This document shows, piece after piece, positions 1 through 64,000 of a stretch of DNA of 64,000 nt. The notes beneath the pieces are model-generated. The model saw only the letters and a program-made list of their open reading frames with translations, did not search any database and was not told the DNA's origin. Each line of letters starts with the position of its first letter. The stretch's first letter is position 1. The translations under genes were made by a program, and so were the position numbers. The stretch comes from Kiloniellales bacterium (lineage in GTDB: Bacteria; Pseudomonadota; Alphaproteobacteria; Kiloniellales; JAKSBE01): NCBI GenBank assembly GCA_030066685.1, contig JASJBF010000052.1, positions 62,001 through 126,000 of the forward strand, given 5' to 3'.

Positions 1-411
1 GCCGACCTGCGCGACCTTGGCGGCCTGCTGCAGCGTGCCGGCTTCGCCCTGCCGGTCGCCGACCTCGACAGCCTCACCCTCGACTACGAGAACGCCTTCG
101 CCCTGGTCCAGGACCTCCGCGCGCTGGGCGAGACCAACGCGGTCGCGGCGCAGCGCCGCGGCGCCAGCCGGCGCGAGACCCTGCTCCGCGCCGCAGCCCT
201 CTACCAGGCCCGCCACGCCCGGCCCGACGGCCGAATCCCGGCCAGCTTCCAGGTGCTCTATATGACCGGCTGGGCGCCCCACGCCTCCCAGCCGCAGCCC
301 CTGGCTCCGGGCAGCGCCCGGACGCGGCTGGCCGCGGCGCTGGGCAGCGAAGAGCTGCCGGCCGGCGAGGCGGCCCGGCCCGGCCGGCCGGGCAAGAACC
401 CGGACATCTGA
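1..411 (+). CDS. SAM-dependent methyltransferase, C-terminal fragment
   Basis: The frame is open from the first base and ends in TGA at 409-411, giving 136 residues of a protein that starts upstream of the window. The visible part resembles the C-terminus of BioC/NDUFAF5-like methyltransferases: ADLRDLGGLLQRAGFALP is followed by a helical stretch ending in RIPASFQVLYMTGWAPH, then a charged tail. The SAM-binding motifs would lie outside the window. In alphaproteobacteria this family often sits near argJ, secA and comF, which fits the genes that follow. The substrate cannot be told from this fragment. Confidence 0.75.
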   Translation, partial: ADLRDLGGLLQRAGFALPVADLDSLTLDYENAFALVQDLRALGETNAVAAQRRGASRRETLLRAAALYQARHARPDGRIPASFQVLYMTGWAPHASQPQPLAPGSARTRLAAALGSEELPAGEAARPGRPGKNPDI

Positions 412-517
412 TCGGGCGCTGCCTCCGCTCTTCGGCGGGCCGTTTAACGAATTCTAAGGCCGTCCTGCCAGACTCGCGGGCCAGTGCTGGCGGTTTCACA
501 ACCGAGAGGTCCGGCCC

Positions 518-1399
518 ATGCAGGGCGCAAGGATCCGCATCTGGCGGATGGTCGGGGAAAGCTACGGTTTCCTGCGCGCCCACCCGGGCGCGCTGCTGCG
601 GGTCGGCGGGCTGCCGCTGCTGCTGCTTTTCGGCCTGAACCTGGCCTTCGGCGGCTTCAGCCCCTGGCCCGAGGGCCTGGACCCGACGGCTCTGCTACCC
701 CACCTCGGCCTTCTCTTCGCCAACGTCCTGGCCCAGTCCCTGGTCGCCGCCGCCGTCCTGGTCACCTGGCACCGCGTCGTGCTCCTGGGAGAGGACGCGG
801 TCTCCGGTCCCCTGGGTATCCGTCTCGGCTTTCGCGAGGTCAGGTACTTGGGCGCCTGGCTGCTGCTGAGCCTGATGTTCCTTGCCGTGCTGGTGCTGGT
901 CTCGGTGCTGTTCGTCACCCTGGGGTTCGGCGCGATGCTTGGCGCCAAGGCCGCTCTGGTCTCTGCCGGCCTGGCGGGCGGCATGTCGCTGGGCCAGGAA
1001 GTCCAGTTCATCGCGCTTCAGATCTTGAGCCTGATCGGCGCCCTCTTGATCGCCACCTACGCGACCACCCGGCTGTCCTTGATCCTGCCGGCTCTGGCCA
1101 CGGACCGGCAGCGTTCCTTCGGCGGCGCCTGGCACCTCAGCGACGGCAACGGCTGGCGGCTCGTCGCCGCCTCGCTGCTGGTCATGCTGCCGATACAGGT
1201 CGCGCACCTCGCCGCGGCGCGGCTGACCGCCCGCTTCGAGGGGGACCTGCTGTATTGGCCCGCGGCCTTCCTGGCCTCTGGCTTGACCCTGCTGTTGATC
1301 TTCGCCACCGGAACCCTGCTGTCGCTGTTCTCGAAGTCCCTGGAGCAGGACAGCCTCGCCGAGGCCGCGCCGGCCCGGGACGCCGCCCTGGTGGGCTGA
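518..1399 (+). CDS. polytopic membrane protein of unknown function
   Basis: The protein has 293 residues and about six hydrophobic segments, roughly at residues 27-45, 64-85, 108-140, 165-185, 213-232 and 243-272. The ATG follows a GAGAGG ribosome-binding site. No catalytic motif is visible. The general plan resembles uncharacterised glycerophosphodiesterase-type membrane domains, but this is only a topology-level impression. It runs convergently towards mutT, with 8 bp between the two stop codons. I do not recognise a function. Confidence 0.8.
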   Translation: MQGARIRIWRMVGESYGFLRAHPGALLRVGGLPLLLLFGLNLAFGGFSPWPEGLDPTALLPHLGLLFANVLAQSLVAAAVLVTWHRVVLLGEDAVSGPLGIRLGFREVRYLGAWLLLSLMFLAVLVLVSVLFVTLGFGAMLGAKAALVSAGLAGGMSLGQEVQFIALQILSLIGALLIATYATTRLSLILPALATDRQRSFGGAWHLSDGNGWRLVAASLLVMLPIQVAHLAAARLTARFEGDLLYWPAAFLASGLTLLLIFATGTLLSLFSKSLEQDSLAEAAPARDAALVG

Positions 1400-1407
1400 C
1401 CCCGGTT

Positions 1408-1863
1408 TCAAAGGAAATCGCGCAAGAGGGCGACCAGGGGCTCGTCGGCCGGCGGCATCGGGTAGTCGCGCAGGCGGAGCGGCCGGACCCAGGCGAGCTC
1501 CTGGCCTTCCAGGGCCTTCGGACTGCCCTTCCAGACCCGGCAGAGGAACAGCGGCATCAGCAGGTGGAAGTCCTCGTAGCCGTGCGAGGCGAAGGCCAGC
1601 GGGGCCAGGCAGCTCGCGCTGGTGTCGATGTCCAGCTCCTCCTTGAGCTCCCGGACCAGGGCCTGCTCCGGCGTCTCGCCGGAATGGACCTTGCCGCCAG
1701 GAAATTCCCAGAGACCGGCCATGGACTTACTCACCGGGCGACGCGCCAGGAGGACGCGGCCGTCCGGGTCGATCAGGGCCACGGCCGCGACCAGGACGAT
1801 CTTCGCCGCCCCGCCGCGGGTCTCTGCCGCCAGGCAGGCGCTGTCCTGGTCCGATGGCTCCAT
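1408..1863 (-). CDS. mutT: Nudix hydrolase, MutT / 8-oxo-dGTP diphosphatase type
   Basis: The 151-residue protein carries a complete Nudix box, GX5EX7REUXEEXGU, read as GGKVHSGETPEQALVRELKE followed by EL. The preceding WEFPGG and the LLARRP strand are typical of MutT. The family hydrolyses oxidised nucleotides such as 8-oxo-dGTP to monophosphates, cleansing the nucleotide pool; other Nudix substrates cannot be excluded. The N-terminal 20 residues are not part of the fold. The gene lies 18 bp downstream of argJ on the same strand and is probably co-transcribed with it, an arrangement common in alphaproteobacteria. Confidence 0.88.
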   Translation of the reverse strand: MEPSDQDSACLAAETRGGAAKIVLVAAVALIDPDGRVLLARRPVSKSMAGLWEFPGGKVHSGETPEQALVRELKEELDIDTSASCLAPLAFASHGYEDFHLLMPLFLCRVWKGSPKALEGQELAWVRPLRLRDYPMPPADEPLVALLRDFL

Positions 1864-1881
1864 GGGATCGTCCGGTCGCGT

Positions 1882-3114
1882 TCAGCTTCGGTAGTCGGCG
1901 TTGATGTCGATGTAGCCGTGGGTCAGGTCGCAGGTCCAGACCGTCGCCGCGCCATCCCCGACTCCGACGTCGACCTCGATATCGATCTCGCGGCCCTGCA
2001 TGTGGCGGGCGACCGGCGCCTCGTCGTAGCCGGGCACCGCCAGGCCGTCGCGGGTGACCTGGCAGCCGCCGATGCGGATCGCCAGGCGGTCGCGCTCGGC
2101 ACGCTCCCCGGCCTTGCCGACCGCCATGACGATGCGGCCCCAGTTGGCGTCGGCGCCGGCGATGGCGGTCTTGACCAGGGGCGAGTTGCCGATGGCCAGG
2201 CCGATCCGCCGGGCCGCGGCGCGGGAGTCGGCGCCGGAGACCCGGATGGTGACGAATTTCTGCGCGCCCTCGCCGTCGCGCACGATGAGCTGGGCCAGCT
2301 CGACCATGAGGTCCTTGAGCGCCGCCGCGAAGCCCGCCAGAACCGGGTCGTCCGGGTCCGCCGGCGGCGGATTGCCGGCCTTGCCGGTGGCGCAGAGCAG
2401 GACCGTATCGCTGGTCGAGGTGTCGCCGTCGACGGTGATCGAATTGAAGGAGACCTCGGTCGCCTCGCCCAACAGCCGCTGCAGCACCGGCGCCGGGACC
2501 GCCGCGTCGGTGAAGACGAAGCCGAGCATGGTCGCCATGTCCGGCGCGATCATGCCCGAGCCCTTGCAGATGCCGTTGAGGGTGACCGGCCGGCCGGCGA
2601 TCTCGGTCCGGCGGGTGGCGAGCTTGGGGAAGGTGTCGGTGGTCATGATCGCCTCGGCCGCGGCCGGCCAGGCATCGCCGTCGAGGGCCTCGGCCAGACC
2701 CGCCAGGGCACCGGTCAGGCGCTCGGTCGGCAGGGGTTCGCCGATCACCCCGGTCGAGGCGACGAAGACCTCCCGAGGCGGACAGCCGAAGATCTCGGCG
2801 GCCTTGGCCACCGTGCCCTCGACCGTGGCCTCGCCCCGGGCGCCGGTGAAGGCATTGGCGTTGCCCGCGTTGACCACGATGGCCCGGGCGCTGCCCCCGG
2901 CCAGGGCCTTGCGGCACCAGTCGACCGGGGCGGCGGCGGTCAGCGAGCGGGTCAAGACCCCGGCCACCGTTGTGCCGGGATCGAGCGCGATCAGGCAGAC
3001 GTCGCTGCGCGCCTTGTAGCGGATCTCGCAGGCCGCGGCGGCCAGACGGACCCCGTCGAGGACCGGGAGGTGCGCAGCCTGCGGGGGCGCCAGGGGCGAT
3101 CGCGGCAAAGCCAT
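1882..3114 (-). CDS. argJ: bifunctional glutamate N-acetyltransferase / amino-acid acetyltransferase ArgJ
   Basis: The protein is 410 residues starting at the ATG ending at 3114 (MALPRSPLAPP); an upstream in-frame extension is arginine/proline-rich and was rejected. ArgJ recycles the acetyl group from N-acetylornithine to glutamate in cyclic arginine biosynthesis. The autoproteolysis region is intact: KGSGMIAPDMATML, where the precursor is cut between Ala and Thr, with Thr becoming the nucleophile. ASTGVIG and the C-terminal DLTHGYIDINADYRS are also typical. Its length matches the family. It lies 28 bp downstream of the prolyl isomerase gene on the same strand. Confidence 0.96.
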   Translation of the reverse strand: MALPRSPLAPPQAAHLPVLDGVRLAAAACEIRYKARSDVCLIALDPGTTVAGVLTRSLTAAAPVDWCRKALAGGSARAIVVNAGNANAFTGARGEATVEGTVAKAAEIFGCPPREVFVASTGVIGEPLPTERLTGALAGLAEALDGDAWPAAAEAIMTTDTFPKLATRRTEIAGRPVTLNGICKGSGMIAPDMATMLGFVFTDAAVPAPVLQRLLGEATEVSFNSITVDGDTSTSDTVLLCATGKAGNPPPADPDDPVLAGFAAALKDLMVELAQLIVRDGEGAQKFVTIRVSGADSRAAARRIGLAIGNSPLVKTAIAGADANWGRIVMAVGKAGERAERDRLAIRIGGCQVTRDGLAVPGYDEAPVARHMQGREIDIEVDVGVGDGAATVWTCDLTHGYIDINADYRS

Positions 3115-3142
3115 CGCTGTCGCTCCCCCCTGCCGCGGCGCC

Positions 3143-4015
3143 TTACTGGCTGGGCGCCGGGGCGGTCTCCGAACCGGCTTCGGGCGCGGCCTCGGCCTCC
3201 GCCTCTCCGACCTTCTTGATATCGGCACCATCCCTGAGCTCGGTCAGCATCGCCTGGACCGCCTCCTGGGACAGCTCCTCGAAGAGCTGCGGCTCGACCT
3301 CCTCGAAGGCCGGCGGCGGCAGCTCGCGCCGGTCCAGGATCTCGATCACGTGCCAGCCGAACTCGGTCTGCACCGGGTCCTCGCTGTGGCTGCCCTTGTC
3401 CAAGGCGAAGGCCGCGTCGGCGAAGGCCGGCACCATCTGCTCCTTGGTGAAGTAGTCGAGGTCGCCGCCCTGCGCGCCGGAGGGGCCGATCGAGTGCTCC
3501 TTGGCCAGTTCAGCGAAGTCGGCGCCTTCATCCAGCTTGCCGATCAACTCGCGGGCCTTGGCCTCTTCCTCGACCAGGATGTGGCGGGCGTGGACCTCGG
3601 GCTTGGGCGGGTTGGCCTCCACGAAGGCGTCGTAGCGCGCCTTGAGCATGTCGTCGCTGATCCGCGCCGCGACCTGCTGCTCGACGTAGACCTCGCGCAT
3701 CACGGCGACCCGAATCTCGGCCATGCGGCGCTTCACCTCCGGATCGTCGCCCAGCCCATCGGCCTCCGCAGCGGCCCCGAGGAGCCTGAGGTCGATGGTC
3801 CGGTCGAGCAGCATGGGAAAGACGAGGTCGATCTGATCGCGATACTGCGGCGGCAGTTGCTGGGCGCTCTCGAGCACCTCCGAACGGAGCACCTCGTCGC
3901 CGTTTACCGTGGCCACCACCGGATCCTCGGCGGCCGGGTCCTGCGCCTGTGCCGCCGGGGCGGCAAGCGCGAACGCCACCGCCAGGCTAGCGGCGCGAAC
4001 GGAAAGCTGGGTCAT
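3143..4015 (-). CDS. periplasmic parvulin-type peptidyl-prolyl isomerase
   Basis: The protein has 290 residues. The chosen ATG ends at 4015, preceded by an AGAGGA ribosome-binding site, and gives a classical signal peptide ([18 protein letters not shown]). A SurA-like N-terminal helical region is followed by a parvulin domain at about residues 140-235, with HARHILV, GGDLDYF and FGWHVIEI. It should catalyse cis-trans isomerisation of X-Pro bonds during folding of exported proteins. It faces secA head to head across 323 bp, so the translocation motor and an exported foldase share a control region. The C-terminal tail is low-complexity and rich in Glu/Ala. Confidence 0.9.
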
Positions 4016-4204
4016 GCAGGGGTCCTCTCCCAATGATCTCTGCGCAAGGCACCGAGCCCGCCTACCGCAGCGCCAAGACCGCCATTGAGGCATGTCCCGG
4101 CGCGCCTTACAAGCCCCCCGGTGCGGCGGCGAGGCGGTCCGGGCGCTCCGGCCTTCCAGCCTTGAAATCCCTGGGATTCCGACCGGCCGAGGCGGTCGCC
4201 GACG

Positions 4205-4233
4205 TTGACTTATCAAGCCATGCGGCCTATCTC
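4205..4233 (+). promoter_or_regulatory. putative sigma70-type promoter of secA
   Basis: TTGACT at 4205-4210 and TATCTC at 4228-4233 are separated by 17 bp. They lie about 105 bp upstream of the secA ATG. This is a consensus-like -35 with a weaker -10. Assignment rests on sequence alone. Confidence 0.45.
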
Positions 4234-4277
4234 TCACCCATAACCGGGGGCAGCGCGATCCCCGTTCATTGGTCATT

Positions 4278-4318
4278 GGAAAGGCTTCGTGCCGGGCCCT
4301 GCGCGCCGGGCCCTTTCC
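4278..4318 (+). promoter_or_regulatory. hairpin in the secA leader
   Basis: GGAAAGG at 4278-4284 pairs with CCTTTCC at 4312-4318 and encloses a GC-rich inner segment with two GGGCCC boxes. It ends about 20 bases before the secA ATG and about 10 before the GCGAGG ribosome-binding site. No long T-run follows, so it could be a leader attenuator, a translational control element, or chance. Confidence 0.35.
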
Positions 4319-4338
4319 GTGTTTTCCTGCGAGGTTGC

Positions 4339-7142
<2,804 letters not shown>

Positions 7143-7146
<4 letters not shown>

Positions 7147-7259
7147 GGCGGGATGATTTGAAGTCGAACGGGCTTCAAATCTGAATCCCGCTCTACTTCA
7201 ACAGTTTAGAGCACGATTCAGATATGAGGTCGATCCGACCTCCTATCATCGTGCTCTAG
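7143..7259 (+). mobile_element. 117-bp CTAG-bounded twin-hairpin element, copy A
   Basis: CTAG occurs at both ends (7143-7146 and 7256-7259). The two termini are imperfect inverted repeats of about 25 bp sharing GAGC-x-x-GATGAT-x-TGA-x-GTCGA. Each half also folds into its own hairpin with a 3-nt TCA/TGA bulge, and the halves are separated by TACTTCAACAGTTTA. The first base triplet of the element is the secA TAG stop. No transposase is encoded, so it looks like a MITE. I see no gene in the 137 bp between copies A and B. Confidence 0.85.
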
Positions 7260-7396
7260 GGCGACCAACAGGGCTTCTTTCCTACGGTCTCAACCCCAAG
7301 GCCTGTTCCGGACATCCCGGCCCGGCGGTTCACCGCGATAGCGGCCGTCCGCTGCCGGATCGAACCCGGTGTCGGTCCCGACGGCCGCATCCTGCT

Positions 7397-7513
7397 CTAG
7401 AGCGGGATGAATTGAAGTCGAATCGACTTCAAATCTGAATCCCGCTCTACTTCAACAGATCAGAGCACGATTCAGATATGAGGTTGCTTCAACCTCATAT
7501 CATCGTGCTCTAG
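7397..7513 (+). mobile_element. 117-bp CTAG-bounded twin-hairpin element, copy B
   Basis: This copy has the same orientation, length and structure as copy A. Hairpin 2 carries the TTG/CAA version of the inner stem where copy A has TCG/CGA. The terminal CTAG at 7510-7513 contains the TAG stop of the adjacent minus-strand zinc-ribbon gene. Confidence 0.85.
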
Positions 7514-7848
7514 GATCCGCCGGATTTACCGTCGAGGAAATCCTTGGCGGGCCTGTAGGGCTGCAGCAGGCCTTTGCGGCGGCCGGGAATGTCGCGGCGG
7601 CAATGCGGACAGGTCTTCGCCGGACCCTCCAGCGGCTCGCGGCACAAGGGACAGCGGTAGCGCCGCTTCCTCACCGATGCCAGCCAGATCGGGTACCTGA
7701 GGTCCTCGGCTTCGAGGACGGCCCACAGGGCGCGCGGCCATCTCCAAAGGGCGAAAATGAGCCAGAGCAGGACCGACCGGCCCTTGGACCAGGCGATAAA
7801 GGCGACGATGCTCACCGGGATCAGCCACAGGAGGAGAGGCTCGAGCAT
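7510..7848 (-). CDS. small membrane protein with C-terminal zinc ribbon
   Basis: The 112-residue protein has hydrophobic N-terminal segments at about residues 4-20 and 26-46, then a zinc ribbon CPLCREPLEGPAKTCPHC at about residues 71-88. Two CxxC pairs would bind zinc, presumably on the cytoplasmic face. The function is unknown. The stop codon TAG lies inside the terminal CTAG of repeat copy B, and the preceding codons encode GGSGGS. These last residues might therefore have been altered by the insertion. The coding call rests on the coherent membrane plus zinc-ribbon design. Confidence 0.7.
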   Translation of the reverse strand: MLEPLLLWLIPVSIVAFIAWSKGRSVLLWLIFALWRWPRALWAVLEAEDLRYPIWLASVRKRRYRCPLCREPLEGPAKTCPHCRRDIPGRRKGLLQPYRPAKDFLDGKSGGS

Positions 7849-7920
7849 CGTCGCGAGGCTCTGCTCCCGGCTACCGCCGCTTCAGACCGCTTGGCCGCCG
7901 GATCTGCGGGATCCCCGCAC

Positions 7921-8469
7921 TCAGTCGGCGGAGGGCGGCGGCGCCGGATACCAGGCTTCCGGCTCCGGCATGACGAAGTCCTCCGGGATGTAGAAGGTCT
8001 CGATGGTCGTGGTGGTCGCCGCCTCGGTCTCGAAGTAGGCGTAGGGCACTTTGCCCTGCCACCAGCCGGACTGGACCATGGCGAAGCCGCGATCCTCGAA
8101 GGCGGCGAGGCGGTCCTCCCAGGGCAGGCCGTTGCAGTCAACGGCGACGTGGTGCACGCCTTCGCCGTGCCGCTCCAGGAACTCCTCGTAGAGGTTGGGT
8201 CCGGTCAGGGGCTGGACGATCTCCCACATCATGGTTCCGGAAAAGGCCAGGCAGAGCTTCATGGAATAGCTCGCCGGCCGGCCGCGGAAGGTCAGCTCGG
8301 TCACGGTCTCGGGCCCGAAGGTATAGACCCGCCAGGGGCCGATGCCGGCCTGGACCAAGCCCTCCATGGTCCGCTGGTAGTCGCGGGTGACCACACAGAC
8401 CTGAATTGTGTTGCCCAGGAACGAGCTGTCCAGCGTGACCTCGCTGGCGACCCTCGGATTCGCTGCCAT
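7921..8469 (-). CDS. VOC-superfamily (glyoxalase-like) protein
   Basis: The 182-residue protein starts at an ATG preceded by GGGAGGACC. The beta-alpha-beta-beta-beta module is recognisable: NTIQVCVVTRDYQRTMEGLV at the N-terminus, GVHHVAVDC in the middle and FETEAATTTTIETFY at the end. The family includes glyoxalases, epimerases and extradiol dioxygenases that bind a metal through His/Glu residues. The central HHVAVD and a terminal Glu are possible ligands. A methylmalonyl-CoA-epimerase-like role is possible but not shown. The substrate is unknown. Confidence 0.75.
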   Translation of the reverse strand: MAANPRVASEVTLDSSFLGNTIQVCVVTRDYQRTMEGLVQAGIGPWRVYTFGPETVTELTFRGRPASYSMKLCLAFSGTMMWEIVQPLTGPNLYEEFLERHGEGVHHVAVDCNGLPWEDRLAAFEDRGFAMVQSGWWQGKVPYAYFETEAATTTTIETFYIPEDFVMPEPEAWYPAPPPSAD

Positions 8470-8693
8470 GCCTTGGTCCTCCCATGAGAGTTGCGCGGCC
8501 TCGCGGCGGCCGCTCGGACTTGAGTCGAAGCCCAGCTTACCACCTCCGCGGGAGCCGAGAAGGGATAGGGCCTGCCGTCACCGGCGTGCGCGCGGTCCCG
8601 GCACAGCGCCCCCGGCGTGACGGACGGAGGCGCAGGGCGGAGACCGGCGCCCCGGGGCGCGGCCTTCCGGGCGCGAACCCAAAGCGAAAAGCG

Positions 8694-10076
8694 TCAAGCG
8701 CCGTCCCGCCGCTCCGCCCCTCCGGCCTGATCGAAGCGCCAGAGGCCGATCTCGCCACGGCGGCCGCGCACCGTGACCCGCCCGGCCTCCTTGAAGGGCG
8801 CCAGCAGGTCGGCCGAAACGCCGTCCTCGCGGCGCGCGGCGTCGATCACGTCGGCGCTGGCCAGGACCGAGGTATCGTGGTCGCGGGTCAGGCGCTCGAC
8901 CCGGCTCGCCACGTTCACGGTGTCACCGATCACGGTGAACTGCAGGTGGCGCTGCTCGCCGACGTTGCCGACCACGACCGGACCATAGTGGATCCCGATC
9001 CCGAGCTTCACCGGCGTGGCGCCGCGGGCGGCGCGCTTCGCGTTCCAGGCCTCGGCCGCCTCCAGCATGGCACGGGCGCAGCGCAGCGCCCGGCAGGCGT
9101 CGTCCCGGCCCTCACCGAGGGCGCCGAAGATCGCCATCACCGAATCGCCGGCGTACTTGTCGACGGTGCCGCCGCAGGCGAAGACCGCCTCGGCCATGCG
9201 CCGGTGAAACCCGCGCAGCATCACGATGATCCGCTCCGGCGTCGACTTCTCGGCGATGCCCGTGAAGCCGATGATGTCGACAAAGAGGACGGCGACGTTG
9301 CGCTGATCGCTGGTCGCCATCGGAGCCTCCTCCTGCGCCAGCTTGTCGACGAGATCCGGCGAGACGTAGCGCGACAAGTTGGCGCGCGCGCGCTCGCTCT
9401 GGACCTGACGCAGCAGCAGGCGGCGGGCCCGCCAGACCGCGGCCGCGACCATCGCCGCCGTGACCATCAGCAGCACCACCTCGTTCTGCATGATCTGCAG
9501 GCTGACGTAGGTCGGCTCGAGGTAGTTCTCTAGCGCGCGCAGGCTGTCGCCGGTGGCATCGCCGGTCGGCGGCGGGAATTCGAGAATGCTCTCCGGACGG
9601 CCGGCGATGATCAGGGCGCCGGCGGCCCAGGCGCTGGCCGCCGAAAGGCCGGTCCAGATCACCAGGATCGGCGAGAAGGAGAGCGCCGCGCCGGCCAGGA
9701 GCACGAAGAGGTAGAGCACGTTGTGGAAGCGGAAGCCCATCTGGATCGGCCAGCCGCTTGGCTCCAAGGGGTTGGGCTGCAGCATGGCGGTGACCAGCAC
9801 CGCCGCGTCCACCGTGGCGAAGACCGCGAACCAGATCCGCCAGCCGCGGCGATGGCGCAGCAGGTAGGGGATAAGGCCCGAAACCAGGAAAAGCGTAGCG
9901 AGCCCCAGCCAGTACAGCACCCGTGGAAACGGCACGGAGATCAGGAGCCATATCGCAATGACGCCGAGGGCGCCGGCGCGCACCAGGAGGGCGAAGCGCA
10001 GGCCGGCGCGTTCTTCGCCGACCAGGGCCGCCTTCAGCGACGGATCGTTGGTTTCGAGCGCGAAGATACCCTGCAT
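8694..10076 (-). CDS. membrane-bound class III adenylate/guanylate cyclase
   Basis: The 460-residue protein has an N-terminal block of about six transmembrane segments (residues ~28-215) and a short linker. A class III nucleotide cyclase domain follows at about residues 255-440. Visible motifs are VAVLFVDIIGFTGIAE (first metal Asp), DKYAGDSVMAIFGA (second metal Asp), GIGIHYGPVVVGNVG and the transition-state pair in GDTVNVASRVERL. It probably makes cAMP from ATP, but guanylate activity cannot be excluded. No HAMP domain is evident; the membrane part probably senses an unknown signal. Confidence 0.88.
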   Translation of the reverse strand: MQGIFALETNDPSLKAALVGEERAGLRFALLVRAGALGVIAIWLLISVPFPRVLYWLGLATLFLVSGLIPYLLRHRRGWRIWFAVFATVDAAVLVTAMLQPNPLEPSGWPIQMGFRFHNVLYLFVLLAGAALSFSPILVIWTGLSAASAWAAGALIIAGRPESILEFPPPTGDATGDSLRALENYLEPTYVSLQIMQNEVVLLMVTAAMVAAAVWRARRLLLRQVQSERARANLSRYVSPDLVDKLAQEEAPMATSDQRNVAVLFVDIIGFTGIAEKSTPERIIVMLRGFHRRMAEAVFACGGTVDKYAGDSVMAIFGALGEGRDDACRALRCARAMLEAAEAWNAKRAARGATPVKLGIGIHYGPVVVGNVGEQRHLQFTVIGDTVNVASRVERLTRDHDTSVLASADVIDAARREDGVSADLLAPFKEAGRVTVRGRRGEIGLWRFDQAGGAERRDGA

Positions 10077-10253
10077 CAGCCAGCCTCCCGCGTTCTCGCT
10101 GATCAGGCGCCGGCATCAGGGGCGGCCTAGCGACGCCGTCCCAATGGGAGATGGTTGTTGTGGGCCGCGTGTCAAAGGCCGGATCCGCCGTGAGCGCACG
10201 ACTCGGGCCCAGGACGAGTCGGCCGCGGCGCGCCCGAGGCAGCGCCGCGGCTG

Positions 10254-11639
10254 TCAGTGCACCATCAGGGACTGCATCTTGGCGTTGGTGCGCGCGGCCT
10301 CGCTGTGGAGCCCCAGGCCCTCCAGCGCCCGGGCGCGCATGCGCCAGTTCTGCGGACTGGTCGGCTTCAACTCAGTGCGCTCGTTGGCCAGGGACAGGGC
10401 CAGCCTGTGCCGCCCGGCGCGCAGCGCCGCCTCCAGCAGGGTCCAGGCGATGATGTCGCGCTGGGCGTGGCTGCCGCCCAGGTAATGGGTCCGGTAGCGG
10501 ATCGGCAGCAGCAGCTCGACGACCTGGTCGTAGTCGCTCTTGGCGAAGGCCTGGGCCGCGCGGCAGAAGGGCAGGCCGACGGTGCGGGTCATGGCCACGT
10601 TGGCGTCGTTGGCGTGGCGGGCGTAGCGCTCGTTGGCGTTGAGCACGGCCTCGGCAAGGTCGTCGCGGCCGTCACAGACGAAGGTGATCATGGCGTGGAC
10701 GTCGTTGAAGGCATAGAGCGTGTCGGTCGCGCTCGGCGCCCACTTGTCGGCCAGCCGCTTCCAGCGCTGGCCGACGTCGACGTCGAGCAGCTTGAGCCGC
10801 CAGAGCAGTGCCGCGGAGTCCAGCTCCTCGTACTTGTCGCCGGTCGGGTCGTCGTTGCGCAGCTTGTCGTCGTAGATCGCCAGGACCCGGTCGTATTGCC
10901 CCAGGTCCAGGTGGAAGAGCGAGAGGTGCCACCAGAGATGGTTGGCGAAGTTGCCGTAGGCCCAGTCGTCCTCGCGGCTGGCCATCCACCAGATGCCGCC
11001 CTGCTGCCGACCCTTCATCTCCATGACGTGGGCGACGGCGTGGATGGCGTAGGCGTCCTGCGGGTTCATCGCCACCGCATGGCGGCCGTATTCCTCGGCG
11101 CGGGAGAAGTCGCGGCATTCCTCCAGTCCGAAGGAATAGAGCCCGAGGACGTAACCGTAGCCCGGAATGCCCTCGTCCCAGTCGGGGAAGACCCGGGCGA
11201 CGACGTCACGCTGGTCGGTCACGTCGCCGAGCAGCACGTCCGAGAGATGGGCCAGCTGCAGCGCCAGGAGGTCGCGCGGATGCTCGACCAGGACAGCCTC
11301 CCAGCGCCGTACCGCTTCATAGAAGTCGCCGTCGCACCAGGCGCGGATCGCGGCGATGTGGCCGCGCTCGCGGTCGTTGGCCTGGTCGGCCAGGGCCTCG
11401 GCCGCGTGCAGGCTGGCGCACATGTCGTCGTAGATCCGGGTCTCCATGGCCTGGGTCAGCAGCCCGGCCTTGAAGCAGTGGCCCATGACGAAGTCGGGAT
11501 GCTCCGCCAGCACCGCGTCGATCATGCCGACGGGATCGCCGCGATAGCAGAGGAACTCCTCGTGCGCCGCCTCGAAGGCGTCGATGACCTTCCGGTCGCC
11601 AATCGAAACCGGGACGCCCCGGCAATCGGTCAGGGACAT
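10254..11639 (-). CDS. tetratricopeptide-repeat protein, TTC38-like
   Basis: The 461-residue protein starts at the ATG ending at 11639, which has AAGGAGG eight bases upstream; a GTG 18 bp further upstream was rejected. It is a helical-repeat protein with the hallmarks of the TTC38 family: GHCFKAGLLTQ, HAVAHVMEMKGRQQGG, NFANHLWWHLSLFHLDLGQY and VGLPFCRAAQAFA. Bacterial members are uncharacterised, and no catalytic role has been assigned. There is no signal peptide, so it is likely cytoplasmic. Confidence 0.85.
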   Translation of the reverse strand: MSLTDCRGVPVSIGDRKVIDAFEAAHEEFLCYRGDPVGMIDAVLAEHPDFVMGHCFKAGLLTQAMETRIYDDMCASLHAAEALADQANDRERGHIAAIRAWCDGDFYEAVRRWEAVLVEHPRDLLALQLAHLSDVLLGDVTDQRDVVARVFPDWDEGIPGYGYVLGLYSFGLEECRDFSRAEEYGRHAVAMNPQDAYAIHAVAHVMEMKGRQQGGIWWMASREDDWAYGNFANHLWWHLSLFHLDLGQYDRVLAIYDDKLRNDDPTGDKYEELDSAALLWRLKLLDVDVGQRWKRLADKWAPSATDTLYAFNDVHAMITFVCDGRDDLAEAVLNANERYARHANDANVAMTRTVGLPFCRAAQAFAKSDYDQVVELLLPIRYRTHYLGGSHAQRDIIAWTLLEAALRAGRHRLALSLANERTELKPTSPQNWRMRARALEGLGLHSEAARTNAKMQSLMVH

Positions 11640-12035
11640 TAAGCTCGCCTCCTTCACTGGCCCCGAAATCCTTCGGTTGCAATTCCTGCCGAAGGGTCAG
11701 CGCTCCACGACTGTTTCGCCAGGCATCCTGACGACTTCAAACTAGAACCCAATCTGACGGTCTGCACGGCACGCTGAATCACAACTCCGCTATCGGGATT
11801 TGAGTGCTGGAGTTTCCGCAGGAAGCAGGTCACGGCAGTCCAGGCAATTCCTAACGCTCATTTCTGCGGCAGGCATAGCCCAACTGCGTTGTCCTACATC
11901 AATTGTCACGCCCGGAGCGCGTCCGCGCGGCGCTTCGCGCGATCCGGGCATCCATTGTGCCGTCCGCTCCATGGATGGCTGGGTCAAGCCCGGCCGTGAC
12001 AGAGGAGACGTGTCGAGCCGCCAAGCGCTCAGTCC
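11640..12035. other. intergenic stretch with one dispersed repeat
   Basis: I see no gene here. The left part (11640-11903) has lower GC than its surroundings and no clear reading frame with a ribosome-binding site. The right part holds a TGTCATGCCCGG-type repeat, listed separately. Confidence 0.6.
11904..12001. repeat. TGTCA-bounded inverted-repeat element, copy 1
   Basis: The element begins TGTCACGCCCGG and ends CCCGGCCGTGACA. Two internal CATCCAT/ATGGATG arms make it a double hairpin. Similar copies lie at 16137-16237 and 19258-19373. Repeats of this type, with CCCGGACTTGATCCGGGCAT arms, are widespread in alphaproteobacterial intergenic DNA. Confidence 0.75.
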
Positions 12036-13643
12036 TCAAAGTCTCCCATCGTAGGCCTTGGCGCCGATGACCGCGGCCACCACGGTGAAAGTCTCGGCGG
12101 CCAAACCCTCGCTGACCGCCCGGTCCAGGTCCGCGCGGTTGTCGACCTCGACCCCGCGGCCGCCCAGGGCCTCGGCGACCCTTACGAAATCCGTGGCGCC
12201 GAAGTCGACACCCAGATTGGTGAGGCCGGAGTTGCGCTGCTTGAGCTCGATCAGGGCCAGGGAGGCGTCGACGAAGACCACGACCACGACCGGCAGCCTC
12301 ATGTCGCGCAGGGTCGCGAGCTCGCCCAGGACCATCTCGAGCCCGGCGTCGCCGACGAAGGCCACCACGGGCCGCTCGGGCGCCGCCAGCTTGGCGCCCA
12401 TGGCCAGCGGCAGGGCGCAGCCCATGGTGCAGAGCCCGGAGGACTGCAGCAGGCTCCGCGGCGCGGGGCAGGTCCAGACCTGGGACAGCAGGATGCGGTG
12501 GGCGCCGCTGTCGACCGTGGCGATGCCCTCGGCCGGCAGGGCCTTGCGCACCTGGTCGACGACCGCCGCAGGGCCCCAGTCCTCCTCGGCCCGGAAGGCT
12601 CCGGCCAGGGCCGCCTTGGCCGCCGCCGGGGCGCCGTTGGACCAGACGCCGTTGGGCTTGGCCGCGGCGCCGAGGGCGGCCAGGCCAGCGCCTATGTCGC
12701 CGGCGAAGCTGACGCTGGTCTCGTGCACCCCGTGGGGGTGCGGCGCGGCGGTGAACTCGACGATCTCGGCCTTGGCCGGGTCCCAGGGATGGCACCAGCC
12801 GTGGCGCATCTCGATCGGGTCGTAGCCGGCGAGCAGGATCAGGTCGCTCATCTCGACCAGCGGCAGCAGGTGCTTGTCGGCCAGGGGCGAGAGCCCGGCA
12901 CCGCCGAGGGCCAGGGGCTCGTCCTCGGGCAGCACGCCCTTGGCCTTGTAGGTGGTGATCACCGGGACGTGGAAGCGCCGGGCGAAGTCGGCCACCGCCG
13001 CCTCGGCGCCCTGGGCCAGGACCTCGAGCCCGGTGATCAGGATCGGTCGCTCGGCCCTGTCCAGCAGGGCGGCGGCAGCAGCGATGTCACCGTCGTCCGG
13101 GCGCATGGCGCCGCGCCGGGCCGGGCGGAAGGGCCGCGGTTCAGGCTGGTCCTTGGTCGCCAGGCTGATCGGCACGTCGATGTGGACCGGCCCGGGCCGG
13201 CCCTCGGTGGCGATCGCCAGGGCCTTGTCGACCAGGCCCTCGACCGCGCCGTCGGCCAGGGTGAAGCTGGCCTTGGTGACCGGCTTCAGCAGCGCCGTGT
13301 GGTCGAAGACCTGGTGGGTGTAGCCCACGGCCTCGGCCGGATCGACGCAACCGGTCAGCACGATCAGCGGCACCCGGTCCTGCTCGGCGTTGGCGATGAC
13401 GTTGACCGCGTTGGCCACCCCCGGGCCGATGGTCGCCACCAGGATCCCCGGCGCCCCGGTCACGTGATGGGTCCCCTCGGCCATGAAGCCGGCCGGATTC
13501 TCGTGCTTGCTCAGGTGAAAGGCGATGCCGGCCTCGGCCAGGGCGTCCATCACCGCCAGCACCTCGCCCCCGGGGATCCCGAAGGCGTAGCGGCAACCCG
13601 CCCGGCGCAGGCGCTCGGCGAGGATCTGGGCGGCGGTGGGCAT
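12036..13643 (-). CDS. thiamine-diphosphate-dependent enzyme, acetolactate-synthase-like
   Basis: The 535-residue protein starts at MPTAAQ, with GGAGAGATG upstream. It has the three-domain plan of the ALS/POX family: an N-terminal PYR domain with YAFGIPGGEVLAVMDAL and cofactor-activating Glu in KHENPAGFMAEG; a central DHS-like domain; and a C-terminal PP domain with FVGDAGLEMVLGELATL. The diphosphate motif ends in FVDAS rather than the usual NN. The reaction is a 2-oxo-acid decarboxylation or carboligation of unknown substrate. It is not an obvious IlvB, because no ilvN partner follows. It lies 200 bp downstream of the acyl-CoA dehydrogenase homologue, with an inverted repeat between. Confidence 0.85.
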   Translation of the reverse strand: MPTAAQILAERLRRAGCRYAFGIPGGEVLAVMDALAEAGIAFHLSKHENPAGFMAEGTHHVTGAPGILVATIGPGVANAVNVIANAEQDRVPLIVLTGCVDPAEAVGYTHQVFDHTALLKPVTKASFTLADGAVEGLVDKALAIATEGRPGPVHIDVPISLATKDQPEPRPFRPARRGAMRPDDGDIAAAAALLDRAERPILITGLEVLAQGAEAAVADFARRFHVPVITTYKAKGVLPEDEPLALGGAGLSPLADKHLLPLVEMSDLILLAGYDPIEMRHGWCHPWDPAKAEIVEFTAAPHPHGVHETSVSFAGDIGAGLAALGAAAKPNGVWSNGAPAAAKAALAGAFRAEEDWGPAAVVDQVRKALPAEGIATVDSGAHRILLSQVWTCPAPRSLLQSSGLCTMGCALPLAMGAKLAAPERPVVAFVGDAGLEMVLGELATLRDMRLPVVVVVFVDASLALIELKQRNSGLTNLGVDFGATDFVRVAEALGGRGVEVDNRADLDRAVSEGLAAETFTVVAAVIGAKAYDGRL

Positions 13644-13681
13644 CAGGACATCTCTCCGCGGAAAGACTTTGTGCGGCGACT

Positions 13682-13804
13682 CCCCCCCACCCTGGCCCTC
13701 CCCCACCAGGGGGGAGGGGACGATGTTTCGGGGCTCGGGCTCACTCTCACCGACGCAGGACCACACTCCCTCCCCCCTGGTGGGGGAGGGTCGGGGTGGG
13801 GGGG
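13682..13804. repeat. C-tract inverted-repeat element, copy 1
   Basis: A left arm of about 37 bp (CCCACCCTGGCCCTCCCCCA then CCAGGGGGGAGGG) is repeated in reverse complement at the right end with two mismatches. Each arm is also internally palindromic. A second copy with the same plan is at 51312-51422. It lies between two same-strand genes and could affect transcription between them. Confidence 0.75.
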
Positions 13805-13842
13805 AAGTCCCAAGCCAGCTTTATCGGCAGAGATCACCCTTC

Positions 13843-15036
13843 CTACTCCGCCGCGCGTTCCAGGTTGAGATAGCCGTCGCGGGTCTGGGGCAGCTTGCGG
13901 TCCAGGATGCGCGAGGCGATCACCGTGCGCAGGATCTGCGCGGTGCCGCCGCCGATGGTGAACATCCGGGCGTCGCGCACCATGCGCTCCAGCGGGTTGT
14001 TGCGCGAATAGCCGGCGGCGCCGTAGATCTGCAGGGCGTCGTTGGTGACCTTGATCGCCATCTCGGAGGCGAAGACCTTGGCCTGGGCCGCCGCCAGGAC
14101 GTCGGGAAAGCCGTCGCAGTCGGCCGCCTTATGGACCAGCGCCCGGGCCGCCTCGATCTGGGTTGACATGTCGGCCAGCATCCACTGCAGGCCCTGAAAC
14201 TCGAAGATCGGCCGGCCGAACTGCTCGCGCTTGCGGCTGTAGTCCAGGGCCAGATCGTAGGCCCCGGTGGCGATGCCGAGGGAGACCGCCGCCGCGCCGG
14301 TGCGCTGGGCGTTGTAGGCCTTCATCAGGGACCCGAAGCCGTGCGCCAGGCCGCCAGGCGGCAGGATCAGGCGCTCCTTGGGCAACGTCAGGTCCTGGAA
14401 GAAGACCTCGGTCTCGGGGATGCCGCGCAGCCCCATGGTCGGCTCGCGCCGGCCGATGACCAGGCCCTGGTCCTCTTCGCGGATGGCGATGAAGCCGCCG
14501 ATGCCCTGCTCGACCGCGCCGTCGAAGACGCGGGCGAAGACCAGGTGCAGCCGCGACACCCCGCCGCCGGTGATCCAGTGCTTGCCGCCGTTGATGACGT
14601 AGTGATCGCCCCTGCGCTCGGCGCGGGTCGACATCTCGGTCGCGGCGCTGCCGGCGTCGGGCTCGGTGATGCAGATCGCCGGCTTGTCGCCGCCAAGGAC
14701 CAGGTCCGCCGCGAGCTGCTTCTGCGCCTCGGAGCCGTAGGTCATGATCGCGCCGATCGCGCCCATGTTGGCCTCGACCGCGATCCGCCCGGTGACCCCG
14801 CAGGCCTTGGCGACCTCCTCGATGACCAGGACGGCGTCCATGTAGCCCAGCCCGGCGCCGCCCTGCGCCCTCGGGATGGTCATGCCGAAGAACCCGGCCT
14901 CCTTCATCGCCTCGACGGCGTCCCAGGGGTATTCCTCGGTCCGGTCGATCTCGGCGGCGCGCGGCGCGATGACCTCGCGCGCCAGCGCGCGCGCCTTGGC
15001 CTTGAGGGCCTGACGTTCGGCGGTCAGTTCAAACAT
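13843..15036 (-). CDS. acyl-CoA dehydrogenase-fold protein, possible 3-sulfinopropanoyl-CoA desulfinase
   Basis: The 397-residue protein has the full acyl-CoA dehydrogenase fold: ICITEPDAGSAATEMST, the flavin/substrate region KHWITGGG, FDYSRKREQFG-like RKREQFGRPIFEFQGLQW, and IYGAAGYSRNNPLERMVRDA. The catalytic base is missing at both known positions: the C-terminal motif reads IGGGTAQI where medium-chain enzymes have YEGT, and the isovaleryl-type position reads AQR (Gln244) instead of a Glu. From memory, 3-sulfinopropanoyl-CoA desulfinase (Acd) of Advenella also has Gln at about residue 246 and needs Arg84; this protein has Arg at residue 84 (VTGR). A desulfinase role is inference. An ordinary dehydrogenase or another lyase remains possible. 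Confidence 0.85.
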   Translation of the reverse strand: MFELTAERQALKAKARALAREVIAPRAAEIDRTEEYPWDAVEAMKEAGFFGMTIPRAQGGAGLGYMDAVLVIEEVAKACGVTGRIAVEANMGAIGAIMTYGSEAQKQLAADLVLGGDKPAICITEPDAGSAATEMSTRAERRGDHYVINGGKHWITGGGVSRLHLVFARVFDGAVEQGIGGFIAIREEDQGLVIGRREPTMGLRGIPETEVFFQDLTLPKERLILPPGGLAHGFGSLMKAYNAQRTGAAAVSLGIATGAYDLALDYSRKREQFGRPIFEFQGLQWMLADMSTQIEAARALVHKAADCDGFPDVLAAAQAKVFASEMAIKVTNDALQIYGAAGYSRNNPLERMVRDARMFTIGGGTAQILRTVIASRILDRKLPQTRDGYLNLERAAE

Positions 15037-15149
15037 GCTTAGAGTCCTCGAGTCTCGGGAGCCTGGACTCGGTCGGGTGCAACACCCTTGGCACGGCTCC
15101 GCGCTATCCTTCGCGGCCGGCGCCGGGGTGTTGCCGGCGCCGGAATGAA

Positions 15150-15183
15150 TTTGAGCATAGTCCCATCAAAGGTTATGTTCAAA
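15150..15183. promoter_or_regulatory. putative LysR-regulator operator
   Basis: TTTGAGCATA (15150-15159) and TATGTTCAAA (15174-15183) form an interrupted dyad with 9 of 10 positions complementary and a 14-bp spacer. A second perfect dyad, ATGAGT-aaag-ACTCAT, follows at 15183-15198. Both lie in the 171-bp gap between the divergent acyl-CoA dehydrogenase and LysR genes, the usual place for a LysR activation and autoregulation site. Confidence 0.6.
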
Positions 15184-15207
15184 TGAGTAAAGACTCATGT
15201 TGGGCCC

Positions 15208-16092
15208 ATGACCCTCACCCAGCTGGAGATTTTCCGCGCCGTGGTCGAGCGCGGCAGCTTCACCGCCGCCGCGCGGCGCCTCGGCATCACCCAGTCCGGG
15301 GTCAGCCACGCCATCGCCAGCCTGGAGTCGGAGCTCGGCGTGCCGCTGATCGAGCGCAGCCGCTCCCACTTCGCCCTGACCGACATCGGCGAGACCATCC
15401 ACGGCCGGATCCAGGAGCTGCTGGCCCTGGCGCGCCTGATCCACCAGGAGAGCGCCGCCGCCCGCGGCCTGCCCCAGGGCAGCCTGCGCATCGGCTCCTT
15501 CGGCGCCAGCGCCTCGCTGCGGCTGCTGCCCAACCTGATCGCCGGCTTCCAGGTGCGCTATCCCGGGATCACGATCCACGTCGAGGAGGGCATCGACGCT
15601 GAGGTGCTGAACTGGATTCACGAGCGCCGGGTCGACGTCGGCTTCGTGGTCCTGCCCAACGAGGACTTCGACGCGGTCCACATCGCGACCGACCAGCTGC
15701 TGGCCCTGCTGCCCCGGGACCATCCCCTGGCCGGCAAGGCGGCCCTGACCCCGGGCGAGCTGGGCGCCGAGCCCTTCATCATGACCCTGGGCGGCAGCGG
15801 CCCTCTGGTCGAGGCGCTCTTCGCCGAGGCCGGGGTCCAGCCCAGCGTCCGCTTCCGGATCCAGCAGATGTCTTCGATCCTGAGCCTGGTGCGCCGCGGC
15901 CTGGGCGTCTCCATCGTCGCCGAGCTGGCCCTGCCCGAGGATCTGGCCGGGGTCGCCGCGATCCCCCTCAAGCCGCGCCGGACCCGCGCCATCGGCCTCG
16001 CCCTGCGCAGCGCCAACCCCTCTCTGGCCGCCCGCGCCTTCTTCGACTTCGCCGAAGGCCTGCCGCGGAGGCAGATTCTGGCGCAGGGGTAA
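15208..16092 (+). CDS. LysR-family transcriptional regulator
   Basis: The 294-residue protein has an N-terminal winged helix-turn-helix (residues ~1-60, FTAAARRLGITQSGVSHAIA) and a periplasmic-binding-like effector domain (residues ~90-290). It is transcribed away from the acyl-CoA dehydrogenase gene and probably controls it and the thiamine-diphosphate enzyme gene behind it. The inducer is unknown. Two dyad symmetries in the shared upstream region are candidate binding sites, the nearer one ending only about 10 bp before this ATG. Confidence 0.92.
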   Translation: MTLTQLEIFRAVVERGSFTAAARRLGITQSGVSHAIASLESELGVPLIERSRSHFALTDIGETIHGRIQELLALARLIHQESAAARGLPQGSLRIGSFGASASLRLLPNLIAGFQVRYPGITIHVEEGIDAEVLNWIHERRVDVGFVVLPNEDFDAVHIATDQLLALLPRDHPLAGKAALTPGELGAEPFIMTLGGSGPLVEALFAEAGVQPSVRFRIQQMSSILSLVRRGLGVSIVAELALPEDLAGVAAIPLKPRRTRAIGLALRSANPSLAARAFFDFAEGLPRRQILAQG

Positions 16093-16136
16093 GCGTCCCG
16101 GCAGCCCTGAGCCACAAGCGTCGTGTCCTCGAAGGC

Positions 16137-16237
16137 TGTCATGCCCGCCTCAAACACCACTGTCATGCCCGGACTTGATCCGGGCATCCATAGGTCCGCT
16201 TGCTCGATGGATCCCCGGGTCACGCCCGGGGATGACA
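16137..16237. repeat. TGTCA-bounded inverted-repeat element, copy 2
   Basis: The core runs from TGTCATGCCCGG at 16161 to GATGACA at 16237 and contains two hairpins: CCCGGACTTGATCCGGG and CCCCGGGTCACGCCCGGGG. The initial TGTCATGCCC also occurs a second time, at 16137, suggesting a nested or partly duplicated end. It lies between the LysR gene and accA, which converge. Confidence 0.8.
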
Positions 16238-16295
16238 GGAGAACAAAACGAAAGTTCGCGCTAAACCAGTCGAAGGACTGCGGCTTGGGACACGC

Positions 16296-17252
16296 CTAGG
16301 ACAGCCCCTTCTGGCCCATATCGAGGAACTTCTTGCGGCGCTGGGCCTTGAGGCCGGGGCCGTCCTCGTGGATCAGGGACAGGAGGGCGCGTTCCAGGGC
16401 GTCGCCGACCGCTTCCACGGTCTTGCCCTTCTCGCGGTGGGCGCCGCCCAGGGGCTCGGCGACGACCTCGTCTATGACGCCGAGCTCGGCCAGGTCCTGG
16501 GCGGTCAGCTTCAGGGCCTCGGCGGCCTGCTCGGCCTGGTCGGCGCTGCGCCAGAGGATCGAGGCGCAGCCTTCGGGCGAGATCACCGAATAGATCGAGT
16601 GCTCCAGCATCAGGACCTTGTTGGCGGTGGCGATGGCGATGGCGCCGCCGGAGCCGCCCTCGCCGATGATCACCGAGACCAGCGGCACCTCGATGCCCAG
16701 GCAGACCTCGATCGACTTGGCGATGGCCTCCGCCTGGCCGCGCTCCTCGGCGCCGATGCCGGGATAGGCGCCCTTGGTGTCGACCAGGGTGATGACCGGG
16801 ACCTTGAAGCGCTCCGCCATGTGGAATAGGCGCTGGGCCTTGCGATAGCCCTCTGGCCGCGCCATGCCGAAGTTGCGGGCGATGCGGTCGCCGGTGTCGC
16901 CGCCGCGCTCGTGGCCGAAGACCATGACCGAATAGCCGCGGAAGCGCCCGAGGCCGCCCTCGATCGCCTTGTCGTCGCCGTAGAGCCGGTCGCCGGCCAG
17001 GGGCGTGAACTCCTCGACCAGCCCGGCGACGTAGTCGGTGAAGCGCGGCCGGTCGGGATGGCGCGCGACCATGGTCTTCTGCCAGGGGCTGAGCTTGGCG
17101 TAGGTCTGCTTCAGCAGCCGGTCGGCCTTGCCCTGCAGCTTGGAGACCTCGTCGGCGATGTTGACGTCGCCGCTGTCGGAAAGGTGCCGCAGCTCCTCGA
17201 TCTTGCCTTCGAGCTCGGCGATCGGCTTTTCGAAGTCGAGAAAGTTGTGCAT
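16296..17252 (-). CDS. accA: acetyl-CoA carboxylase carboxyltransferase subunit alpha
   Basis: The 318-residue protein matches AccA in length and content: [21 protein letters not shown] at the N-terminus (a coiled-coil start), [45 protein letters not shown], the oxyanion-type [11 protein letters not shown], and [16 protein letters not shown]. It forms the alpha half of the carboxyltransferase that makes malonyl-CoA for fatty-acid synthesis, together with AccD, which is not in this window. The gene is monocistronic here, divergent from a riboswitch-controlled operon. Confidence 0.97.
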
Positions 17253-17369
17253 TCAACGCTCTAGATGCATGACGCCAGAAAGGCCGCATAGCAGGCCGCG
17301 GCCGCTAGTTCAATCCCCGGCACGCCCCGCGCCTTGACCGCGGCGCGGGCTGCGCCCATGATCGCAGCA

Positions 17370-17486
17370 TTCCTAGGGGTGCCCAAGGGGAGGCGTCGCC
17401 TCCGCCACGGGCTGAGATTCCGCCAAGGCGCGCCGCGCCGCGCGGGGACCCTTCGAACCTGATCCGGGTAATGCCGGCGCAGGGAA
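17370..17486 (+). promoter_or_regulatory. TPP (THI-box) riboswitch
   Basis: All conserved pieces are present in order: a 5' strand TTCCT pairing with the 3' AGGGA of P1, GGGGTGCCC, CTGAGA at 17412-17417, a variable GC-rich P3a arm, and ACCCTTCGAACCTGATCCGG followed by GTAATGCCGGCGCAGGGA. It ends about 85 bases upstream of the first gene. Thiamine diphosphate binding would repress the two genes downstream. There is no obvious T-run terminator, so control may act on translation. Confidence 0.93.
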
Positions 17487-17571
17487 CGGAAGCGACCGAC
17501 AAGACGAGCCCTTCTCCGTCCCGCCCCTTTCCCGGATCTCCTGTCTCTCGTTTGACAAGGGAGGTCCGTCG

Positions 17572-18531
17572 ATGTCCAGACCCACAGCCAAACCCGGCGC
17601 CGCGCTCCTCGCCGCGCTCTTCGCCCTGCTCGTCCTGCCCGGCGGCGCCCGCGCGGAGAAGCTCACCGTCCTGCTCGACTGGTTCGTCAATCCCGACCAC
17701 GGGCCGCTGATCGTGGCCCAGCAGCGCGGCTTCTTCGCCGAGGCCGGCCTGGAGGTCGAGATGATCGAGCCGGCCGATCCCAACGACCCGCCGCGCCTGG
17801 TCGCGGCCAAGAAGGCGGATGTCGCCATCTCCTACCAGCCGCAGCTGCACATCCAGATCGGCGCCGGCCTGCCCCTGGCCCGCTTCGCGACCCTTGTGGC
17901 GACGCCGCTGACCACCCTGCTGGTGCTGGACGAGAGCCCGGTCAAGACCATCGCCGACCTCAAGGGCCGCAAGGTCGGTTTCTCGGTCGGCGGCTTCGAG
18001 GACGCGATCCTCAAGGCCATGCTGGAGCCCAACGGGCTTTCGCTCTCGGACATCGAGCTGATCAACGTCAACTTCTCGCTCAGCCCGGCGCTGATGTCGG
18101 GCCAGGTCGACGCGGTGATCGGCGCCTACCGCAACTTCGAGCTCAACCAGCTCGAGATCGAGGGCCGCAAGGGCCGCGCCTTCTACGTCGAGGAGGAGGG
18201 CGTGCCGGCCTACGACGAGCTGATCGCCGTCACCCACCGCGAGCGCCTTTCGGACCCGGCCCTGGCCAGGTTCGTCGAGGCCATGGAGCGCGGCGTTCAG
18301 TACCTGGTCAACCATCCGGAGGAGAGCTGGCAGCTCTTCGTCTCCTACAAGCCGGAGCTGGACGACGAGCTGAACCGCCGGGCCTGGCGCGACACCCTGC
18401 CGCGCTTCGCCCTCCGGCCGGCGGCCCTCGACCGCGGCCGCTACGAGGCCTTCGGCAGTTTCTTGGAGAAACAGGGCGTGGTCGAGAAGCTGCCGCCCTC
18501 GGCCGACTACGCCGTGGAGCTGACACGATGA
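17572..18531 (+). CDS. thiY: thiamine-pyrimidine ABC transporter substrate-binding protein, ThiY/NMT1-like
   Basis: The 319-residue protein starts at an ATG preceded by AAGGGAGG, with a signal peptide cut near GGARA-EK. The NMT1/THI5-like fold is clear: LTVLLDWFVNPDHGPLIVAQ, ADVAISYQPQLHI, FSVGGFEDAILKAML, QVDAVIGAYRNFEL. ThiY members bind formylaminopyrimidine, a thiamine breakdown product, for import. The TPP riboswitch upstream and the TenA gene overlapping its stop by 4 bp (ATGA) support this role. The expected permease and ATPase (ThiX, ThiZ) are absent from the flanks, so they must be elsewhere or shared. Confidence 0.88.
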   Translation: MSRPTAKPGAALLAALFALLVLPGGARAEKLTVLLDWFVNPDHGPLIVAQQRGFFAEAGLEVEMIEPADPNDPPRLVAAKKADVAISYQPQLHIQIGAGLPLARFATLVATPLTTLLVLDESPVKTIADLKGRKVGFSVGGFEDAILKAMLEPNGLSLSDIELINVNFSLSPALMSGQVDAVIGAYRNFELNQLEIEGRKGRAFYVEEEGVPAYDELIAVTHRERLSDPALARFVEAMERGVQYLVNHPEESWQLFVSYKPELDDELNRRAWRDTLPRFALRPAALDRGRYEAFGSFLEKQGVVEKLPPSADYAVELTR

Positions 18532-19232
18532 CCGGCGACGGCGAGGGCCCGGGCTTCGCCGACTGGCGCGGCGCGCGCGCGGACGCCGGGTTCAGCGACT
18601 GGCTGGCCGCCCGCGCCGAGCCCTACTGGAGCCGAACGGTCGAGCACCGCTTCACCCGCGAACTGGCCGCCGACGAACTGCCGGACGCGGTCTACCGGCG
18701 CTACCTGATCCAGGACTATGCCTTCATCGACGTCCTGGTCCGGGTCGTGGCCTATGCCATCGCCAAGGCCCCCGACATGCCCCCGAAGAGCCGGCTTTCC
18801 GCCTTCCTGGCGGCGGTGACCAGCGAGGAGAACGACTACTTCCTGCGCAGCTTCGAAGCCCTCGGGGTCGAAGCCGAGACCTGGCGCAACGCGCCGCTCG
18901 GGCCAACCGCCAGCGCCTTCCGCGAGGTCATGCTGGGCGCCGCGCAGGACGGCGGCTACGAGGAGGTCCTGGCGGTCTTCCTGCCGGCCGAGTGGTGCTA
19001 TCACTCCTGGGCCAAGGCGGCCAGCGGCCAGACGCCGACGCGCTTCTACTTCAAGGAATGGATCGAGCTGCACGACAACCCGGAGTTCGAGGCCTTCGTG
19101 GCCTGGCTGCGCGCCGAGATGGACCGCCGCGGCCCGGCCCTCCCGGCCGAGCGCCAGGAGCGCCTCGCCGCCCTCTTCCGCAGCATGATGGCCCTGGAGG
19201 TCGCCTTCTTCGACGAGGCCTACGAGGGCTAG
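18528..19232 (+). CDS. TenA-family aminopyrimidine hydrolase, Cys-less (TenA_E-like)
   Basis: The 234-residue protein is an all-helical TenA/thiaminase-II homologue: YLIQDYAFIDVLVRVVAYAI, EENDYFLRSFEALGV, and LHDNPEFEAFVAWLRAEMD. In classical TenA the nucleophile is the Cys in an LPCxW motif; here the segment reads LPAEWCYHSW, with Ala at that position and Glu next to it. That matches, from memory, the TenA_E subclass, which lacks the cysteine and salvages the thiamine pyrimidine from amino- or formylamino-precursors. It is translationally coupled to the ThiY gene, so transport and hydrolysis of the same salvage compound are linked. Confidence 0.88.
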   Translation: MTGDGEGPGFADWRGARADAGFSDWLAARAEPYWSRTVEHRFTRELAADELPDAVYRRYLIQDYAFIDVLVRVVAYAIAKAPDMPPKSRLSAFLAAVTSEENDYFLRSFEALGVEAETWRNAPLGPTASAFREVMLGAAQDGGYEEVLAVFLPAEWCYHSWAKAASGQTPTRFYFKEWIELHDNPEFEAFVAWLRAEMDRRGPALPAERQERLAALFRSMMALEVAFFDEAYEG

Positions 19233-19257
19233 GCGCCGGGCACTTACAACCTCCCGC

Positions 19258-19373
19258 TGTCATGGCCGGGGCGCGTAGGGGGCGTGGCCCAGTGCTTCGC
19301 ACCGCTTCGCGCGACCCGGCCATCCATGGTGCCGCGGCTCGATGGATGCCCGGATCAAGTCCGGGCATGACGG
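19258..19373. repeat. TGTCA-bounded inverted-repeat element, copy 3
   Basis: The element runs from TGTCATGGCCGGGGCGCGTA to CCGGGCATGACGG, with the CATCCATGGTGCC / CGATGGATGCCCGG arms of the family. It has a longer first loop containing GCTTCGCACCGCTTCGCGC. It lies between the TenA and aldolase genes. Confidence 0.75.
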
Positions 19374-19461
19374 CAGATGTGGAGCCATCCTTGGTGCTCC
19401 GTCGCAGCGCCGGGGCTATGCTGGCTTGGAGCACCGCCGAACGCGCGAGGAGGAAGGCCCC

Positions 19462-20244
19462 ATGATCGAGATCCCCAACGTCGCCAAGGAGAGGCTCGAG
19501 GCCGGCGGGCTGGCCCTCGGGGTCGGGCTGCGCCAGGCGCGCACGGTCGACATCGCCCGGGCGATGAAGACCGCCGGCTTCGACTGGTTGTTCATCGACA
19601 TGGAGCACAACGCCATGGACGTGGACATGGCGACCCAGATCAGCGTCGCCGCCCAGGACGCCGGCATCACCCCGCTGGTCCGGGTGCCCGGCTTCGAGCA
19701 CCACCACGCCAGCCGGGTGCTCGACTGCGGCGCCCAGGGCATCGTGGTGCCCCACGTCGACGACGCCGAGACCGCGGCGCGGATGGTCTCCAACTGCCGC
19801 TTCCCGCCGCTCGGGCACCGCTCCATGGCCGGGGCGCAGCCGCAGATCGCTTTCGAGGCCCACCCGGTCGGCGAAATCGCGGAAGCGGTCAACGCGGCGA
19901 CCTTCCTGGTGCTGATGCTGGAGACCCCCAAGGCGATCGAGAACGCCGAGGCGATCGCGGCCGTGCCCGGCGTCGACGCCCTGCTGATCGGCACCAACGA
20001 CCTCTGCCTGGAGATGGGCATCCCCGGGGACTACGGGAACGACCGGGTGGTCGAGGCCTACGAGCGGGTGATCGCGGCCTGCCGGCGCCACGGCGTGCAC
20101 CCCGGCATGGGCGGCGTCTACGCACCGGAGCTGGCGAAGCGCTATGTCGACATGGGGATGCGCCTGATCCTGGCCGGCGGCGACTTCGCCTTCCTCATGG
20201 CCGGCGCCAAGGCCCAGGCCGCCAGTTTCCGGGAGATGCTCTGA
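19462..20244 (+). CDS. HpcH/HpaI-family class II aldolase
   Basis: The 260-residue protein starts at the ATG after GAGGAGGAAGG. It has the family's TIM-barrel signatures: FDWLFIDMEHNAMDV (catalytic region), RVPGFEHHHASRVLDCGAQG, IVVPHVDDAETA, MLETPKAIENAEAIAAVPGV and IGTNDLC. Members cleave or form 4-hydroxy-2-oxoacids or related compounds using a divalent metal bound by Glu and Asp. The substrate is unknown. It converges with the M24 peptidase gene, the two stop codons being 10 bp apart. Confidence 0.88.
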   Translation: MIEIPNVAKERLEAGGLALGVGLRQARTVDIARAMKTAGFDWLFIDMEHNAMDVDMATQISVAAQDAGITPLVRVPGFEHHHASRVLDCGAQGIVVPHVDDAETAARMVSNCRFPPLGHRSMAGAQPQIAFEAHPVGEIAEAVNAATFLVLMLETPKAIENAEAIAAVPGVDALLIGTNDLCLEMGIPGDYGNDRVVEAYERVIAACRRHGVHPGMGGVYAPELAKRYVDMGMRLILAGGDFAFLMAGAKAQAASFREML

Positions 20245-20254
20245 CGCTGGTCCC

Positions 20255-21550
20255 CTAAGGACCCTCGAGGGGGTCGAAGCCCCAGGAGAAGAGCGGGCGG
20301 CCGCCTTGGGGCGTGACCTGGACCACCTCCTCCAGCCACCAGCGCTCCCGCTCGCCGCCGGGATAGAGCAGGTGCAGCGGCACCACCATGTCCGCCTCCA
20401 GGACCCAGTCGGTGTTGGAGCGGCCCTCGGCGGTGGTGAGCTCGACGTCGTAGTGGGAGAGGCCGAGGCCGTGGAAGAAGACCAGCGCCGCGGCGGGATC
20501 CGGCGCACCGGCCTTGCGGTAGGCTTCGCGGCCCAGGGACTGGAGCTGGCTGATCCGGGCGCCGGGCTTCATCGCGGCGATCACCTCTTCCGCGACCGCC
20601 GCCGTGGCGCGCGCGTGGTCCCGCGCCGGGCCTTCGGGCGCGCCCTCGACGACCCAGGTCTTGCCGCCGTCCCAGCAATAGAGGTCGAGCGTGCCGTGGC
20701 AGTCGAACATAACGTGGGCGCCGCGTTCCAGGGGCCGGTCTGCCAGCCCCGGCTCCAGCATCAGGGTCGCCTCGGCGCCGCGCGGATGCCCCCAGACCAT
20801 GCCGCCGGGATCGCGCACGAAGCCGCCCAGGTCGCCGGCCGCCCGGCGGTAGGCGCGGTCGAGCTGGCGCCAGGTCATGCCGTCTTCCCAGCTCGCCATG
20901 GTGCGGCGGATCGCCGCCTCGTTGAGCCGGGTCGCCCGCTCGACCAGCGGCATCTCGGCCGCGGTCTTGACCGCCCGGGCGTACATCAGCGCGTCGTAGC
21001 CGTCGGCGACCTCCAGGCCGTCGAGCCCCAGGCGGACCCCGAAGCCCATGTCGTTGAAGGCGACCCGCCCGCGCTCCAGGCCGAGTTCTCCGAGCGCCCC
21101 GCGGACCGCATCGTTCATGTCGAAAGCGTAGCGGTCCCGCGCGGCCTCGGCCCAGCCGATCCCTTGCGCCCTGGCCGGCAGGAAACGGCTGATATCCTCG
21201 GCTGCGGGCGGCACGTCGATCGACAGCATGACGCCGCGGAAGGGCCGGATGTCCTCGATCCAGCTCGGCTGGTCCAGGAAGCTCGCCAGGTAGTACTCGG
21301 CGATCACCAGGATCGGATGCTCCGGCGCGTGGCGGGAGAGAATCACGGCATAGGGCCGAGGCTCGTCCGACTTGTGCGCCACGCCGTTGAAGCTGGAGAG
21401 GTAGAAGACGTTCAGGGGCTGGGTCGCGACCACGCCGTCCAACCCCCGCGCCTCAAGGCCGTGGAGCAAACGCTCCAGGTTGCAGAGCCGCTTCGGCAGC
21501 GGCAGGCGTTGGAAATCGGCCGTTGTGTCGGTCTGGGCTGTGTCCGGCAT
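20255..21550 (-). CDS. M24-family metallopeptidase (Xaa-Pro dipeptidase-like)
   Basis: The 431-residue protein starts at MPDTAQ, where GGGGAGAG provides the ribosome-binding site; an ATG 15 bp upstream is weaker. A creatinase-like N-terminal domain (residues ~30-180) precedes the pita-bread catalytic domain (residues ~200-425). Candidate dimetal ligands are Asp in VMFDCHG, Asp in YCWDGGKTW, His in FFHGLGLSHYD, and two Glu residues, the last in EEVVQV. The family includes prolidases and ectoine or creatine hydrolases. The exact substrate is unresolved. Confidence 0.85.
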   Translation of the reverse strand: MPDTAQTDTTADFQRLPLPKRLCNLERLLHGLEARGLDGVVATQPLNVFYLSSFNGVAHKSDEPRPYAVILSRHAPEHPILVIAEYYLASFLDQPSWIEDIRPFRGVMLSIDVPPAAEDISRFLPARAQGIGWAEAARDRYAFDMNDAVRGALGELGLERGRVAFNDMGFGVRLGLDGLEVADGYDALMYARAVKTAAEMPLVERATRLNEAAIRRTMASWEDGMTWRQLDRAYRRAAGDLGGFVRDPGGMVWGHPRGAEATLMLEPGLADRPLERGAHVMFDCHGTLDLYCWDGGKTWVVEGAPEGPARDHARATAAVAEEVIAAMKPGARISQLQSLGREAYRKAGAPDPAAALVFFHGLGLSHYDVELTTAEGRSNTDWVLEADMVVPLHLLYPGGERERWWLEEVVQVTPQGGRPLFSWGFDPLEGP

Positions 21551-21584
21551 GCGCGCTCTCCCCATCGTCGGCCCGAGGCACCGC

Positions 21585-21701
21585 CTAAAGCGGGATGATT
21601 TGAAGCTGAACCGGCTTCAAATCTGAATCCCGCTTTGCCTTGACGGTTGAGAGCACGATTCAGATATGAGGTCGATTCGACCTCATATCATCGTGCTCTA
21701 G
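21585..21701 (+). mobile_element. 117-bp CTAG-bounded twin-hairpin element, copy C
   Basis: This copy is 117 bp. The left end is CTAA instead of CTAG, and the right end is CTAG at 21698-21701. The first hairpin uses GAAGC/GCTTC where other copies use GAAGTC/GACTTC, a compensated change. The flanks CACCGC and GCGGTG would join across one CTAG into a perfect 16-bp palindrome. Confidence 0.83.
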
Positions 21702-21768
21702 GCGGTGTTCCGGCAAGGCGCCCAGCTTAGCGCAAAGCTCCGGCCGTCCGACAGGCGCCCGGCCTTCG

Positions 21769-23025
21769 TCAGTTGAGCCAGACGAAGTACCTGAAGAACC
21801 TGCCCGCAAAGAGCCGGGAGATCTGGTTCCAGGTTCGCCCGGACACGGTGTCGCCCTCCTCCAGGTAGGGCAGCGCGGCCGAGCCCTGGATCAGGAGGAC
21901 GGGGTCGAAGGTCGTCGGCTCGGTGAAGATGCGGCGCAGGTTGATCCCCTGATCGAAGCGCCAATGCGGCACCAGCTTGCGGCCCTGTAGCAGGGCGTCG
22001 AATTCCTCGAGGAAGAGCCGCCAGCCCTCGATCCGTTCCTGCGTGATCGTCATCCGCGGCAGGACACCGGTCTGGGCCGGATTCGGGATCCATTCGCCGC
22101 GGTCGTCGGTCTCCGCCTGAACCCGCGTCCAGGTCTCGCGGCTGAGCCGGACCATGGCTTCGAGATGCTGCAGAACGCTGCGCATGCGGTCGGGCTCGAC
22201 GACCGGCCAGTGCGTCAGATGCACGAAGGCGATGAAGTCGGCGACGTTGGCGAACCTGGCGGTCGGGACGGTCTTGGCGACCAGGGCCGCGTTGGGCAGC
22301 GCGGAGTCCGGGAAGAGGCCGTGAAAGGTCTGCTCGAAGCCCTCCTGCCAATCGTGGGCCAGGGGGAACTCGGCAATCGCCATCAGCAGGTGGCAATAGG
22401 CCCGCAGCCAGGGCACGTCGCTGCGGTCGAAGTCGGTCAGGAAGGCGTCGGCCGCTTCTTTCCTGATCCAGCGAAACTCCATCACCACCTGCAGGATCCG
22501 CCAAAGCGCCTCCTGATCCGAGGCCACGCCGTCGGCGTTCAGGTCCAGGTGGATGCGCGCGATGTTCAGGGGCAGATCGACATCGCGCTCGGCGACGGAC
22601 GCCAAGGCGGCCTCCGCCGCCCGAAGGCGATCGATGAAGCCTTGCAGGACGTCGCGCAAGGCCCCATAGGTCACCTGCTCGGGGTCGGGGTTCGGCGGAA
22701 CCGGCAGGCGGAGGATCGGGAGACCCGACAGACCCGCCCCGTAAGGCGGGCTGTAGCTGCTCGCCAGGCCGTAGCGATGGAGGCCCTGGCCCAGATGCTC
22801 CACAGCCTGCAGGAACCGCACCGCGCCCAGGGCGAAGCGGGCCCGATCGTCGTCCGGCTGATCGGCGAGGCGATCACGGGCGACCTCGGCGGCGGCCGCA
22901 GTCTTGCCGGCATAGAGGTGGGACTGGAGGTCCTCGATGAAGTCGGCCGACGCCGAAGCGCTGGCGCTCCAGAGGATCAGGCCGGCGGCTGGTGCAAGCC
23001 ATCCGAAAGCAAGGCGCAGGGTCAT
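21769..23025 (-). CDS. secreted protein with an EF-hand-like loop, unknown function
   Basis: The 418-residue protein has a signal peptide (GLILWSASASASA-DFIE) and an N-terminal helical-repeat-like region (AGKTAAAAEVARDRLADQPD) reminiscent of TPR. At about residue 160 it has DLNADGVASDQE, a complete EF-hand-type calcium loop with ligands at positions 1, 3, 5, 9 and 12. It ends in an aromatic segment RFFRYFVWLN. I do not recognise a family. It is probably periplasmic. It is a single gene, with repeat copy C between it and the upstream region of the M24 peptidase gene. Confidence 0.75.
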   Translation of the reverse strand: MTLRLAFGWLAPAAGLILWSASASASADFIEDLQSHLYAGKTAAAAEVARDRLADQPDDDRARFALGAVRFLQAVEHLGQGLHRYGLASSYSPPYGAGLSGLPILRLPVPPNPDPEQVTYGALRDVLQGFIDRLRAAEAALASVAERDVDLPLNIARIHLDLNADGVASDQEALWRILQVVMEFRWIRKEAADAFLTDFDRSDVPWLRAYCHLLMAIAEFPLAHDWQEGFEQTFHGLFPDSALPNAALVAKTVPTARFANVADFIAFVHLTHWPVVEPDRMRSVLQHLEAMVRLSRETWTRVQAETDDRGEWIPNPAQTGVLPRMTITQERIEGWRLFLEEFDALLQGRKLVPHWRFDQGINLRRIFTEPTTFDPVLLIQGSAALPYLEEGDTVSGRTWNQISRLFAGRFFRYFVWLN

Positions 23026-23078
23026 GCGACCTGCGCTTACAGCAAGAGTGCTAACCGGAGGCTAACACAAGGGAGCGC

Positions 23079-24179
23079 TCAGCCCGGCGGCAGCCGCAGT
23101 CGGCTCTCCAGGTCCTCGCGGTTGAGGTAGAAGCCGGCCATGTGGCGATGGCCGGTGAAACCGGTGCGGGCGTGCAGGATCCGCCAGTTGTCGAAGAGCA
23201 CCGCAAGGCCGGGCCGGAGCTGCAGGCGCAGGTGGTAGGCCTCCTCCGAGAGCAGGGCGTGGAAGCGGCGCAGCGCCGCATAGAAGGCCTCGGTGACCGC
23301 CGGCTGCGGCCGGAAGGGGGCGCGGTCGAAGTTGTTGAAGCAGACCCGCCGCAGGGCGCCGGCCGCGTCCAGGCCGAGGACGGGATGGCGGGCCAGGAGG
23401 TGGACGCCGTCGCCGAGGTACTCGCCGGGGACCTCGAGCTCGCTCAGCAAGCGGAAGGCCTCCGGCGCCTCCGCGCGCAGCCGTTCGGCGACCCGGAAGC
23501 CGTCGGCGAAGACGTTGACGGCGCCCTCGCCGTCGAAGGCCAGGCAGTGCAGACACTGCAGGCCCGGCGGGTCCTCGCTGTAGGTGCCGTCCGTGTGCAG
23601 GCCCACGGCCTCGTTGGAATAGGCCGAGTCGGCGCGGGCGCCGTCGGCCTGGAAGTCCCAGACGCCGCCGAAGATGGTCTCGCGGACGTAGGCGATGCGC
23701 TCGGCCAGGCGCCGGGTCGCGGCCAGCTCGCTCGGCAGCCCTTCCACCAGGACCAGCCCGTCGCGCCAGAAGTCGGACAGCAGGCGGCGCAACGCCGCGT
23801 CGTCCCCGAGGATCCCGGAGAAGCCATGGCGAGCGGGGGCCGGCGGCCCCTCCGCCCAGAGCCGCCGCTCGGGCAACACCGCCTCGCCGAAGGCCTGGGC
23901 CCTGAGAAAGGCGGAGTCATAGCGGCTGTTCAGGTCTTCCTGGCGCCAGGCGACCTCCAGGGCTGCACCGGAGTCGCGGAGCTCGACCGTCTCGGCGGCG
24001 AGGTCATCGGGGATGGCGAAGGTATCGACCCGCCGCTGGTTCGTCGTGGCGTCGTAGCTTTCCGGTGCCCGGCAATGGTCGCGGAGCCAGATCATGGGAA
24101 AATCGGCGCGGGCGCCGTCGGCCCAGGTGACCGCGAGGCCGCGGGGCGAGATTGCGGCAGACTCGATCTTCGGGGGCAT
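23079..24179 (-). CDS. gamma-butyrobetaine hydroxylase-like 2-oxoglutarate dioxygenase
   Basis: The 366-residue protein starts at the ATG ending at 24179, with GAAGGCGAGG upstream; an ATG at 24200 would lie almost at the putative transcription start. The N-terminal domain (ADFPMIWLRDHCRAPESY) is the small zinc-binding domain of the BBOX/TMLH group. The TauD-like catalytic domain has the iron facial triad in LHTDGTYSEDPP (HxD) and a distal His in ILHARTGFTGHR. Known relatives hydroxylate gamma-butyrobetaine or trimethyllysine on the route to carnitine. The divergent BetI-like regulator suggests quaternary-amine metabolism. Confidence 0.85.
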   Translation of the reverse strand: MPPKIESAAISPRGLAVTWADGARADFPMIWLRDHCRAPESYDATTNQRRVDTFAIPDDLAAETVELRDSGAALEVAWRQEDLNSRYDSAFLRAQAFGEAVLPERRLWAEGPPAPARHGFSGILGDDAALRRLLSDFWRDGLVLVEGLPSELAATRRLAERIAYVRETIFGGVWDFQADGARADSAYSNEAVGLHTDGTYSEDPPGLQCLHCLAFDGEGAVNVFADGFRVAERLRAEAPEAFRLLSELEVPGEYLGDGVHLLARHPVLGLDAAGALRRVCFNNFDRAPFRPQPAVTEAFYAALRRFHALLSEEAYHLRLQLRPGLAVLFDNWRILHARTGFTGHRHMAGFYLNREDLESRLRLPPG

Positions 24180-24206
24180 GGGCGCCTCGCCTTCGCGCAT
24201 TCGGAG

Positions 24207-24232
24207 ATTTATTATCCATATGTATAATAAAT
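24207..24232. promoter_or_regulatory. 26-bp AT-rich palindrome, candidate TetR/BetI-type operator
   Basis: ATTTATTAT at 24207-24215 and ATAATAAAT at 24224-24232 are exact reverse complements around a CCATATGT centre. It stands out in GC-rich DNA. It contains a perfect TATAAT (24223-24228) for the rightward regulator gene and GATAAT (complement of 24211-24216) for the leftward dioxygenase gene. A bound repressor could therefore block both promoters. Confidence 0.7.
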
Positions 24233-24285
24233 TTTCCGCTATAGTGCCAGTGCCCATACGCCCTTCACCTCGACAGAGAGAGCCC

Positions 24286-24936
24286 TTGGCCAAAGCGGAG
24301 AGCCTCGAAGACGGCGGCGGACCGGTCCGGCGGCGCCTCGACGCCAAGCAGCGCCGCGCGGGCCTGATCCGGGCGACCATCGAGATCCTGGCGGAGACCG
24401 GCCCGCGTGCGGCCACGGTCCGGGCGATCTGCGCCCGCGCCGGAGTCTCGCACGGGCTGCTGCGGCACTACTTCGGCAGCCAGAAGGCTCTGGTCGCCGC
24501 CGCCTGCCACCGCCTGGCCTCGGACTACGACACGGAGATGAGCGAGATCCTGGACCAGGGCCAGGGCTCGGCCAGGGACCGATTGCGCCGGCTGTTCCGG
24601 CTGCTGTTCTCGCCGACCTGGGTCGACGACCGGACGCTGGGAGCCTGGGTCTCCTACTGGAGCCTGGTGCGCAGCGACGAGGAGGTCGCTGCGATCCACC
24701 GGGACTTCTACGCCCGTCAGCGCCTGCGGATCGCCGGGACCCTGGGCCGCCTCGCGCGGGAAGAGGGCCTGAGCCTCGACGCCAAGGCCGAGGCCCTCGC
24801 GATCACCGCCATGATGGACGGCCTCTGGCTGGAGCACTGCCTCGACCGCACCGGCTTCGAGCCAGAGGAAGCGATCGCGCTCTGCGAGGCCTGGCTCGAG
24901 CGCATGACGGCCGCAGCGACGGCGCGGACGGGCTAG
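24286..24936 (+). CDS. TetR-family regulator, BetI-like
   Basis: The 216-residue protein is called from the TTG at 24286, preceded by GAGAGAG. An ATG at 24220 falls inside the palindromic operator and upstream of the expected transcription start. The HTH spans residues ~20-65 (IEILAETGPRAATVRAICAR, AGVSHGLLRHYFGS). The C-terminal domain (WVDDRTLGAWVSYWSLV, MMDGLWLEHCLD) resembles BetI, the choline-responsive repressor of betaine synthesis. It probably represses itself and the dioxygenase gene. The ligand is unknown. Confidence 0.85.
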   Translation: MAKAESLEDGGGPVRRRLDAKQRRAGLIRATIEILAETGPRAATVRAICARAGVSHGLLRHYFGSQKALVAAACHRLASDYDTEMSEILDQGQGSARDRLRRLFRLLFSPTWVDDRTLGAWVSYWSLVRSDEEVAAIHRDFYARQRLRIAGTLGRLAREEGLSLDAKAEALAITAMMDGLWLEHCLDRTGFEPEEAIALCEAWLERMTAAATARTG

Positions 24937-25051
24937 CATTGCGCCTGTTCATCACCTCCTTGCGCGATAGAATGGCCGCCGAACCAAGGGCCGGCGGCGG
25001 CCTCCGCCGCGCGGCCCAAACAAGAAACGTCTGCAACAGGGAGACTCCGTG

Positions 25052-25873
25052 ATGAAGCAGTTCCTGGCATGTCTGGCTCTGACCGCCGTGGCGCTCGCCA
25101 ACCCGGCCTCGGCGGGCGAGGTCCTGGACCGGATCATGAAGTCCAAGACCCTGACCATGTCCTCCGACCCGGCCTATCCGCCGCAGTCCTTCCTCAACGA
25201 CCAGAACGAGATGGACGGCTTCGACATCGACGTCGGCAAGGAGATCGCCAGGCGCCTGGGCGTCGAGCTCGAGATCATCACACCGGCCTGGGAGATCATC
25301 ACCGCCGGCAACTGGGGCGGCCGCTGGGACATCTCGGTCGGCTCCATGACCCCGACCAAGGCGCGGGCGCAGGTGCTCGACTTCCCCGCCGTCTACTACT
25401 ACACGCCGGCCTCCTTCGCCGTGCACGCGGACTCCGAGGCGAGCGGCCTGGGCGACCTCGCGGGCAAGACCATCGGCGTCTGCGGCGGCTGCACCTACGA
25501 GGCCTACCTCAAGAAGGAGCTGACCATCGACGCCGAGGGCGCGCCACCCTTCACCTACGACGTCGAGGCCGGCGAGATCCGCTCCTACGAGACCGACACC
25601 AACGCCTTCGACGACCTGCGGATCGGCGACGGCAAGCGCCTGGACGCGGTCTTATCCGCACTGCCGACCATCGAGGAAGCGATCAAGAACGGCTACCCGA
25701 TGAAGGTCGTCGGCGACCCGGCCTTTTACGAGCCCCTGGCCGTGGCCCTGGACAAGGGCGATGCGGAGTTCGCCGCCAAGATCAAGGAGGTGGTCGCGGC
25801 CATGCACGCCGACGGCACCCTGACCAAGCTGTCGGAGAAGTGGTACGGCGTCGACCTGACCACGGTCAAATAG
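25052..25873 (+). CDS. amino-acid-type ABC transporter substrate-binding protein
   Basis: The 273-residue protein has a signal peptide ending in NPASA-GEV and the polar amino-acid binding fold: LTMSSDPAYPPQSFLN, DGFDIDVGKEIARRLGV, WDISVGSMTPTKARAQVLDF, KTIGVCGGCTYEAYLKKEL. The ATG at 25052 directly follows a GTG and GGGAGACTCC. A paired cysteine (CGGC) in the second domain is unusual for the family. It is followed by one permease gene but no ATPase gene. Position beside a dioxygenase and BetI-like regulator suggests, but does not show, a quaternary-amine or amino-acid substrate. Confidence 0.88.
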   Translation: MKQFLACLALTAVALANPASAGEVLDRIMKSKTLTMSSDPAYPPQSFLNDQNEMDGFDIDVGKEIARRLGVELEIITPAWEIITAGNWGGRWDISVGSMTPTKARAQVLDFPAVYYYTPASFAVHADSEASGLGDLAGKTIGVCGGCTYEAYLKKELTIDAEGAPPFTYDVEAGEIRSYETDTNAFDDLRIGDGKRLDAVLSALPTIEEAIKNGYPMKVVGDPAFYEPLAVALDKGDAEFAAKIKEVVAAMHADGTLTKLSEKWYGVDLTTVK

Positions 25874-25940
25874 GCCGGCCGAGGCGAGGGCCCGCACGGG
25901 AGGGCCGACGAGGCATCCCGCCGGCCCTCGCGCCGCCCTT

Positions 25941-26906
25941 ATGACCGCGCTTCTCTCCCTCTACGGCGACCGGCCCTGGGCCCGTCACCTGACCGTCTTC
26001 CTGGCGGCGTCGTTGGTCTTCGCGCTCTTCGACTTCAAGGAGACCCTGGTCGGCGACCTGCTGCGCCCGGCGATCGGCGAGCCGGCGGAGAGCGGCCTCC
26101 ACGGCACGCTGGCGGTCGGCCTGGTGCTCGGCTTCCTTTTCGCGGTCAACCTGGCGGTTTTACGGCTCCTGCCCTACAAGGCGCAGATCGCGGTGACCTG
26201 GCTCGAGCTGCTGCTGCTCTTCCTGGCCTTCTTCGCGTCCTTCGACCTGTCCTACGAGTTCATCGGCCGCAAAATCGGCTTCCTGATCACCCAGGGCGCC
26301 TTCACCACCGTCTACATCTCGCTGATCTCGATCGCCATCGCCAGCGCCATCGCGCTGGTCGCCGCCCTGGCCAAGCTGAGCGACAGCGCCTTCGCCTTCG
26401 CCTGCGCCAGCTTCTACATCTCCTTCTTCCGCGGCCTGCCGCTGCTGATGCAGGTCTACCTGATCTACCTCGGCCTGCCGCAGCTCGGCTTCGTGGTCGA
26501 TCCGGTCCCGGCCGGGGTCGCCGCGCTGTCGCTCTGCTACGGCGCCTACATGGCGGAGATCTTCCGCGCCGGGATCCAGGGCGTGCCCGACGGCCAGCGC
26601 GAGGCCGCGGCCGCGCTCGGCCTCAAGCCGGGGCTCACGATGCGCAAGATCGTCCTGCCCCAGGCGATGAAGCTGATCGTGCCGCCGACCGGCAACCAGT
26701 TCATCGCCATGCTGAAGGACTCCTCCCTGGTCTCCGTGGTCGGGGTCTGGGAGCTGACCTTTCTGGCCCGCACCCAGGGCCGCGCCGAGTTCAAGCACCT
26801 GGAGATGCTGATCACCGCCGCCTTCATCTACTGGGGCCTGTCGATCGTCTTCGAGCTGATCCAGTCCCGCATCGAGAAGCACTACGGCAAGAGCGACGTG
26901 AGGTAG
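25941..26906 (+). CDS. amino-acid-type ABC transporter permease
   Basis: The 321-residue protein has three extra N-terminal transmembrane segments before a HisM/GlnP-type permease domain (residues ~115-315). The EAA loop that contacts the ATPase is visible as QREAAAALGLKPGLTMRKIV then LPQA. FFRGLPLLMQVYLIY and LKDSSLVSVVGVWELT are typical. It is 67 bp downstream of the substrate-binding protein gene. No second permease or ATPase gene follows, so it must use a shared or distant ATPase and probably acts as a homodimer. Confidence 0.88.
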   Translation: MTALLSLYGDRPWARHLTVFLAASLVFALFDFKETLVGDLLRPAIGEPAESGLHGTLAVGLVLGFLFAVNLAVLRLLPYKAQIAVTWLELLLLFLAFFASFDLSYEFIGRKIGFLITQGAFTTVYISLISIAIASAIALVAALAKLSDSAFAFACASFYISFFRGLPLLMQVYLIYLGLPQLGFVVDPVPAGVAALSLCYGAYMAEIFRAGIQGVPDGQREAAAALGLKPGLTMRKIVLPQAMKLIVPPTGNQFIAMLKDSSLVSVVGVWELTFLARTQGRAEFKHLEMLITAAFIYWGLSIVFELIQSRIEKHYGKSDVR

Positions 26907-26967
26907 GGCGGCGGGCCACAAGCCTCAACATCGCGCTTCGCGCTGACTGAAAGGATCGGTTCTATGA

Positions 26968-26995
26968 CCTCATGCTTCGACAAGCTCGGCATGAG
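26968..26995. repeat. palindromic repeat of the CCTCATGC...GCATGAGG type
   Basis: CCTCATGC at 26968-26975 pairs with GCATGAGG at 26988-26995 around TTCGACAAGCTC. Related palindromes with a CTTCGACAAGCTC core recur in many alphaproteobacterial genomes. It lies in a 201-bp gap between convergent genes and could terminate transcription, though it lacks a T-run. Confidence 0.6.
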
Positions 26996-27107
26996 GGTGT
27001 TCCTTCACCTCGTCCGCGCCTGAGCGCCGGGCTACGCCCCCTGTCGAAGGGAGAGGTCGGCACCGCGTCGCGGAGCAGCGCCGCCTCGCCTTTGCCGACC
27101 GCCGGCC

Positions 27108-28091
27108 TCACCCGCCGGCGGCGGCGATCTGCTCGGCCTTGTGGACCATGACCTCGGCCTGCTTGATCGAGGCGATGTCGATCAGGCGGCCGTCGAGGGC
27201 GACGGCGCCCTTGCCCTCCTTCTGGGCCTGCGCCATGGCCTCGAGGATGCGCTTGGCGCGCTCGACCTCGGCGGCCGAGGGCGAGTTGACCTCGTTGGCG
27301 ATGGCGGTCTGGGAGGGGTGGATCGCCCATTTGCCCTCGCAGCCCAGGCAGGCCGCGCGGTTGGCCTGGGCCCGGAAGCCGTCGGGGTCGGAGAAGTCGC
27401 CGAAGGGCCCGTCGATGGGCCTGAGGCCGTTGGCCCGGGCGGCGACCACCATATGCGAGACCGCGTAGTGCCACATGTCGCCCCAATGGTAGTCGCGCGC
27501 CTTGCCTTCCTCCTGGTCGGTCAGGACGCCGTAGAGCGCGTTGGGGCCGCCGATCACCGTGGTCCGCGCCTTGGTCGAGGCGGCGTAGTCGGCGACGCCG
27601 AAGTGCAGGCTCTCGTTGCGCTTGCTGGCCGCGGCGATCGCCGCGACGTTCTGCATGCCCAGCGCCGTCTCGATGATGATCTCGAAGCCGATCCTCTTCT
27701 GCCGGTCCGTGGCGTCCTCGATCTGGCTCACCAGCATGTCGACGGCGTAGATGTCGGCCGCCGTGCCGGCCTTGGGGATCATGATCAGGTCCAGGCGCTC
27801 GCCGGTCTGCTCCAGGACGTCGACCACGTCGCGGTACATGTAGTGGGTGTCCAGGCCGTTGATCCGCACCGACAGGGTCTTGCTGCCCCAGTCGATGTCG
27901 TTCAGGCCCTCGATGATGTTCTTGCGCGCCTGCACCTTGTCGTCGGGGGCGACGGCGTCCTCGAGGTCGAGGAAGATGACGTCGGCCGGCCCCGCGGCCG
28001 CCTTCTCGAAGAGCTCGGGCCGGCTGCCGGGCACGGCCAGCTCGCTGCGGTTGAGGCGCGCCGGCGCCGGTTCAACGATGGTGAAGCTCAT
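27108..28091 (-). CDS. malyl-CoA / beta-methylmalyl-CoA lyase-like (HpcH/HpaI, CitE-type)
   Basis: The 327-residue protein is a CitE-type TIM barrel: RSELAVPGSRPELFEKA, VIFLDLEDAVAPDDKVQARK, LSVRINGLDTHYMYRDVVDV, IIIETALGMQNVAAIAAASK (metal Glu) and LHFGVADYAAS. The closing segment with WAIHPSQ is typical of the malyl-CoA lyase subgroup. Such enzymes split malyl-CoA to acetyl-CoA and glyoxylate, or beta-methylmalyl-CoA to propionyl-CoA and glyoxylate. The latter would feed the methylmalonyl-CoA mutase encoded in this window. CitE or a CoA thioesterase activity cannot be excluded. Confidence 0.83.
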   Translation of the reverse strand: MSFTIVEPAPARLNRSELAVPGSRPELFEKAAAGPADVIFLDLEDAVAPDDKVQARKNIIEGLNDIDWGSKTLSVRINGLDTHYMYRDVVDVLEQTGERLDLIMIPKAGTAADIYAVDMLVSQIEDATDRQKRIGFEIIIETALGMQNVAAIAAASKRNESLHFGVADYAASTKARTTVIGGPNALYGVLTDQEEGKARDYHWGDMWHYAVSHMVVAARANGLRPIDGPFGDFSDPDGFRAQANRAACLGCEGKWAIHPSQTAIANEVNSPSAAEVERAKRILEAMAQAQKEGKGAVALDGRLIDIASIKQAEVMVHKAEQIAAAGG

Positions 28092-28210
28092 GGTGACTGC
28101 CCTCCAGACAAAGCGATGGCGGCTTGCATCGGCAAGGCCGCCCGTTCCCGCGTTCCGTTTTCGGCCCAGGTTCTGGCCCCTCGGACCGGCCCTGTCAACC
28201 GGAGTTGACG

Positions 28211-28327
28211 CTGGCGCGGGATGATTTGAAGCCGAGCGGACTTCAAACCTGAATATTATTACATTTCAATATTTTAGAGTAAGATTCAGATAAGAAGTGC
28301 CTTCAACCTCATATCATCGTCCTCTAG
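28211..28327 (+). mobile_element. 117-bp twin-hairpin element, decayed copy D
   Basis: This copy is still exactly 117 bp, but its left end reads CTGG and its centre has drifted to AT-rich sequence (GAATATTATTACATTTCAAT). The outer arms GCGGGATGATTTGAAG and the right CTCATATCATCG are recognisable. The right CTAG (28324-28327) contains the xerD stop codon. Confidence 0.75.
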
Positions 28328-29268
28328 CGCCACCGGGCCAGGGGATGGTGGTCCCGGACCAGGCTCTTGAGCCGCTCGTTGAGCACGTGAGTGTAAATCT
28401 GGGTGGTCGATATATCGGCGTGGCCCAGCATCTGCTGCAGGGCCCTGAGGTCGGCGCCGTGGTCCAGCAGGTGGGTGGCGAAGGCGTGGCGCAGCACGTG
28501 GGGGGAGACCTTGTTGCGCGGGATCCCGGCCTCCACCGCCAGTTCCTTGAGAAGCTGCCCGACCCGCTGCCGGGTCAGGTGCCCGTCACGGCCGCCCGAA
28601 GGAAAGAGCCAGGGCGAGTCCGCTTTATCCGGCAGGAAGTGCCGGCGCTGTGGCAGGTAGGCGGCGACCGCGGCCCGGGCCGGCTCGCCCAGCGGTACCA
28701 GGCGCTCCCGGCCGCCCTTGCCGCGCACGAAGATCACCCGGGGATCGCGGCGCACCGCCGCCAGCGGCAGCGAGACCAGCTCCGAGACCCGGAGGCCGCT
28801 GGCGTAGAGCAGCTCCAGCAGCGCCAGGAGCCGCAGGGCTTCGGGACCCCTTCGGGCCCGAGCCGCGGCCAAGAGGGCGTCGACCTCGGCCTCGCTCAGG
28901 ACCTTGGGCAGGCGCCGGCCCTGGCGCGGGCTGTCCAGGGCGGCCGCAGGATCGTCGCCGCGAAAGCCCTCGGCGTAGAGGAACTTGTGGAACTGGCGCA
29001 GGGTCGAGAGGCGCCGGGCCGCGGTGCGCGGCGACAGCCCGCGGCGGCCCAGGCTCGCCATGTAGGCGCGCAGGTCCGCGCCGCGGGCGGCGGCCACACC
29101 GCGCCCGCCCCCGGGCCCGCTCAGGAAGTCGGCGAAGTCGGCGAGATCGCGCAGATAGGCGGCCAGGGTGTTGGGCCGAGCGTCGCGCTCGGCGACCAGC
29201 ATCTCCAGGAAGGCTTCGACCTGCCGGTCGACGGCCCGGTCCTTGCCGGCCGGTCCCCGAGCGGCCAC
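28324..29268 (-). CDS. xerD: site-specific tyrosine recombinase XerD
   Basis: The 314-residue protein is taken from a GTG six bases after the upstream gene's stop, suggesting coupling. It has an N-terminal SAM-like domain (residues ~17-100, [19 protein letters not shown]) and a catalytic domain with the full tyrosine-recombinase set: Arg in SGLRVSEL, Lys in [23 protein letters not shown] with nucleophilic Tyr. It resolves chromosome dimers with XerC at dif. The last codons CGC TAG use the CTAG of repeat copy D. Nothing nearby suggests an integrative element, so a chromosomal XerD is the natural reading. Confidence 0.9.
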
Positions 29269-29273
29269 GCGGA

Positions 29274-31142
29274 TCAGACGCCGCGGGCCAGCGCCGCCTC
29301 GATGGCCAGCAGGCGGGCCTCGCGCTCCAGGCCGACGTTGCTGAGCGCGGTCAGCACCCGCTCCAGGGCCAGCAGATGGCTGCCGCCCGGTCCGGCCTGG
29401 CCGAGCACCAGGAGCGAGAGCAGCACGGTCTCGCCCAGGCGTCCGCTGCCGCTCGCGCCCTCCAGGGCAAAGAGGACCGAGGCGTCGGGCACCGCGGTCG
29501 CCGTCTCGTCGGTGCTGGCGGCGATCTCGGACCAGTCGAGCGGCCCGCCGCCGCCCAAGGCGCGCAGGGTGATCTGCAGCAGTGCCACCCGCGAGGAAAG
29601 CGCCGAGGGGTCTTCGTTCTGGTTGGCCGAGATCCAGGCGTTCAGGTCGCCGTCCCAGGGCACGCTGGGCAGCCCGGCGAGCCGGGCATAGGGCCAGAGT
29701 GTGGTCACCGCGGCGGCCGCGGTCGGGATGGTCATGGCCTCCTGGCGGGCCAGGCCCATCCAGGCCTCGGCCTGCTGGAAGCGGCCGAGGGCGAAGAGCG
29801 CCTGGCCGGCGGTGCTGGTGAAGTCGGAAAGTTCGGGCGCCGGCTGCAGGATCAGCAGGATCGGCTCGTAGAGTCGCGCCACCGCGAGGTAGTCCTGCGG
29901 CGAGGGCGCGGCGTCCAGGGCCGCCGCGATCATGTCCGCCTGGTCCTCGGGCGCCGCCGCGTCGGCCATGGCGGCCTGGTAGCGCAGCGCGCGGGCCCGG
30001 CTGCCCTCCCATTCCAAGGCGCGGCTGCGGAAGGCGGCCAGATCCGCTTCGGCGATCTCGACCTGGCTGTAGAGCCGTCCAAGGTCCGCCGCCGGCAGGA
30101 CCCCCAGGGCGACCGCCTCCTCGGCGACCTCGATCCGCCGCTCGAGGGACAGGTCGGGGCTGCGGGCCATGGCGAAAAGCATGCCCGGATGAATCTCCTG
30201 GGCCGTCTCGTCGGCTAGGGAGGCGTCCAGGCGCTGCAGGATCGACAGCTCGAAGACCGAGGGATTGCCGATCACCGGAATATCCGAGGCTCCGCCGGAG
30301 GCGGCCTCCGCCAGGGCGATGAAGCTGTCATCGTCGCCGCTGGACTGCTCGCGCAGCAGGCCGACGCCAAGCGCCGCGCCGGCCATCTCGCCGGCATGGA
30401 TCTGGCAGAACACGAGGGCCTTCTGCCAATAGAGGCTCTGTTCACCCTGGCCGACGACGTTGCGCACCGAGCGGCAGGCCTGGTCGGCGTTTCCGGCCAG
30501 CAGGTAGGCCTCGACCCGCGCCCGCTGGATCGACTCGTCGGCGTTGCGCTCCGGGACCACGCGCAGCAGTTCCTCCAGGCCCTCGATCTGGCCCAGGGCC
30601 GCCAAGTGCTCGATGCGCAGCTTCAGGAGGCTGTCGCCTTGACCCCCGACCTGGCCCGCCGGGGGAACCGCCGCCGAGAGCAGAAGGCGGCTGGCCAGTT
30701 CGCGCAGCGATGGCGAATCGATCTGATCCGAAAGCCGTGCCATGAAGCGCAGCACGACATGGCGTTTGGAGCCGCGCCACATGTCGCTGCCGAAGCCCCC
30801 ATTGCCGGAGTCCAGCGTTCCTACGGCTTCGAGATCGATGGTCCCGAGACGGTTGACCTCGATCTCGCTAGAGGGCGCCGGCGGCTCGGCGGGGTCCAGC
30901 CGCGGGCCGCCGGTCAGGGGCTCGGGCTGCAGGATCTTGGTCGCATCCTCGGGGCGAAGCCCCGCGCTCTCGTCGGGCAGCAAGTTGAGCGGCCGGCTGA
31001 AGGCCGTGGGCGCCTGCTCGCCGTCCTCGGCCGACGGGCCCTGGGCGGCGCCCATCGAGGGGACGACCAGAACCGTCAGGCAGCCGAGGGCAGCCGCAAG
31101 CGCGGACCGCGCGAACAAGGTGTCAGCGCGGGAAACGATCAT
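29274..31142 (-). CDS. secreted alpha-helical repeat protein, conserved hypothetical
   Basis: The 622-residue protein has an N-terminal signal (AALGCLTVLVVPSMGAAQG), a proline-rich linker, and then helical hairpins throughout (for example GQIEGLEELLRVVPERNADE, LLAGNADQACRSVRNVV, ALFALGRFQQAEAWMGLARQ). This suggests a periplasmic alpha-solenoid. No enzyme motif is visible. The gene lies between xerD and the divergent aroK, a position where alphaproteobacteria often carry an uncharacterised exported protein. Its start overlaps the end of a small membrane-protein gene by 20 bp. Confidence 0.82.
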   Translation of the reverse strand: MIVSRADTLFARSALAAALGCLTVLVVPSMGAAQGPSAEDGEQAPTAFSRPLNLLPDESAGLRPEDATKILQPEPLTGGPRLDPAEPPAPSSEIEVNRLGTIDLEAVGTLDSGNGGFGSDMWRGSKRHVVLRFMARLSDQIDSPSLRELASRLLLSAAVPPAGQVGGQGDSLLKLRIEHLAALGQIEGLEELLRVVPERNADESIQRARVEAYLLAGNADQACRSVRNVVGQGEQSLYWQKALVFCQIHAGEMAGAALGVGLLREQSSGDDDSFIALAEAASGGASDIPVIGNPSVFELSILQRLDASLADETAQEIHPGMLFAMARSPDLSLERRIEVAEEAVALGVLPAADLGRLYSQVEIAEADLAAFRSRALEWEGSRARALRYQAAMADAAAPEDQADMIAAALDAAPSPQDYLAVARLYEPILLILQPAPELSDFTSTAGQALFALGRFQQAEAWMGLARQEAMTIPTAAAAVTTLWPYARLAGLPSVPWDGDLNAWISANQNEDPSALSSRVALLQITLRALGGGGPLDWSEIAASTDETATAVPDASVLFALEGASGSGRLGETVLLSLLVLGQAGPGGSHLLALERVLTALSNVGLEREARLLAIEAALARGV

Positions 31143-31260
31143 CCGGTATGACCTTTTCCACCAGTGTCGTCGGCGCCGGAATTTCCCAGGTCATGAGAAA
31201 GCCGCCGCCGATGACCACCACCGCGACAACCAAGGTCACCGCAATTACCGATTTTGACAT
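31123..31260 (-). CDS. 45-residue single-pass membrane protein
   Basis: The frame MSKSVIAVTLVVAVVVIGGG continues to IPAPTTLVEKVIPDDRFPR. One transmembrane helix spans residues ~4-23 and is followed by a short soluble tail. A GCGGGGG stretch precedes the ATG. It overlaps the start of the exported-repeat-protein gene by 20 bp, implying coupled translation, and faces aroK. The tail motif VEKVIPDDRF looks conserved rather than random. Function is unknown. Confidence 0.65.
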   Translation of the reverse strand: MSKSVIAVTLVVAVVVIGGGFLMTWEIPAPTTLVEKVIPDDRFPR

Positions 31261-31484
31261 CGACCCCCGCGCTCTTGCCACAATTCTCGAGGAAACCACT
31301 CCAGGAACGGCGACCCGCCTGAACCCCGCCCTGTCCGCCGGCCTCTGGCGACACGGGCTTGCGTGGTCCCGACGCCAGTATGCTAGGTTTCGACTATGGC
31401 CAATTTGCGGCAGTTTATCGGCGCTTCGAATCCGGCGCAACGGGGCGCCCGGGCCGGTCTCGCCGCCGCTCGGCGGGCGGCGTG

Positions 31485-32075
31485 ATGCCGGACTCTGGCG
31501 ACATCCAGAACGACTCGGCGACGGATCGCACGGTCGTGCTGGTCGGGTTGATGGGCGCCGGCAAGTCCTGCATCGGCCGGCGCCTGGCGGCCCGCCTCGG
31601 CCTGCCGTTCCGGGATGCGGACGCCGAGATCGAGCGCGCCGCCGGTTGCAGCATCGAGGACATCTTTGAGCTGCACGGCGAGGCCGCCTTCCGGGAGGGC
31701 GAAAACCGGGTCATCTGCCGCCTGCTGGCGGGCAACCCGCACGTGCTTGCGACCGGCGGCGGTGCCTTCATGAATCCCGAGACCCGCGCCGCAATCGCCG
31801 CGCGGGCGGTCTCGGTCTGGCTGCGCGCCGACCTGGACCTGATGCTGAAGCGTACCGGCCGGCGCAACAACCGGCCCCTGCTCAAGCGCGGCGATCCCCG
31901 GAAGATCCTGTCCGACCTTATGGCCCAGCGCTACCCGGTCTACGCCGCCGCCGATCTCGTCGTCGACAGCGTCGATGGCCCGCCCGAGATCACGGTCGAG
32001 CGGGTTCTCGCGGCGCTCCGCGCACGCGCGCCGTCGTCGAAGGCCGCCACCAGCGCCGAAGGTGCGGAGGCATGA
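31485..32075 (+). CDS. aroK: shikimate kinase
   Basis: The 196-residue protein is taken from the ATG at 31485; a longer upstream reading is arginine-rich and unlikely. The P-loop is GLMGAGKS. Shikimate-binding elements are FRDADAEIE (Asp), FREGENRV (Arg) and TGGGAF, and the lid is RTGRRNNRPLL. It phosphorylates shikimate in the chorismate pathway. The stop overlaps the aroB start (ATGA), the usual aroK-aroB operon. Confidence 0.95.
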   Translation: MPDSGDIQNDSATDRTVVLVGLMGAGKSCIGRRLAARLGLPFRDADAEIERAAGCSIEDIFELHGEAAFREGENRVICRLLAGNPHVLATGGGAFMNPETRAAIAARAVSVWLRADLDLMLKRTGRRNNRPLLKRGDPRKILSDLMAQRYPVYAAADLVVDSVDGPPEITVERVLAALRARAPSSKAATSAEGAEA

Positions 32076-33187
32076 GCCGGGTCGAGAGCCTGACGGTGGA
32101 ACTCGGCGCGCGCGCCTACGAGATCCTGGTCGGCGACGGCCTGCTCGCCGAGGCCGGCGCGCGGATCGCCGCGGCCCTGCCCGGGCGCCGGCTGGTTGTG
32201 GTCACCGACGAGACGGTCGCCGAGCTGCACCTGCCGACCCTCTCCGGCTCACTCGCCGCCGCCGGACTGGACGGCCCGGCGGTCGTCCTACCGCCGGGCG
32301 AGGCGACCAAGGACTTCGGCCATCTGCAGGACCTGACCGAGAGGCTGCTCGACGCCGGGGTGGACCGGAACAGCGTGGTGGTCGCCTTCGGCGGCGGGGT
32401 GATCGGCGACCTGGCCGGCCTGGCCGCGGCCCTGACCCTGCGCGGCCTGGACTTCGTGCAGGTCCCGACGACCCTGCTGGCCCAGGTCGACAGCTCGGTC
32501 GGCGGCAAGACCGGCATCAACACCCGCCAGGGCAAGAACCTGGTCGGCGCCTTCCACCAGCCGCGCCTGGTGCTGGCCGACATCGCTACGCTCTCGACTC
32601 TGCCGAAGCGCGAGCTGCTGGCCGGCTACGCCGAGGTGGTCAAGTACGGCCTGGTCGCCGACCCCGGCTTCTTCGCCTGGCTCGAGGCCGAGGGTGCCGG
32701 CCTGGTCGCCGGCGACACCGGCGCCCGGCGCCGCGCGGTCTTGACCGCCTGCGCCGCCAAGGCGGCCATCGTCGCCGACGACGAGCGCGAGCGGGGACGG
32801 CGGGCGCTGCTCAACCTCGGCCACACCTTCGGCCATGCCCTGGAGGCCGAGGTCGGCTACGGCGGCGGCCTGCTGCACGGCGAGGCGGTCGCCATCGGCA
32901 TGGTCCTGGCCTTCGATCTTTCGGTGCGGCTGGGGCTTTGCCCGGCCGAGGACGCCGCCCGGGTCCGGCGCCACCTGGCGTCGCTCGGCCTGCCGACCGG
33001 GCTCGAGCGCCTGCCGGAGGCCGCGCGCGACCCGGACAGCCTCCTGCGCCACATGGCGCACGACAAGAAGGTGCAGGACGGACGCATCACCTTCGTCCTG
33101 CAGCGCGGCATCGGCCGGGCCTTCCTGGCCCGGGAGGTCGATCCGGCGGCCGTGCGCGAGCTGCTGAGCCACGCCGTGGCGGCATGA
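32072..33187 (+). CDS. aroB: 3-dehydroquinate synthase
   Basis: The 371-residue protein matches AroB in length. NAD-binding motifs are VVLPPGEATKDF and FGGGVIGDLAGLAA; the DSSVGGKTGIN loop is intact. The zinc ligands are Glu in GYAEVVKYG, His in LNLGHTFGHALE and His in LLHGEAVAIGM. It converts DAHP to 3-dehydroquinate, the second step of the shikimate pathway. It is translationally coupled to aroK. Confidence 0.96.
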   Translation: MSRVESLTVELGARAYEILVGDGLLAEAGARIAAALPGRRLVVVTDETVAELHLPTLSGSLAAAGLDGPAVVLPPGEATKDFGHLQDLTERLLDAGVDRNSVVVAFGGGVIGDLAGLAAALTLRGLDFVQVPTTLLAQVDSSVGGKTGINTRQGKNLVGAFHQPRLVLADIATLSTLPKRELLAGYAEVVKYGLVADPGFFAWLEAEGAGLVAGDTGARRRAVLTACAAKAAIVADDERERGRRALLNLGHTFGHALEAEVGYGGGLLHGEAVAIGMVLAFDLSVRLGLCPAEDAARVRRHLASLGLPTGLERLPEAARDPDSLLRHMAHDKKVQDGRITFVLQRGIGRAFLAREVDPAAVRELLSHAVAA

Positions 33188-33301
33188 GAAGACCGGGGGT
33201 GCGCCGACGGCCCATGTCCATTCGGCCTGCGGCATCCGAAGCGATGCCAAGCGAGATTCCACACGTGATCCCATCAACAGCGTAGCTGCGATCCTGAAAC
33301 C

Positions 33302-34618
33302 ATGGACCAGGGACTCCTTCTCCCGACCCTCGCCATCGTCGTCCTGCTCTTCCTCTCCGCGTTCTTCTCCGGCTCCGAGACCGCCTTGACCGGGTCGTCG
33401 CGGGCGCGGATCCACGTGCTGTCCCGCGAGGGCAACCGTCGGGCGCGTCTCGTCGACCGGCTCTGGGAGCGCAAGGACCGACTGATCGGCGCCATCCTAC
33501 TGGGCAACAACCTGGTCAACATCCTGGCCTCGGCCCTGGCGACCAGCGTGCTGATCCGGCTCTTCGGCGACGCCGGCGTGGCCTACGCGACCCTGGTCAT
33601 GACCCTGATGGTGCTGATCTTCGCCGAGGTCCTGCCCAAGACCTACGCCATCCACAACGCCGACAAGATGGCCCTGGCGATCGCACCGCCACTGCGACTC
33701 GTGGTCGCTCTGCTGGCGCCGGTCACCCAGCTGATTCACCTGATCGTCCGGGGCACCCTCCGGGTCTTCGGCCTGCGCCTCGATCCCGGCATCAGCAACC
33801 GCCTGGCCGAAGAAGAGCTGCGCGGCGCCATCGAGCTCTTCGTCGCCGACCAGGAGGAGGTCCGCCAGGAGCGCGCGATGCTGCACTCGATCCTCGACCT
33901 CAGCGAGGTCGAGGTCTCCGAGATCATGACCCACCGCAGCAAAGTCGAGACCGTCGATATCGGCCAGAGCCAGTCCAAGATCATGGAGGCCGTGCTGTCC
34001 AGCCCGCATACGCGCCTGCCGCTCTGGCGGGACGATCCCGACAACATCGTGGGCGTCCTCCATGCCAAGCAGCTCTTCCGGGCCCTGCACGAGAAGCCGA
34101 AGGCGGCCGGCGAGGTCGACGTCGCGGGCATCGCGAGCCCGCCCTGGTTCATTCCCGAGGGCACCAACCTCCTGGCCCAGCTCCAGGCCTTCCGGGCCCG
34201 GCGCGAGCACTTCGCGATCGTCGTCGACGAGTACGGCGAGGTCCTGGGCGTGGTCACTCTGGAAGACATCCTGGAGGAGATCGTCGGCGAGATCACCGAC
34301 GAGTACGATATCCAGATCGAGGGCGTCCGCCCGGCCAAGGACGGCGGGATCGTGGTCGACGGCGACGTCACGATCCGCGACCTGAACCGGCAGTTCGACT
34401 GGCAGCTGCCCGACGAGGAGGCCTCGACCATCGCCGGCCTGGTGCTGCACGAAGCCCGGACCATCCCCAACGTCGGCCAGGTCTTCGTGTTCCACCAGAA
34501 GCGCTTCGAGGTGCTCGGCCGCAAGCGCAACCAGATCACCTCGATCCGGATCACCCAGCTGGGCCCGCAGCCCGCGAAGGCCACGCCGAAGAAGGACCGC
34601 GCGGCCGGGAGCGCTTGA
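33302..34618 (+). CDS. CorC/HlyC-family (CNNM-like) ion transporter
   Basis: The 438-residue protein has a DUF21/CNNM membrane domain with about four hydrophobic segments (residues 1-200, starting FLSAFFSGSETALTGSSRARI). It is followed by a pair of CBS domains (IMTHRSKVETVDI, FAIVVDEYGEVLGVVTLEDI) and a C-terminal CorC_HlyC domain. Relatives are magnesium or cobalt efflux and tolerance factors. Here it follows aroKB by 114 bp and may share their transcript. The ion is not determined. Confidence 0.88.
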   Translation: MDQGLLLPTLAIVVLLFLSAFFSGSETALTGSSRARIHVLSREGNRRARLVDRLWERKDRLIGAILLGNNLVNILASALATSVLIRLFGDAGVAYATLVMTLMVLIFAEVLPKTYAIHNADKMALAIAPPLRLVVALLAPVTQLIHLIVRGTLRVFGLRLDPGISNRLAEEELRGAIELFVADQEEVRQERAMLHSILDLSEVEVSEIMTHRSKVETVDIGQSQSKIMEAVLSSPHTRLPLWRDDPDNIVGVLHAKQLFRALHEKPKAAGEVDVAGIASPPWFIPEGTNLLAQLQAFRARREHFAIVVDEYGEVLGVVTLEDILEEIVGEITDEYDIQIEGVRPAKDGGIVVDGDVTIRDLNRQFDWQLPDEEASTIAGLVLHEARTIPNVGQVFVFHQKRFEVLGRKRNQITSIRITQLGPQPAKATPKKDRAAGSA

Positions 34619-34681
34619 CCGCCGAAGGCCGCCGCCTATAGTCGGCGGTTCTTCGCAGTCGCAAAAAACAGCGAGCCCGCC

Positions 34682-35230
34682 ATGCCTCTGCCCCCTCCGG
34701 TCGAACGCGAGCAACAGCATTCGCGACAGTACGATTTCCGCGGCTATCGGCGGGCCGACGGCCTCTGGGACGTCGAGGGCCACCTGACCGACACCAAGAC
34801 CTACGGCTTCGACAACGACCACCGGGGCCGAATCGAGGCCGGCGAGCCGATCCACAACATGTGGATCCGCCTGACCATCGACGAAGAGCTGTTGATCCAC
34901 GACATCGAGGCGGTGACCGACGACGGGCCCTATGCCATCTGCCCGGCGATCACGCCGAACTTCAAGAAGATCGTCGGCGAGCGGATCGGCGCCGGCTGGC
35001 GCCAACGGGTCCGGGCCCGGCTCGGCGGGACCGAAGGCTGCACCCACCTGGTCGAGATGCTGGGCGCCATGGCCACGGTGGCCTTCCAGACCCTCTACCC
35101 GACCCTGGCCCGCAAGGCGGCCAAGAACCCCAGCGCGAAGCGCCCGGGCCTGATCGATTCCTGCCACGCCTATGCCAGCGACGGCCCGATCGTCAAGAAA
35201 GCCTGGCCGGCCTTCTACACCGGGGAATAG
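34682..35230 (+). CDS. DUF2889-domain protein
   Basis: The 182-residue protein belongs to the DUF2889 family: RQYDFRGYRRADGLWDVEGH, DTKTYGF, HNMWIRLTIDEELLIHDIEA, GCTHLVEMLGAMATVAFQTL. No activity is established for the family; some members lie near aromatic or thioester metabolism genes. It is soluble, without signal peptide. It stands alone between the CorC-type gene and bolA. Confidence 0.82.
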   Translation: MPLPPPVEREQQHSRQYDFRGYRRADGLWDVEGHLTDTKTYGFDNDHRGRIEAGEPIHNMWIRLTIDEELLIHDIEAVTDDGPYAICPAITPNFKKIVGERIGAGWRQRVRARLGGTEGCTHLVEMLGAMATVAFQTLYPTLARKAAKNPSAKRPGLIDSCHAYASDGPIVKKAWPAFYTGE

Positions 35231-35335
35231 CCGCCCCAGCCGCGTGCGGCCAACAAGACTTCGTTAAGCCGGCTGCGCAGAGAATCGGGGATGTCGCGCG
35301 CCCCGAAAGCAGCCATTTCAAACAGGAAGACCGAC

Positions 35336-35614
35336 TCAGCCCGCTTCGGCCTCTTCCGGGGTCAGGGTCTTGAGCTGCAGGGCGTGGACCCGCTCTTCCA
35401 GCTCCTCGGCGAGGATCTCGTAGACCAGGCGCTGGCGTGCGACGCGCGACTGGCCCTCGAAGGCGCCCGAGACGACCAGGACGTTGAAGTGGGTCTCGCC
35501 GCCCGGCGACCAGCCCGCGTGGCCCTGATGCTTGGCCGAATCGTCGACGATCTCCAAGCGCGTCGGTGCGAGCCGCTGGGTCAGCTTGGTCTCGATTCTC
35601 CTGGCCATCTCCAT
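35336..35614 (-). CDS. bolA: BolA-family protein
   Basis: The 92-residue protein has the BolA fold: IETKLTQRLAPTRLEIVDDS, HFNVLVVSGAFEGQSRVARQ, RLVYEILAEEL. BolA proteins bind [2Fe-2S] clusters with monothiol glutaredoxins and influence iron and envelope regulation. The conserved His in KHQGHAGW-like sequence and ETHFNV are present. It is divergent from the J-domain gene, with cobS-cobT next, a gene order common in alphaproteobacteria. Confidence 0.9.
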   Translation of the reverse strand: MEMARRIETKLTQRLAPTRLEIVDDSAKHQGHAGWSPGGETHFNVLVVSGAFEGQSRVARQRLVYEILAEELEERVHALQLKTLTPEEAEAG

Positions 35615-35756
35615 GCCGGTCGTCCCTCCGCGCTCTGCCGTCCTGGCCGCATACCTGGGGATCGGGAGGCCGGCCTGTCAAGCGGGCAGCGCGCAAAGCG
35701 CCCGCAGCGGGCCCCGATCCCTTGCCTGCCAAACGGCGCCCAACCATAATCGATCC

Positions 35757-36308
35757 ATGGCCAGGCCGACCCCAGACGCCGTCAACGAGCCCTTCAAGCG
35801 CCCCCGGCAGTACGAGCGCGGCTGCGCCCAGCCGGGCTGCGCCGAGGAAGGCCTCTACCCGGCGCCGCTGTCGCGCGACCGGCTGCGCGAGTACAAGTGG
35901 TTCTGCCTGGAGCACATCCGCGAGTACAACAAGGCCTGGGACTTCTTCGCCGGCATGAAGGAGGAGGAGATCGAGGCCCAGCGCCGCTTCGATACGGTCT
36001 GGAACCGCCCGAGCTGGCGGGTCGGCACGGGGCCCCGCGGCCTGGACGACATCCACGACGGCTTCGGCTTCTTCAACGGCGGCGGCGCGGAGCCGCCGCG
36101 GCCGCGGCGCCGGCCGCAGACCGAGGAGGAGCTGGCCCTGGCCGAGCTGGAGCTCCAGCCGCCGGTCGCCTTCGACGAGATCAAGGCGCGCTACATCGAG
36201 CTGGTCAAGCGCCTGCACCCGGACGCCAACGGCGGCGACCCGGAGAACGAGGAGCGGCTGAAGCGGATCAACGAGGCCTATGCCAAACTGCGCCGCCTGC
36301 ATGCGTGA
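35757..36308 (+). CDS. J-domain (DnaJ-like) protein
   Basis: The 183-residue protein starts at the ATG at 35757. A leader with two paired cysteines (RGCAQPGCAEEG) and an EHIREYNKAWDFFAGM helix precedes the C-terminal J domain (residues ~125-183). That domain has the Hsp70-stimulating HPD in KRLHPDANGGD and the family ending LKRINEAYAKLRR. It is likely a specialised co-chaperone. It lies just upstream of cobS, 84 bp apart, on the same strand. Confidence 0.87.
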   Translation: MARPTPDAVNEPFKRPRQYERGCAQPGCAEEGLYPAPLSRDRLREYKWFCLEHIREYNKAWDFFAGMKEEEIEAQRRFDTVWNRPSWRVGTGPRGLDDIHDGFGFFNGGGAEPPRPRRRPQTEEELALAELELQPPVAFDEIKARYIELVKRLHPDANGGDPENEERLKRINEAYAKLRRLHA

Positions 36309-36392
36309 ATAGCGGCTCGCCAAGACCGGCCCAAATCCCTACATTCCCCCTGAACGTAGAAGCAAGCGACTCAGTAATCCGACGGAAGATCA

Positions 36393-37394
36393 ATGGCCGC
36401 TGATAACGCCACCGCTGCTCCCATCGACAGCATGGGTGCGCCCGATATACAGGTCTCGGTGCGCCAGACCTTCGGCATCGACAGCGACATGGAGGTGCCG
36501 GCCTACAGCCAGGCCGAGGAGCACGTCCCAAACATCGACGAAGCCTACCGCTTCGACCGCGACACCACGCTCGCGATCCTGGCCGGCTTCGCCCACAACC
36601 GGCGGGTCATGATCCAGGGCTACCACGGCACCGGCAAGTCAACCCACATCGAGCAGGTCGCGGCACGCCTGAACTGGCCCTGCATCCGGATCAACCTGGA
36701 CAGCCACATCAGCCGCATCGACCTGATCGGCAAGGACGCCATTGTCCTGCAGGACGGCAAGCAGATCACCGAGTTCCGCGAGGGCCTGCTGCCCTGGGCG
36801 CTGCAGCACCCGGTCGCCCTGGTCTTCGACGAGTACGACGCCGGCCGTCCGGACGTGATGTTCGTGATCCAGCGCCTGCTGGAGGTCGAGGGCAAGCTGA
36901 CCCTCCTGGACCAGAACCGTGTGATCCGCCCGCACGACGCCTTCCGCCTCTTCTCGACGGCCAACACCGTCGGGCTGGGCGACACAACGGGCCTCTACCA
37001 CGGCACCCAGCAGATCAACCAGGGCCAGATGGACCGCTGGAACATCGTCGCGACCCTGAACTACCTGCCGCACGACGAGGAGGTCGCGATCGTCCTGGCC
37101 AAGACCCCGGCCTACGACACCACCGAGGGCCGCAAGACCATCGCGGCCATGGTCGCCCTGGCCGAGCTGACCCGCAGTGGCTTCATTAACGGCGACCTCT
37201 CCACGGTGATGAGCCCGCGCACGGTGATCACCTGGGCCGAGAACGCCGAGATCTTCAAGGACATCGGCTATGCCTTCCGCGTGACCTTCGTCAACAAGTG
37301 CGACGAGGTCGAGCGCTCGGTCGTCGCCGAGTACTACCAGCGCTGCTTCGGGACCGAGCTGGCCGACGAAGGGGCCAAGGCCCTTCTGGTCTAG
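36393..37394 (+). CDS. cobS: aerobic cobaltochelatase subunit CobS
   Basis: The 333-residue protein is an AAA+ ATPase of the MoxR/CobS type. It has Walker [10 protein letters not shown], Walker B LVFDEYD, sensor [10 protein letters not shown] and the conserved C-terminus. With CobN and CobT it inserts cobalt into hydrogenobyrinic acid diamide in the aerobic B12 pathway. CobT follows 13 bp downstream; CobN is not in the window. No cobalamin riboswitch is visible upstream. Confidence 0.96.
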
Positions 37395-37407
37395 GGGAGC
37401 CTGCGCG

Positions 37408-39291
37408 ATGTCGGACCTCGGATCGCGCGACGAATCGCCGCTGGAGCGCTTCAAGCGCATCACCGGCGCGACTCTGCGCGCGATCGCCGAAGAGCAGGAA
37501 GTCGCGGTCAGCTTCGCGCCCAGCGGCCAGGGCCTGATCGGCAAGGAGGCGCGCCTGACCGCGCCGGGCCGCGACCTGCCCAGCGAGGACAAGTCGCTGG
37601 CCCGCGGCGAGGCCGACGCCATCGCCCTGCGCCTGCGCTACCACGACGAAGGCCGGCACGCCAGACGGCGCCCGGGCGCCCAGGTCGCCCGCGAGATCTA
37701 CGACGCGGTCGAGCAGGCGCGCTGCGAGGCCCTGGGCATGCGCCGCATGGCCGGGGTCGGCGTGAACCTCGATGCCGCGACGGAGACCGACTACCGCAAG
37801 CGAGGCCTGGCGCGGGCCACGACCCAGGACGAGGCGCCGCTGTCCGAGGTCCTGCACATGCTCGCCCGCGAGGCCATGACCGGCATCGCGCCGCCGCCGG
37901 CCGCCCGGCAAATGATCGACTGCTGGCGGTCGAGCTTCGACGCCCGGGTGCTGGAGGCGCTGAGCAATCTCAATAGCCTGGCCGACGACCAGGAGGCCTT
38001 CGCCGAGGAGGTGCGCCGCCTGCTCGGCCACCTCAATGTCGACCTGGGCAGCGAGGAGGAGAGCGGCGGCGAGGAGCAGACCGAGGGCGAGGACCAGCAG
38101 GGCCAAAGCGAGTCGGCGGAGGAGAGCAGCGAGGGCGGCGAGCAGGACAGCGGCGAGACCCTGGCCATGCTGGAAGGCGAGCGCGGCGACAGCAGCGAGG
38201 CCGAGAGCCTTGACGACGCCAGCGCCGAGCTGGACAGCGAGATGATGCCCGGCGCCGGCGAGGACGAGCCCGGTGACCCCGGCCGGCCGCCGCACTTCGA
38301 CGACGGCCAGAACCACCCCAACGCCGAGGCCTACGGCTTCTACACCGCACAGTTCGACGAGATCGTGGGCGCCGAGGAGCTCTGCGACGCCGACGAGCTG
38401 GCCCGGCTGCGCAAGATGCTGGACCAGCAGCTTTCCCACCTGCAGGGCGTGATCGCGCGCCTGGCCAACCGCCTGCAGCGCCGCCTGCTCGCCAAGCAGA
38501 CCCGGGCCTGGGAGTTTAACCTTGAGGAAGGCCTGCTGGACACCGCCCGCCTGGCGCGGGTCGTGGCCAACCCCATGCACTCCCTGTCCTACAAGCGCGA
38601 GCTGGAGACCGAGTTCCGCGACACCGTGGTCAGCCTGTTGATCGACAACTCCGGCTCGATGCGCGGGCGGCCGATCACCGTCGCTGCGATGAGCGCCGAC
38701 ATCCTGGCCCGGACCCTGGAGCGCTGCGGCGTCAAGGTCGAGATCCTGGGCTTCACCACCCGAATGTGGAAGGGCGGCCAGTCGCGCGAGAATTGGATCG
38801 CCGCCGGCAAGCCGCCCAACCCCGGCCGCCTCAACGACCTGCGCCACATCGTCTACAAGCCGGCCGACGCGCCCTGGCGCCGCGCCCGCAAGAACCTGGG
38901 CCTGATGCTGCGCGAGGGCATCCTCAAGGAGAACATCGACGGCGAGGCCCTGCTCTGGGCCCACGCCCGCCTGCTCGGCCGGCCCGAGCAGCGCCGGGTC
39001 CTGATGGTCATCTCCGACGGCGCCCCGGTCGACGATTCGACCCTCTCGGTCAACCCCGGCAATTACCTGGAGCGGCACCTGCGCGAGGTCATCGACTACA
39101 TCGAGACCCGCTCGCCAGTGCAGCTGGTCGCCATCGGCATCGGCCACGACGTCACCCGCTACTACCGCCGCGCCGTCACCATCGTCGACGCCGAGCAGCT
39201 CGGCGGCACTATGATGGAGAAGCTGGCCGAGCTCTTCGAGGAAGGATCGCCCGGCGCCCTCCCCCGCCGTCCGGGCCGCCGCGTGGCCTAG
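37408..39291 (+). CDS. cobT: aerobic cobaltochelatase subunit CobT
   Basis: The 627-residue protein has the CobT N-terminal domain (residues ~1-205). A very acidic linker at about residues 212-300 ([20 protein letters not shown] and following) leads to a C-terminal von Willebrand domain with MIDAS motif [11 protein letters not shown] at about residues 410-420. It pairs with the CobS ring in cobaltochelatase. The stop TAG (39289-39291) sits in the first CTAG of repeat copy E, so the last codons GTG GCC adjoin the element. Confidence 0.95.
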
Positions 39292-39404
39292 AGCGGGATG
39301 ATTTGAAGTCGATTGGACTTCAAATCTGAATCCCGCTCTATTTCAACAGTTTAGAGCACGATTCAGATATGAGGTTGGTTCAACCTCATATCATCGTGCT
39401 CTAG
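39288..39404 (+). mobile_element. 117-bp CTAG-bounded twin-hairpin element, copy E
   Basis: CTAG lies at 39288-39291 and 39401-39404. It is a near-consensus copy. Hairpin 1 has GAAGTC/GACTTC and hairpin 2 has GGTTG/CAACC. The left CTAG overlaps the cobT stop codon. The flanks TGGC and GACCA would make a palindrome with one bulge after excision. Confidence 0.85.
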
Positions 39405-39479
39405 GACCATCTCGCCTCAGCGGGCGGGTCACGCCTCGCCGGCGCCCGAGTACCGGATCAGGCGGTCTCGTAGCCGTGC

Positions 39480-40013
39480 CTAGGACTCGAAATAGATCCC
39501 GGGCGTCCTGCTCAGAATCCCCAAGAGCGTCAACACGATCACCGTCAAGGAAACCGAGAGATGAGAGAGCGCTTCCGCCGGTGTGCCGAGGCCGCGACAC
39601 CCGGCAAGGTCGACTGCACGTCGCCTGAGCCTCGCCCCCCAGGAGGAGAAGATGGCGAACACGATAACAATAACGAAGAGAATGCCATCGCCCGCAATGA
39701 AGAAGACAAATCCGTCAAGCCACACGGCTAATGCTTTGCATTCAATCCCGAAATGGCACAGCAGTACGGTCGCCGAAAACCACAGCGTCGCGAACCACAC
39801 GCCCCACCATATGTGCATGTATTCCGGATGATCCCCCCTTTGGCTGAACCCCGTCCACAGCCCGAAGGGAACCGAAATCAGCATGCCCAGCCCCAGATAC
39901 CAGTAGAACGCGCCCACTTCCGAAGCCGGCAGCGTGGCCAAGTAAAAAAAGAGGTGCAGTCCCGAGCCAGCCAGCACCAAGGCGTAGGGCAGAAGCTTGT
40001 TGAGAAGTCTCAT
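39480..40013 (-). CDS. small integral membrane protein, unknown
   Basis: The frame from the ATG ending at 40013 gives 177 residues with about five hydrophobic segments: LLPYALVLAGSGLHLFFYLA, FYWYLGLGMLISVPFGLWTG, WFATLWFSATVLLCHFGI, GILFVIVIVFAIFSS and LTVIVLTLLGILS. GC content is lower than in neighbouring genes, which may mean recent acquisition or weak constraint. No family is recognised. It might be one of several accessory genes in this region. Confidence 0.6.
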   Translation of the reverse strand: MRLLNKLLPYALVLAGSGLHLFFYLATLPASEVGAFYWYLGLGMLISVPFGLWTGFSQRGDHPEYMHIWWGVWFATLWFSATVLLCHFGIECKALAVWLDGFVFFIAGDGILFVIVIVFAIFSSWGARLRRRAVDLAGCRGLGTPAEALSHLSVSLTVIVLTLLGILSRTPGIYFES

Positions 40014-40169
40014 CTCAGGATCCGGAACTTGACCATCCGGAATCTCCTGCCCGGGCAAGCGGCGCCTGGTCTCACGATAACCGACCGGCCGGTCGCCCGG
40101 TAAGGGCGGAACGAGTGCTGAGGCTGAGAACCAGAAATCTCATGACAGGCAAACGACGGCCCGCGGCCC

Positions 40170-40859
40170 TCACTCGTCGAGCAGACGGGGAATCATCGGC
40201 AGGAGCTCGGCGTAAAGATCGTGCCTGGGACGGTGGCCAGTGCTGTCCGCCCGCAGGACGGAGTCGCTGTCCAGGAGCTGGAACCCGGGGATCATGCGAT
40301 GGCTCGCCCGGCCGCGCAGGTCCCGCGCGCTGAAGACGACGTAGACGTTGGGTTCCCGGTCGAAGCCGAAGTGTTCGGCCCAGATCCGTGCGTCCTCGGC
40401 GTCGGGCGCTTCCATGAAGAGGTCGTAGAGCAGCAGATGAACCAGCACCAGATCGCTGTAGTCGACGGTCAAGCCGTCGAGGCGCTCGTGGATGTAGTCC
40501 TCGATGGACTCCAGGCCGGGCTGCGGGCGGATGCCCGCGAAGGCGCCGCGACGGTGTGCGCCCGCAAAGGCGTTGCAGGCTTCGCAGTTCATCCCGACCG
40601 GCTCGACCAGGACGACCTTGCCCTTGAAGTCCGAAAGCCGGATCTTGCGCCCGTCGTAGTTCGTCAGCTCGAGATCTGGATAAGCTTCACCGAGCCGCGG
40701 CGGCCAGTCGACGCCCGGACCCGCCGAGCCGGCGGCCAAGTCGTCGCATCCGCCGAGAGCCGGCAAAAGCAACAGCAAGGGTACCGCGACGAAAGACGCC
40801 ATTCGCCTTCGCAGCAACGTCATGACATTTGTCGCAAATCCGTTCCTAGATTCCATCAT
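40170..40859 (-). CDS. lipoprotein with thioredoxin-like fold
   Basis: The frame gives up to 229 residues; an ATG at 40823 (MTLLRRR) is a likely alternative start closer to the signal. The lipobox is LPALGGC, so the mature protein would be lipid-anchored at about Cys38. The thioredoxin-like part has LGEAYPDLELTNYDGRKIRL, SDFKGKVVLVEPVG and a CEAC active-site pair in GMNCEACNAF. It resembles TlpA/SCO-type periplasmic redox proteins, but the rest of the sequence is atypical. The partner is unknown. Confidence 0.75.
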   Translation of the reverse strand: MMESRNGFATNVMTLLRRRMASFVAVPLLLLLPALGGCDDLAAGSAGPGVDWPPRLGEAYPDLELTNYDGRKIRLSDFKGKVVLVEPVGMNCEACNAFAGAHRRGAFAGIRPQPGLESIEDYIHERLDGLTVDYSDLVLVHLLLYDLFMEAPDAEDARIWAEHFGFDREPNVYVVFSARDLRGRASHRMIPGFQLLDSDSVLRADSTGHRPRHDLYAELLPMIPRLLDE

Positions 40860-41162
40860 GCCGGCAACAGGATGACGAACTGGTCAGCGGGATGGCCAGA
40901 CTCGACCGATCGGATTAAGAATCTGCTTACCGCCCTTCTTGTGTGGGCGCTCGGGCTCGCCCGAAGCCTTCACCGAGACCCGGGTTCAGACCTTCATTGG
41001 CTGTCCCCCGCCACGCCGCCGAGGTTCCTTTGCCGCCAAGCTGATCTGCCGCCCGCCGGCCGTCCAAGCCGAGACTTCCTTTTGATTGAAGCCGGCAGCG
41101 CCGGTTGCTAGAGCGGCAGGGCGGTCCGGCCGGGGACCGCGCCCCGGGGACCCTGCGCCACC
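40860..41162. other. intergenic stretch without recognisable gene
   Basis: This 303-bp gap separates the divergent lipoprotein and MFS genes. No reading frame here has a convincing start and composition. A CTAGAGCGG at 41108-41116 resembles the left tip of the 117-bp element, but no further match follows. Confidence 0.5.
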
Positions 41163-42344
41163 ATGCGCCTGACGCCGCTGCACCGCAACCTGATCGCCAT
41201 CATGGTCACCATGGCCGCGGCGACCCTGACCTACAGCCTCTCGACGCCGCTCCTGAGCCTGATCCTCGACCGGCAGGGGGTCAGTGGCACCCTGATCGGG
41301 CTCAGCACGGCGAGCCAGGCGGTCGCGATCTTCGCCATCGCGCCCTTCGCCCCGGCCCTGCTGCGCCGCCTGGGCCCGGCCCGGCTGATGCTCGCCGCCA
41401 TCGCCCTGCAGCTGCTGTTCTTCCTGCTGCTGCCGGTCTTCCCCAACGTCTACGCCTGGTTTCCCCTGCGCTTCGTGATCGGCGCCGGGGCCAGCGTCAT
41501 GTGGGTGGCGAGCGAGGCCTGGGTCAACACGGTGGTCGAGGAACGGATCCGCGGCCGGGTGTTGGCCCTGTACAGCGCCGCGGTCACTGGCGGCTACGCC
41601 CTGGGCCCCCTGGTCCTGCTGGCGACCGGGAGCGAGGGCTGGGCGCCCTTCCTGGCCGGGGCGGCGATCTTCCTCTGCGCCGGGCTGGCGACCCTGTTCG
41701 GCGCCGGCGTCGCGCCCAGCCTCGACGGCAAGCCCTCGGCGCCGCTGCTCGCCTACCTCTACCTGGCCCCGCTGGCCATGCTGAGCTGCGCGGTGGTGGC
41801 CGCCAGCGACGGCGTGCTGGCCGCCTTCCTGCCGCTCTACGGCCTGGCCCAGGGCCTGAGCCAGGACCAGGGCCTGCTGCTCCTGACCCTGCTCGGCCTC
41901 GGCGGCGTCGCGCTGGAGTACCCCTTCGGCTGGCTGGCCGACCGGATGGACCGACGGTTGCTGTCCCTGCTGCTCAGCCTGGGGCTTCTGGCCGGCTGCC
42001 TCGCCTTCCCCTTCCTGGTGCCGATCCCCGGGGTCAACTGGGTCTTCATCTTCGTCTTCGGCGGCTGCCTGGGGGCCCTTTACACCCTGGGCAACGTCCT
42101 CATGGGCGAGCGATTCCGGGGCGGCGACCTGGCCGCCGCCAGCACGCTCTTCGCCACCATGTGGAACGTCGGCGCCCTGGTCGGGCCGCCCCTGGGCGGC
42201 CTGGGCCGGGACCTCTCGCCCGACCTCGGCCTGCCCGGCGCCCTGACCCTGGTCTTCGCCCTGTTTCTTGCGGTCCCCCTGGTCACATACCTGAAGCATC
42301 GCAAGAGCCAATCTCGAGATCCGGCCGACCTCGGCAAACCCTGA
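41163..42344 (+). CDS. MFS transporter, YcaD-like
   Basis: The 393-residue protein has about 12 transmembrane segments. The first cytoplasmic loop region and RRLGPARLMLAAIALQ, FPLRFVIGAGASVMWVASEAW, GRVLALYSAAVTGGYALGP and FGWLADRMDRRLL are typical of the YcaD/UMF subgroup of major facilitator proteins. Substrate is unknown. The C-terminus LKHRKSQSRDPADLGKP is cytoplasmic. An FNR-like site lies 17 bp past its stop and belongs to the next gene. Confidence 0.87.
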   Translation: MRLTPLHRNLIAIMVTMAAATLTYSLSTPLLSLILDRQGVSGTLIGLSTASQAVAIFAIAPFAPALLRRLGPARLMLAAIALQLLFFLLLPVFPNVYAWFPLRFVIGAGASVMWVASEAWVNTVVEERIRGRVLALYSAAVTGGYALGPLVLLATGSEGWAPFLAGAAIFLCAGLATLFGAGVAPSLDGKPSAPLLAYLYLAPLAMLSCAVVAASDGVLAAFLPLYGLAQGLSQDQGLLLLTLLGLGGVALEYPFGWLADRMDRRLLSLLLSLGLLAGCLAFPFLVPIPGVNWVFIFVFGGCLGALYTLGNVLMGERFRGGDLAAASTLFATMWNVGALVGPPLGGLGRDLSPDLGLPGALTLVFALFLAVPLVTYLKHRKSQSRDPADLGKP

Positions 42345-42360
42345 CTACGAATAGGGTCTT

Positions 42361-42374
42361 TTGATGTAGGTCAA
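42361..42374 (+). promoter_or_regulatory. FNR/FixK-type box
   Basis: TTGATGTAGGTCAA matches TTGAT-N4-(A/G)TCAA, the binding motif of FNR/FixK/FnrL-type oxygen-responsive regulators. It lies 64 bp upstream of a 38-codon gene. No clear -10 hexamer is visible at the expected spacing, which tempers the call. Confidence 0.6.
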
Positions 42375-42437
42375 TGATGCCTGCGGCGCGGCAGGCGCAG
42401 GCTGGAGGCTCGAATTCCAAGCTGGAGGTCCGAGCCG

Positions 42438-42554
42438 ATGCTCTTCGACGAGACCTTGTTCTTGACCGGTGTCCTGAGCGCCTTCACGATCTTCGCCCTC
42501 GTCCTGGCCTGGGTGTCGGTTGAAGACGCCCGCTACCGCAAGCGCAAAGGCTGA
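42438..42554 (+). CDS. 38-residue single-pass membrane peptide, possibly oxygen-regulated
   Basis: The short frame reads MLFDETLFLTGVLSAFTIFA then LVLAWVSVEDARYRKRKG. One transmembrane helix (residues ~6-27) and a basic C-terminus give an inside-positive, CcoQ/CydX-like layout. CTGGAGGTCCGAGCCG upstream includes GGAGG 11 bases before the ATG. The FNR/FixK-type box 64 bp upstream suggests low-oxygen expression. No oxidase genes are adjacent, so the partner is unknown. The gene call is based on topology, ribosome-binding site and the upstream box. Confidence 0.6.
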   Translation: MLFDETLFLTGVLSAFTIFALVLAWVSVEDARYRKRKG

Positions 42555-42649
42555 CCGCGGCGCGGGACAACGGTTTTACGGGACGGTCGCTGCGGCGTCC
42601 GCACCGGCAGGCTCTTCCGTCTGGGTGACGCTGGAGCCGATGCGGGGGA

Positions 42650-42686
42650 GAGGCAGCCCGCGCTTCCCAGCTTTCTGGGCTGCCTC
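42650..42686. terminator. hairpin, probable transcription terminator
   Basis: GAGGCAGCCC at 42650-42659 and GGGCTGCCTC at 42677-42686 form a perfect 10-bp stem with a 17-nt loop. It lies between the convergent 38-codon gene and the dienelactone hydrolase gene. There is no T-run, so it may act with Rho or as a 3'-end stabiliser. Confidence 0.5.
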
Positions 42687-42715
42687 GCCTTCCCCATTGG
42701 GCGCGGTGCCGCGCC

Positions 42716-43492
42716 TCAGCCTTGAAGATTGGCCGTGAAGAAGGCCAGGGTTCGCTCCCAGGCGAGCTTGGCATCAGCCTCGTCGTAGCGCGCGCTGGTC
42801 GGATTGGCGAAGGCGTGGTCGGCCTCGTACCAATGGTTGGTGGCGGTCTTGCCCGCCGCCTTCATGGCCGCCTCGAAACCGCTGACCATCTCCTCGTTGA
42901 TCCACTTGTCGCGGGTCGCGAAGTGCCCCAGAACCGGGCCCTCCAGGGCCTTGAGCTCCTCGGCCGTGCGATTGACCCGGCCGTAGTAGACCACGGTGGC
43001 GTCGACCGGCGTGGCGATCCCGGCGTTGAGCGACCAGCCGCCGCCGAAGCACCAGCCGACGGTCCCGACCTTGCCGCTGCCCTTGTCGTTGCCCTTGAGC
43101 CAGGCGACCCAGGAGACCAGGGTGTCGACCGCCTCCTCCGCGACGACGCCCTGCATGTAGGCCCGGGCCTGCTCGCGTTCGCCCGGTCCGGCGACCTTGC
43201 CGTCGTAGAGATCCACGGCGAGGGCCAGGTAGCCCTGGCCGGCGAGCTCGGCCGCGACCGCCTTGATCTGGTCGTTCAGGCCCCACCATTCGTGGATCAG
43301 CACCAGGGTCGGGGCCGGCGTGCTGGCCGGCAGGGCGAGCGCGGCCTTGACCGCCTTGCCGCCCTGAGTGGTGAGCTCGACCTCCTGTAGGCCGGCCGCG
43401 GCCGCCCGCGCCAGGCGCGGGTCGGCGAGGACGGCGGCCAGGGGCAGGCTGGCGAGGGACGTGACGACCTGGCGTCGGGCGAGTTGTGTCAT
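42716..43492 (-). CDS. dienelactone-hydrolase-family protein, exported
   Basis: The 258-residue protein starts at MTQLARRQVV, with a Tat-like or Sec leader (RRQVVTSLASLPLAAVLADP). The alpha/beta-hydrolase core has the dienelactone-hydrolase triad: nucleophile Cys in VGWCFGGGWS, Asp in FATRDKWIN and His in ADHAFAN. The N-terminal VLIHEWWGLNDQIKAVAAEL is a family signature. It could hydrolyse lactones or esters outside the cytoplasm. The substrate is not evident from the neighbours. Confidence 0.87.
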   Translation of the reverse strand: MTQLARRQVVTSLASLPLAAVLADPRLARAAAAGLQEVELTTQGGKAVKAALALPASTPAPTLVLIHEWWGLNDQIKAVAAELAGQGYLALAVDLYDGKVAGPGEREQARAYMQGVVAEEAVDTLVSWVAWLKGNDKGSGKVGTVGWCFGGGWSLNAGIATPVDATVVYYGRVNRTAEELKALEGPVLGHFATRDKWINEEMVSGFEAAMKAAGKTATNHWYEADHAFANPTSARYDEADAKLAWERTLAFFTANLQG

Positions 43493-43618
43493 GGGGGGAC
43501 TCCTCCCTTGCAAGTGGTTTCATCGAGTATGCCGCAAAGCCAAGCGCCGCGGGAGGCGCTTCACGAAAGGCTTTGCCTCTGCTACCAAGCGGACAGCCTC
43601 ATTCACTGCGCCGGCGCC

Positions 43619-44590
43619 ATGATCCTCCGAATCTTTCTGCTGCTCTGCCTGCTGGCCCCGGTGCTGTCGGGCCGGCCGGTGCCGGCCGAGCCCCTGGCCC
43701 TCACGGTTTCGCGGCTGCCGCTGAACCCCGAGGCGCCGCGCCAGACGACGGTCGGCACCCTGGCCTGGCGGGGCAGTCTCGAGATCAGCGCCGAGGACCC
43801 GAGCTTCGGCGGCCTTTCCGGCCTGCTGCTCGAGCCCGGGGGCGACCGGCTCCTCGCTGTCTCCGACACCGGCCGCTGGGTCTCGGCCGGCATCCGCCTG
43901 GACGACGAGGGCTTCCTGATCGGCCTGGAGGCGGCCGAGACTGGCAGGCTGCGCGACGGCGACAACCGGCCGCTGGCCAGCAAGCGTGCCGGCGACGCCG
44001 AGGCCCTGGCTCGCCTGGCCGACGGCACCACCCTGGTCGCCTTCGAGCAGGCCCACAGGATCTGGCGCTATCCGGCCGGCACGCTCAGCCGCCCGGCGCA
44101 GTCCTTTCCGGCGCCGCCGGGGCTCGACCGTCTGGACGGCAACAGCGGCCTGGAGGCCGTGACGGCGCTGCCCCGCGGCCGGCTGCTCGCCCTGGCAGAG
44201 GACAGCGGCGAAGACGAGGTGCTGCTCGGCTTTGTCTGGCAGGACGGCGCCTGGGCCGAGGTTGCCCTGGTCCGCGACCGGCCCTTCCAGCCGACCGGAG
44301 CCACCACCCTGCCGTCGGGCGACGTGCTGGTCCTGGAGCGGCGCTACAGCGTTCTGGGCGGGCTGGGAATCAAGATCCGGCGGCTGAGACTGGCGGCGAT
44401 CAAGCCCGGCGCCACTCTGAAAGGCGAGGTCCTGGCCGAGCTGCGCCCGCCCCTGGTCTACGACAACATGGAAGGCATCGCCGCCCGGGCCGAGCCCGGC
44501 GGGGGTGTGCGGATCTACCTGGTGGCGGACGACAACTTCAACGCGGTCCAGCGAACCGTGCTGATGAGCTTTCTCCTGGAAGACGGCTAG
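43619..44590 (+). CDS. esterase-like (phytase-type beta-propeller) secreted protein
   Basis: The 323-residue protein has a signal peptide (ILRIFLLLCLLAPVLSGRPVPA). It resembles the esterase-like activity of phytase family: FGGLSGLLLEPGGDRLLAVSD, DAEALARLADGTTLVAFEQA, NSGLEAVTALPRGRLLALAE, YDNMEGIAARAE. Such proteins form metal-binding beta-propellers in the periplasm or outside. Catalytic activity is inferred only from the family name. It converges with rpmB. Confidence 0.83.
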   Translation: MILRIFLLLCLLAPVLSGRPVPAEPLALTVSRLPLNPEAPRQTTVGTLAWRGSLEISAEDPSFGGLSGLLLEPGGDRLLAVSDTGRWVSAGIRLDDEGFLIGLEAAETGRLRDGDNRPLASKRAGDAEALARLADGTTLVAFEQAHRIWRYPAGTLSRPAQSFPAPPGLDRLDGNSGLEAVTALPRGRLLALAEDSGEDEVLLGFVWQDGAWAEVALVRDRPFQPTGATTLPSGDVLVLERRYSVLGGLGIKIRRLRLAAIKPGATLKGEVLAELRPPLVYDNMEGIAARAEPGGGVRIYLVADDNFNAVQRTVLMSFLLEDG

Positions 44591-44619
44591 TTCCCGGCCC
44601 GTGGCGGCCGGGTCGTGGG

Positions 44620-44931
44620 TCACCCGGCGGCCGGCGCGGCGGCCTCGACCTTCGCGGTGGCTTTCTGGATCCGGCGCTTCAGGCGCCGAGCCTCTTCGCC
44701 CAGCTTGGCGTTGGCCGTCGACAGCAGGAAGGCGTCCAGGCCGCCGTTGTGCTCGATCGTCCGGATCGCCCGGGTCGAGAGCCGCAGGCGCACCATCTCG
44801 CCCAGGGAATCGCTGTAGAGCGAGGTCCGCTGCAGGTTGGGCAGGAAGCGGCGCCGGGTCTTGTTGTGGGCGTGGCTGACATTGTTACCGGTCTGAACAC
44901 CCTTGCCGGTGAAGGCGCAGCGGCGGGCCAT
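44620..44931 (-). CDS. rpmB: 50S ribosomal protein L28
   Basis: The 103-residue protein begins [20 protein letters not shown] and continues [14 protein letters not shown], the L28 signature. The alphaproteobacterial form has the C-terminal extension seen here ([18 protein letters not shown]). It belongs to the large ribosomal subunit. It is monocistronic, with a hairpin upstream that separates it from the next minus-strand gene. Confidence 0.97.
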
Positions 44932-44964
44932 GGCTGAAATCCCAAGCTTTCTCTAGAAAACGCC

Positions 44965-44986
44965 CGGGCGCCCCGGAAGGCGCCCG
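44965..44986. terminator. GC-rich hairpin with flanking T-run, probable terminator
   Basis: CGGGCGCC at 44965-44972 pairs perfectly with GGCGCCCG at 44979-44986. On the minus strand it is followed by GGCGTTTTCT, and on the plus strand by TTTCGG. It probably ends the minus-strand lipoprotein transcript before rpmB. Confidence 0.6.
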
Positions 44987-45064
44987 TTTCGGCCGCGTTT
45001 TGTAGGGCAGCCGGACCATCCGGTCAAGGCCGGAAGGCAGGCTGAAACGCCGTGTCCTGGGATG

Positions 45065-46027
45065 CTAGTGTGGTGGTTCCGGAGACAGCCGAGCAAGCTC
45101 TTGGGCCAGGGCCTCCATGACCGGAACGAGGTCTTTCCCTCGACGCGCGTGTCGGGCGGAACTGGCACAGGAAGCCAGCAGGTCTCGGGCGTCTGACCCG
45201 CTCCCCTCCAGCGCGACCGTATAGATGACCATGCCTTGCCGCTTCATGGCCTTGCAGGCCCCAGCGAACTGCGCGTCGGCATCCGCGATGCCGATGTTGT
45301 CGAGCGCGCACTGGGGCGAGTTCCGGCCGTCCGTCACGATGACCACGACCTTGCGGGATCGGTCGTCCCCCTGGACCTCGCCCGGGGCCTCCGTATCCCC
45401 GTGCCATGCCCGCCACCACCGTGGTGACAGCGCACGCCAGGCCCAAACCGTTGCCAGGTCGACGCGGCTACAGCGTTTGGCAAAGGACAGCTGCCGGAGC
45501 CGTCTCGGCAGGGTCAGGAGCCACCGGGTCGGGCCGATCACGGCGTTGGGCGGACAGACCAGCTTCTTCAGGCGCTCCGGCCCTTGCGCCCAGTTGAAGT
45601 GCCGCAGCCGACCGGCCGCTAGGGGCCTATCGCCGCCGCCCAGCGTCCCCGCCCGCCCTTGCGGGCAAAGATACAGCCAGTCGGGTGGCGGCTGCGTGAA
45701 GAACTCTTCCCGGCCGCGCAGGTTGACCCGTCCGGCGAAGGGAATCACCGACAGCCAGAGCTGGTCGTCGGACCCGAAGAGGATCTCCAGCGGGGAATTG
45801 CCGCGCCCAGCTCTCAGGATTTCGACAAAGCGGGCGGAGGCTTCCCGCAAGGCTGCGTCCTTGCCGCCGATCCGCATGGACCCCGAGTTGTCGAGGACGA
45901 GCGCAACCTCGAGGCCGCGCGGCGGATCGGGGACCCGACCGCAGGTGCCGAGCGCAAAGCAGGACAAGACGGCGAGAAAGCAGGCGAAGACGATCAGAAG
46001 TACCGCCGAAAGGGCTCTCGGTGCCAT
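45065..46027 (-). CDS. TadG-like von Willebrand factor A lipoprotein (paralogue 1)
   Basis: The 320-residue protein has a hydrophobic leader ending in FALGTCGR, a possible lipobox. Next comes a von Willebrand A domain with MIDAS motif LVLDNSGSMRIGG, then VIPFAGRVNLRGREEFF and RVDLATVWAWRALSPRWWRA, and VVVIVTDGRNSPQCALDN. These last segments resemble the C-terminal half of TadG. It is about 60 bp downstream of a second copy with the same order of motifs, so the two arose by tandem duplication. No Tad pilus genes are nearby. It is likely envelope-anchored. Confidence 0.8.
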   Translation of the reverse strand: MAPRALSAVLLIVFACFLAVLSCFALGTCGRVPDPPRGLEVALVLDNSGSMRIGGKDAALREASARFVEILRAGRGNSPLEILFGSDDQLWLSVIPFAGRVNLRGREEFFTQPPPDWLYLCPQGRAGTLGGGDRPLAAGRLRHFNWAQGPERLKKLVCPPNAVIGPTRWLLTLPRRLRQLSFAKRCSRVDLATVWAWRALSPRWWRAWHGDTEAPGEVQGDDRSRKVVVIVTDGRNSPQCALDNIGIADADAQFAGACKAMKRQGMVIYTVALEGSGSDARDLLASCASSARHARRGKDLVPVMEALAQELARLSPEPPH

Positions 46028-46087
46028 GCGCCTCCTCAGCAGCGATGATCTCGGCGTCCGTGGCGGCTGGCTCGGCGCAAGGGCCGG

Positions 46088-47023
46088 TCAGGAGCTTGGC
46101 CGAAGGGCTGCGACCTCTCCGGCGAGTCGCTCGAAGAGGGCGATCAGGGCCTCACCGTCCGCGGCGTGATGCGCGCGACCGGAGGGGCCGGCGCAGCGGT
46201 CCAGCGTGTCCCACGGGCCCTCGAAGGTCCTGCCGAGATAGATGGTGTAGACCCGAATTCCCTGCCGCCGCATTTCCGCGCAGGCCGCCAGGAACTGCGC
46301 GTCGGCCTCCTTCCAGGTGAGCCGGTCCATGGCGCAGCTGGGCGTGTTGGCGCCGTCGGTCAGGAGGATCACGGCCTTGGCCGAGGGCCGAGACGGCACG
46401 GCCTCGGCCGCCGGATCGCCGTGCCAGGCCAGCCACCAGCGCGGCGACACGGCGCGCCAGCCCCAGATCGTCGCCAGGTCGAAGCGGGTGCAGCCGCCCC
46501 TGGCCTCGAGGCCCGAGACCGCGTCCTTCACCTCCCCCAGCCGGCGGGTCGGACCGACCATCGCCGCCGCCGGGCAAACGCGCTTGATCGGATAGCTCCT
46601 GCTGCTGAAGCGACCGATCGTCGGGTTGGGCAGCCTGCCGAGGGATAGCGGCGAATCGTCCTGTCCCAAGGCCCCTTTCCGCGGGTTCGGGCAGGCGAGC
46701 TGCGGATTGACCGGCTCCTTGTCGAAGAATTCCGGATGGGCCCTGAGGTTGACCCGGCCGCTGTAGGGAAGCAACGACAGCCAGAGCTCATCCGCGCGCG
46801 CGTCCGGGCGGCTCCGGGTCCAGCGCGCTTCCAAGACCTCGAGGAAGCGGGACGCGCCGGCCGTCAGGCCATCGAGCCGGCCGTCGACCGACATCGAGCC
46901 CGAGGTGTCGAGGACCAGGGCGACCTCAAGGCCCTGCGGCGGCTCGGGCGCGGAATCGCAGGAGGCGATGGCGAGGCCCCCAAGCAGCCAGAAGACGCCG
47001 GATCGCAGCTTTATCCGAAGCAT
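46088..47023 (-). CDS. TadG-like von Willebrand factor A lipoprotein (paralogue 2)
   Basis: The 311-residue protein has a lipobox (LAIASC), then LVLDTSGSMSVDG, LLPYSGRVNLRAHPEFFD, TRFDLATIWGWRAVSPRWWL, AVILLTDGANTPSCAMDRLT and IRVYTIYLG. The MIDAS residues DxSGS are intact, so metal-dependent ligand binding is plausible. It shares its architecture with the next gene, and conserved cysteines in both (CPxxRxG, CTRFD/CSRVD, SCAMD/QCALD) hint at disulfides. Ligand is unknown. Confidence 0.8.
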   Translation of the reverse strand: MLRIKLRSGVFWLLGGLAIASCDSAPEPPQGLEVALVLDTSGSMSVDGRLDGLTAGASRFLEVLEARWTRSRPDARADELWLSLLPYSGRVNLRAHPEFFDKEPVNPQLACPNPRKGALGQDDSPLSLGRLPNPTIGRFSSRSYPIKRVCPAAAMVGPTRRLGEVKDAVSGLEARGGCTRFDLATIWGWRAVSPRWWLAWHGDPAAEAVPSRPSAKAVILLTDGANTPSCAMDRLTWKEADAQFLAACAEMRRQGIRVYTIYLGRTFEGPWDTLDRCAGPSGRAHHAADGEALIALFERLAGEVAALRPSS

Positions 47024-47056
47024 GGCTTTCTCTAGCGAAAGGCGAATACCGCTTCG

Positions 47057-48067
47057 TTAATGATCGCCGAGAAAGGCCTTTAGCAACTCCTGCGCCGCCG
47101 CGGTGGCCGGCAGCTCGCCGGCTTTGACCCTGGCCTCCAGGGCGGCGGCCTCGGCCTTGACCGCCGGGTCGGCCTGCAGCGCGGCCATGAGCCCCTCCTG
47201 GACCTCCTGCCAGAGCCATTGTCGGGCCTGCTCAGCGCGGCGCGCGGCGATCTCGCCGCCGGGCTCCAGGGCCGCCCGATAGTCTCCGACCGCCTCCCAG
47301 ACCTCCGCCACGCCGGTGCCGGTCAGGGCCGAGCAGAGCAGGACCCGAGGCGTCCAGTTCTGGCTGCGCGGCCGCAGCAGCTGCAGGGCGCTCTGGTACT
47401 CGGCGGCGGTCCGGCCGGCCTCGTCCTTGAGCTTGCCGTCGGCCTTGTTGACCACGATCAGGTCGGCGATCTCCATGATCCCGCGCTTGATGCCCTGCAG
47501 CTCGTCGCCGCCGCCCGGCGCGATCAGCAGCAGAAAGAGGTCGACCATCTCGGCGACCGCGGTCTCGGACTGGCCGACGCCGACGGTCTCGACGATGACC
47601 ACGTCGAAACCGGCGGCCTCGGTCGCGAGCATGGCCTCCCGGCTGCGCCGGGCGACCCCGCCCAGGGTGCCGCGGGTCGGCGAGGGCCGGATGAAGGCGG
47701 CCTCGGCGGTGGCCAGCTCCGGCATCCGGGTCTTGTCGCCCAGGATCGAGCCGCCGCTGCGCTGCGAGGAGGGGTCGACCGCCAGGACCGCGACCCGGTG
47801 CCCGGCCTCGATCAGCTTCAGGCCAAAGGCCTCGATGAAGGTCGACTTGCCGACCCCCGGCACCCCGGAAATGCCGAGGCGAATCGAGCGCCCGGTCCGC
47901 GGCAGCAGGGCCTCCAGCAGCTTCGCCGCCTCACGCCGGTGGTCGGCCCGGGTCGACTCGATCAGGGTGATCGCCCGCGCCACCGCTCGCCGGTCGCCGG
48001 CCAGGACGCCTGCGGCCAGGGGCTCCTTCTTGGCAGCCGGCTTGCGGGCGCGCTTGGCGGTGCTCAC
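47057..48067 (-). CDS. meaB: methylmalonyl-CoA mutase-associated GTPase MeaB
   Basis: The 336-residue protein starts at GTG 48067, overlapping the stop of the VOC gene (GTGA). It is a G3E GTPase: Walker [57 protein letters not shown] and the NKAD base-recognition motif. MeaB protects and reloads adenosylcobalamin-dependent methylmalonyl-CoA mutase. The mutase gene is about 8 kb away on the same strand, rather than adjacent as is common. Confidence 0.95.
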
Positions 48068-48498
48068 GCGGCGGTCCCTTCCGCACCTGGCCCCTCGGCG
48101 CCGGGGCCGAGCGGCTGGCCGTAGCTGAACTCGACGAAGTTGCCGTCGGGGTCCTTCAGCCCGCAGTAGTAACCCACGGGATAGGGCTCCTGCCTGGGCG
48201 GCCAGGCGAGGCAACCGGCGGCCTCGGCCTTCTCGGCCACCGCGTCGACCGCCGCCTTGCTGTCCAGGGCGAAGCCGAAGTGGCTGTAGTCGCCCTCGCC
48301 CTGGTCGCGCCCCGGCCCGCCCGGCAGCAGCACGAAGATGAACTCCGTCTCCCGCCCCGGCTCGGCCAGCCAGACTACCCGGGTTCTGCCGTCCTCGCGC
48401 TGGTGCACGATCTCCATCCCGCAGAAATCCCGGTAGAAGCCGATGCAGGCCTCCAGGTCCCGGACGTGCAGCGCGATATGGGTGAGGTTGGGGGTCAT
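48064..48498 (-). CDS. VOC-superfamily protein, coupled to meaB
   Basis: The 144-residue protein is a single VOC module: [59 protein letters not shown]. Metal ligands are likely His in THIALHV, His in SHFGFAL and Glu in VEFSYG. The meaB overlap suggests methylmalonyl-CoA epimerase, but the sequence looks closer to glyoxalase I or fosfomycin-resistance types than to canonical epimerases. I leave the activity open. Confidence 0.82.
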
Positions 48499-48636
48499 GG
48501 GGCGAAACTAGCTATGCAGAACGGCTAGGTGAAGGCCGATCATTGCCCTAAAACAGGGCGCGGCGCACAGGCGGCCCGTCTCATGGCTGACAGATTGAGA
48601 CTTCAGCCTCGGTAGGGCCTGAGCGAGACTTCGGTT

Positions 48637-49254
48637 ATGCGTGGTCAGGACGACAAAGCAAGAAGAAAGAAGCCCGGCCTTTGCCCGGTCTGTCTTGCAA
48701 AGCTCGAGAAGAACGCACGCGGCACCCGCTTCGAAAGGCGATGCCTCAACTGCCGCGCAACCTTTCAGAAGATGCTGAAGTGTCTCGACTGCGGCACGAG
48801 CCGTGTCTGGCAGGGTCCTGAGGGCACAGTCTGCAAAGGCTGCGGCCGGAAGGTGCTGGAGGGCGATGGATGGGTCGTGCGCAGGGACCTCCTGACCGCC
48901 CAGGATGTCTGGCGTTGCATCAAGGCCGAGTTCCCCGAGCTCGAGGAAGCGATCGAGTACGACAGGGATTCAGTCCACCTGAGTTTGGGGGAGCTTGAAA
49001 TCCTCGCCAATCAAGCGATCGCCCGCGGCGACTTCTCTGCCCTCGAGCGGACCTATGCCTTCGTCCTCGGTCTGGCTTCGGAAGCGGACCGTCTGCATCC
49101 AAGTGTCTTGAGTGCGATCCACGTTTCCTTCCTGGAAGGCTTGAACTTAGGCCACACCCGGAACGGAGAGAAGGCCAAAGAACTGCTGCCGGCGGTCCTC
49201 AAGGCAATGTGGGAGCGTCAGATGGCCCACAACCGGAGCATCGGCTGGACCTAG
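48637..49254 (+). CDS. zinc-ribbon protein with C-terminal helical domain, unknown
   Basis: The 205-residue protein has four CxxC knuckles in its first 75 residues: CPVC, CLNC, CLDC and CKGC. This suggests two zinc ribbons. A helical domain (residues ~85-205) follows, with VWRCIKAEFPELEEAIEYDR, LGELEILANQAIARGD and FLEGLNLG. The second part recalls small immunity or scaffold-like helical domains, but I cannot name a family. Its TAG stop is the first CTAG of the 128-bp repeat that follows. Confidence 0.7.
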   Translation: MRGQDDKARRKKPGLCPVCLAKLEKNARGTRFERRCLNCRATFQKMLKCLDCGTSRVWQGPEGTVCKGCGRKVLEGDGWVVRRDLLTAQDVWRCIKAEFPELEEAIEYDRDSVHLSLGELEILANQAIARGDFSALERTYAFVLGLASEADRLHPSVLSAIHVSFLEGLNLGHTRNGEKAKELLPAVLKAMWERQMAHNRSIGWT

Positions 49255-49378
49255 GGCGTTATCCGATCAGATTGATTCGCTTCGCGATCAATCTGGCCGG
49301 ATGTAACGCCCTTGCTTCAGAGTCTTAGCGCACTACTCCCGGCCAGACGCGAACGCGTCTGATCGGGAAGTGCGCTAG
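49251..49378 (+). mobile_element. 128-bp CTAG-bounded twin-hairpin element, distinct family
   Basis: CTAG occurs at 49251-49254 and 49375-49378. Hairpin 1 has arms GGGCGTTA...TAACGCCC with CAGATTGAT/ATCAATCTG. Hairpin 2 has AGCGCACT...AGTGCGCT with CAGACGCG/CGCGTCTG. The termini share CTAG-x-GC-x-x-T-x-x-CCGATCAGA when read inward. The spacer TTGCTTCAGAGTCTT resembles that of the 117-bp family. Same design, different stem sequence. Confidence 0.72.
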
Positions 49379-49391
49379 CCCGCGACGCGGA

Positions 49392-51230
49392 TCACTCGGC
49401 CGCCTCCGGCGCCTCCTCGGTCCGGCGCTCGGCCGCCGACTTCTGCTGGCGCTCCCACATGGCGGCGTAGGCGCCGCGGGCGGCCAGGAGCTCCTCGTGG
49501 CGGCCGCGCTCGACGATGCGGCCGGCCTCCAGGACCAGGATCTGGTCGGCCTCGACCACGGTCGAGAGCCGGTGGGCAATGACCAGGGTCGAGCGGCCGC
49601 GGGAGACCGCGCGCAGGCTGTCCTGGATCTCGCGCTCGGTCTTGGTGTCGAGCGACGAGGTCGCCTCGTCGAAGAGGAAGATGCAGGGGTTCTTGAGCAG
49701 GGTCCGGGCGATGGCGACCCGCTGCTTCTCGCCGCCCGAGAGCTTCAGGCCGCGCTCGCCGACCATGGCGTCGTAGCCGTCCGGCAGGCCCTGGACGAAG
49801 TCGTGGATCTGGGCCAGGCGCGCCGCGTCCTCGACCTCGGCCCGGCTCGCGCTCGGCCGGCCGTAGGCGATGTTGTAGTAGATCGTGTCGTTGAACAGCA
49901 CGGTGTCCTGGGGAACGATGCCGATCGCCGCGCGCAGGGAGGCCTGGGTCACGGCGCGGATGTCCTGGCCGTCGATCAGGACCCGGCCGTCGGTGACGTC
50001 GTAGAAGCGGAACAGGATCCGGCTGATCGTCGACTTGCCGGCGCCCGAGGGGCCGACGATGGCCACGGTCTGGCCGGCCGGGACGTCGAAGGAAACGTCC
50101 TGCAGAATCGGCCGCCGCGGGTCGTAGCCGAAGCAGACGCCCTCGAAGGCCACCGCGCCGCCGCTTGCCGCCAGCGGCACCGCGTCGGGCCGGTCCTCGA
50201 CCTCGGGCGCCGAGCGGAGCAGGCCGAACATGACCTCCAGGTCGACCAGGGACTGCTTGATCTCGCGATAGACCGTGCCGAGGAAACCGAGCGGCATGGC
50301 CAGCTGCAGCAGGTAGGTGTTGACCATGACGAAGTCGCCGACGGTCATCGTCCCGGCGACCACGCCCTGGGCCGCCAGGATCATCATCACGGTGATGCCC
50401 AGGGTCACGATCACGGTCTGACCGCTGTTCAGCATCGAGAGGCTGGTCCGGCTCTTGACCGCCGCGCCCTCGTAGTATGCGAGGGCCTGGTCGAAACGCC
50501 GCGCCTCGTGCGCCTCGTTGCCGAAGTACTTCACCGTCTCGTAGTTCAGCAGGCTGTCGATAGCCTTGGTGTTGGCGTCGTTGTCGGCCTCGTTCATCTC
50601 GCGGCGCAGGCGGATTCGCCATTCCGTGACCCGGAAGGTGAACCAGACGTAGCCGACCACGGTCGCCAGGGTGATCGCCGAGAAGCGCCAATCGAAGAGC
50701 ACCCAGAGGATGCCCGCGACCAGGGCGATCTCGACCAGGGTCGGCAGGACGCTGAAGGAGATGAACTGCAGCAGGAACTCGATGCCCTTGGCGCCGCGGT
50801 CGATGGCCCGGTTCAGCCCGCCGGTCTGGCGCTCCAGGTGGAAGCGCAGGGCCAGGGCGTGGAGATGCCGGAAGGTCTTCAGCGCCAGCTGCCGGATCGC
50901 GCTCTGGGCGACCTTGGCGAAGACCGCGTCGCGAACCTCGCCGAAGGCGCGGGCCAGGACCCGCACCACGCCGTAGGCCAGCAGCAGGCCCAGGGGGATC
51001 GCGGCCAGCAAAGCGCCCTCTCCCGGGCTCAGGGCGTCGACGGCACGGCCCAGCAGCAGCGGCACGTAGACGGTCGCGACCTTGGCGGCGATCAGAAAGA
51101 CGGCGGCCAGCAGCACCCGCGCCCTGAGGTCGCCCCGGCCCTTGGGCCAGAGGTAGGGCAGCAGGGACAGGAGCGTCTTCAGGTGCTCGCCGAAGCGGAC
51201 CTCGCCGGTGTCGATGGTGGTCGGCCGCAT
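49392..51230 (-). CDS. Atm1-type ABC exporter (fused permease and ATPase)
   Basis: The 612-residue protein has a six-helix ABC membrane domain (residues ~35-330) and an ATPase domain (residues ~365-590). Motifs are Walker A GPSGAGKST, signature LSGGEKQRVAIARTLL, Walker B IFLFDEATSSLD and H-loop VIAHRLSTV. The stretch NEADNDANTKAIDSLLNYET then VKYFGNE is diagnostic of the Atm1/HMT1 subgroup. Its members export glutathione-linked sulfur or metal compounds for Fe-S and metal homeostasis. The transported compound here is not determined. Confidence 0.93.
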   Translation of the reverse strand: MRPTTIDTGEVRFGEHLKTLLSLLPYLWPKGRGDLRARVLLAAVFLIAAKVATVYVPLLLGRAVDALSPGEGALLAAIPLGLLLAYGVVRVLARAFGEVRDAVFAKVAQSAIRQLALKTFRHLHALALRFHLERQTGGLNRAIDRGAKGIEFLLQFISFSVLPTLVEIALVAGILWVLFDWRFSAITLATVVGYVWFTFRVTEWRIRLRREMNEADNDANTKAIDSLLNYETVKYFGNEAHEARRFDQALAYYEGAAVKSRTSLSMLNSGQTVIVTLGITVMMILAAQGVVAGTMTVGDFVMVNTYLLQLAMPLGFLGTVYREIKQSLVDLEVMFGLLRSAPEVEDRPDAVPLAASGGAVAFEGVCFGYDPRRPILQDVSFDVPAGQTVAIVGPSGAGKSTISRILFRFYDVTDGRVLIDGQDIRAVTQASLRAAIGIVPQDTVLFNDTIYYNIAYGRPSASRAEVEDAARLAQIHDFVQGLPDGYDAMVGERGLKLSGGEKQRVAIARTLLKNPCIFLFDEATSSLDTKTEREIQDSLRAVSRGRSTLVIAHRLSTVVEADQILVLEAGRIVERGRHEELLAARGAYAAMWERQQKSAAERRTEEAPEAAE

Positions 51231-51311
51231 CCCGGCAGTCTATCCGAGGAGCCCGCCAGGGCTACGCTTTTCTGGCTGGCAGGTGCCGAGCACTGACTCG
51301 CAGATGTTGGA

Positions 51312-51422
51312 GTGCCACCCCCACCCCAACCCTCCCCCATCGAGGGGGAGGGAGACGAGCGAGGACGCTGCCCCCTTTTGAGCCCTCCCCCTTGATGGGG
51401 GAGGGTTGGGAGGGGGTGGCAC
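51312..51422. repeat. C-tract inverted-repeat element, copy 2
   Basis: It starts GTGCCACCCCCACCCCAACC and ends with the matching reverse complement, GGGAGGGGGTGGCAC. Inner arms CCCTCCCCCATCGAGGGGGA and CCCTCCCCCTTGATGGGGGA are each palindromic. Same plan as 13682-13804. Confidence 0.75.
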
Positions 51423-51456
51423 ACCGATCTTCGCAAGCGAGAACTAGCTCGCCGGC

Positions 51457-54400
51457 CTACTCCGCGGCCCGGCCCAGGGAGCGGGCCAGCAGGAGGTAGA
51501 GCTTGCCGACGTCCGCGGTCAGGAAGGTCGTCGAGAGCACGTTCTCCGGATCGCAGTTGCTGGCCTGGTCGAGCAGACTCTCGAAGTCCCGGATGTAGCG
51601 CTCGGCCTGGCGGCGGAAGCGCTCGTCGGTCTCGAAACGGCGCTCGATCATCGGCAGGGAGTTGTCGTCGCTGCGCCGGGCCAGGCGCCGGGCGAAGATC
51701 GAGCGGTCGCCCTTGTGGTAGCGCTTCCACAGGGTGTCGGGGGGCTCGTCCTCCAGGTAGCGGTGCAGGTCGGCGGCGACCGAGTTCAGGTCCTCGATCA
51801 TCGAGGTCGCGGTGCGGAAGAAATCGCCGCGCTGCTCGACCTCCTCGCGCTCGCGCATGGCCTGGGCCTGAACGATCGCCTGCTCCGAGGCCTTGATCAG
51901 CTCGCGGGCCTGGCTGCGGAAGCCCTCGCCGACCTTGGCGACGTTGCGCTCGACCCGCTCGACCGCGCGGCCGACGTCCTTGCTGCGGACCTCCAAGGCC
52001 TTGCTAAGCTCCTCGCTGCGCCTCAGCGCGTCGTCGGCCGCCCCGCGCAGGGAATCGGCGCGCTGGCCAACCGAGGCGCCGGCCTCGTGCAGGCGCTGCA
52101 CGACCTCCTTGGAGGCCTCGACCAGGGCCTTGGCCTCGGCCTGGAGCTCGCCGCGGACCTCCAGTGAGGTCGCGCGGGCGGCTTCCGCGGCGGCGCGGAT
52201 CTGGTTGCTTTCCTCGCCGACCGCGTTGTCCAGCCTGGCGATGGTGTCCCGGGCCTCGTCGAAAAGCTTGCCGATCTGGGCGATCTCCTCGACCACGGCG
52301 GCCTTCATCTTGGCCGCTTCCTCGCCGGCCGCCCCGGCCGCCTGGGTGATCGACGTGCTCTGCTGCTCGAAGGTCTCCGAAAGCTCGGCGCAGCGGTCCA
52401 GGGTCGCGGTGATCTGGCCGGCGATGTCCCGCCACTTGCCGTCGAGGGCTTCGGCGGCGCCGGCGGCGCGGCCGAGGGACTGCTCGTAGGCCGTGCCCAG
52501 CTGCTCGGCATGGCGCTGGAAGACCTCGGTGGTCCGGGCCGCACGGCTGACCGCCCGGTCCAGCCTTTCCGAAAAGAGCTGGACGAAGGGATCGAGCTCC
52601 GCGCCCGCCGCGACCGCGCGCGAGGCCGCTTCCTCGATCTTGCTCGACAGCGCGTCGATCCGCGGCTGCAGGCCGTCGCTGGCTTTCAGCGCCTGGCCGA
52701 TCGCGCCCTCGATCCGGGTCGACAGGGCCTCGACCTGCGGCTCCAGGGTCTCGCCGGCGCGCTGGACGCGCAACAGCGAAGCCTCCAGATCGCTGCCCAG
52801 GCGGTCCATCTCCGGCCGCAGCTTCTCGCCGACCTCCTCGACCCGGGCCAGGGACTGGGTCATCAGGGCGTTGAGCTGCGCCGAGACCTGCTCCATCTCG
52901 GGCCGCAGCTTCTCGCCCACCTGGCCGGCGCGTGCCAGGGACTCGGTGATCAGGGCGTCCATCTGCCGGGTCAGCTGGGCCATCTCGGGCCCGAGCTTGT
53001 CGCCGATCTCGCCCGCCCGTTTCAGGGAATCCGTGATTAGGGCGTCCATCTGTAGGGAGAGCTGCGCCATCTCGGGCCGCAGCTTGTCGCCGACCGCCCC
53101 GGCGCGCTCGAGGGCCTCCTTGATCAGGGCGTCGAGCTGTTCCGACAGGCGGACCATCTCGGGCCGCAGCTCGTCGCCGACCGCCCCGGCCCGCTCCAGC
53201 GCGTCGTTGACCAGGGCGTCGAGTTCCTTGGAGAGCTCGGCCAGTTCCGGGCGCAGGCGGTCTCCGACCGCGCCCGCCCGCTCCAGCGCGTCGCCCATCA
53301 TGGTGTCGATCTCCTGGGAGAGCTGGGCGATCTCGGGACGCAGCTTGTCGCCCACGGCCCCGGTCCGCTCCAGCGCGTCGCCGACCATGGCGTCGATCTC
53401 CTGCGACAGGCGGGCCATCTCCGGGCGCAGGGTCTCCGGAACCTGGCCGGCGCGGGTCAGGGCGTCCGAGATCAGGCCGTCGAGCTGCTCGGAGAGCTGC
53501 GCCAGCTCGGGGCGCAGCCGCTCCGAGACCTGGCCGGTGCGCGCCAGGGCCTCGTCGATAAGGCCGTCAACCTCGCGGGAGAGCTGGCCCAGCTCGGGGC
53601 GCAGCTTGTCGCCGACCTGGCCGGCGCGCTCCAGGGCATCGGCGACCAGCGCGTTCAGCTCCTCGGAGAGCTGGCCGAGCTCCGGCCGCAGGCGGTCGCC
53701 GACCTGGCCGGCACGGTCCAGGGTGCCGTTGATCAGGGAATCCAGCTCGTCCGACAGGCGGGCCATCTCGGGCCGCAGCTTGTCGCCGACCTCGCTGGCG
53801 CGGTCCAGCGCCTCGTTGATCAGGCCGTCGAGCTGCTCGGAGAGCTGGGCCATCTCCGGTCGCAGCTTGTCGCCGGCCTGGGCGGCGCGCGCGACGGCCT
53901 CGTCGATCGCCCGGTCCAGGCGCTCCGAGAGGCGGGCCAGCTCCGGCTCGATCGCCTCGCCGGCCAGGGCGACCCGCTCGGCCACCTTGTCGACCCGGCC
54001 GGTCAGCTCGTCGATCTGCGGCTGCAGGGTCTCCCCGGCCGAGGCCATCACCTTCTCGGCGTACTTGACCACGTCGGCGATGCGCCGGGTCTCGGCGTCA
54101 GTCGCCTCCGAGAGGCGGCTGCCGATCAGCTGCGAGGTATCGATCAGCTTCTCGATCACCTCGTCGCCGACCCGGGCCAGGGACTCGCCCTCCTCCCGGA
54201 AGGTCTCGGTCATCGAGCGCGCCCGCGCCGCCGCGGCGCCCAGGGTCGCCTCGGTCCGCTCGGCCTGGACCTCCAGGTCGCCGGTCATAGACTTGGTCAT
54301 CTCCTGGGAACGCTCGGCCGCGCGCATCAGGGTCTGGGCCTGTTCGTCCAGGACCTCGCGGACGTCCCGGGCGTGGTCGGCGGTACGGTCCGTGACCTCC

Positions 54401-55326
54401 TGCAGGACGGTGATCTGCTCCGACATCTGGTCCTTCAGGGACTGGATCCGGGTGATTGCCGCCTCGCCGACCTCCTTGATCGCCTCCAGGTCCTTGGCCA
54501 CGCCGCCGCGCAGACCGTGGCCGGCTTCCGTGGTCTTCTGCGCCGCGGTCAGCACCGTCTCGGCCTGCTTGTCGAAGGCGGCGACCGCCTCGGCGCTCTC
54601 CAGGCTGAGCCGGGCGATGCTGTCGTTGATGCTTTCGACCTGCTGGGCCAGGGACTGGCTGGCATCGCCGCCGGCACCGCGAACCTTGCCGAGGGCCTCG
54701 GCCAGCGTGGCCGCCTGCGCCTCGACGGCGCTGCGGGAATCCTCCATGACCTTGGCGAACTCGCCCTGACCCGCCAGGATCTCCTCGCGCTGGCCTTTGA
54801 GGGACTGCTCCAGCTCCTTGGCCTGGGAGGCGGCGCGGGTGCTGACCCCCATCAGCTCCTGGGTCTGGCCGCGGAAGACCTCGCAGAGACCCTGGATGTC
54901 GCCGGCGACCCCTTCTGCGGCCTCCTTCAGGATCGCCGCCTGCTCCTTCAGCGCCTCGGCCTGGCGGATGCATTGGACCTCGGCGTTGTCGGTCATCATG
55001 GTCGAGGCGTCGCGCAGCATGGTCGCCTGCTGCTCCATCGAACGCACCGCCTTGCCGGCCCACTCCTCCGCGTGCTCGGCGTCGTAGGACAGCAGCTCGA
55101 AGCGCCGGTGCAGGCGGCGCTGGGCATAGCCGATCACGCCCAGCCAAAGGCAGGCGATGGGCGCGAAGATCCCGCCGAGATAAAGGGCGACCGCCACGGG
55201 GTCCTGCCAGAGGGCCTCGAGACTTGCCGGATTGAAGAAGAAGGGTATCGCCACCGCCAGCCAGACGACCGTAAGGGCCAGGCCGGCGAGGACCTCCACA
55301 CCGAACTTCTCAAGGACTTTGGGCAT
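51457..55326 (-). CDS. very long coiled-coil membrane protein with 29-residue repeats
   Basis: The 1289-residue protein has two N-terminal transmembrane segments (about residues 10-32 and 43-66), then an almost unbroken helical rod. The centre (residues ~459-835) is 13 tandem 29-residue units of the pattern LRPEMAQLSEQLDALI then ALERAGAVGDK, followed by about four 25-residue units. The C-terminus (residues ~1170-1289) is a conserved-looking domain: FFRTATSMIEDLNSVAADLH, IFARRLAR, RFRRQAERYIRDFESLLDQA, TTFLTADVGKLYLLLARSLG. The layout recalls Caulobacter TipN-type polarity proteins, but I see no proof of homology. A role in envelope or cell-pole organisation is inference. Confidence 0.85.
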   Translation of the reverse strand: MPKVLEKFGVEVLAGLALTVVWLAVAIPFFFNPASLEALWQDPVAVALYLGGIFAPIACLWLGVIGYAQRRLHRRFELLSYDAEHAEEWAGKAVRSMEQQATMLRDASTMMTDNAEVQCIRQAEALKEQAAILKEAAEGVAGDIQGLCEVFRGQTQELMGVSTRAASQAKELEQSLKGQREEILAGQGEFAKVMEDSRSAVEAQAATLAEALGKVRGAGGDASQSLAQQVESINDSIARLSLESAEAVAAFDKQAETVLTAAQKTTEAGHGLRGGVAKDLEAIKEVGEAAITRIQSLKDQMSEQITVLQEVTDRTADHARDVREVLDEQAQTLMRAAERSQEMTKSMTGDLEVQAERTEATLGAAAARARSMTETFREEGESLARVGDEVIEKLIDTSQLIGSRLSEATDAETRRIADVVKYAEKVMASAGETLQPQIDELTGRVDKVAERVALAGEAIEPELARLSERLDRAIDEAVARAAQAGDKLRPEMAQLSEQLDGLINEALDRASEVGDKLRPEMARLSDELDSLINGTLDRAGQVGDRLRPELGQLSEELNALVADALERAGQVGDKLRPELGQLSREVDGLIDEALARTGQVSERLRPELAQLSEQLDGLISDALTRAGQVPETLRPEMARLSQEIDAMVGDALERTGAVGDKLRPEIAQLSQEIDTMMGDALERAGAVGDRLRPELAELSKELDALVNDALERAGAVGDELRPEMVRLSEQLDALIKEALERAGAVGDKLRPEMAQLSLQMDALITDSLKRAGEIGDKLGPEMAQLTRQMDALITESLARAGQVGEKLRPEMEQVSAQLNALMTQSLARVEEVGEKLRPEMDRLGSDLEASLLRVQRAGETLEPQVEALSTRIEGAIGQALKASDGLQPRIDALSSKIEEAASRAVAAGAELDPFVQLFSERLDRAVSRAARTTEVFQRHAEQLGTAYEQSLGRAAGAAEALDGKWRDIAGQITATLDRCAELSETFEQQSTSITQAAGAAGEEAAKMKAAVVEEIAQIGKLFDEARDTIARLDNAVGEESNQIRAAAEAARATSLEVRGELQAEAKALVEASKEVVQRLHEAGASVGQRADSLRGAADDALRRSEELSKALEVRSKDVGRAVERVERNVAKVGEGFRSQARELIKASEQAIVQAQAMREREEVEQRGDFFRTATSMIEDLNSVAADLHRYLEDEPPDTLWKRYHKGDRSIFARRLARRSDDNSLPMIERRFETDERFRRQAERYIRDFESLLDQASNCDPENVLSTTFLTADVGKLYLLLARSLGRAAE
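52822..53952 (-). repeat. 13 tandem 87-bp coding repeats
   Basis: These encode the 29-residue units of the coiled-coil protein. Units are diverged but in strict register: each begins LRPE (IEPE in the first, LGPE in one) and ends near GDK or GEK. A further block with 75-bp period follows at about 52520-52821. Unequal crossing-over here would change the protein by multiples of 29 residues. Confidence 0.8.
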
Positions 55327-55668
55327 GACGGCGATCCTGCGTCAGGGCGCCGCACGCGGTTGCCGGAACAGCTCAAGGGGCTTCCGCGCCGCGGACCGGG
55401 GGTACAGATCAGGACGGTAAATTGCACTAAGGCCTTCGTCTAGCAAGAAATCGTGCCATGGTGAACAAAAGCCGGCCCCGATTCTGGCGGGACCGCAATT
55501 CGTTAAGGATGAGACCCCAACGTCGCCAGACAAAGCAAAGAAAGGCCGAACCGCCCAGCCTTGCACATCTGTTTGCAGGCGGTTCGCCGGGCGCTTCCGA
55601 CGCCGGCAATTCTTAACAATGCTCCCGGAGCCGAAGAAGCGCCCAAGTAGCAGCTGTGGGGAGTCCGC
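55327..55668. other. intergenic stretch without recognisable gene
   Basis: This 342-bp stretch separates the coiled-coil gene start from repeat copy F. No frame has a plausible start and composition. It should contain the coiled-coil gene's promoter, but I cannot pick one with confidence. Confidence 0.55.
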
Positions 55669-55785
55669 CTAGAGCACGATGATATGAGGTCGAATCGACC
55701 TCATATCTGAATCGTGCTCTCAACTGTTGGATTAGAGCGGGATTCAGATTTGAAGTCCCTTCGACTTCAAATCATCCCACTCTAG
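55669..55785 (-). mobile_element. 117-bp CTAG-bounded twin-hairpin element, copy F (inverted)
   Basis: This is the only copy in the opposite orientation: the GAGCACGATGATATGAGG end comes first and CTTCAAATCATCCCACTCTA last. CTAG lies at 55669-55672 and 55782-55785. The flanks CGC and GCG around one CTAG give the 10-bp palindrome CGCCTAGGCG. It lies just downstream of the methylmalonyl-CoA mutase gene. Confidence 0.85.
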
Positions 55786-55837
55786 GCGTCGCTCGTCCCC
55801 GGCCGATGGCGGCCGCAACCTGCGGAGCCGGGCCGGC

Positions 55838-57994
<2,157 letters not shown>

Positions 57995-58082
57995 GCCCGG
58001 TCGTCCGGTTCTTGTGTTGCAGTGCAGCATTATACGCCGAAGACGGCGTCAAGTCCACGACCGGCCCCTTGGCCCCCGGAGA

Positions 58083-59876
58083 TCAGGGCCGCAGGCGGAG
58101 GAAGCCGACCGGGGTGTCGAAGCCCTTGAGGGCAGCCTGCTCCTGGCAGGGAGAGAGGTCGCAGATCAGGTCCGCGACCGCGGGGTCCTCGGCCATGGAG
58201 CGCGACAGCACGATGTCGCCGCCCTGGCTCTCGCCTTGCAGCCGGGCCGCCAGGTTGACCGTCGAGCCGAAGTAGTCGAGGCGGTCGTTGAGGGTGACCG
58301 CGATGCAGGGCCCCTCGTGCAGGCCCAGCTTGACCCGGATCGGGGTCTCCGGGCGGTTGGCGTTGAAAGCCTCGACCTCCCTCTGGATCTCGAGCGCGGC
58401 GGCCAGGGCGTCGGCCGGGCGGATGAAGGCGGCCATGACCGCGTCGCCGATGGTCTTGATGATCGCCCCGTCGTGGTCCCGGACCTTGGCCGCCAGCAGC
58501 GCGAAATGCTCCCGAACCAGGCGGTAGGCGCGGGCGTCGCCGATGCTGCGGTAGAGCGCGGTCGAGCCGCGCAGGTCGCTGAACATCAGGGCGATGCGCT
58601 TGACCGCGACCTCGTCGCCCGGGCGCAGCACCTGGTCGGAGAAGAGGTCGCGGAAGGCTTGCAGGCTGCTCGCCCGGTCGGCGGTCAGGGCGTCGCGCAC
58701 CCATTCCCGCTCCTCGATCACCAGGGTCCGGCGCCAGGGCATGCGGTTGCTGAGGCGCAGCTCGCCCGGCGGCGCGGTGGCCCCGGCGGTGATCGCCTCC
58801 GGCTCCAGGACGACCTCGGGGAAGCCCTTGGCCAGCCGCTCCAGGTCCAGCTCCGGGCCCGGCTCCTGGGTGCGCAGGCGGTAGGCGCCGGGCGCCAGCT
58901 CGGCCGCGATCTCCCGGCTCTCGCCCGGCTCCAAGGTCACGTGGACCCGGATGTGCGGCGTCGACATCGGGCCGAAGAGGCAGTACTCGCCGGTGTTGAG
59001 CGGTCGGATCCCGGGGGCCGGGTGGAAGCTGAGCTCGACGTTGCGCGAGAAGTCGCGCCCGTAGTCGATATTGCAGGTCGAGCAGTGTGCGCCCTCGGGC
59101 AGCTGGTCGAGCGAGCCGACCACCAGCTTGGCGACCCGGCAGCGCGGGCAGAGCAGGTCCCAGCGCAGCTCCAGCAGGCCGGCCCGGGTCGCCTCCAGGC
59201 AGAGCTCGACCGAGACCCGGTCGCTGAGCCCCCAGAGCCGCGCCAGGCGCAGCGGCCGGAGCTGGATCAGGTCGACCTCCTGCGCGCCGAGCACGTAGTC
59301 GGCCAGGCGGCGGCCGTGGGCGCGGCCGTGCTCGCTCTCTTCAAGCCGGCCGACGATGGCGTCGACCCGCGCGCGCACCGCCTCGGTGACCGGCGCCGCC
59401 GCGTAGTCGAAGGGCATGGCCTCCCGGCCCTTCAGGAACTCGCCCAGATGGGCTGCCTGGCGGGCGAAGCTGCGGCCCGTGGAGCGGAAGAGGCCGCGGC
59501 GCAGCAGCGCCTCGCCCAGCAGGCCCTTGGCCGAGGCCTCGACGCTGTACTCGGCGCGGCAGCCCTCCGGCGTCGGGATCAGGCGCAGGACGGCGCAGAG
59601 CCGGGCCAGGGGCCCGCGCTCGAAGCTCCGGCAGTGCTCGAACCACTGCTCGGCGACCCAGTTGGTCGGCTGCTCGCGCCAGACCAGCTCGAAGGGGCCC
59701 ATGCGCGCCCGGCCGCAAAAGTCGACCGAGCCGTCGGGCTGCGGCGTCTCCTCGATGACGTGGTTGGGCAGGCCGGCGGCCTCGTTGAAGCGCGCGGTAT
59801 CGGCCAGGAAAGGCCAGACCGCCTCGGGCGGCGCGTCGAACTCCCAGACGAAGGTTCTAGAATGACTCTTTGCCAT
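58083..59876 (-). CDS. multi-domain class III cyclase (SRPBCC + zinc-ribbon domain + cyclase)
   Basis: The 597-residue protein has an N-terminal SRPBCC/START-like domain (residues ~8-145: FVWEFDAPPEAVWPFLADTA). A middle region like DUF5939 follows, with a zinc ribbon CPRC...CSTC (residues ~245-272). The C-terminal class III cyclase domain (residues ~425-560) has IALMFSDLRGSTALYR, IIKTIGDAVMAAF, KLGLHEGPCIAVTLN and FGSTVNLAARLQ. The metal aspartates and the Asn/Arg pair are present. A hydrophobic-ligand-sensing module joined to a cyclase suggests ligand-controlled cAMP synthesis; the ligand is unknown. It is cytoplasmic, with no transmembrane segment. Confidence 0.87.
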   Translation of the reverse strand: MAKSHSRTFVWEFDAPPEAVWPFLADTARFNEAAGLPNHVIEETPQPDGSVDFCGRARMGPFELVWREQPTNWVAEQWFEHCRSFERGPLARLCAVLRLIPTPEGCRAEYSVEASAKGLLGEALLRRGLFRSTGRSFARQAAHLGEFLKGREAMPFDYAAAPVTEAVRARVDAIVGRLEESEHGRAHGRRLADYVLGAQEVDLIQLRPLRLARLWGLSDRVSVELCLEATRAGLLELRWDLLCPRCRVAKLVVGSLDQLPEGAHCSTCNIDYGRDFSRNVELSFHPAPGIRPLNTGEYCLFGPMSTPHIRVHVTLEPGESREIAAELAPGAYRLRTQEPGPELDLERLAKGFPEVVLEPEAITAGATAPPGELRLSNRMPWRRTLVIEEREWVRDALTADRASSLQAFRDLFSDQVLRPGDEVAVKRIALMFSDLRGSTALYRSIGDARAYRLVREHFALLAAKVRDHDGAIIKTIGDAVMAAFIRPADALAAALEIQREVEAFNANRPETPIRVKLGLHEGPCIAVTLNDRLDYFGSTVNLAARLQGESQGGDIVLSRSMAEDPAVADLICDLSPCQEQAALKGFDTPVGFLRLRP

Positions 59877-60003
59877 AGTGCCGACGTCAACGCGCGCGAC
59901 TCGTCACGCCCCAAGCCAAGAGGACGATCCTTCTACGCGAAAGGCAAGGTTTTTGGATGCCGGCCCCGGGCGCCGGTCACGGAACGCTCACGGTCGATGG
60001 GGC

Positions 60004-60900
60004 TTACCAGCGGAAGACCGGCAGCACGGCGGCGGGGTGGTGGCCGCTTTCGGCGGCCATGACCGCGAGGCGGTCCGGGTCGGGTCGGCCCGCCGCGTCG
60101 GGCGCCAGCTCCTCGATGTGGATGCCGCCGGCGATGAAGATGCCGTCGATGCCGGCGGCGCGGGCCCCGGCGATGTCGGTGCGGAAGGAGTCGCCGACCC
60201 CGGCGATGCGGGCGCGGTCACCGACGCCGAGCAGGGCAAAGGCACGGCGGTAGACGTCGGCGTGCGGCTTTCCGTGGTAGCGCACCTCGGCGCCGAGCGC
60301 CTCGTAGCGGGCGGCTATGGCGCCGGCGCAGATTTCCATGGCCGCGCCGCGCATCACGACAAGGTCGGGGTTGGCGCAGACCATCGGCAGGCCGCGCGCC
60401 CGCGCCGCCTGGAGCAGGTCCTCGAAGTCCTCGACCCGATCCTCGGCGCGGTCCGCGCCGGTGTTGAGGATGAAGTCGGCTTCGGCCAGATCCTCGACGA
60501 AGGCCACCTCCAGGCCCTCGCGGATCCCCCGATCGCGCGCCGGGCCGAGGTGGAAGCCGCGGCCGCCGAGGTCCCGGTACCAGGCGTCGGGCCGCTCCTT
60601 GAGGTGCAGCCAGGTCTCCTCGCCCGAGGAATGCAGGGCGTCGTAGAGCTCAGGCACCAGGCCCAGCTCGATGTTGCGCTCAAGGATCCCGGCCGCCCGG
60701 CGCGGCGCGTTGGACAGCACCAGCAGCTTCTTGCCCCGGGCCTTCAGCGCCTTGAGGCAGTCGATGGCATGGGGGTAGGCGGCGATGCCGTTGTGCAGCA
60801 CGCCCCAGAGGTCGAGGATGTAGGCGTCGTAGCTGTCGGCCAGGGCGGCCATGCCGTCGTGGATCGGGACCGGCGGAGTGGCGCTGGGAGCTTCGGTCAT
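60004..60900 (-). CDS. HAD-family phosphatase, TIGR01459 type
   Basis: The 298-residue protein starts at the ATG ending at 60900 (MTEAPSATPP). It belongs to the HAD IIA-type group: the nucleophile motif YILDLWGVLHNG, SNAPRRA, the lysine motif HGKPHADVYRRAF and the metal Asp in GVGDSFRTDIAGARAAG. The first motif is DLWG instead of DxDG, as in this alphaproteobacterial subgroup. Substrate is unknown (NagD/phosphoglycolate-phosphatase-like sugar phosphates are plausible). It follows the EAL-like gene by about 100 bp on the same strand. Confidence 0.87.
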   Translation of the reverse strand: MTEAPSATPPVPIHDGMAALADSYDAYILDLWGVLHNGIAAYPHAIDCLKALKARGKKLLVLSNAPRRAAGILERNIELGLVPELYDALHSSGEETWLHLKERPDAWYRDLGGRGFHLGPARDRGIREGLEVAFVEDLAEADFILNTGADRAEDRVEDFEDLLQAARARGLPMVCANPDLVVMRGAAMEICAGAIAARYEALGAEVRYHGKPHADVYRRAFALLGVGDRARIAGVGDSFRTDIAGARAAGIDGIFIAGGIHIEELAPDAAGRPDPDRLAVMAAESGHHPAAVLPVFRW

Positions 60901-61001
60901 AGGTCGAGGTTCCGGCTTGTGGGCGTGCGGGGCCGCCGTGCGGCCGCCCTTGTGCCACAGCCGACCCTCGGGGAAAAGCCGCTGGGGACCCGACCCGGTG
61001 A

Positions 61002-62246
61002 TCAGCCGGCCGGCTTGGCCAGCCGCGGCTCGCCGAAGAGGTAGCCCTGGCCGAAGTCGATGCCGAGGTCGAGCAGTTCGATCAGGTCGGCCTCGGTCTC
61101 GATCTTCTCGACGATGACGTCGATGGCGCGCCGGTCCAGTTCGCGCTTCAGGCTGCGGAAGACCTCGGGCCCGCCTTCGTCGAGCAGGACCGCGGCCTCG
61201 AGCTTGACGAAGCGGATTTCGCGCTCGACCAGCAGGCCCGGGTCGATCGCCAGGCCGTCCACTTGGTCGACCGAGAGGCGGCAGCCGAGCCCGACGAGCC
61301 GCTCGAGCTGGCGCCGGCTGGGCTCGCGCTGGCGCTTGAGGTCGAGATAGGCGAACTCGAAGATCAGGCTCTTGGCCAGCTCCGCGTTGCCCTCCAGGAA
61401 CTCGACGAAGTCGCCGAAGAAGTCGATGTCCTCCAAGGTGTTCAAGGAGATGTTGCAGAAGAAGCCGACGTCCATGTTCTCGCGCTGGATCTTGCGGACC
61501 AGCTGGACGCAGCGGAACAGGAGCATGTTGTCGATCGCCGCGATCAGCCCCGCCGTCTCGGCCAGCTCGATATAGCGTTCGGGCCGGACCACCGTGCCGT
61601 CGTCGGTGCGGATCCGGGTGAAGCACTCATAAAAGCGCCGCTTACGCTGGGGCAGGCTGACCACCGCCTGGAGCATCAGGTCGAGGCTGTCCTGGCGCAG
61701 GCACTTCTTGACCTCGTCCAGCACCGACTGGTCGTCGAGAGTCTCCGCCTCCAGCGGCTGCAGCATCAGGGTCGGTGGCTCGCCGCCGCCGACCGCGGTC
61801 CCGCCGGCGACCGCCAGGGCCGGTCGGAAGGCGACCTGCTCGGCGACCTGGGCCTGTCCCTCCGACAGCCTCGATACCAGGGACTTGAGCACCGTGACCT
61901 CGTCCATGACCTCGGTCAGGGCCTTGCTGCCGCCCTGGCCGCCGCGCAGGGTCGCCGCCGCCTGCAGGGCCTCTTCCAGGGCCTTCATCTCGCGCCGCGC
62001 GCCGGCCAGCTCGTCGCGCACCGCCACCTGCCCGGCGCGCAGGGCGTGGATCTCCTCGCGCAGCCGCCGGTCGCCTTCGCGCCGGCCGTTGAGCTCCAGG
62101 ATCACGGACCCCTGAAGGAAGACCAGGGCGCCGGCGATCAAGGCGAACTCGAGGCGCATGCCCAGCCACTCCGGCAGCAGGGCGGCCACCACGACGGCGG
62201 GCGCGACGATGCCCAGGAGGTTGAAGACGGAACGAACGAAGGCCAA
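61002..62246 (-). CDS. membrane-anchored degenerate EAL-domain protein
   Basis: The protein has about 414 residues from a TTG start at 62246, with AGGGGAG six bases upstream. Two N-terminal hydrophobic segments, a coiled coil (residues ~50-110) and a C-terminal EAL domain (residues ~165-410) are visible. The signature EALxR reads ECFTR, and the DDFG metal motif reads DQVDG, while NISLN, VEKIE and QGYLFG remain. It probably cannot cleave cyclic di-GMP and may act as a binding or scaffolding protein. It sits between pyrD and the HAD gene. Confidence 0.85.
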   Translation of the reverse strand: MAFVRSVFNLLGIVAPAVVVAALLPEWLGMRLEFALIAGALVFLQGSVILELNGRREGDRRLREEIHALRAGQVAVRDELAGARREMKALEEALQAAATLRGGQGGSKALTEVMDEVTVLKSLVSRLSEGQAQVAEQVAFRPALAVAGGTAVGGGEPPTLMLQPLEAETLDDQSVLDEVKKCLRQDSLDLMLQAVVSLPQRKRRFYECFTRIRTDDGTVVRPERYIELAETAGLIAAIDNMLLFRCVQLVRKIQRENMDVGFFCNISLNTLEDIDFFGDFVEFLEGNAELAKSLIFEFAYLDLKRQREPSRRQLERLVGLGCRLSVDQVDGLAIDPGLLVEREIRFVKLEAAVLLDEGGPEVFRSLKRELDRRAIDVIVEKIETEADLIELLDLGIDFGQGYLFGEPRLAKPAG

Positions 62247-62304
62247 GCGCGGCTCCCCTGCCAAGGACCTGGGGGAAGCCTGCCGATGATCCTTGAAAAT
62301 AGGG

Positions 62305-63444
62305 TTAACCAGACCTTTCGGCCGCTGGCCCGGGCGTGCCTTCTGCTAGCGGCCGATCGCGATGATCGGCGCCGACGGCCTCGCCCACCGTCGCGAAGCC
62401 GTCCCGCCGGAGCAGGTCCGCCAGCTCGGTCAGGATCCGCCGGGGCAGACCGGGTCCGTGGTAGACCAGCCCGGTGTAGAGCTGCACCAGGGCGGCACCG
62501 GCGCGGATCTTGGCGTGGGCCTCGGCGCCGCTGGCAACCCCGCCGACGCCGACGATCGGCAGGCGGCCGCCGGTGAGGCGGTACATCTCGGCCAGCAGCG
62601 CGGTCGAGGGCCCGAACAGGGGCGCGCCCGAGAGTCCGCCCGCCTCGCCGCGAAAGCGGCTCTTGAGGCCGGCCGGCCGTGCGATTGTGGTGTTCGAGAC
62701 GATCAAGCCGTCGAGACCCTGGGCCAGGGCGACCTCGGCGATGTCGGCGCGGTCCTCGGCCGTCAGGTCGGGGGCGATCTTCAGCAGCAGCGGCGGCGGC
62801 CGGCCTCCCGCCGCCGCCGTCTCGGCCAGCGCGGCCCGGAGCGGCGCGAGCAGCGCTTCCAGCTGGTCCCGGTCCTGCAAGGCCCTGAGGCCCGGCGTGT
62901 TGGGCGAGGAGACGTTGATCACCAGGTAGTCGGCCAGGGACGCCAGCGCCCGGAGCCCGGCCAGGTAGTCGGCGACGGCATCCGCGGAGTCCTTGTTGCG
63001 GCCGAGGTTGACGCCGATGACGCCGCCCGCCGGCGCCGTGGCGCGCCGCCGCCGCAGGTTGGCCTCCACCCGGGTCAGGCCGGCCGAGTTGAAGCCGAGC
63101 CGATTGATCAGGGCCCGGTCCTCGGCCAGGCGGAAGACCCGGGGCCTGGGATTGCCGGGCTGCGGGCTCGGCGTGACGCTGCCGATCTCGACGAAACCGA
63201 AACCCGCGCGCAGGAGCGCGTCGGCGACCTCGGCGTCCTTGTCGAAGCCCGCCGCCAGGCCCAGGGGATTGGCGAAGTCCAGGTCCCAGACCCGGGTCTT
63301 CAGCACGGCCCGTGCGGCGGCCGGCAAGCGGCCGGTCAGGGTCGCACCGGAACGCAGTAGCCGGAGAGTCAGCCGGTGTGCTGCTTCCGGCCCAAGGGTA
63401 AAGATCAGCGGCCGAAGCCAAGCGTAGAGCGACAAGGAAGACAC
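62305..63444 (-). CDS. pyrD: dihydroorotate dehydrogenase (quinone), class 2
   Basis: The protein has about 379 residues from a GTG at 63444; a TTG at 63435 gives the more classical start SLYAWLRPLIFTLGPEAAHR. No ATG is available in this region. FMN-binding and catalytic motifs are NPLGLAAGFDKDAEV, EIGSVTPSPQPGNPRPRVFR, VNLGRNKDS, VINVSSPNTPGLR (catalytic Ser), VSNTTIAR and VGVGGVASG. The N-terminal helices mark the membrane-associated quinone-linked class. It catalyses the fourth step of pyrimidine synthesis. Confidence 0.94.
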   Translation of the reverse strand: MSSLSLYAWLRPLIFTLGPEAAHRLTLRLLRSGATLTGRLPAAARAVLKTRVWDLDFANPLGLAAGFDKDAEVADALLRAGFGFVEIGSVTPSPQPGNPRPRVFRLAEDRALINRLGFNSAGLTRVEANLRRRRATAPAGGVIGVNLGRNKDSADAVADYLAGLRALASLADYLVINVSSPNTPGLRALQDRDQLEALLAPLRAALAETAAAGGRPPPLLLKIAPDLTAEDRADIAEVALAQGLDGLIVSNTTIARPAGLKSRFRGEAGGLSGAPLFGPSTALLAEMYRLTGGRLPIVGVGGVASGAEAHAKIRAGAALVQLYTGLVYHGPGLPRRILTELADLLRRDGFATVGEAVGADHRDRPLAEGTPGPAAERSG

Positions 63445-63673
63445 GTGTAAACAGTAAAACCGAACGCGGAGGATTTCACGAGCCAAGCTCGATTCGCGCA
63501 CGCGATTCAAGATCAAATAAGAGCTCAGCCGTCATAATTGACGCGCTTAAATCCGGCGCTGGCGGGGATTTGTACCATTTTCATAAGACGTTAAACATAG
63601 CGGACTCTGCGCTGAATTCCTGGGATCATCTTCCTGCTGCGATCCGGGTTAATCCCTATATAAGATAAGATTC

Positions 63674-64000
63674 ATGTTACAACACGCAGATGTTTGGCGG
63701 GCAATCGATCGGCTAGCGGCAAAGTACGGCTTATCCGCCTCCGGATTAGCCAAGCGGGCCGGATTGGATCCGACCACCTTCAACCGCAGCAAGCGCGTCG
63801 CCAAAGACGGCAAGCTGCGCTGGCCGAGTACGGAATCTCTCGCCAAGATTCTGACCGCGACGGGTGCCAGCGTCGAAGAGTTCGTCGGGCTCTTGAATGG
63901 CGAGGACGTGAACTTCGCCGGCTTGGGCTTGCGGCGGATCGGATACAACGTCGTCTCCGAGCCTGGGTTCTTCGACGCCGAGGGTCGGCCAATGGGCAAC
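63674..64000 (+). CDS. helix-turn-helix regulator, S24/LexA-like repressor type (partial)
   Basis: The frame opens at the ATG at 63674 and runs off the window after 109 codons. The N-terminus is a helix-turn-helix (WRAIDRLAAKYGLSASGLAK, RAGLDPTTFNRSKR) and is followed by AKILTATGASVEEFVGLLNG. The segment near the edge (IGYNVVSEPGFFDAEG) fits the linker to an S24 peptidase or cI-like domain that would lie outside. A TATATAAGATAAGAT stretch just before the ATG could be a -10 region for a short leader. It is divergent from pyrD. Confidence 0.72.
   Translation, partial: MLQHADVWRAIDRLAAKYGLSASGLAKRAGLDPTTFNRSKRVAKDGKLRWPSTESLAKILTATGASVEEFVGLLNGEDVNFAGLGLRRIGYNVVSEPGFFDAEGRPMGN

Follow-up and report, generated by a model that had tools for sequence, protein, structure and literature searches.

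CcoQ/FixQ is a small single-helix protein of the FNR/FixK regulon. CydX and the related small subunits of cytochrome bd are likewise small, with a single helix and a role at low oxygen, and CcoM of the Pseudomonas stutzeri cbb3 oxidase also has one helix. CcoM, which is 36 residues long, has been linked to oxygen limitation (PMC10433244). In mitochondria, the hypoxia-linked small membrane factors HIGD1 and Rcf1 are described as modulators of cytochrome c oxidase (PMC7762129). The core FNR/FixK/DNR regulons of Alphaproteobacteria have been reconstructed with a shared target sequence for the three regulators, and the targets given there include cco, hemN, usp, and CBS-domain genes (PMC2908626). 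In Bradyrhizobium diazoefficiens, the small hypothetical protein bsr7087 is described as FixK2-activated and encoded beside hemN2 (PMC9104804). Here we analyzed a stretch of 64,000 nucleotides (the window) on contig C52 of a Kiloniellales bacterium. The earlier note on this DNA had proposed an undescribed micropeptide behind an FNR/FixK-type box. The proposal is now strongly supported: the frame, the box, and the spacing between them are conserved, the layout is promoter-like, and no known family was found in Pfam, NCBIfam, PDB sequences, or the literature searched.

Results

Layout of the micropeptide locus

A near-consensus box had been reported 64 nt ahead of a 38-residue frame; both are present (Table 1), and the gap between the box and the ATG is in fact 63 nt. 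The frame runs from ATG to TGA and encodes MLFDETLFLTGVLSAFTIFALVLAWVSVEDARYRKRKG. The box, TTGATGTAGGTCAA, differs from TTGATNNNNATCAA by one mismatch, and every other match in the window has at least two; it is also the window's sole exact TTGAYN4RTCAA and its sole exact TTGAYNNNNRTCAA. At up to two mismatches to TTGATNNNNATCAA, the window contains 17 matches vs. 4.06 in shuffled sequence, and loose matches therefore mean little. The exact TTGAYN4RTCAA occurs 56 times in the whole genome vs. 6 times for a reversed control, so that most of these genomic sites are probably real. As is the case for FNR/FixK-type regulons, this near-palindromic motif lies upstream of the gene and is kept in relatives.

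Table 1. Features of the micropeptide locus in window coordinates.
Feature	Position	Strand	Basis
FNR/FixK/DNR-type box TTGATGTAGGTCAA	42361..42374	+	Sequence; kept at 63 nt in the same-genus genomes G001 and G002, and across the class
Probable -10 hexamer CAGGCT	42398..42403	+	Readable at the same place in 3/3 genus sequences
Ribosome-binding site GGAGG, 9 nt before ATG	42424..42428	+	Sequence
38-codon gene, predicted single-helix membrane peptide with acidic N-terminus and basic tail	42438..42554	+	Homologues, purifying selection, helix model

When 35 promoters were aligned on the box, position +24 past the box was A in 57% and position +28 was T in 71%, both columns being picked post hoc. 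They would form an xAnnnT-like -10 element, which would place the box near -41.5 in a class II FNR layout. Judged from the aligned promoters, transcription may start ∼35 nt after the box and leave a leader of ∼20-30 nt; at this locus the start would fall a few nt past CAGGCT, which in the genus trio is shifted away from the box by one base relative to the class consensus. By eye, many of the aligned leaders have a G-rich stretch similar to GGAGG at this position before the start codon. A generic promoter scan found no sigma-70 site at the locus or in the window, including the CAGGCT position. The terminator scan returned a single terminator-like site (42338-42357), with a similar number in shuffled sequence, and a search of Rfam over 42250-42800 gave a single match below the gathering score.

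The neighbors are a same-strand MFS transporter gene upstream and a convergent dienelactone hydrolase-family gene on the other side, and the peptide gene therefore appears to stand alone. A GC-rich hairpin without a T run (GAGGCAGCCC...GGGCTGCCTC, 42650-42686) was noticed by eye between the peptide gene and the dienelactone hydrolase-family gene. Elsewhere in the window, two adjacent look-alike frames on the minus strand (45065-46027 and 46088-47023; 320 and 311 residues) read by eye like von Willebrand-type proteins (DNSGSM/DTSGSM), perhaps as a tandem duplication.

Occurrence of the peptide in Alphaproteobacteria

A protein search of 98 genomes (genomes are designated by G numbers below) matched six: the source genome, two of the same genus (73 and 76% peptide identity), and three from other families of the order (41-52%). 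The profile search of the class (387 genomes) matched 56 genomes at E <= 0.01 and 45 at E <= 1e-3. After removal of G219 and G222, whose matches are embedded in long frames (336 and 271 residues), 43/387 genomes were counted as carriers (profile A3, E <= 1e-3); G243, below 1e-3 with profile A2 and absent with A3, was left uncounted. The set of 387 genomes was taken as identical across the profile searches and the ccoN search, as tallies and handles agree. The order profile matched 25 genomes at E <= 0.1, and 16 were retained by judgement of the peptide, three of them at E 0.002-0.004 (G048, G053, and G014). Nine weak matches were dropped, G036 with its exact box included. Three of the 16 are also in the class draw; the other 13 were added to the 43, giving 56 loci. 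A candidate in G064, with no clear start and no exact box, was not counted.

The phylum search matched 6/219 genomes, all of the same class, the number of genomes from outside the class among the 219 not being established. Four of the matches are new carriers outside the 56 loci: G597 and G544 have an exact box 54-56 nt upstream, G631 has a one-mismatch box, and no box was seen at the peptide locus of G525. The 8.8-Mb genome G597 encodes three paralogues of the peptide (L212, L214, and L215), each preceded at 54 nt by an exact FNR-type box (for L215 the match start was taken as the start). A species-genome collection was also scanned for the box followed after 45-75 nt by a start like MT..E..YL, which gave 28 places. 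At 24 of these, peptides of 30-58 residues that read as one-helix family members are encoded with the box 52-67 nt upstream; 19 are in records named for alphaproteobacterial groups (Kiloniellaceae, Pelagibius, Denitrobaculum, Aquibaculum, Reyranella, Hyphomicrobium, Hyphomicrobiaceae, Anderseniella, Rhodospirillales, and similar) and 5 are in MAGs named only 'Proteobacteria'. At the remaining four places (Pseudomonas, two Muricauda, and Methylomicrobium) something else is encoded. Seven of the 24 genomes appear to overlap with the profile-search set (G008, G011, G012, G048, G052, G053, and G117). Protein search of annotated plasmids gave no match to the peptide.

The box and the peptide are kept together

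Conservation in relatives, which the earlier note had put forward as a check, joins the peptide to the box: an exact box is found 40-100 nt upstream at 39/56 loci, and a box with at most one mismatch at 45/56. The distance is 53-64 nt in 35 of the 39 exact-box loci. The background of 10 exact boxes per 292,816 bases of the same loci amounts to 0.002 expected per locus. An exact box is present in 31 of the 43 class-draw carriers and absent from 12; with up to one mismatch allowed, the figures are 36 and 7. In G043 the contig ends 78 nt upstream of the peptide gene. Profile A3 includes members chosen for having the box and its box share is somewhat flattered, so the loci of profile A2 give a cleaner figure: 27 of its 30 best class loci lie outside A2 itself, and these carry an exact box in 16 cases and a box with at most one mismatch in 20.

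In G001 and G002, two other species of the genus, the box lies exactly 63 nt before the ATG. Ungapped identity within the genus is 75-83% in the coding region, 22-35% in the 120 nt after the stop, and 26-33% in the region 101-220 nt upstream. A box fixed at 63 nt despite such low flank identity settles the observation as real by conservation. We concluded that the locus almost certainly comprises a conserved gene with its own FNR-type box, which probably brings about induction of the gene at low oxygen.

Constraint on the frame and predicted structure

The frame is under purifying selection, with dN/dS of 0.16-0.23 within the genus. Five close pairs (G011/G052, G171/G257, and G069/G191/G403 taken pairwise) gave pN of 0.00-0.04 vs. 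pS of 0.13-0.62, and the pairs G011/G048, G171/G329, and G223/G368 gave pN of 0.08-0.12 vs. pS of 0.59-0.75. The exception is G238/G440 (pN 0.33 vs. pS 0.41), where little constraint is seen.

Structure prediction from the single sequence gave one helix over residues 2-37 (pLDDT 90.7), and in 45/54 distinct peptides the C-terminal tail carries more positive charge than the N-terminus, in agreement with the single helix and basic tail described earlier. By the positive-inside rule the basic tail is probably cytoplasmic, and the acidic N-terminus would face the periplasm. In 44 aligned members, the positions most conserved after M1 are L9, F19, Y/F8, L23, E5, F16, and V12, followed closely by A15 and A24, and conservation follows the helical period (100 degrees; permutation p 0.013). 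The face formed by E5, Y/F8, L9, V12, F16, F19, and L23 may thus pack sideways against a larger membrane protein.

Searches of Pfam and NCBIfam with the peptide gave no match, and those with five members and then with all 44 members of A3 gave scattered weak matches only. In particular, no Pfam or NCBIfam small bd subunit was matched by the peptide or was among the matches of the 44 members; PF05545 (CcoQ/FixQ) was matched by 1/44 at E 0.15; and for the CcoM profile NF041600 the best of the 44 reached E 0.011 and 16.2 bits vs. a cut-off of 40, with no match up to E 1 for the other 43. Profile searches of PDB sequences gave four weak matches in all, none above chance. Our literature search found no description of this peptide family, which is apparently undescribed.

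Oxidase content and gene neighborhood of the carriers

In the source genome ccoN is on contig C2 and ctaD on C14, and the window is on C52; the statement in the earlier note that no oxidase genes are near therefore holds for both. The ccoN match is itself preceded by an exact box, at ∼190 bp. A search of this genome for cydA gave nothing at E <= 1e-30, and identity of the peptide with CydX was rejected on that ground. The region 111126-160589 of C2 has nine exact FNR-type boxes in ∼50 kb and holds ccoN together with genes that read as Lon-type and FtsH-type proteases and nicotinate phosphoribosyltransferase; it is possibly a low-oxygen island of the source genome.

ccoN (E <= 1e-50) was found in 32/43 carriers vs. 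139/344 other class genomes (Fisher p 3e-5, shared ancestry ignored). At the same threshold it was absent from 11/43 carriers, including G248 (one contig, 100% completeness, exact box), and an obligate cbb3 subunit was rejected for this reason. Twenty-three of 43 carriers were positive for cydA (E <= 1e-30) and 20 were not, the source genome among the latter. Neither gene was found in seven carriers, four of which have an exact box (G176, G248, G331, and G349), one a one-mismatch box (G410), and two none (G131 and G175). Each of the seven has one COX1-family gene with a CtaD score over the cut-off, and in the four with an exact box aa3 is the only terminal oxidase detected. ctaD (E <= 1e-100) was found in 42/43 carriers, including all 11 without ccoN, in which COX1 was also found by a second search; the draft genome G440 is the sole carrier without it, and the match in G261 is partial and under the cut-off. 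ctaD was also present in 34/37 non-carriers tested, so its presence identifies no partner. The carriers without ccoN and without cydA indicate that the peptide does not belong as a subunit to the cbb3 oxidase alone or to the bd oxidase alone. By exclusion, a single partner, if any, would be common to almost all these genomes, e.g., aa3, bc1, or another housekeeping membrane complex.

For gene context, 52 stretches of 5-18 kb around the candidates were taken. Clustering of the neighbors in the first 40 stretches and the window detected no widely shared neighbor gene; the largest cluster, an ABC-type ATPase as judged by eye, was present in 12/41 stretches at scattered distances, and the next cluster had 8. 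In G448 the peptide gene, with its box, is flanked by a usp gene on one side and by hemN-fnrL-ccoN-ccoO on the other. In G275 the peptide precedes genes with best NCBIfam matches to FixL (below cut-off), FixJ (over), and FixK (below). A Crp/Fnr-type gene is nearby in G424 and G131, where FixL/FixJ-like genes were read from the sequence. Context was also judged from sequence alone in G394, in which the peptide follows a cco cluster, and in G343 and G188. Some copies lie near cco, hemN, usp, and CBS-domain genes, the setting of the FNR/FixK regulons as described in PMC2908626. An 80-residue piece of FnrL, a weak probe, matched 12/43 carriers and not the source genome, in which an FNR/FixK regulator was not located. 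The bsr7087 protein might be a relative of the family.

Discussion

Our best reading, held tentatively, is that the peptide is a hypoxia-induced single-helix accessory protein on a widely present membrane complex, probably a respiratory one. A Crp/Fnr-family activator of the FNR, FixK, or DNR type would bind near -41.5 and switch on the stand-alone gene at low oxygen, and the product, a small single-pass inner-membrane protein, would pack laterally, by one helix face, on a larger membrane protein. As the likeliest partner we propose a respiratory complex that nearly every carrier has (the aa3-type cytochrome c oxidase, bc1, or a supercomplex including cbb3 where present), which the peptide would stabilize or retune as oxygen becomes low. 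Such a mode of action would resemble that of CcoM, CydX, or the mitochondrial hypoxic oxidase factors, to which the peptide has no detectable relation. A narrower form, in which the FNR-induced peptide binds the housekeeping aa3-type oxidase (or a bc1-oxidase supercomplex) and changes its activity or stability as oxygen falls, would explain the exact box and peptide in the four carriers with aa3 as the only terminal oxidase detected; as a specific claim we regard it as unlikely. If true, it would make the peptide a class-wide bacterial counterpart of hypoxic oxidase subunit switching.

The main alternatives differ in the partner. The peptide may be a low-oxygen membrane peptide with a non-respiratory partner; for example, it might modulate a transporter, the FtsH protease, or a sensor kinase, or be a membrane-stress peptide. 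The lack of a widely shared gene neighbor and the carriers without ccoN and cydA are in line with this, as are the other boxes of the source genome near Lon-type and FtsH-type protease and usp genes (by eye) and the Fix-type sensor genes adjoining the peptide in several genomes. No particular partner is indicated, however, and the informative contexts are of the cbb3, hemN, fnr, and fixLJK type; we consider this alternative rather unlikely. We rate slightly lower the reading that the peptide serves the cbb3-type oxidase specifically, either as a small subunit or in its assembly, as a CcoM-like helix whose gene lies outside the cco operon. It is favored by the higher frequency of ccoN among carriers, by the peptide inside a cco cluster in G448 and after one in G394 (read from sequence), by the single sub-threshold CcoM match among 44 members, and by the exact box ahead of ccoN in the source genome. 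On the other hand, ccoN is missing in 11 carriers, G248 with its exact box among them, 43 members have no CcoM match, and the association, calculated without regard to shared ancestry, may exist only because both cbb3 and the peptide need a Crp/Fnr activator.

A small subunit of cytochrome bd of the CydX kind, suggested by size, single helix, and probable low-oxygen regulation, is highly improbable: no cydA was found at E <= 1e-30 in 20/43 carriers in all, including the source genome, the peptide has no Pfam match, and no such family is among the matches of the 44 members. We give almost no credence to an unrelated box ahead of a spurious frame: loose box matches are common in the window (17 vs. 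4.06 in shuffled sequence), but coincidence is contradicted by the conservation of box and peptide together across the class, by the narrow range of spacing, and by purifying selection, and a chance box was rejected by exact boxes at 39/56 loci vs. 0.002 expected per locus. A conserved, probably hypoxic micropeptide tied to neither cbb3 nor bd points to one more level at which respiration may be adjusted. Despite the earlier reconstruction of the alphaproteobacterial FNR/FixK regulons (PMC2908626), an apparent member in about one-ninth of the sampled class genomes seems unnamed, probably because most members are shorter than 45 codons.

The likeness to CcoQ and CydX drawn in the earlier note stands for size and probable regulation; it fails for sequence match, oxidase operon, and cydA, and the peptide occurs without ccoN and cydA. 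Like CcoQ/FixQ, the peptide is small, has a single helix, and is preceded by an FNR/FixK-type box, but it has no match to the PF05545 profile and is encoded outside ccoNOQP, with ccoN on another contig. It shares with CydX the size, the single helix, and probably the low-oxygen regulation; unlike CydX, it has no sequence match to the bd small subunits, no cydA was found in its host, and it lies outside any oxidase operon. CcoM (NF041600) is of about the same length, ∼36 residues, with one helix and a link to oxygen limitation. The peptide differs in having no match to NF041600, and its family also occurs in genomes without ccoN: a cbb3 oxidase was found in the source genome and in 32/43 carriers but not in the other 11. 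With the core FNR/FixK/DNR regulons it has in common the target sequence and, for some copies, proximity to their targets; PMC2908626 names only some hypothetical proteins, and among those named there is no micropeptide of this kind. The peptide has one helix, unlike HIGD1/Rcf1, and the Pfam scans, the only comparison of homology made, listed no HIG1 family; the likeness to HIGD1/Rcf1 is in idea only, that of a hypoxia-linked small membrane protein which would tune cytochrome c oxidase.
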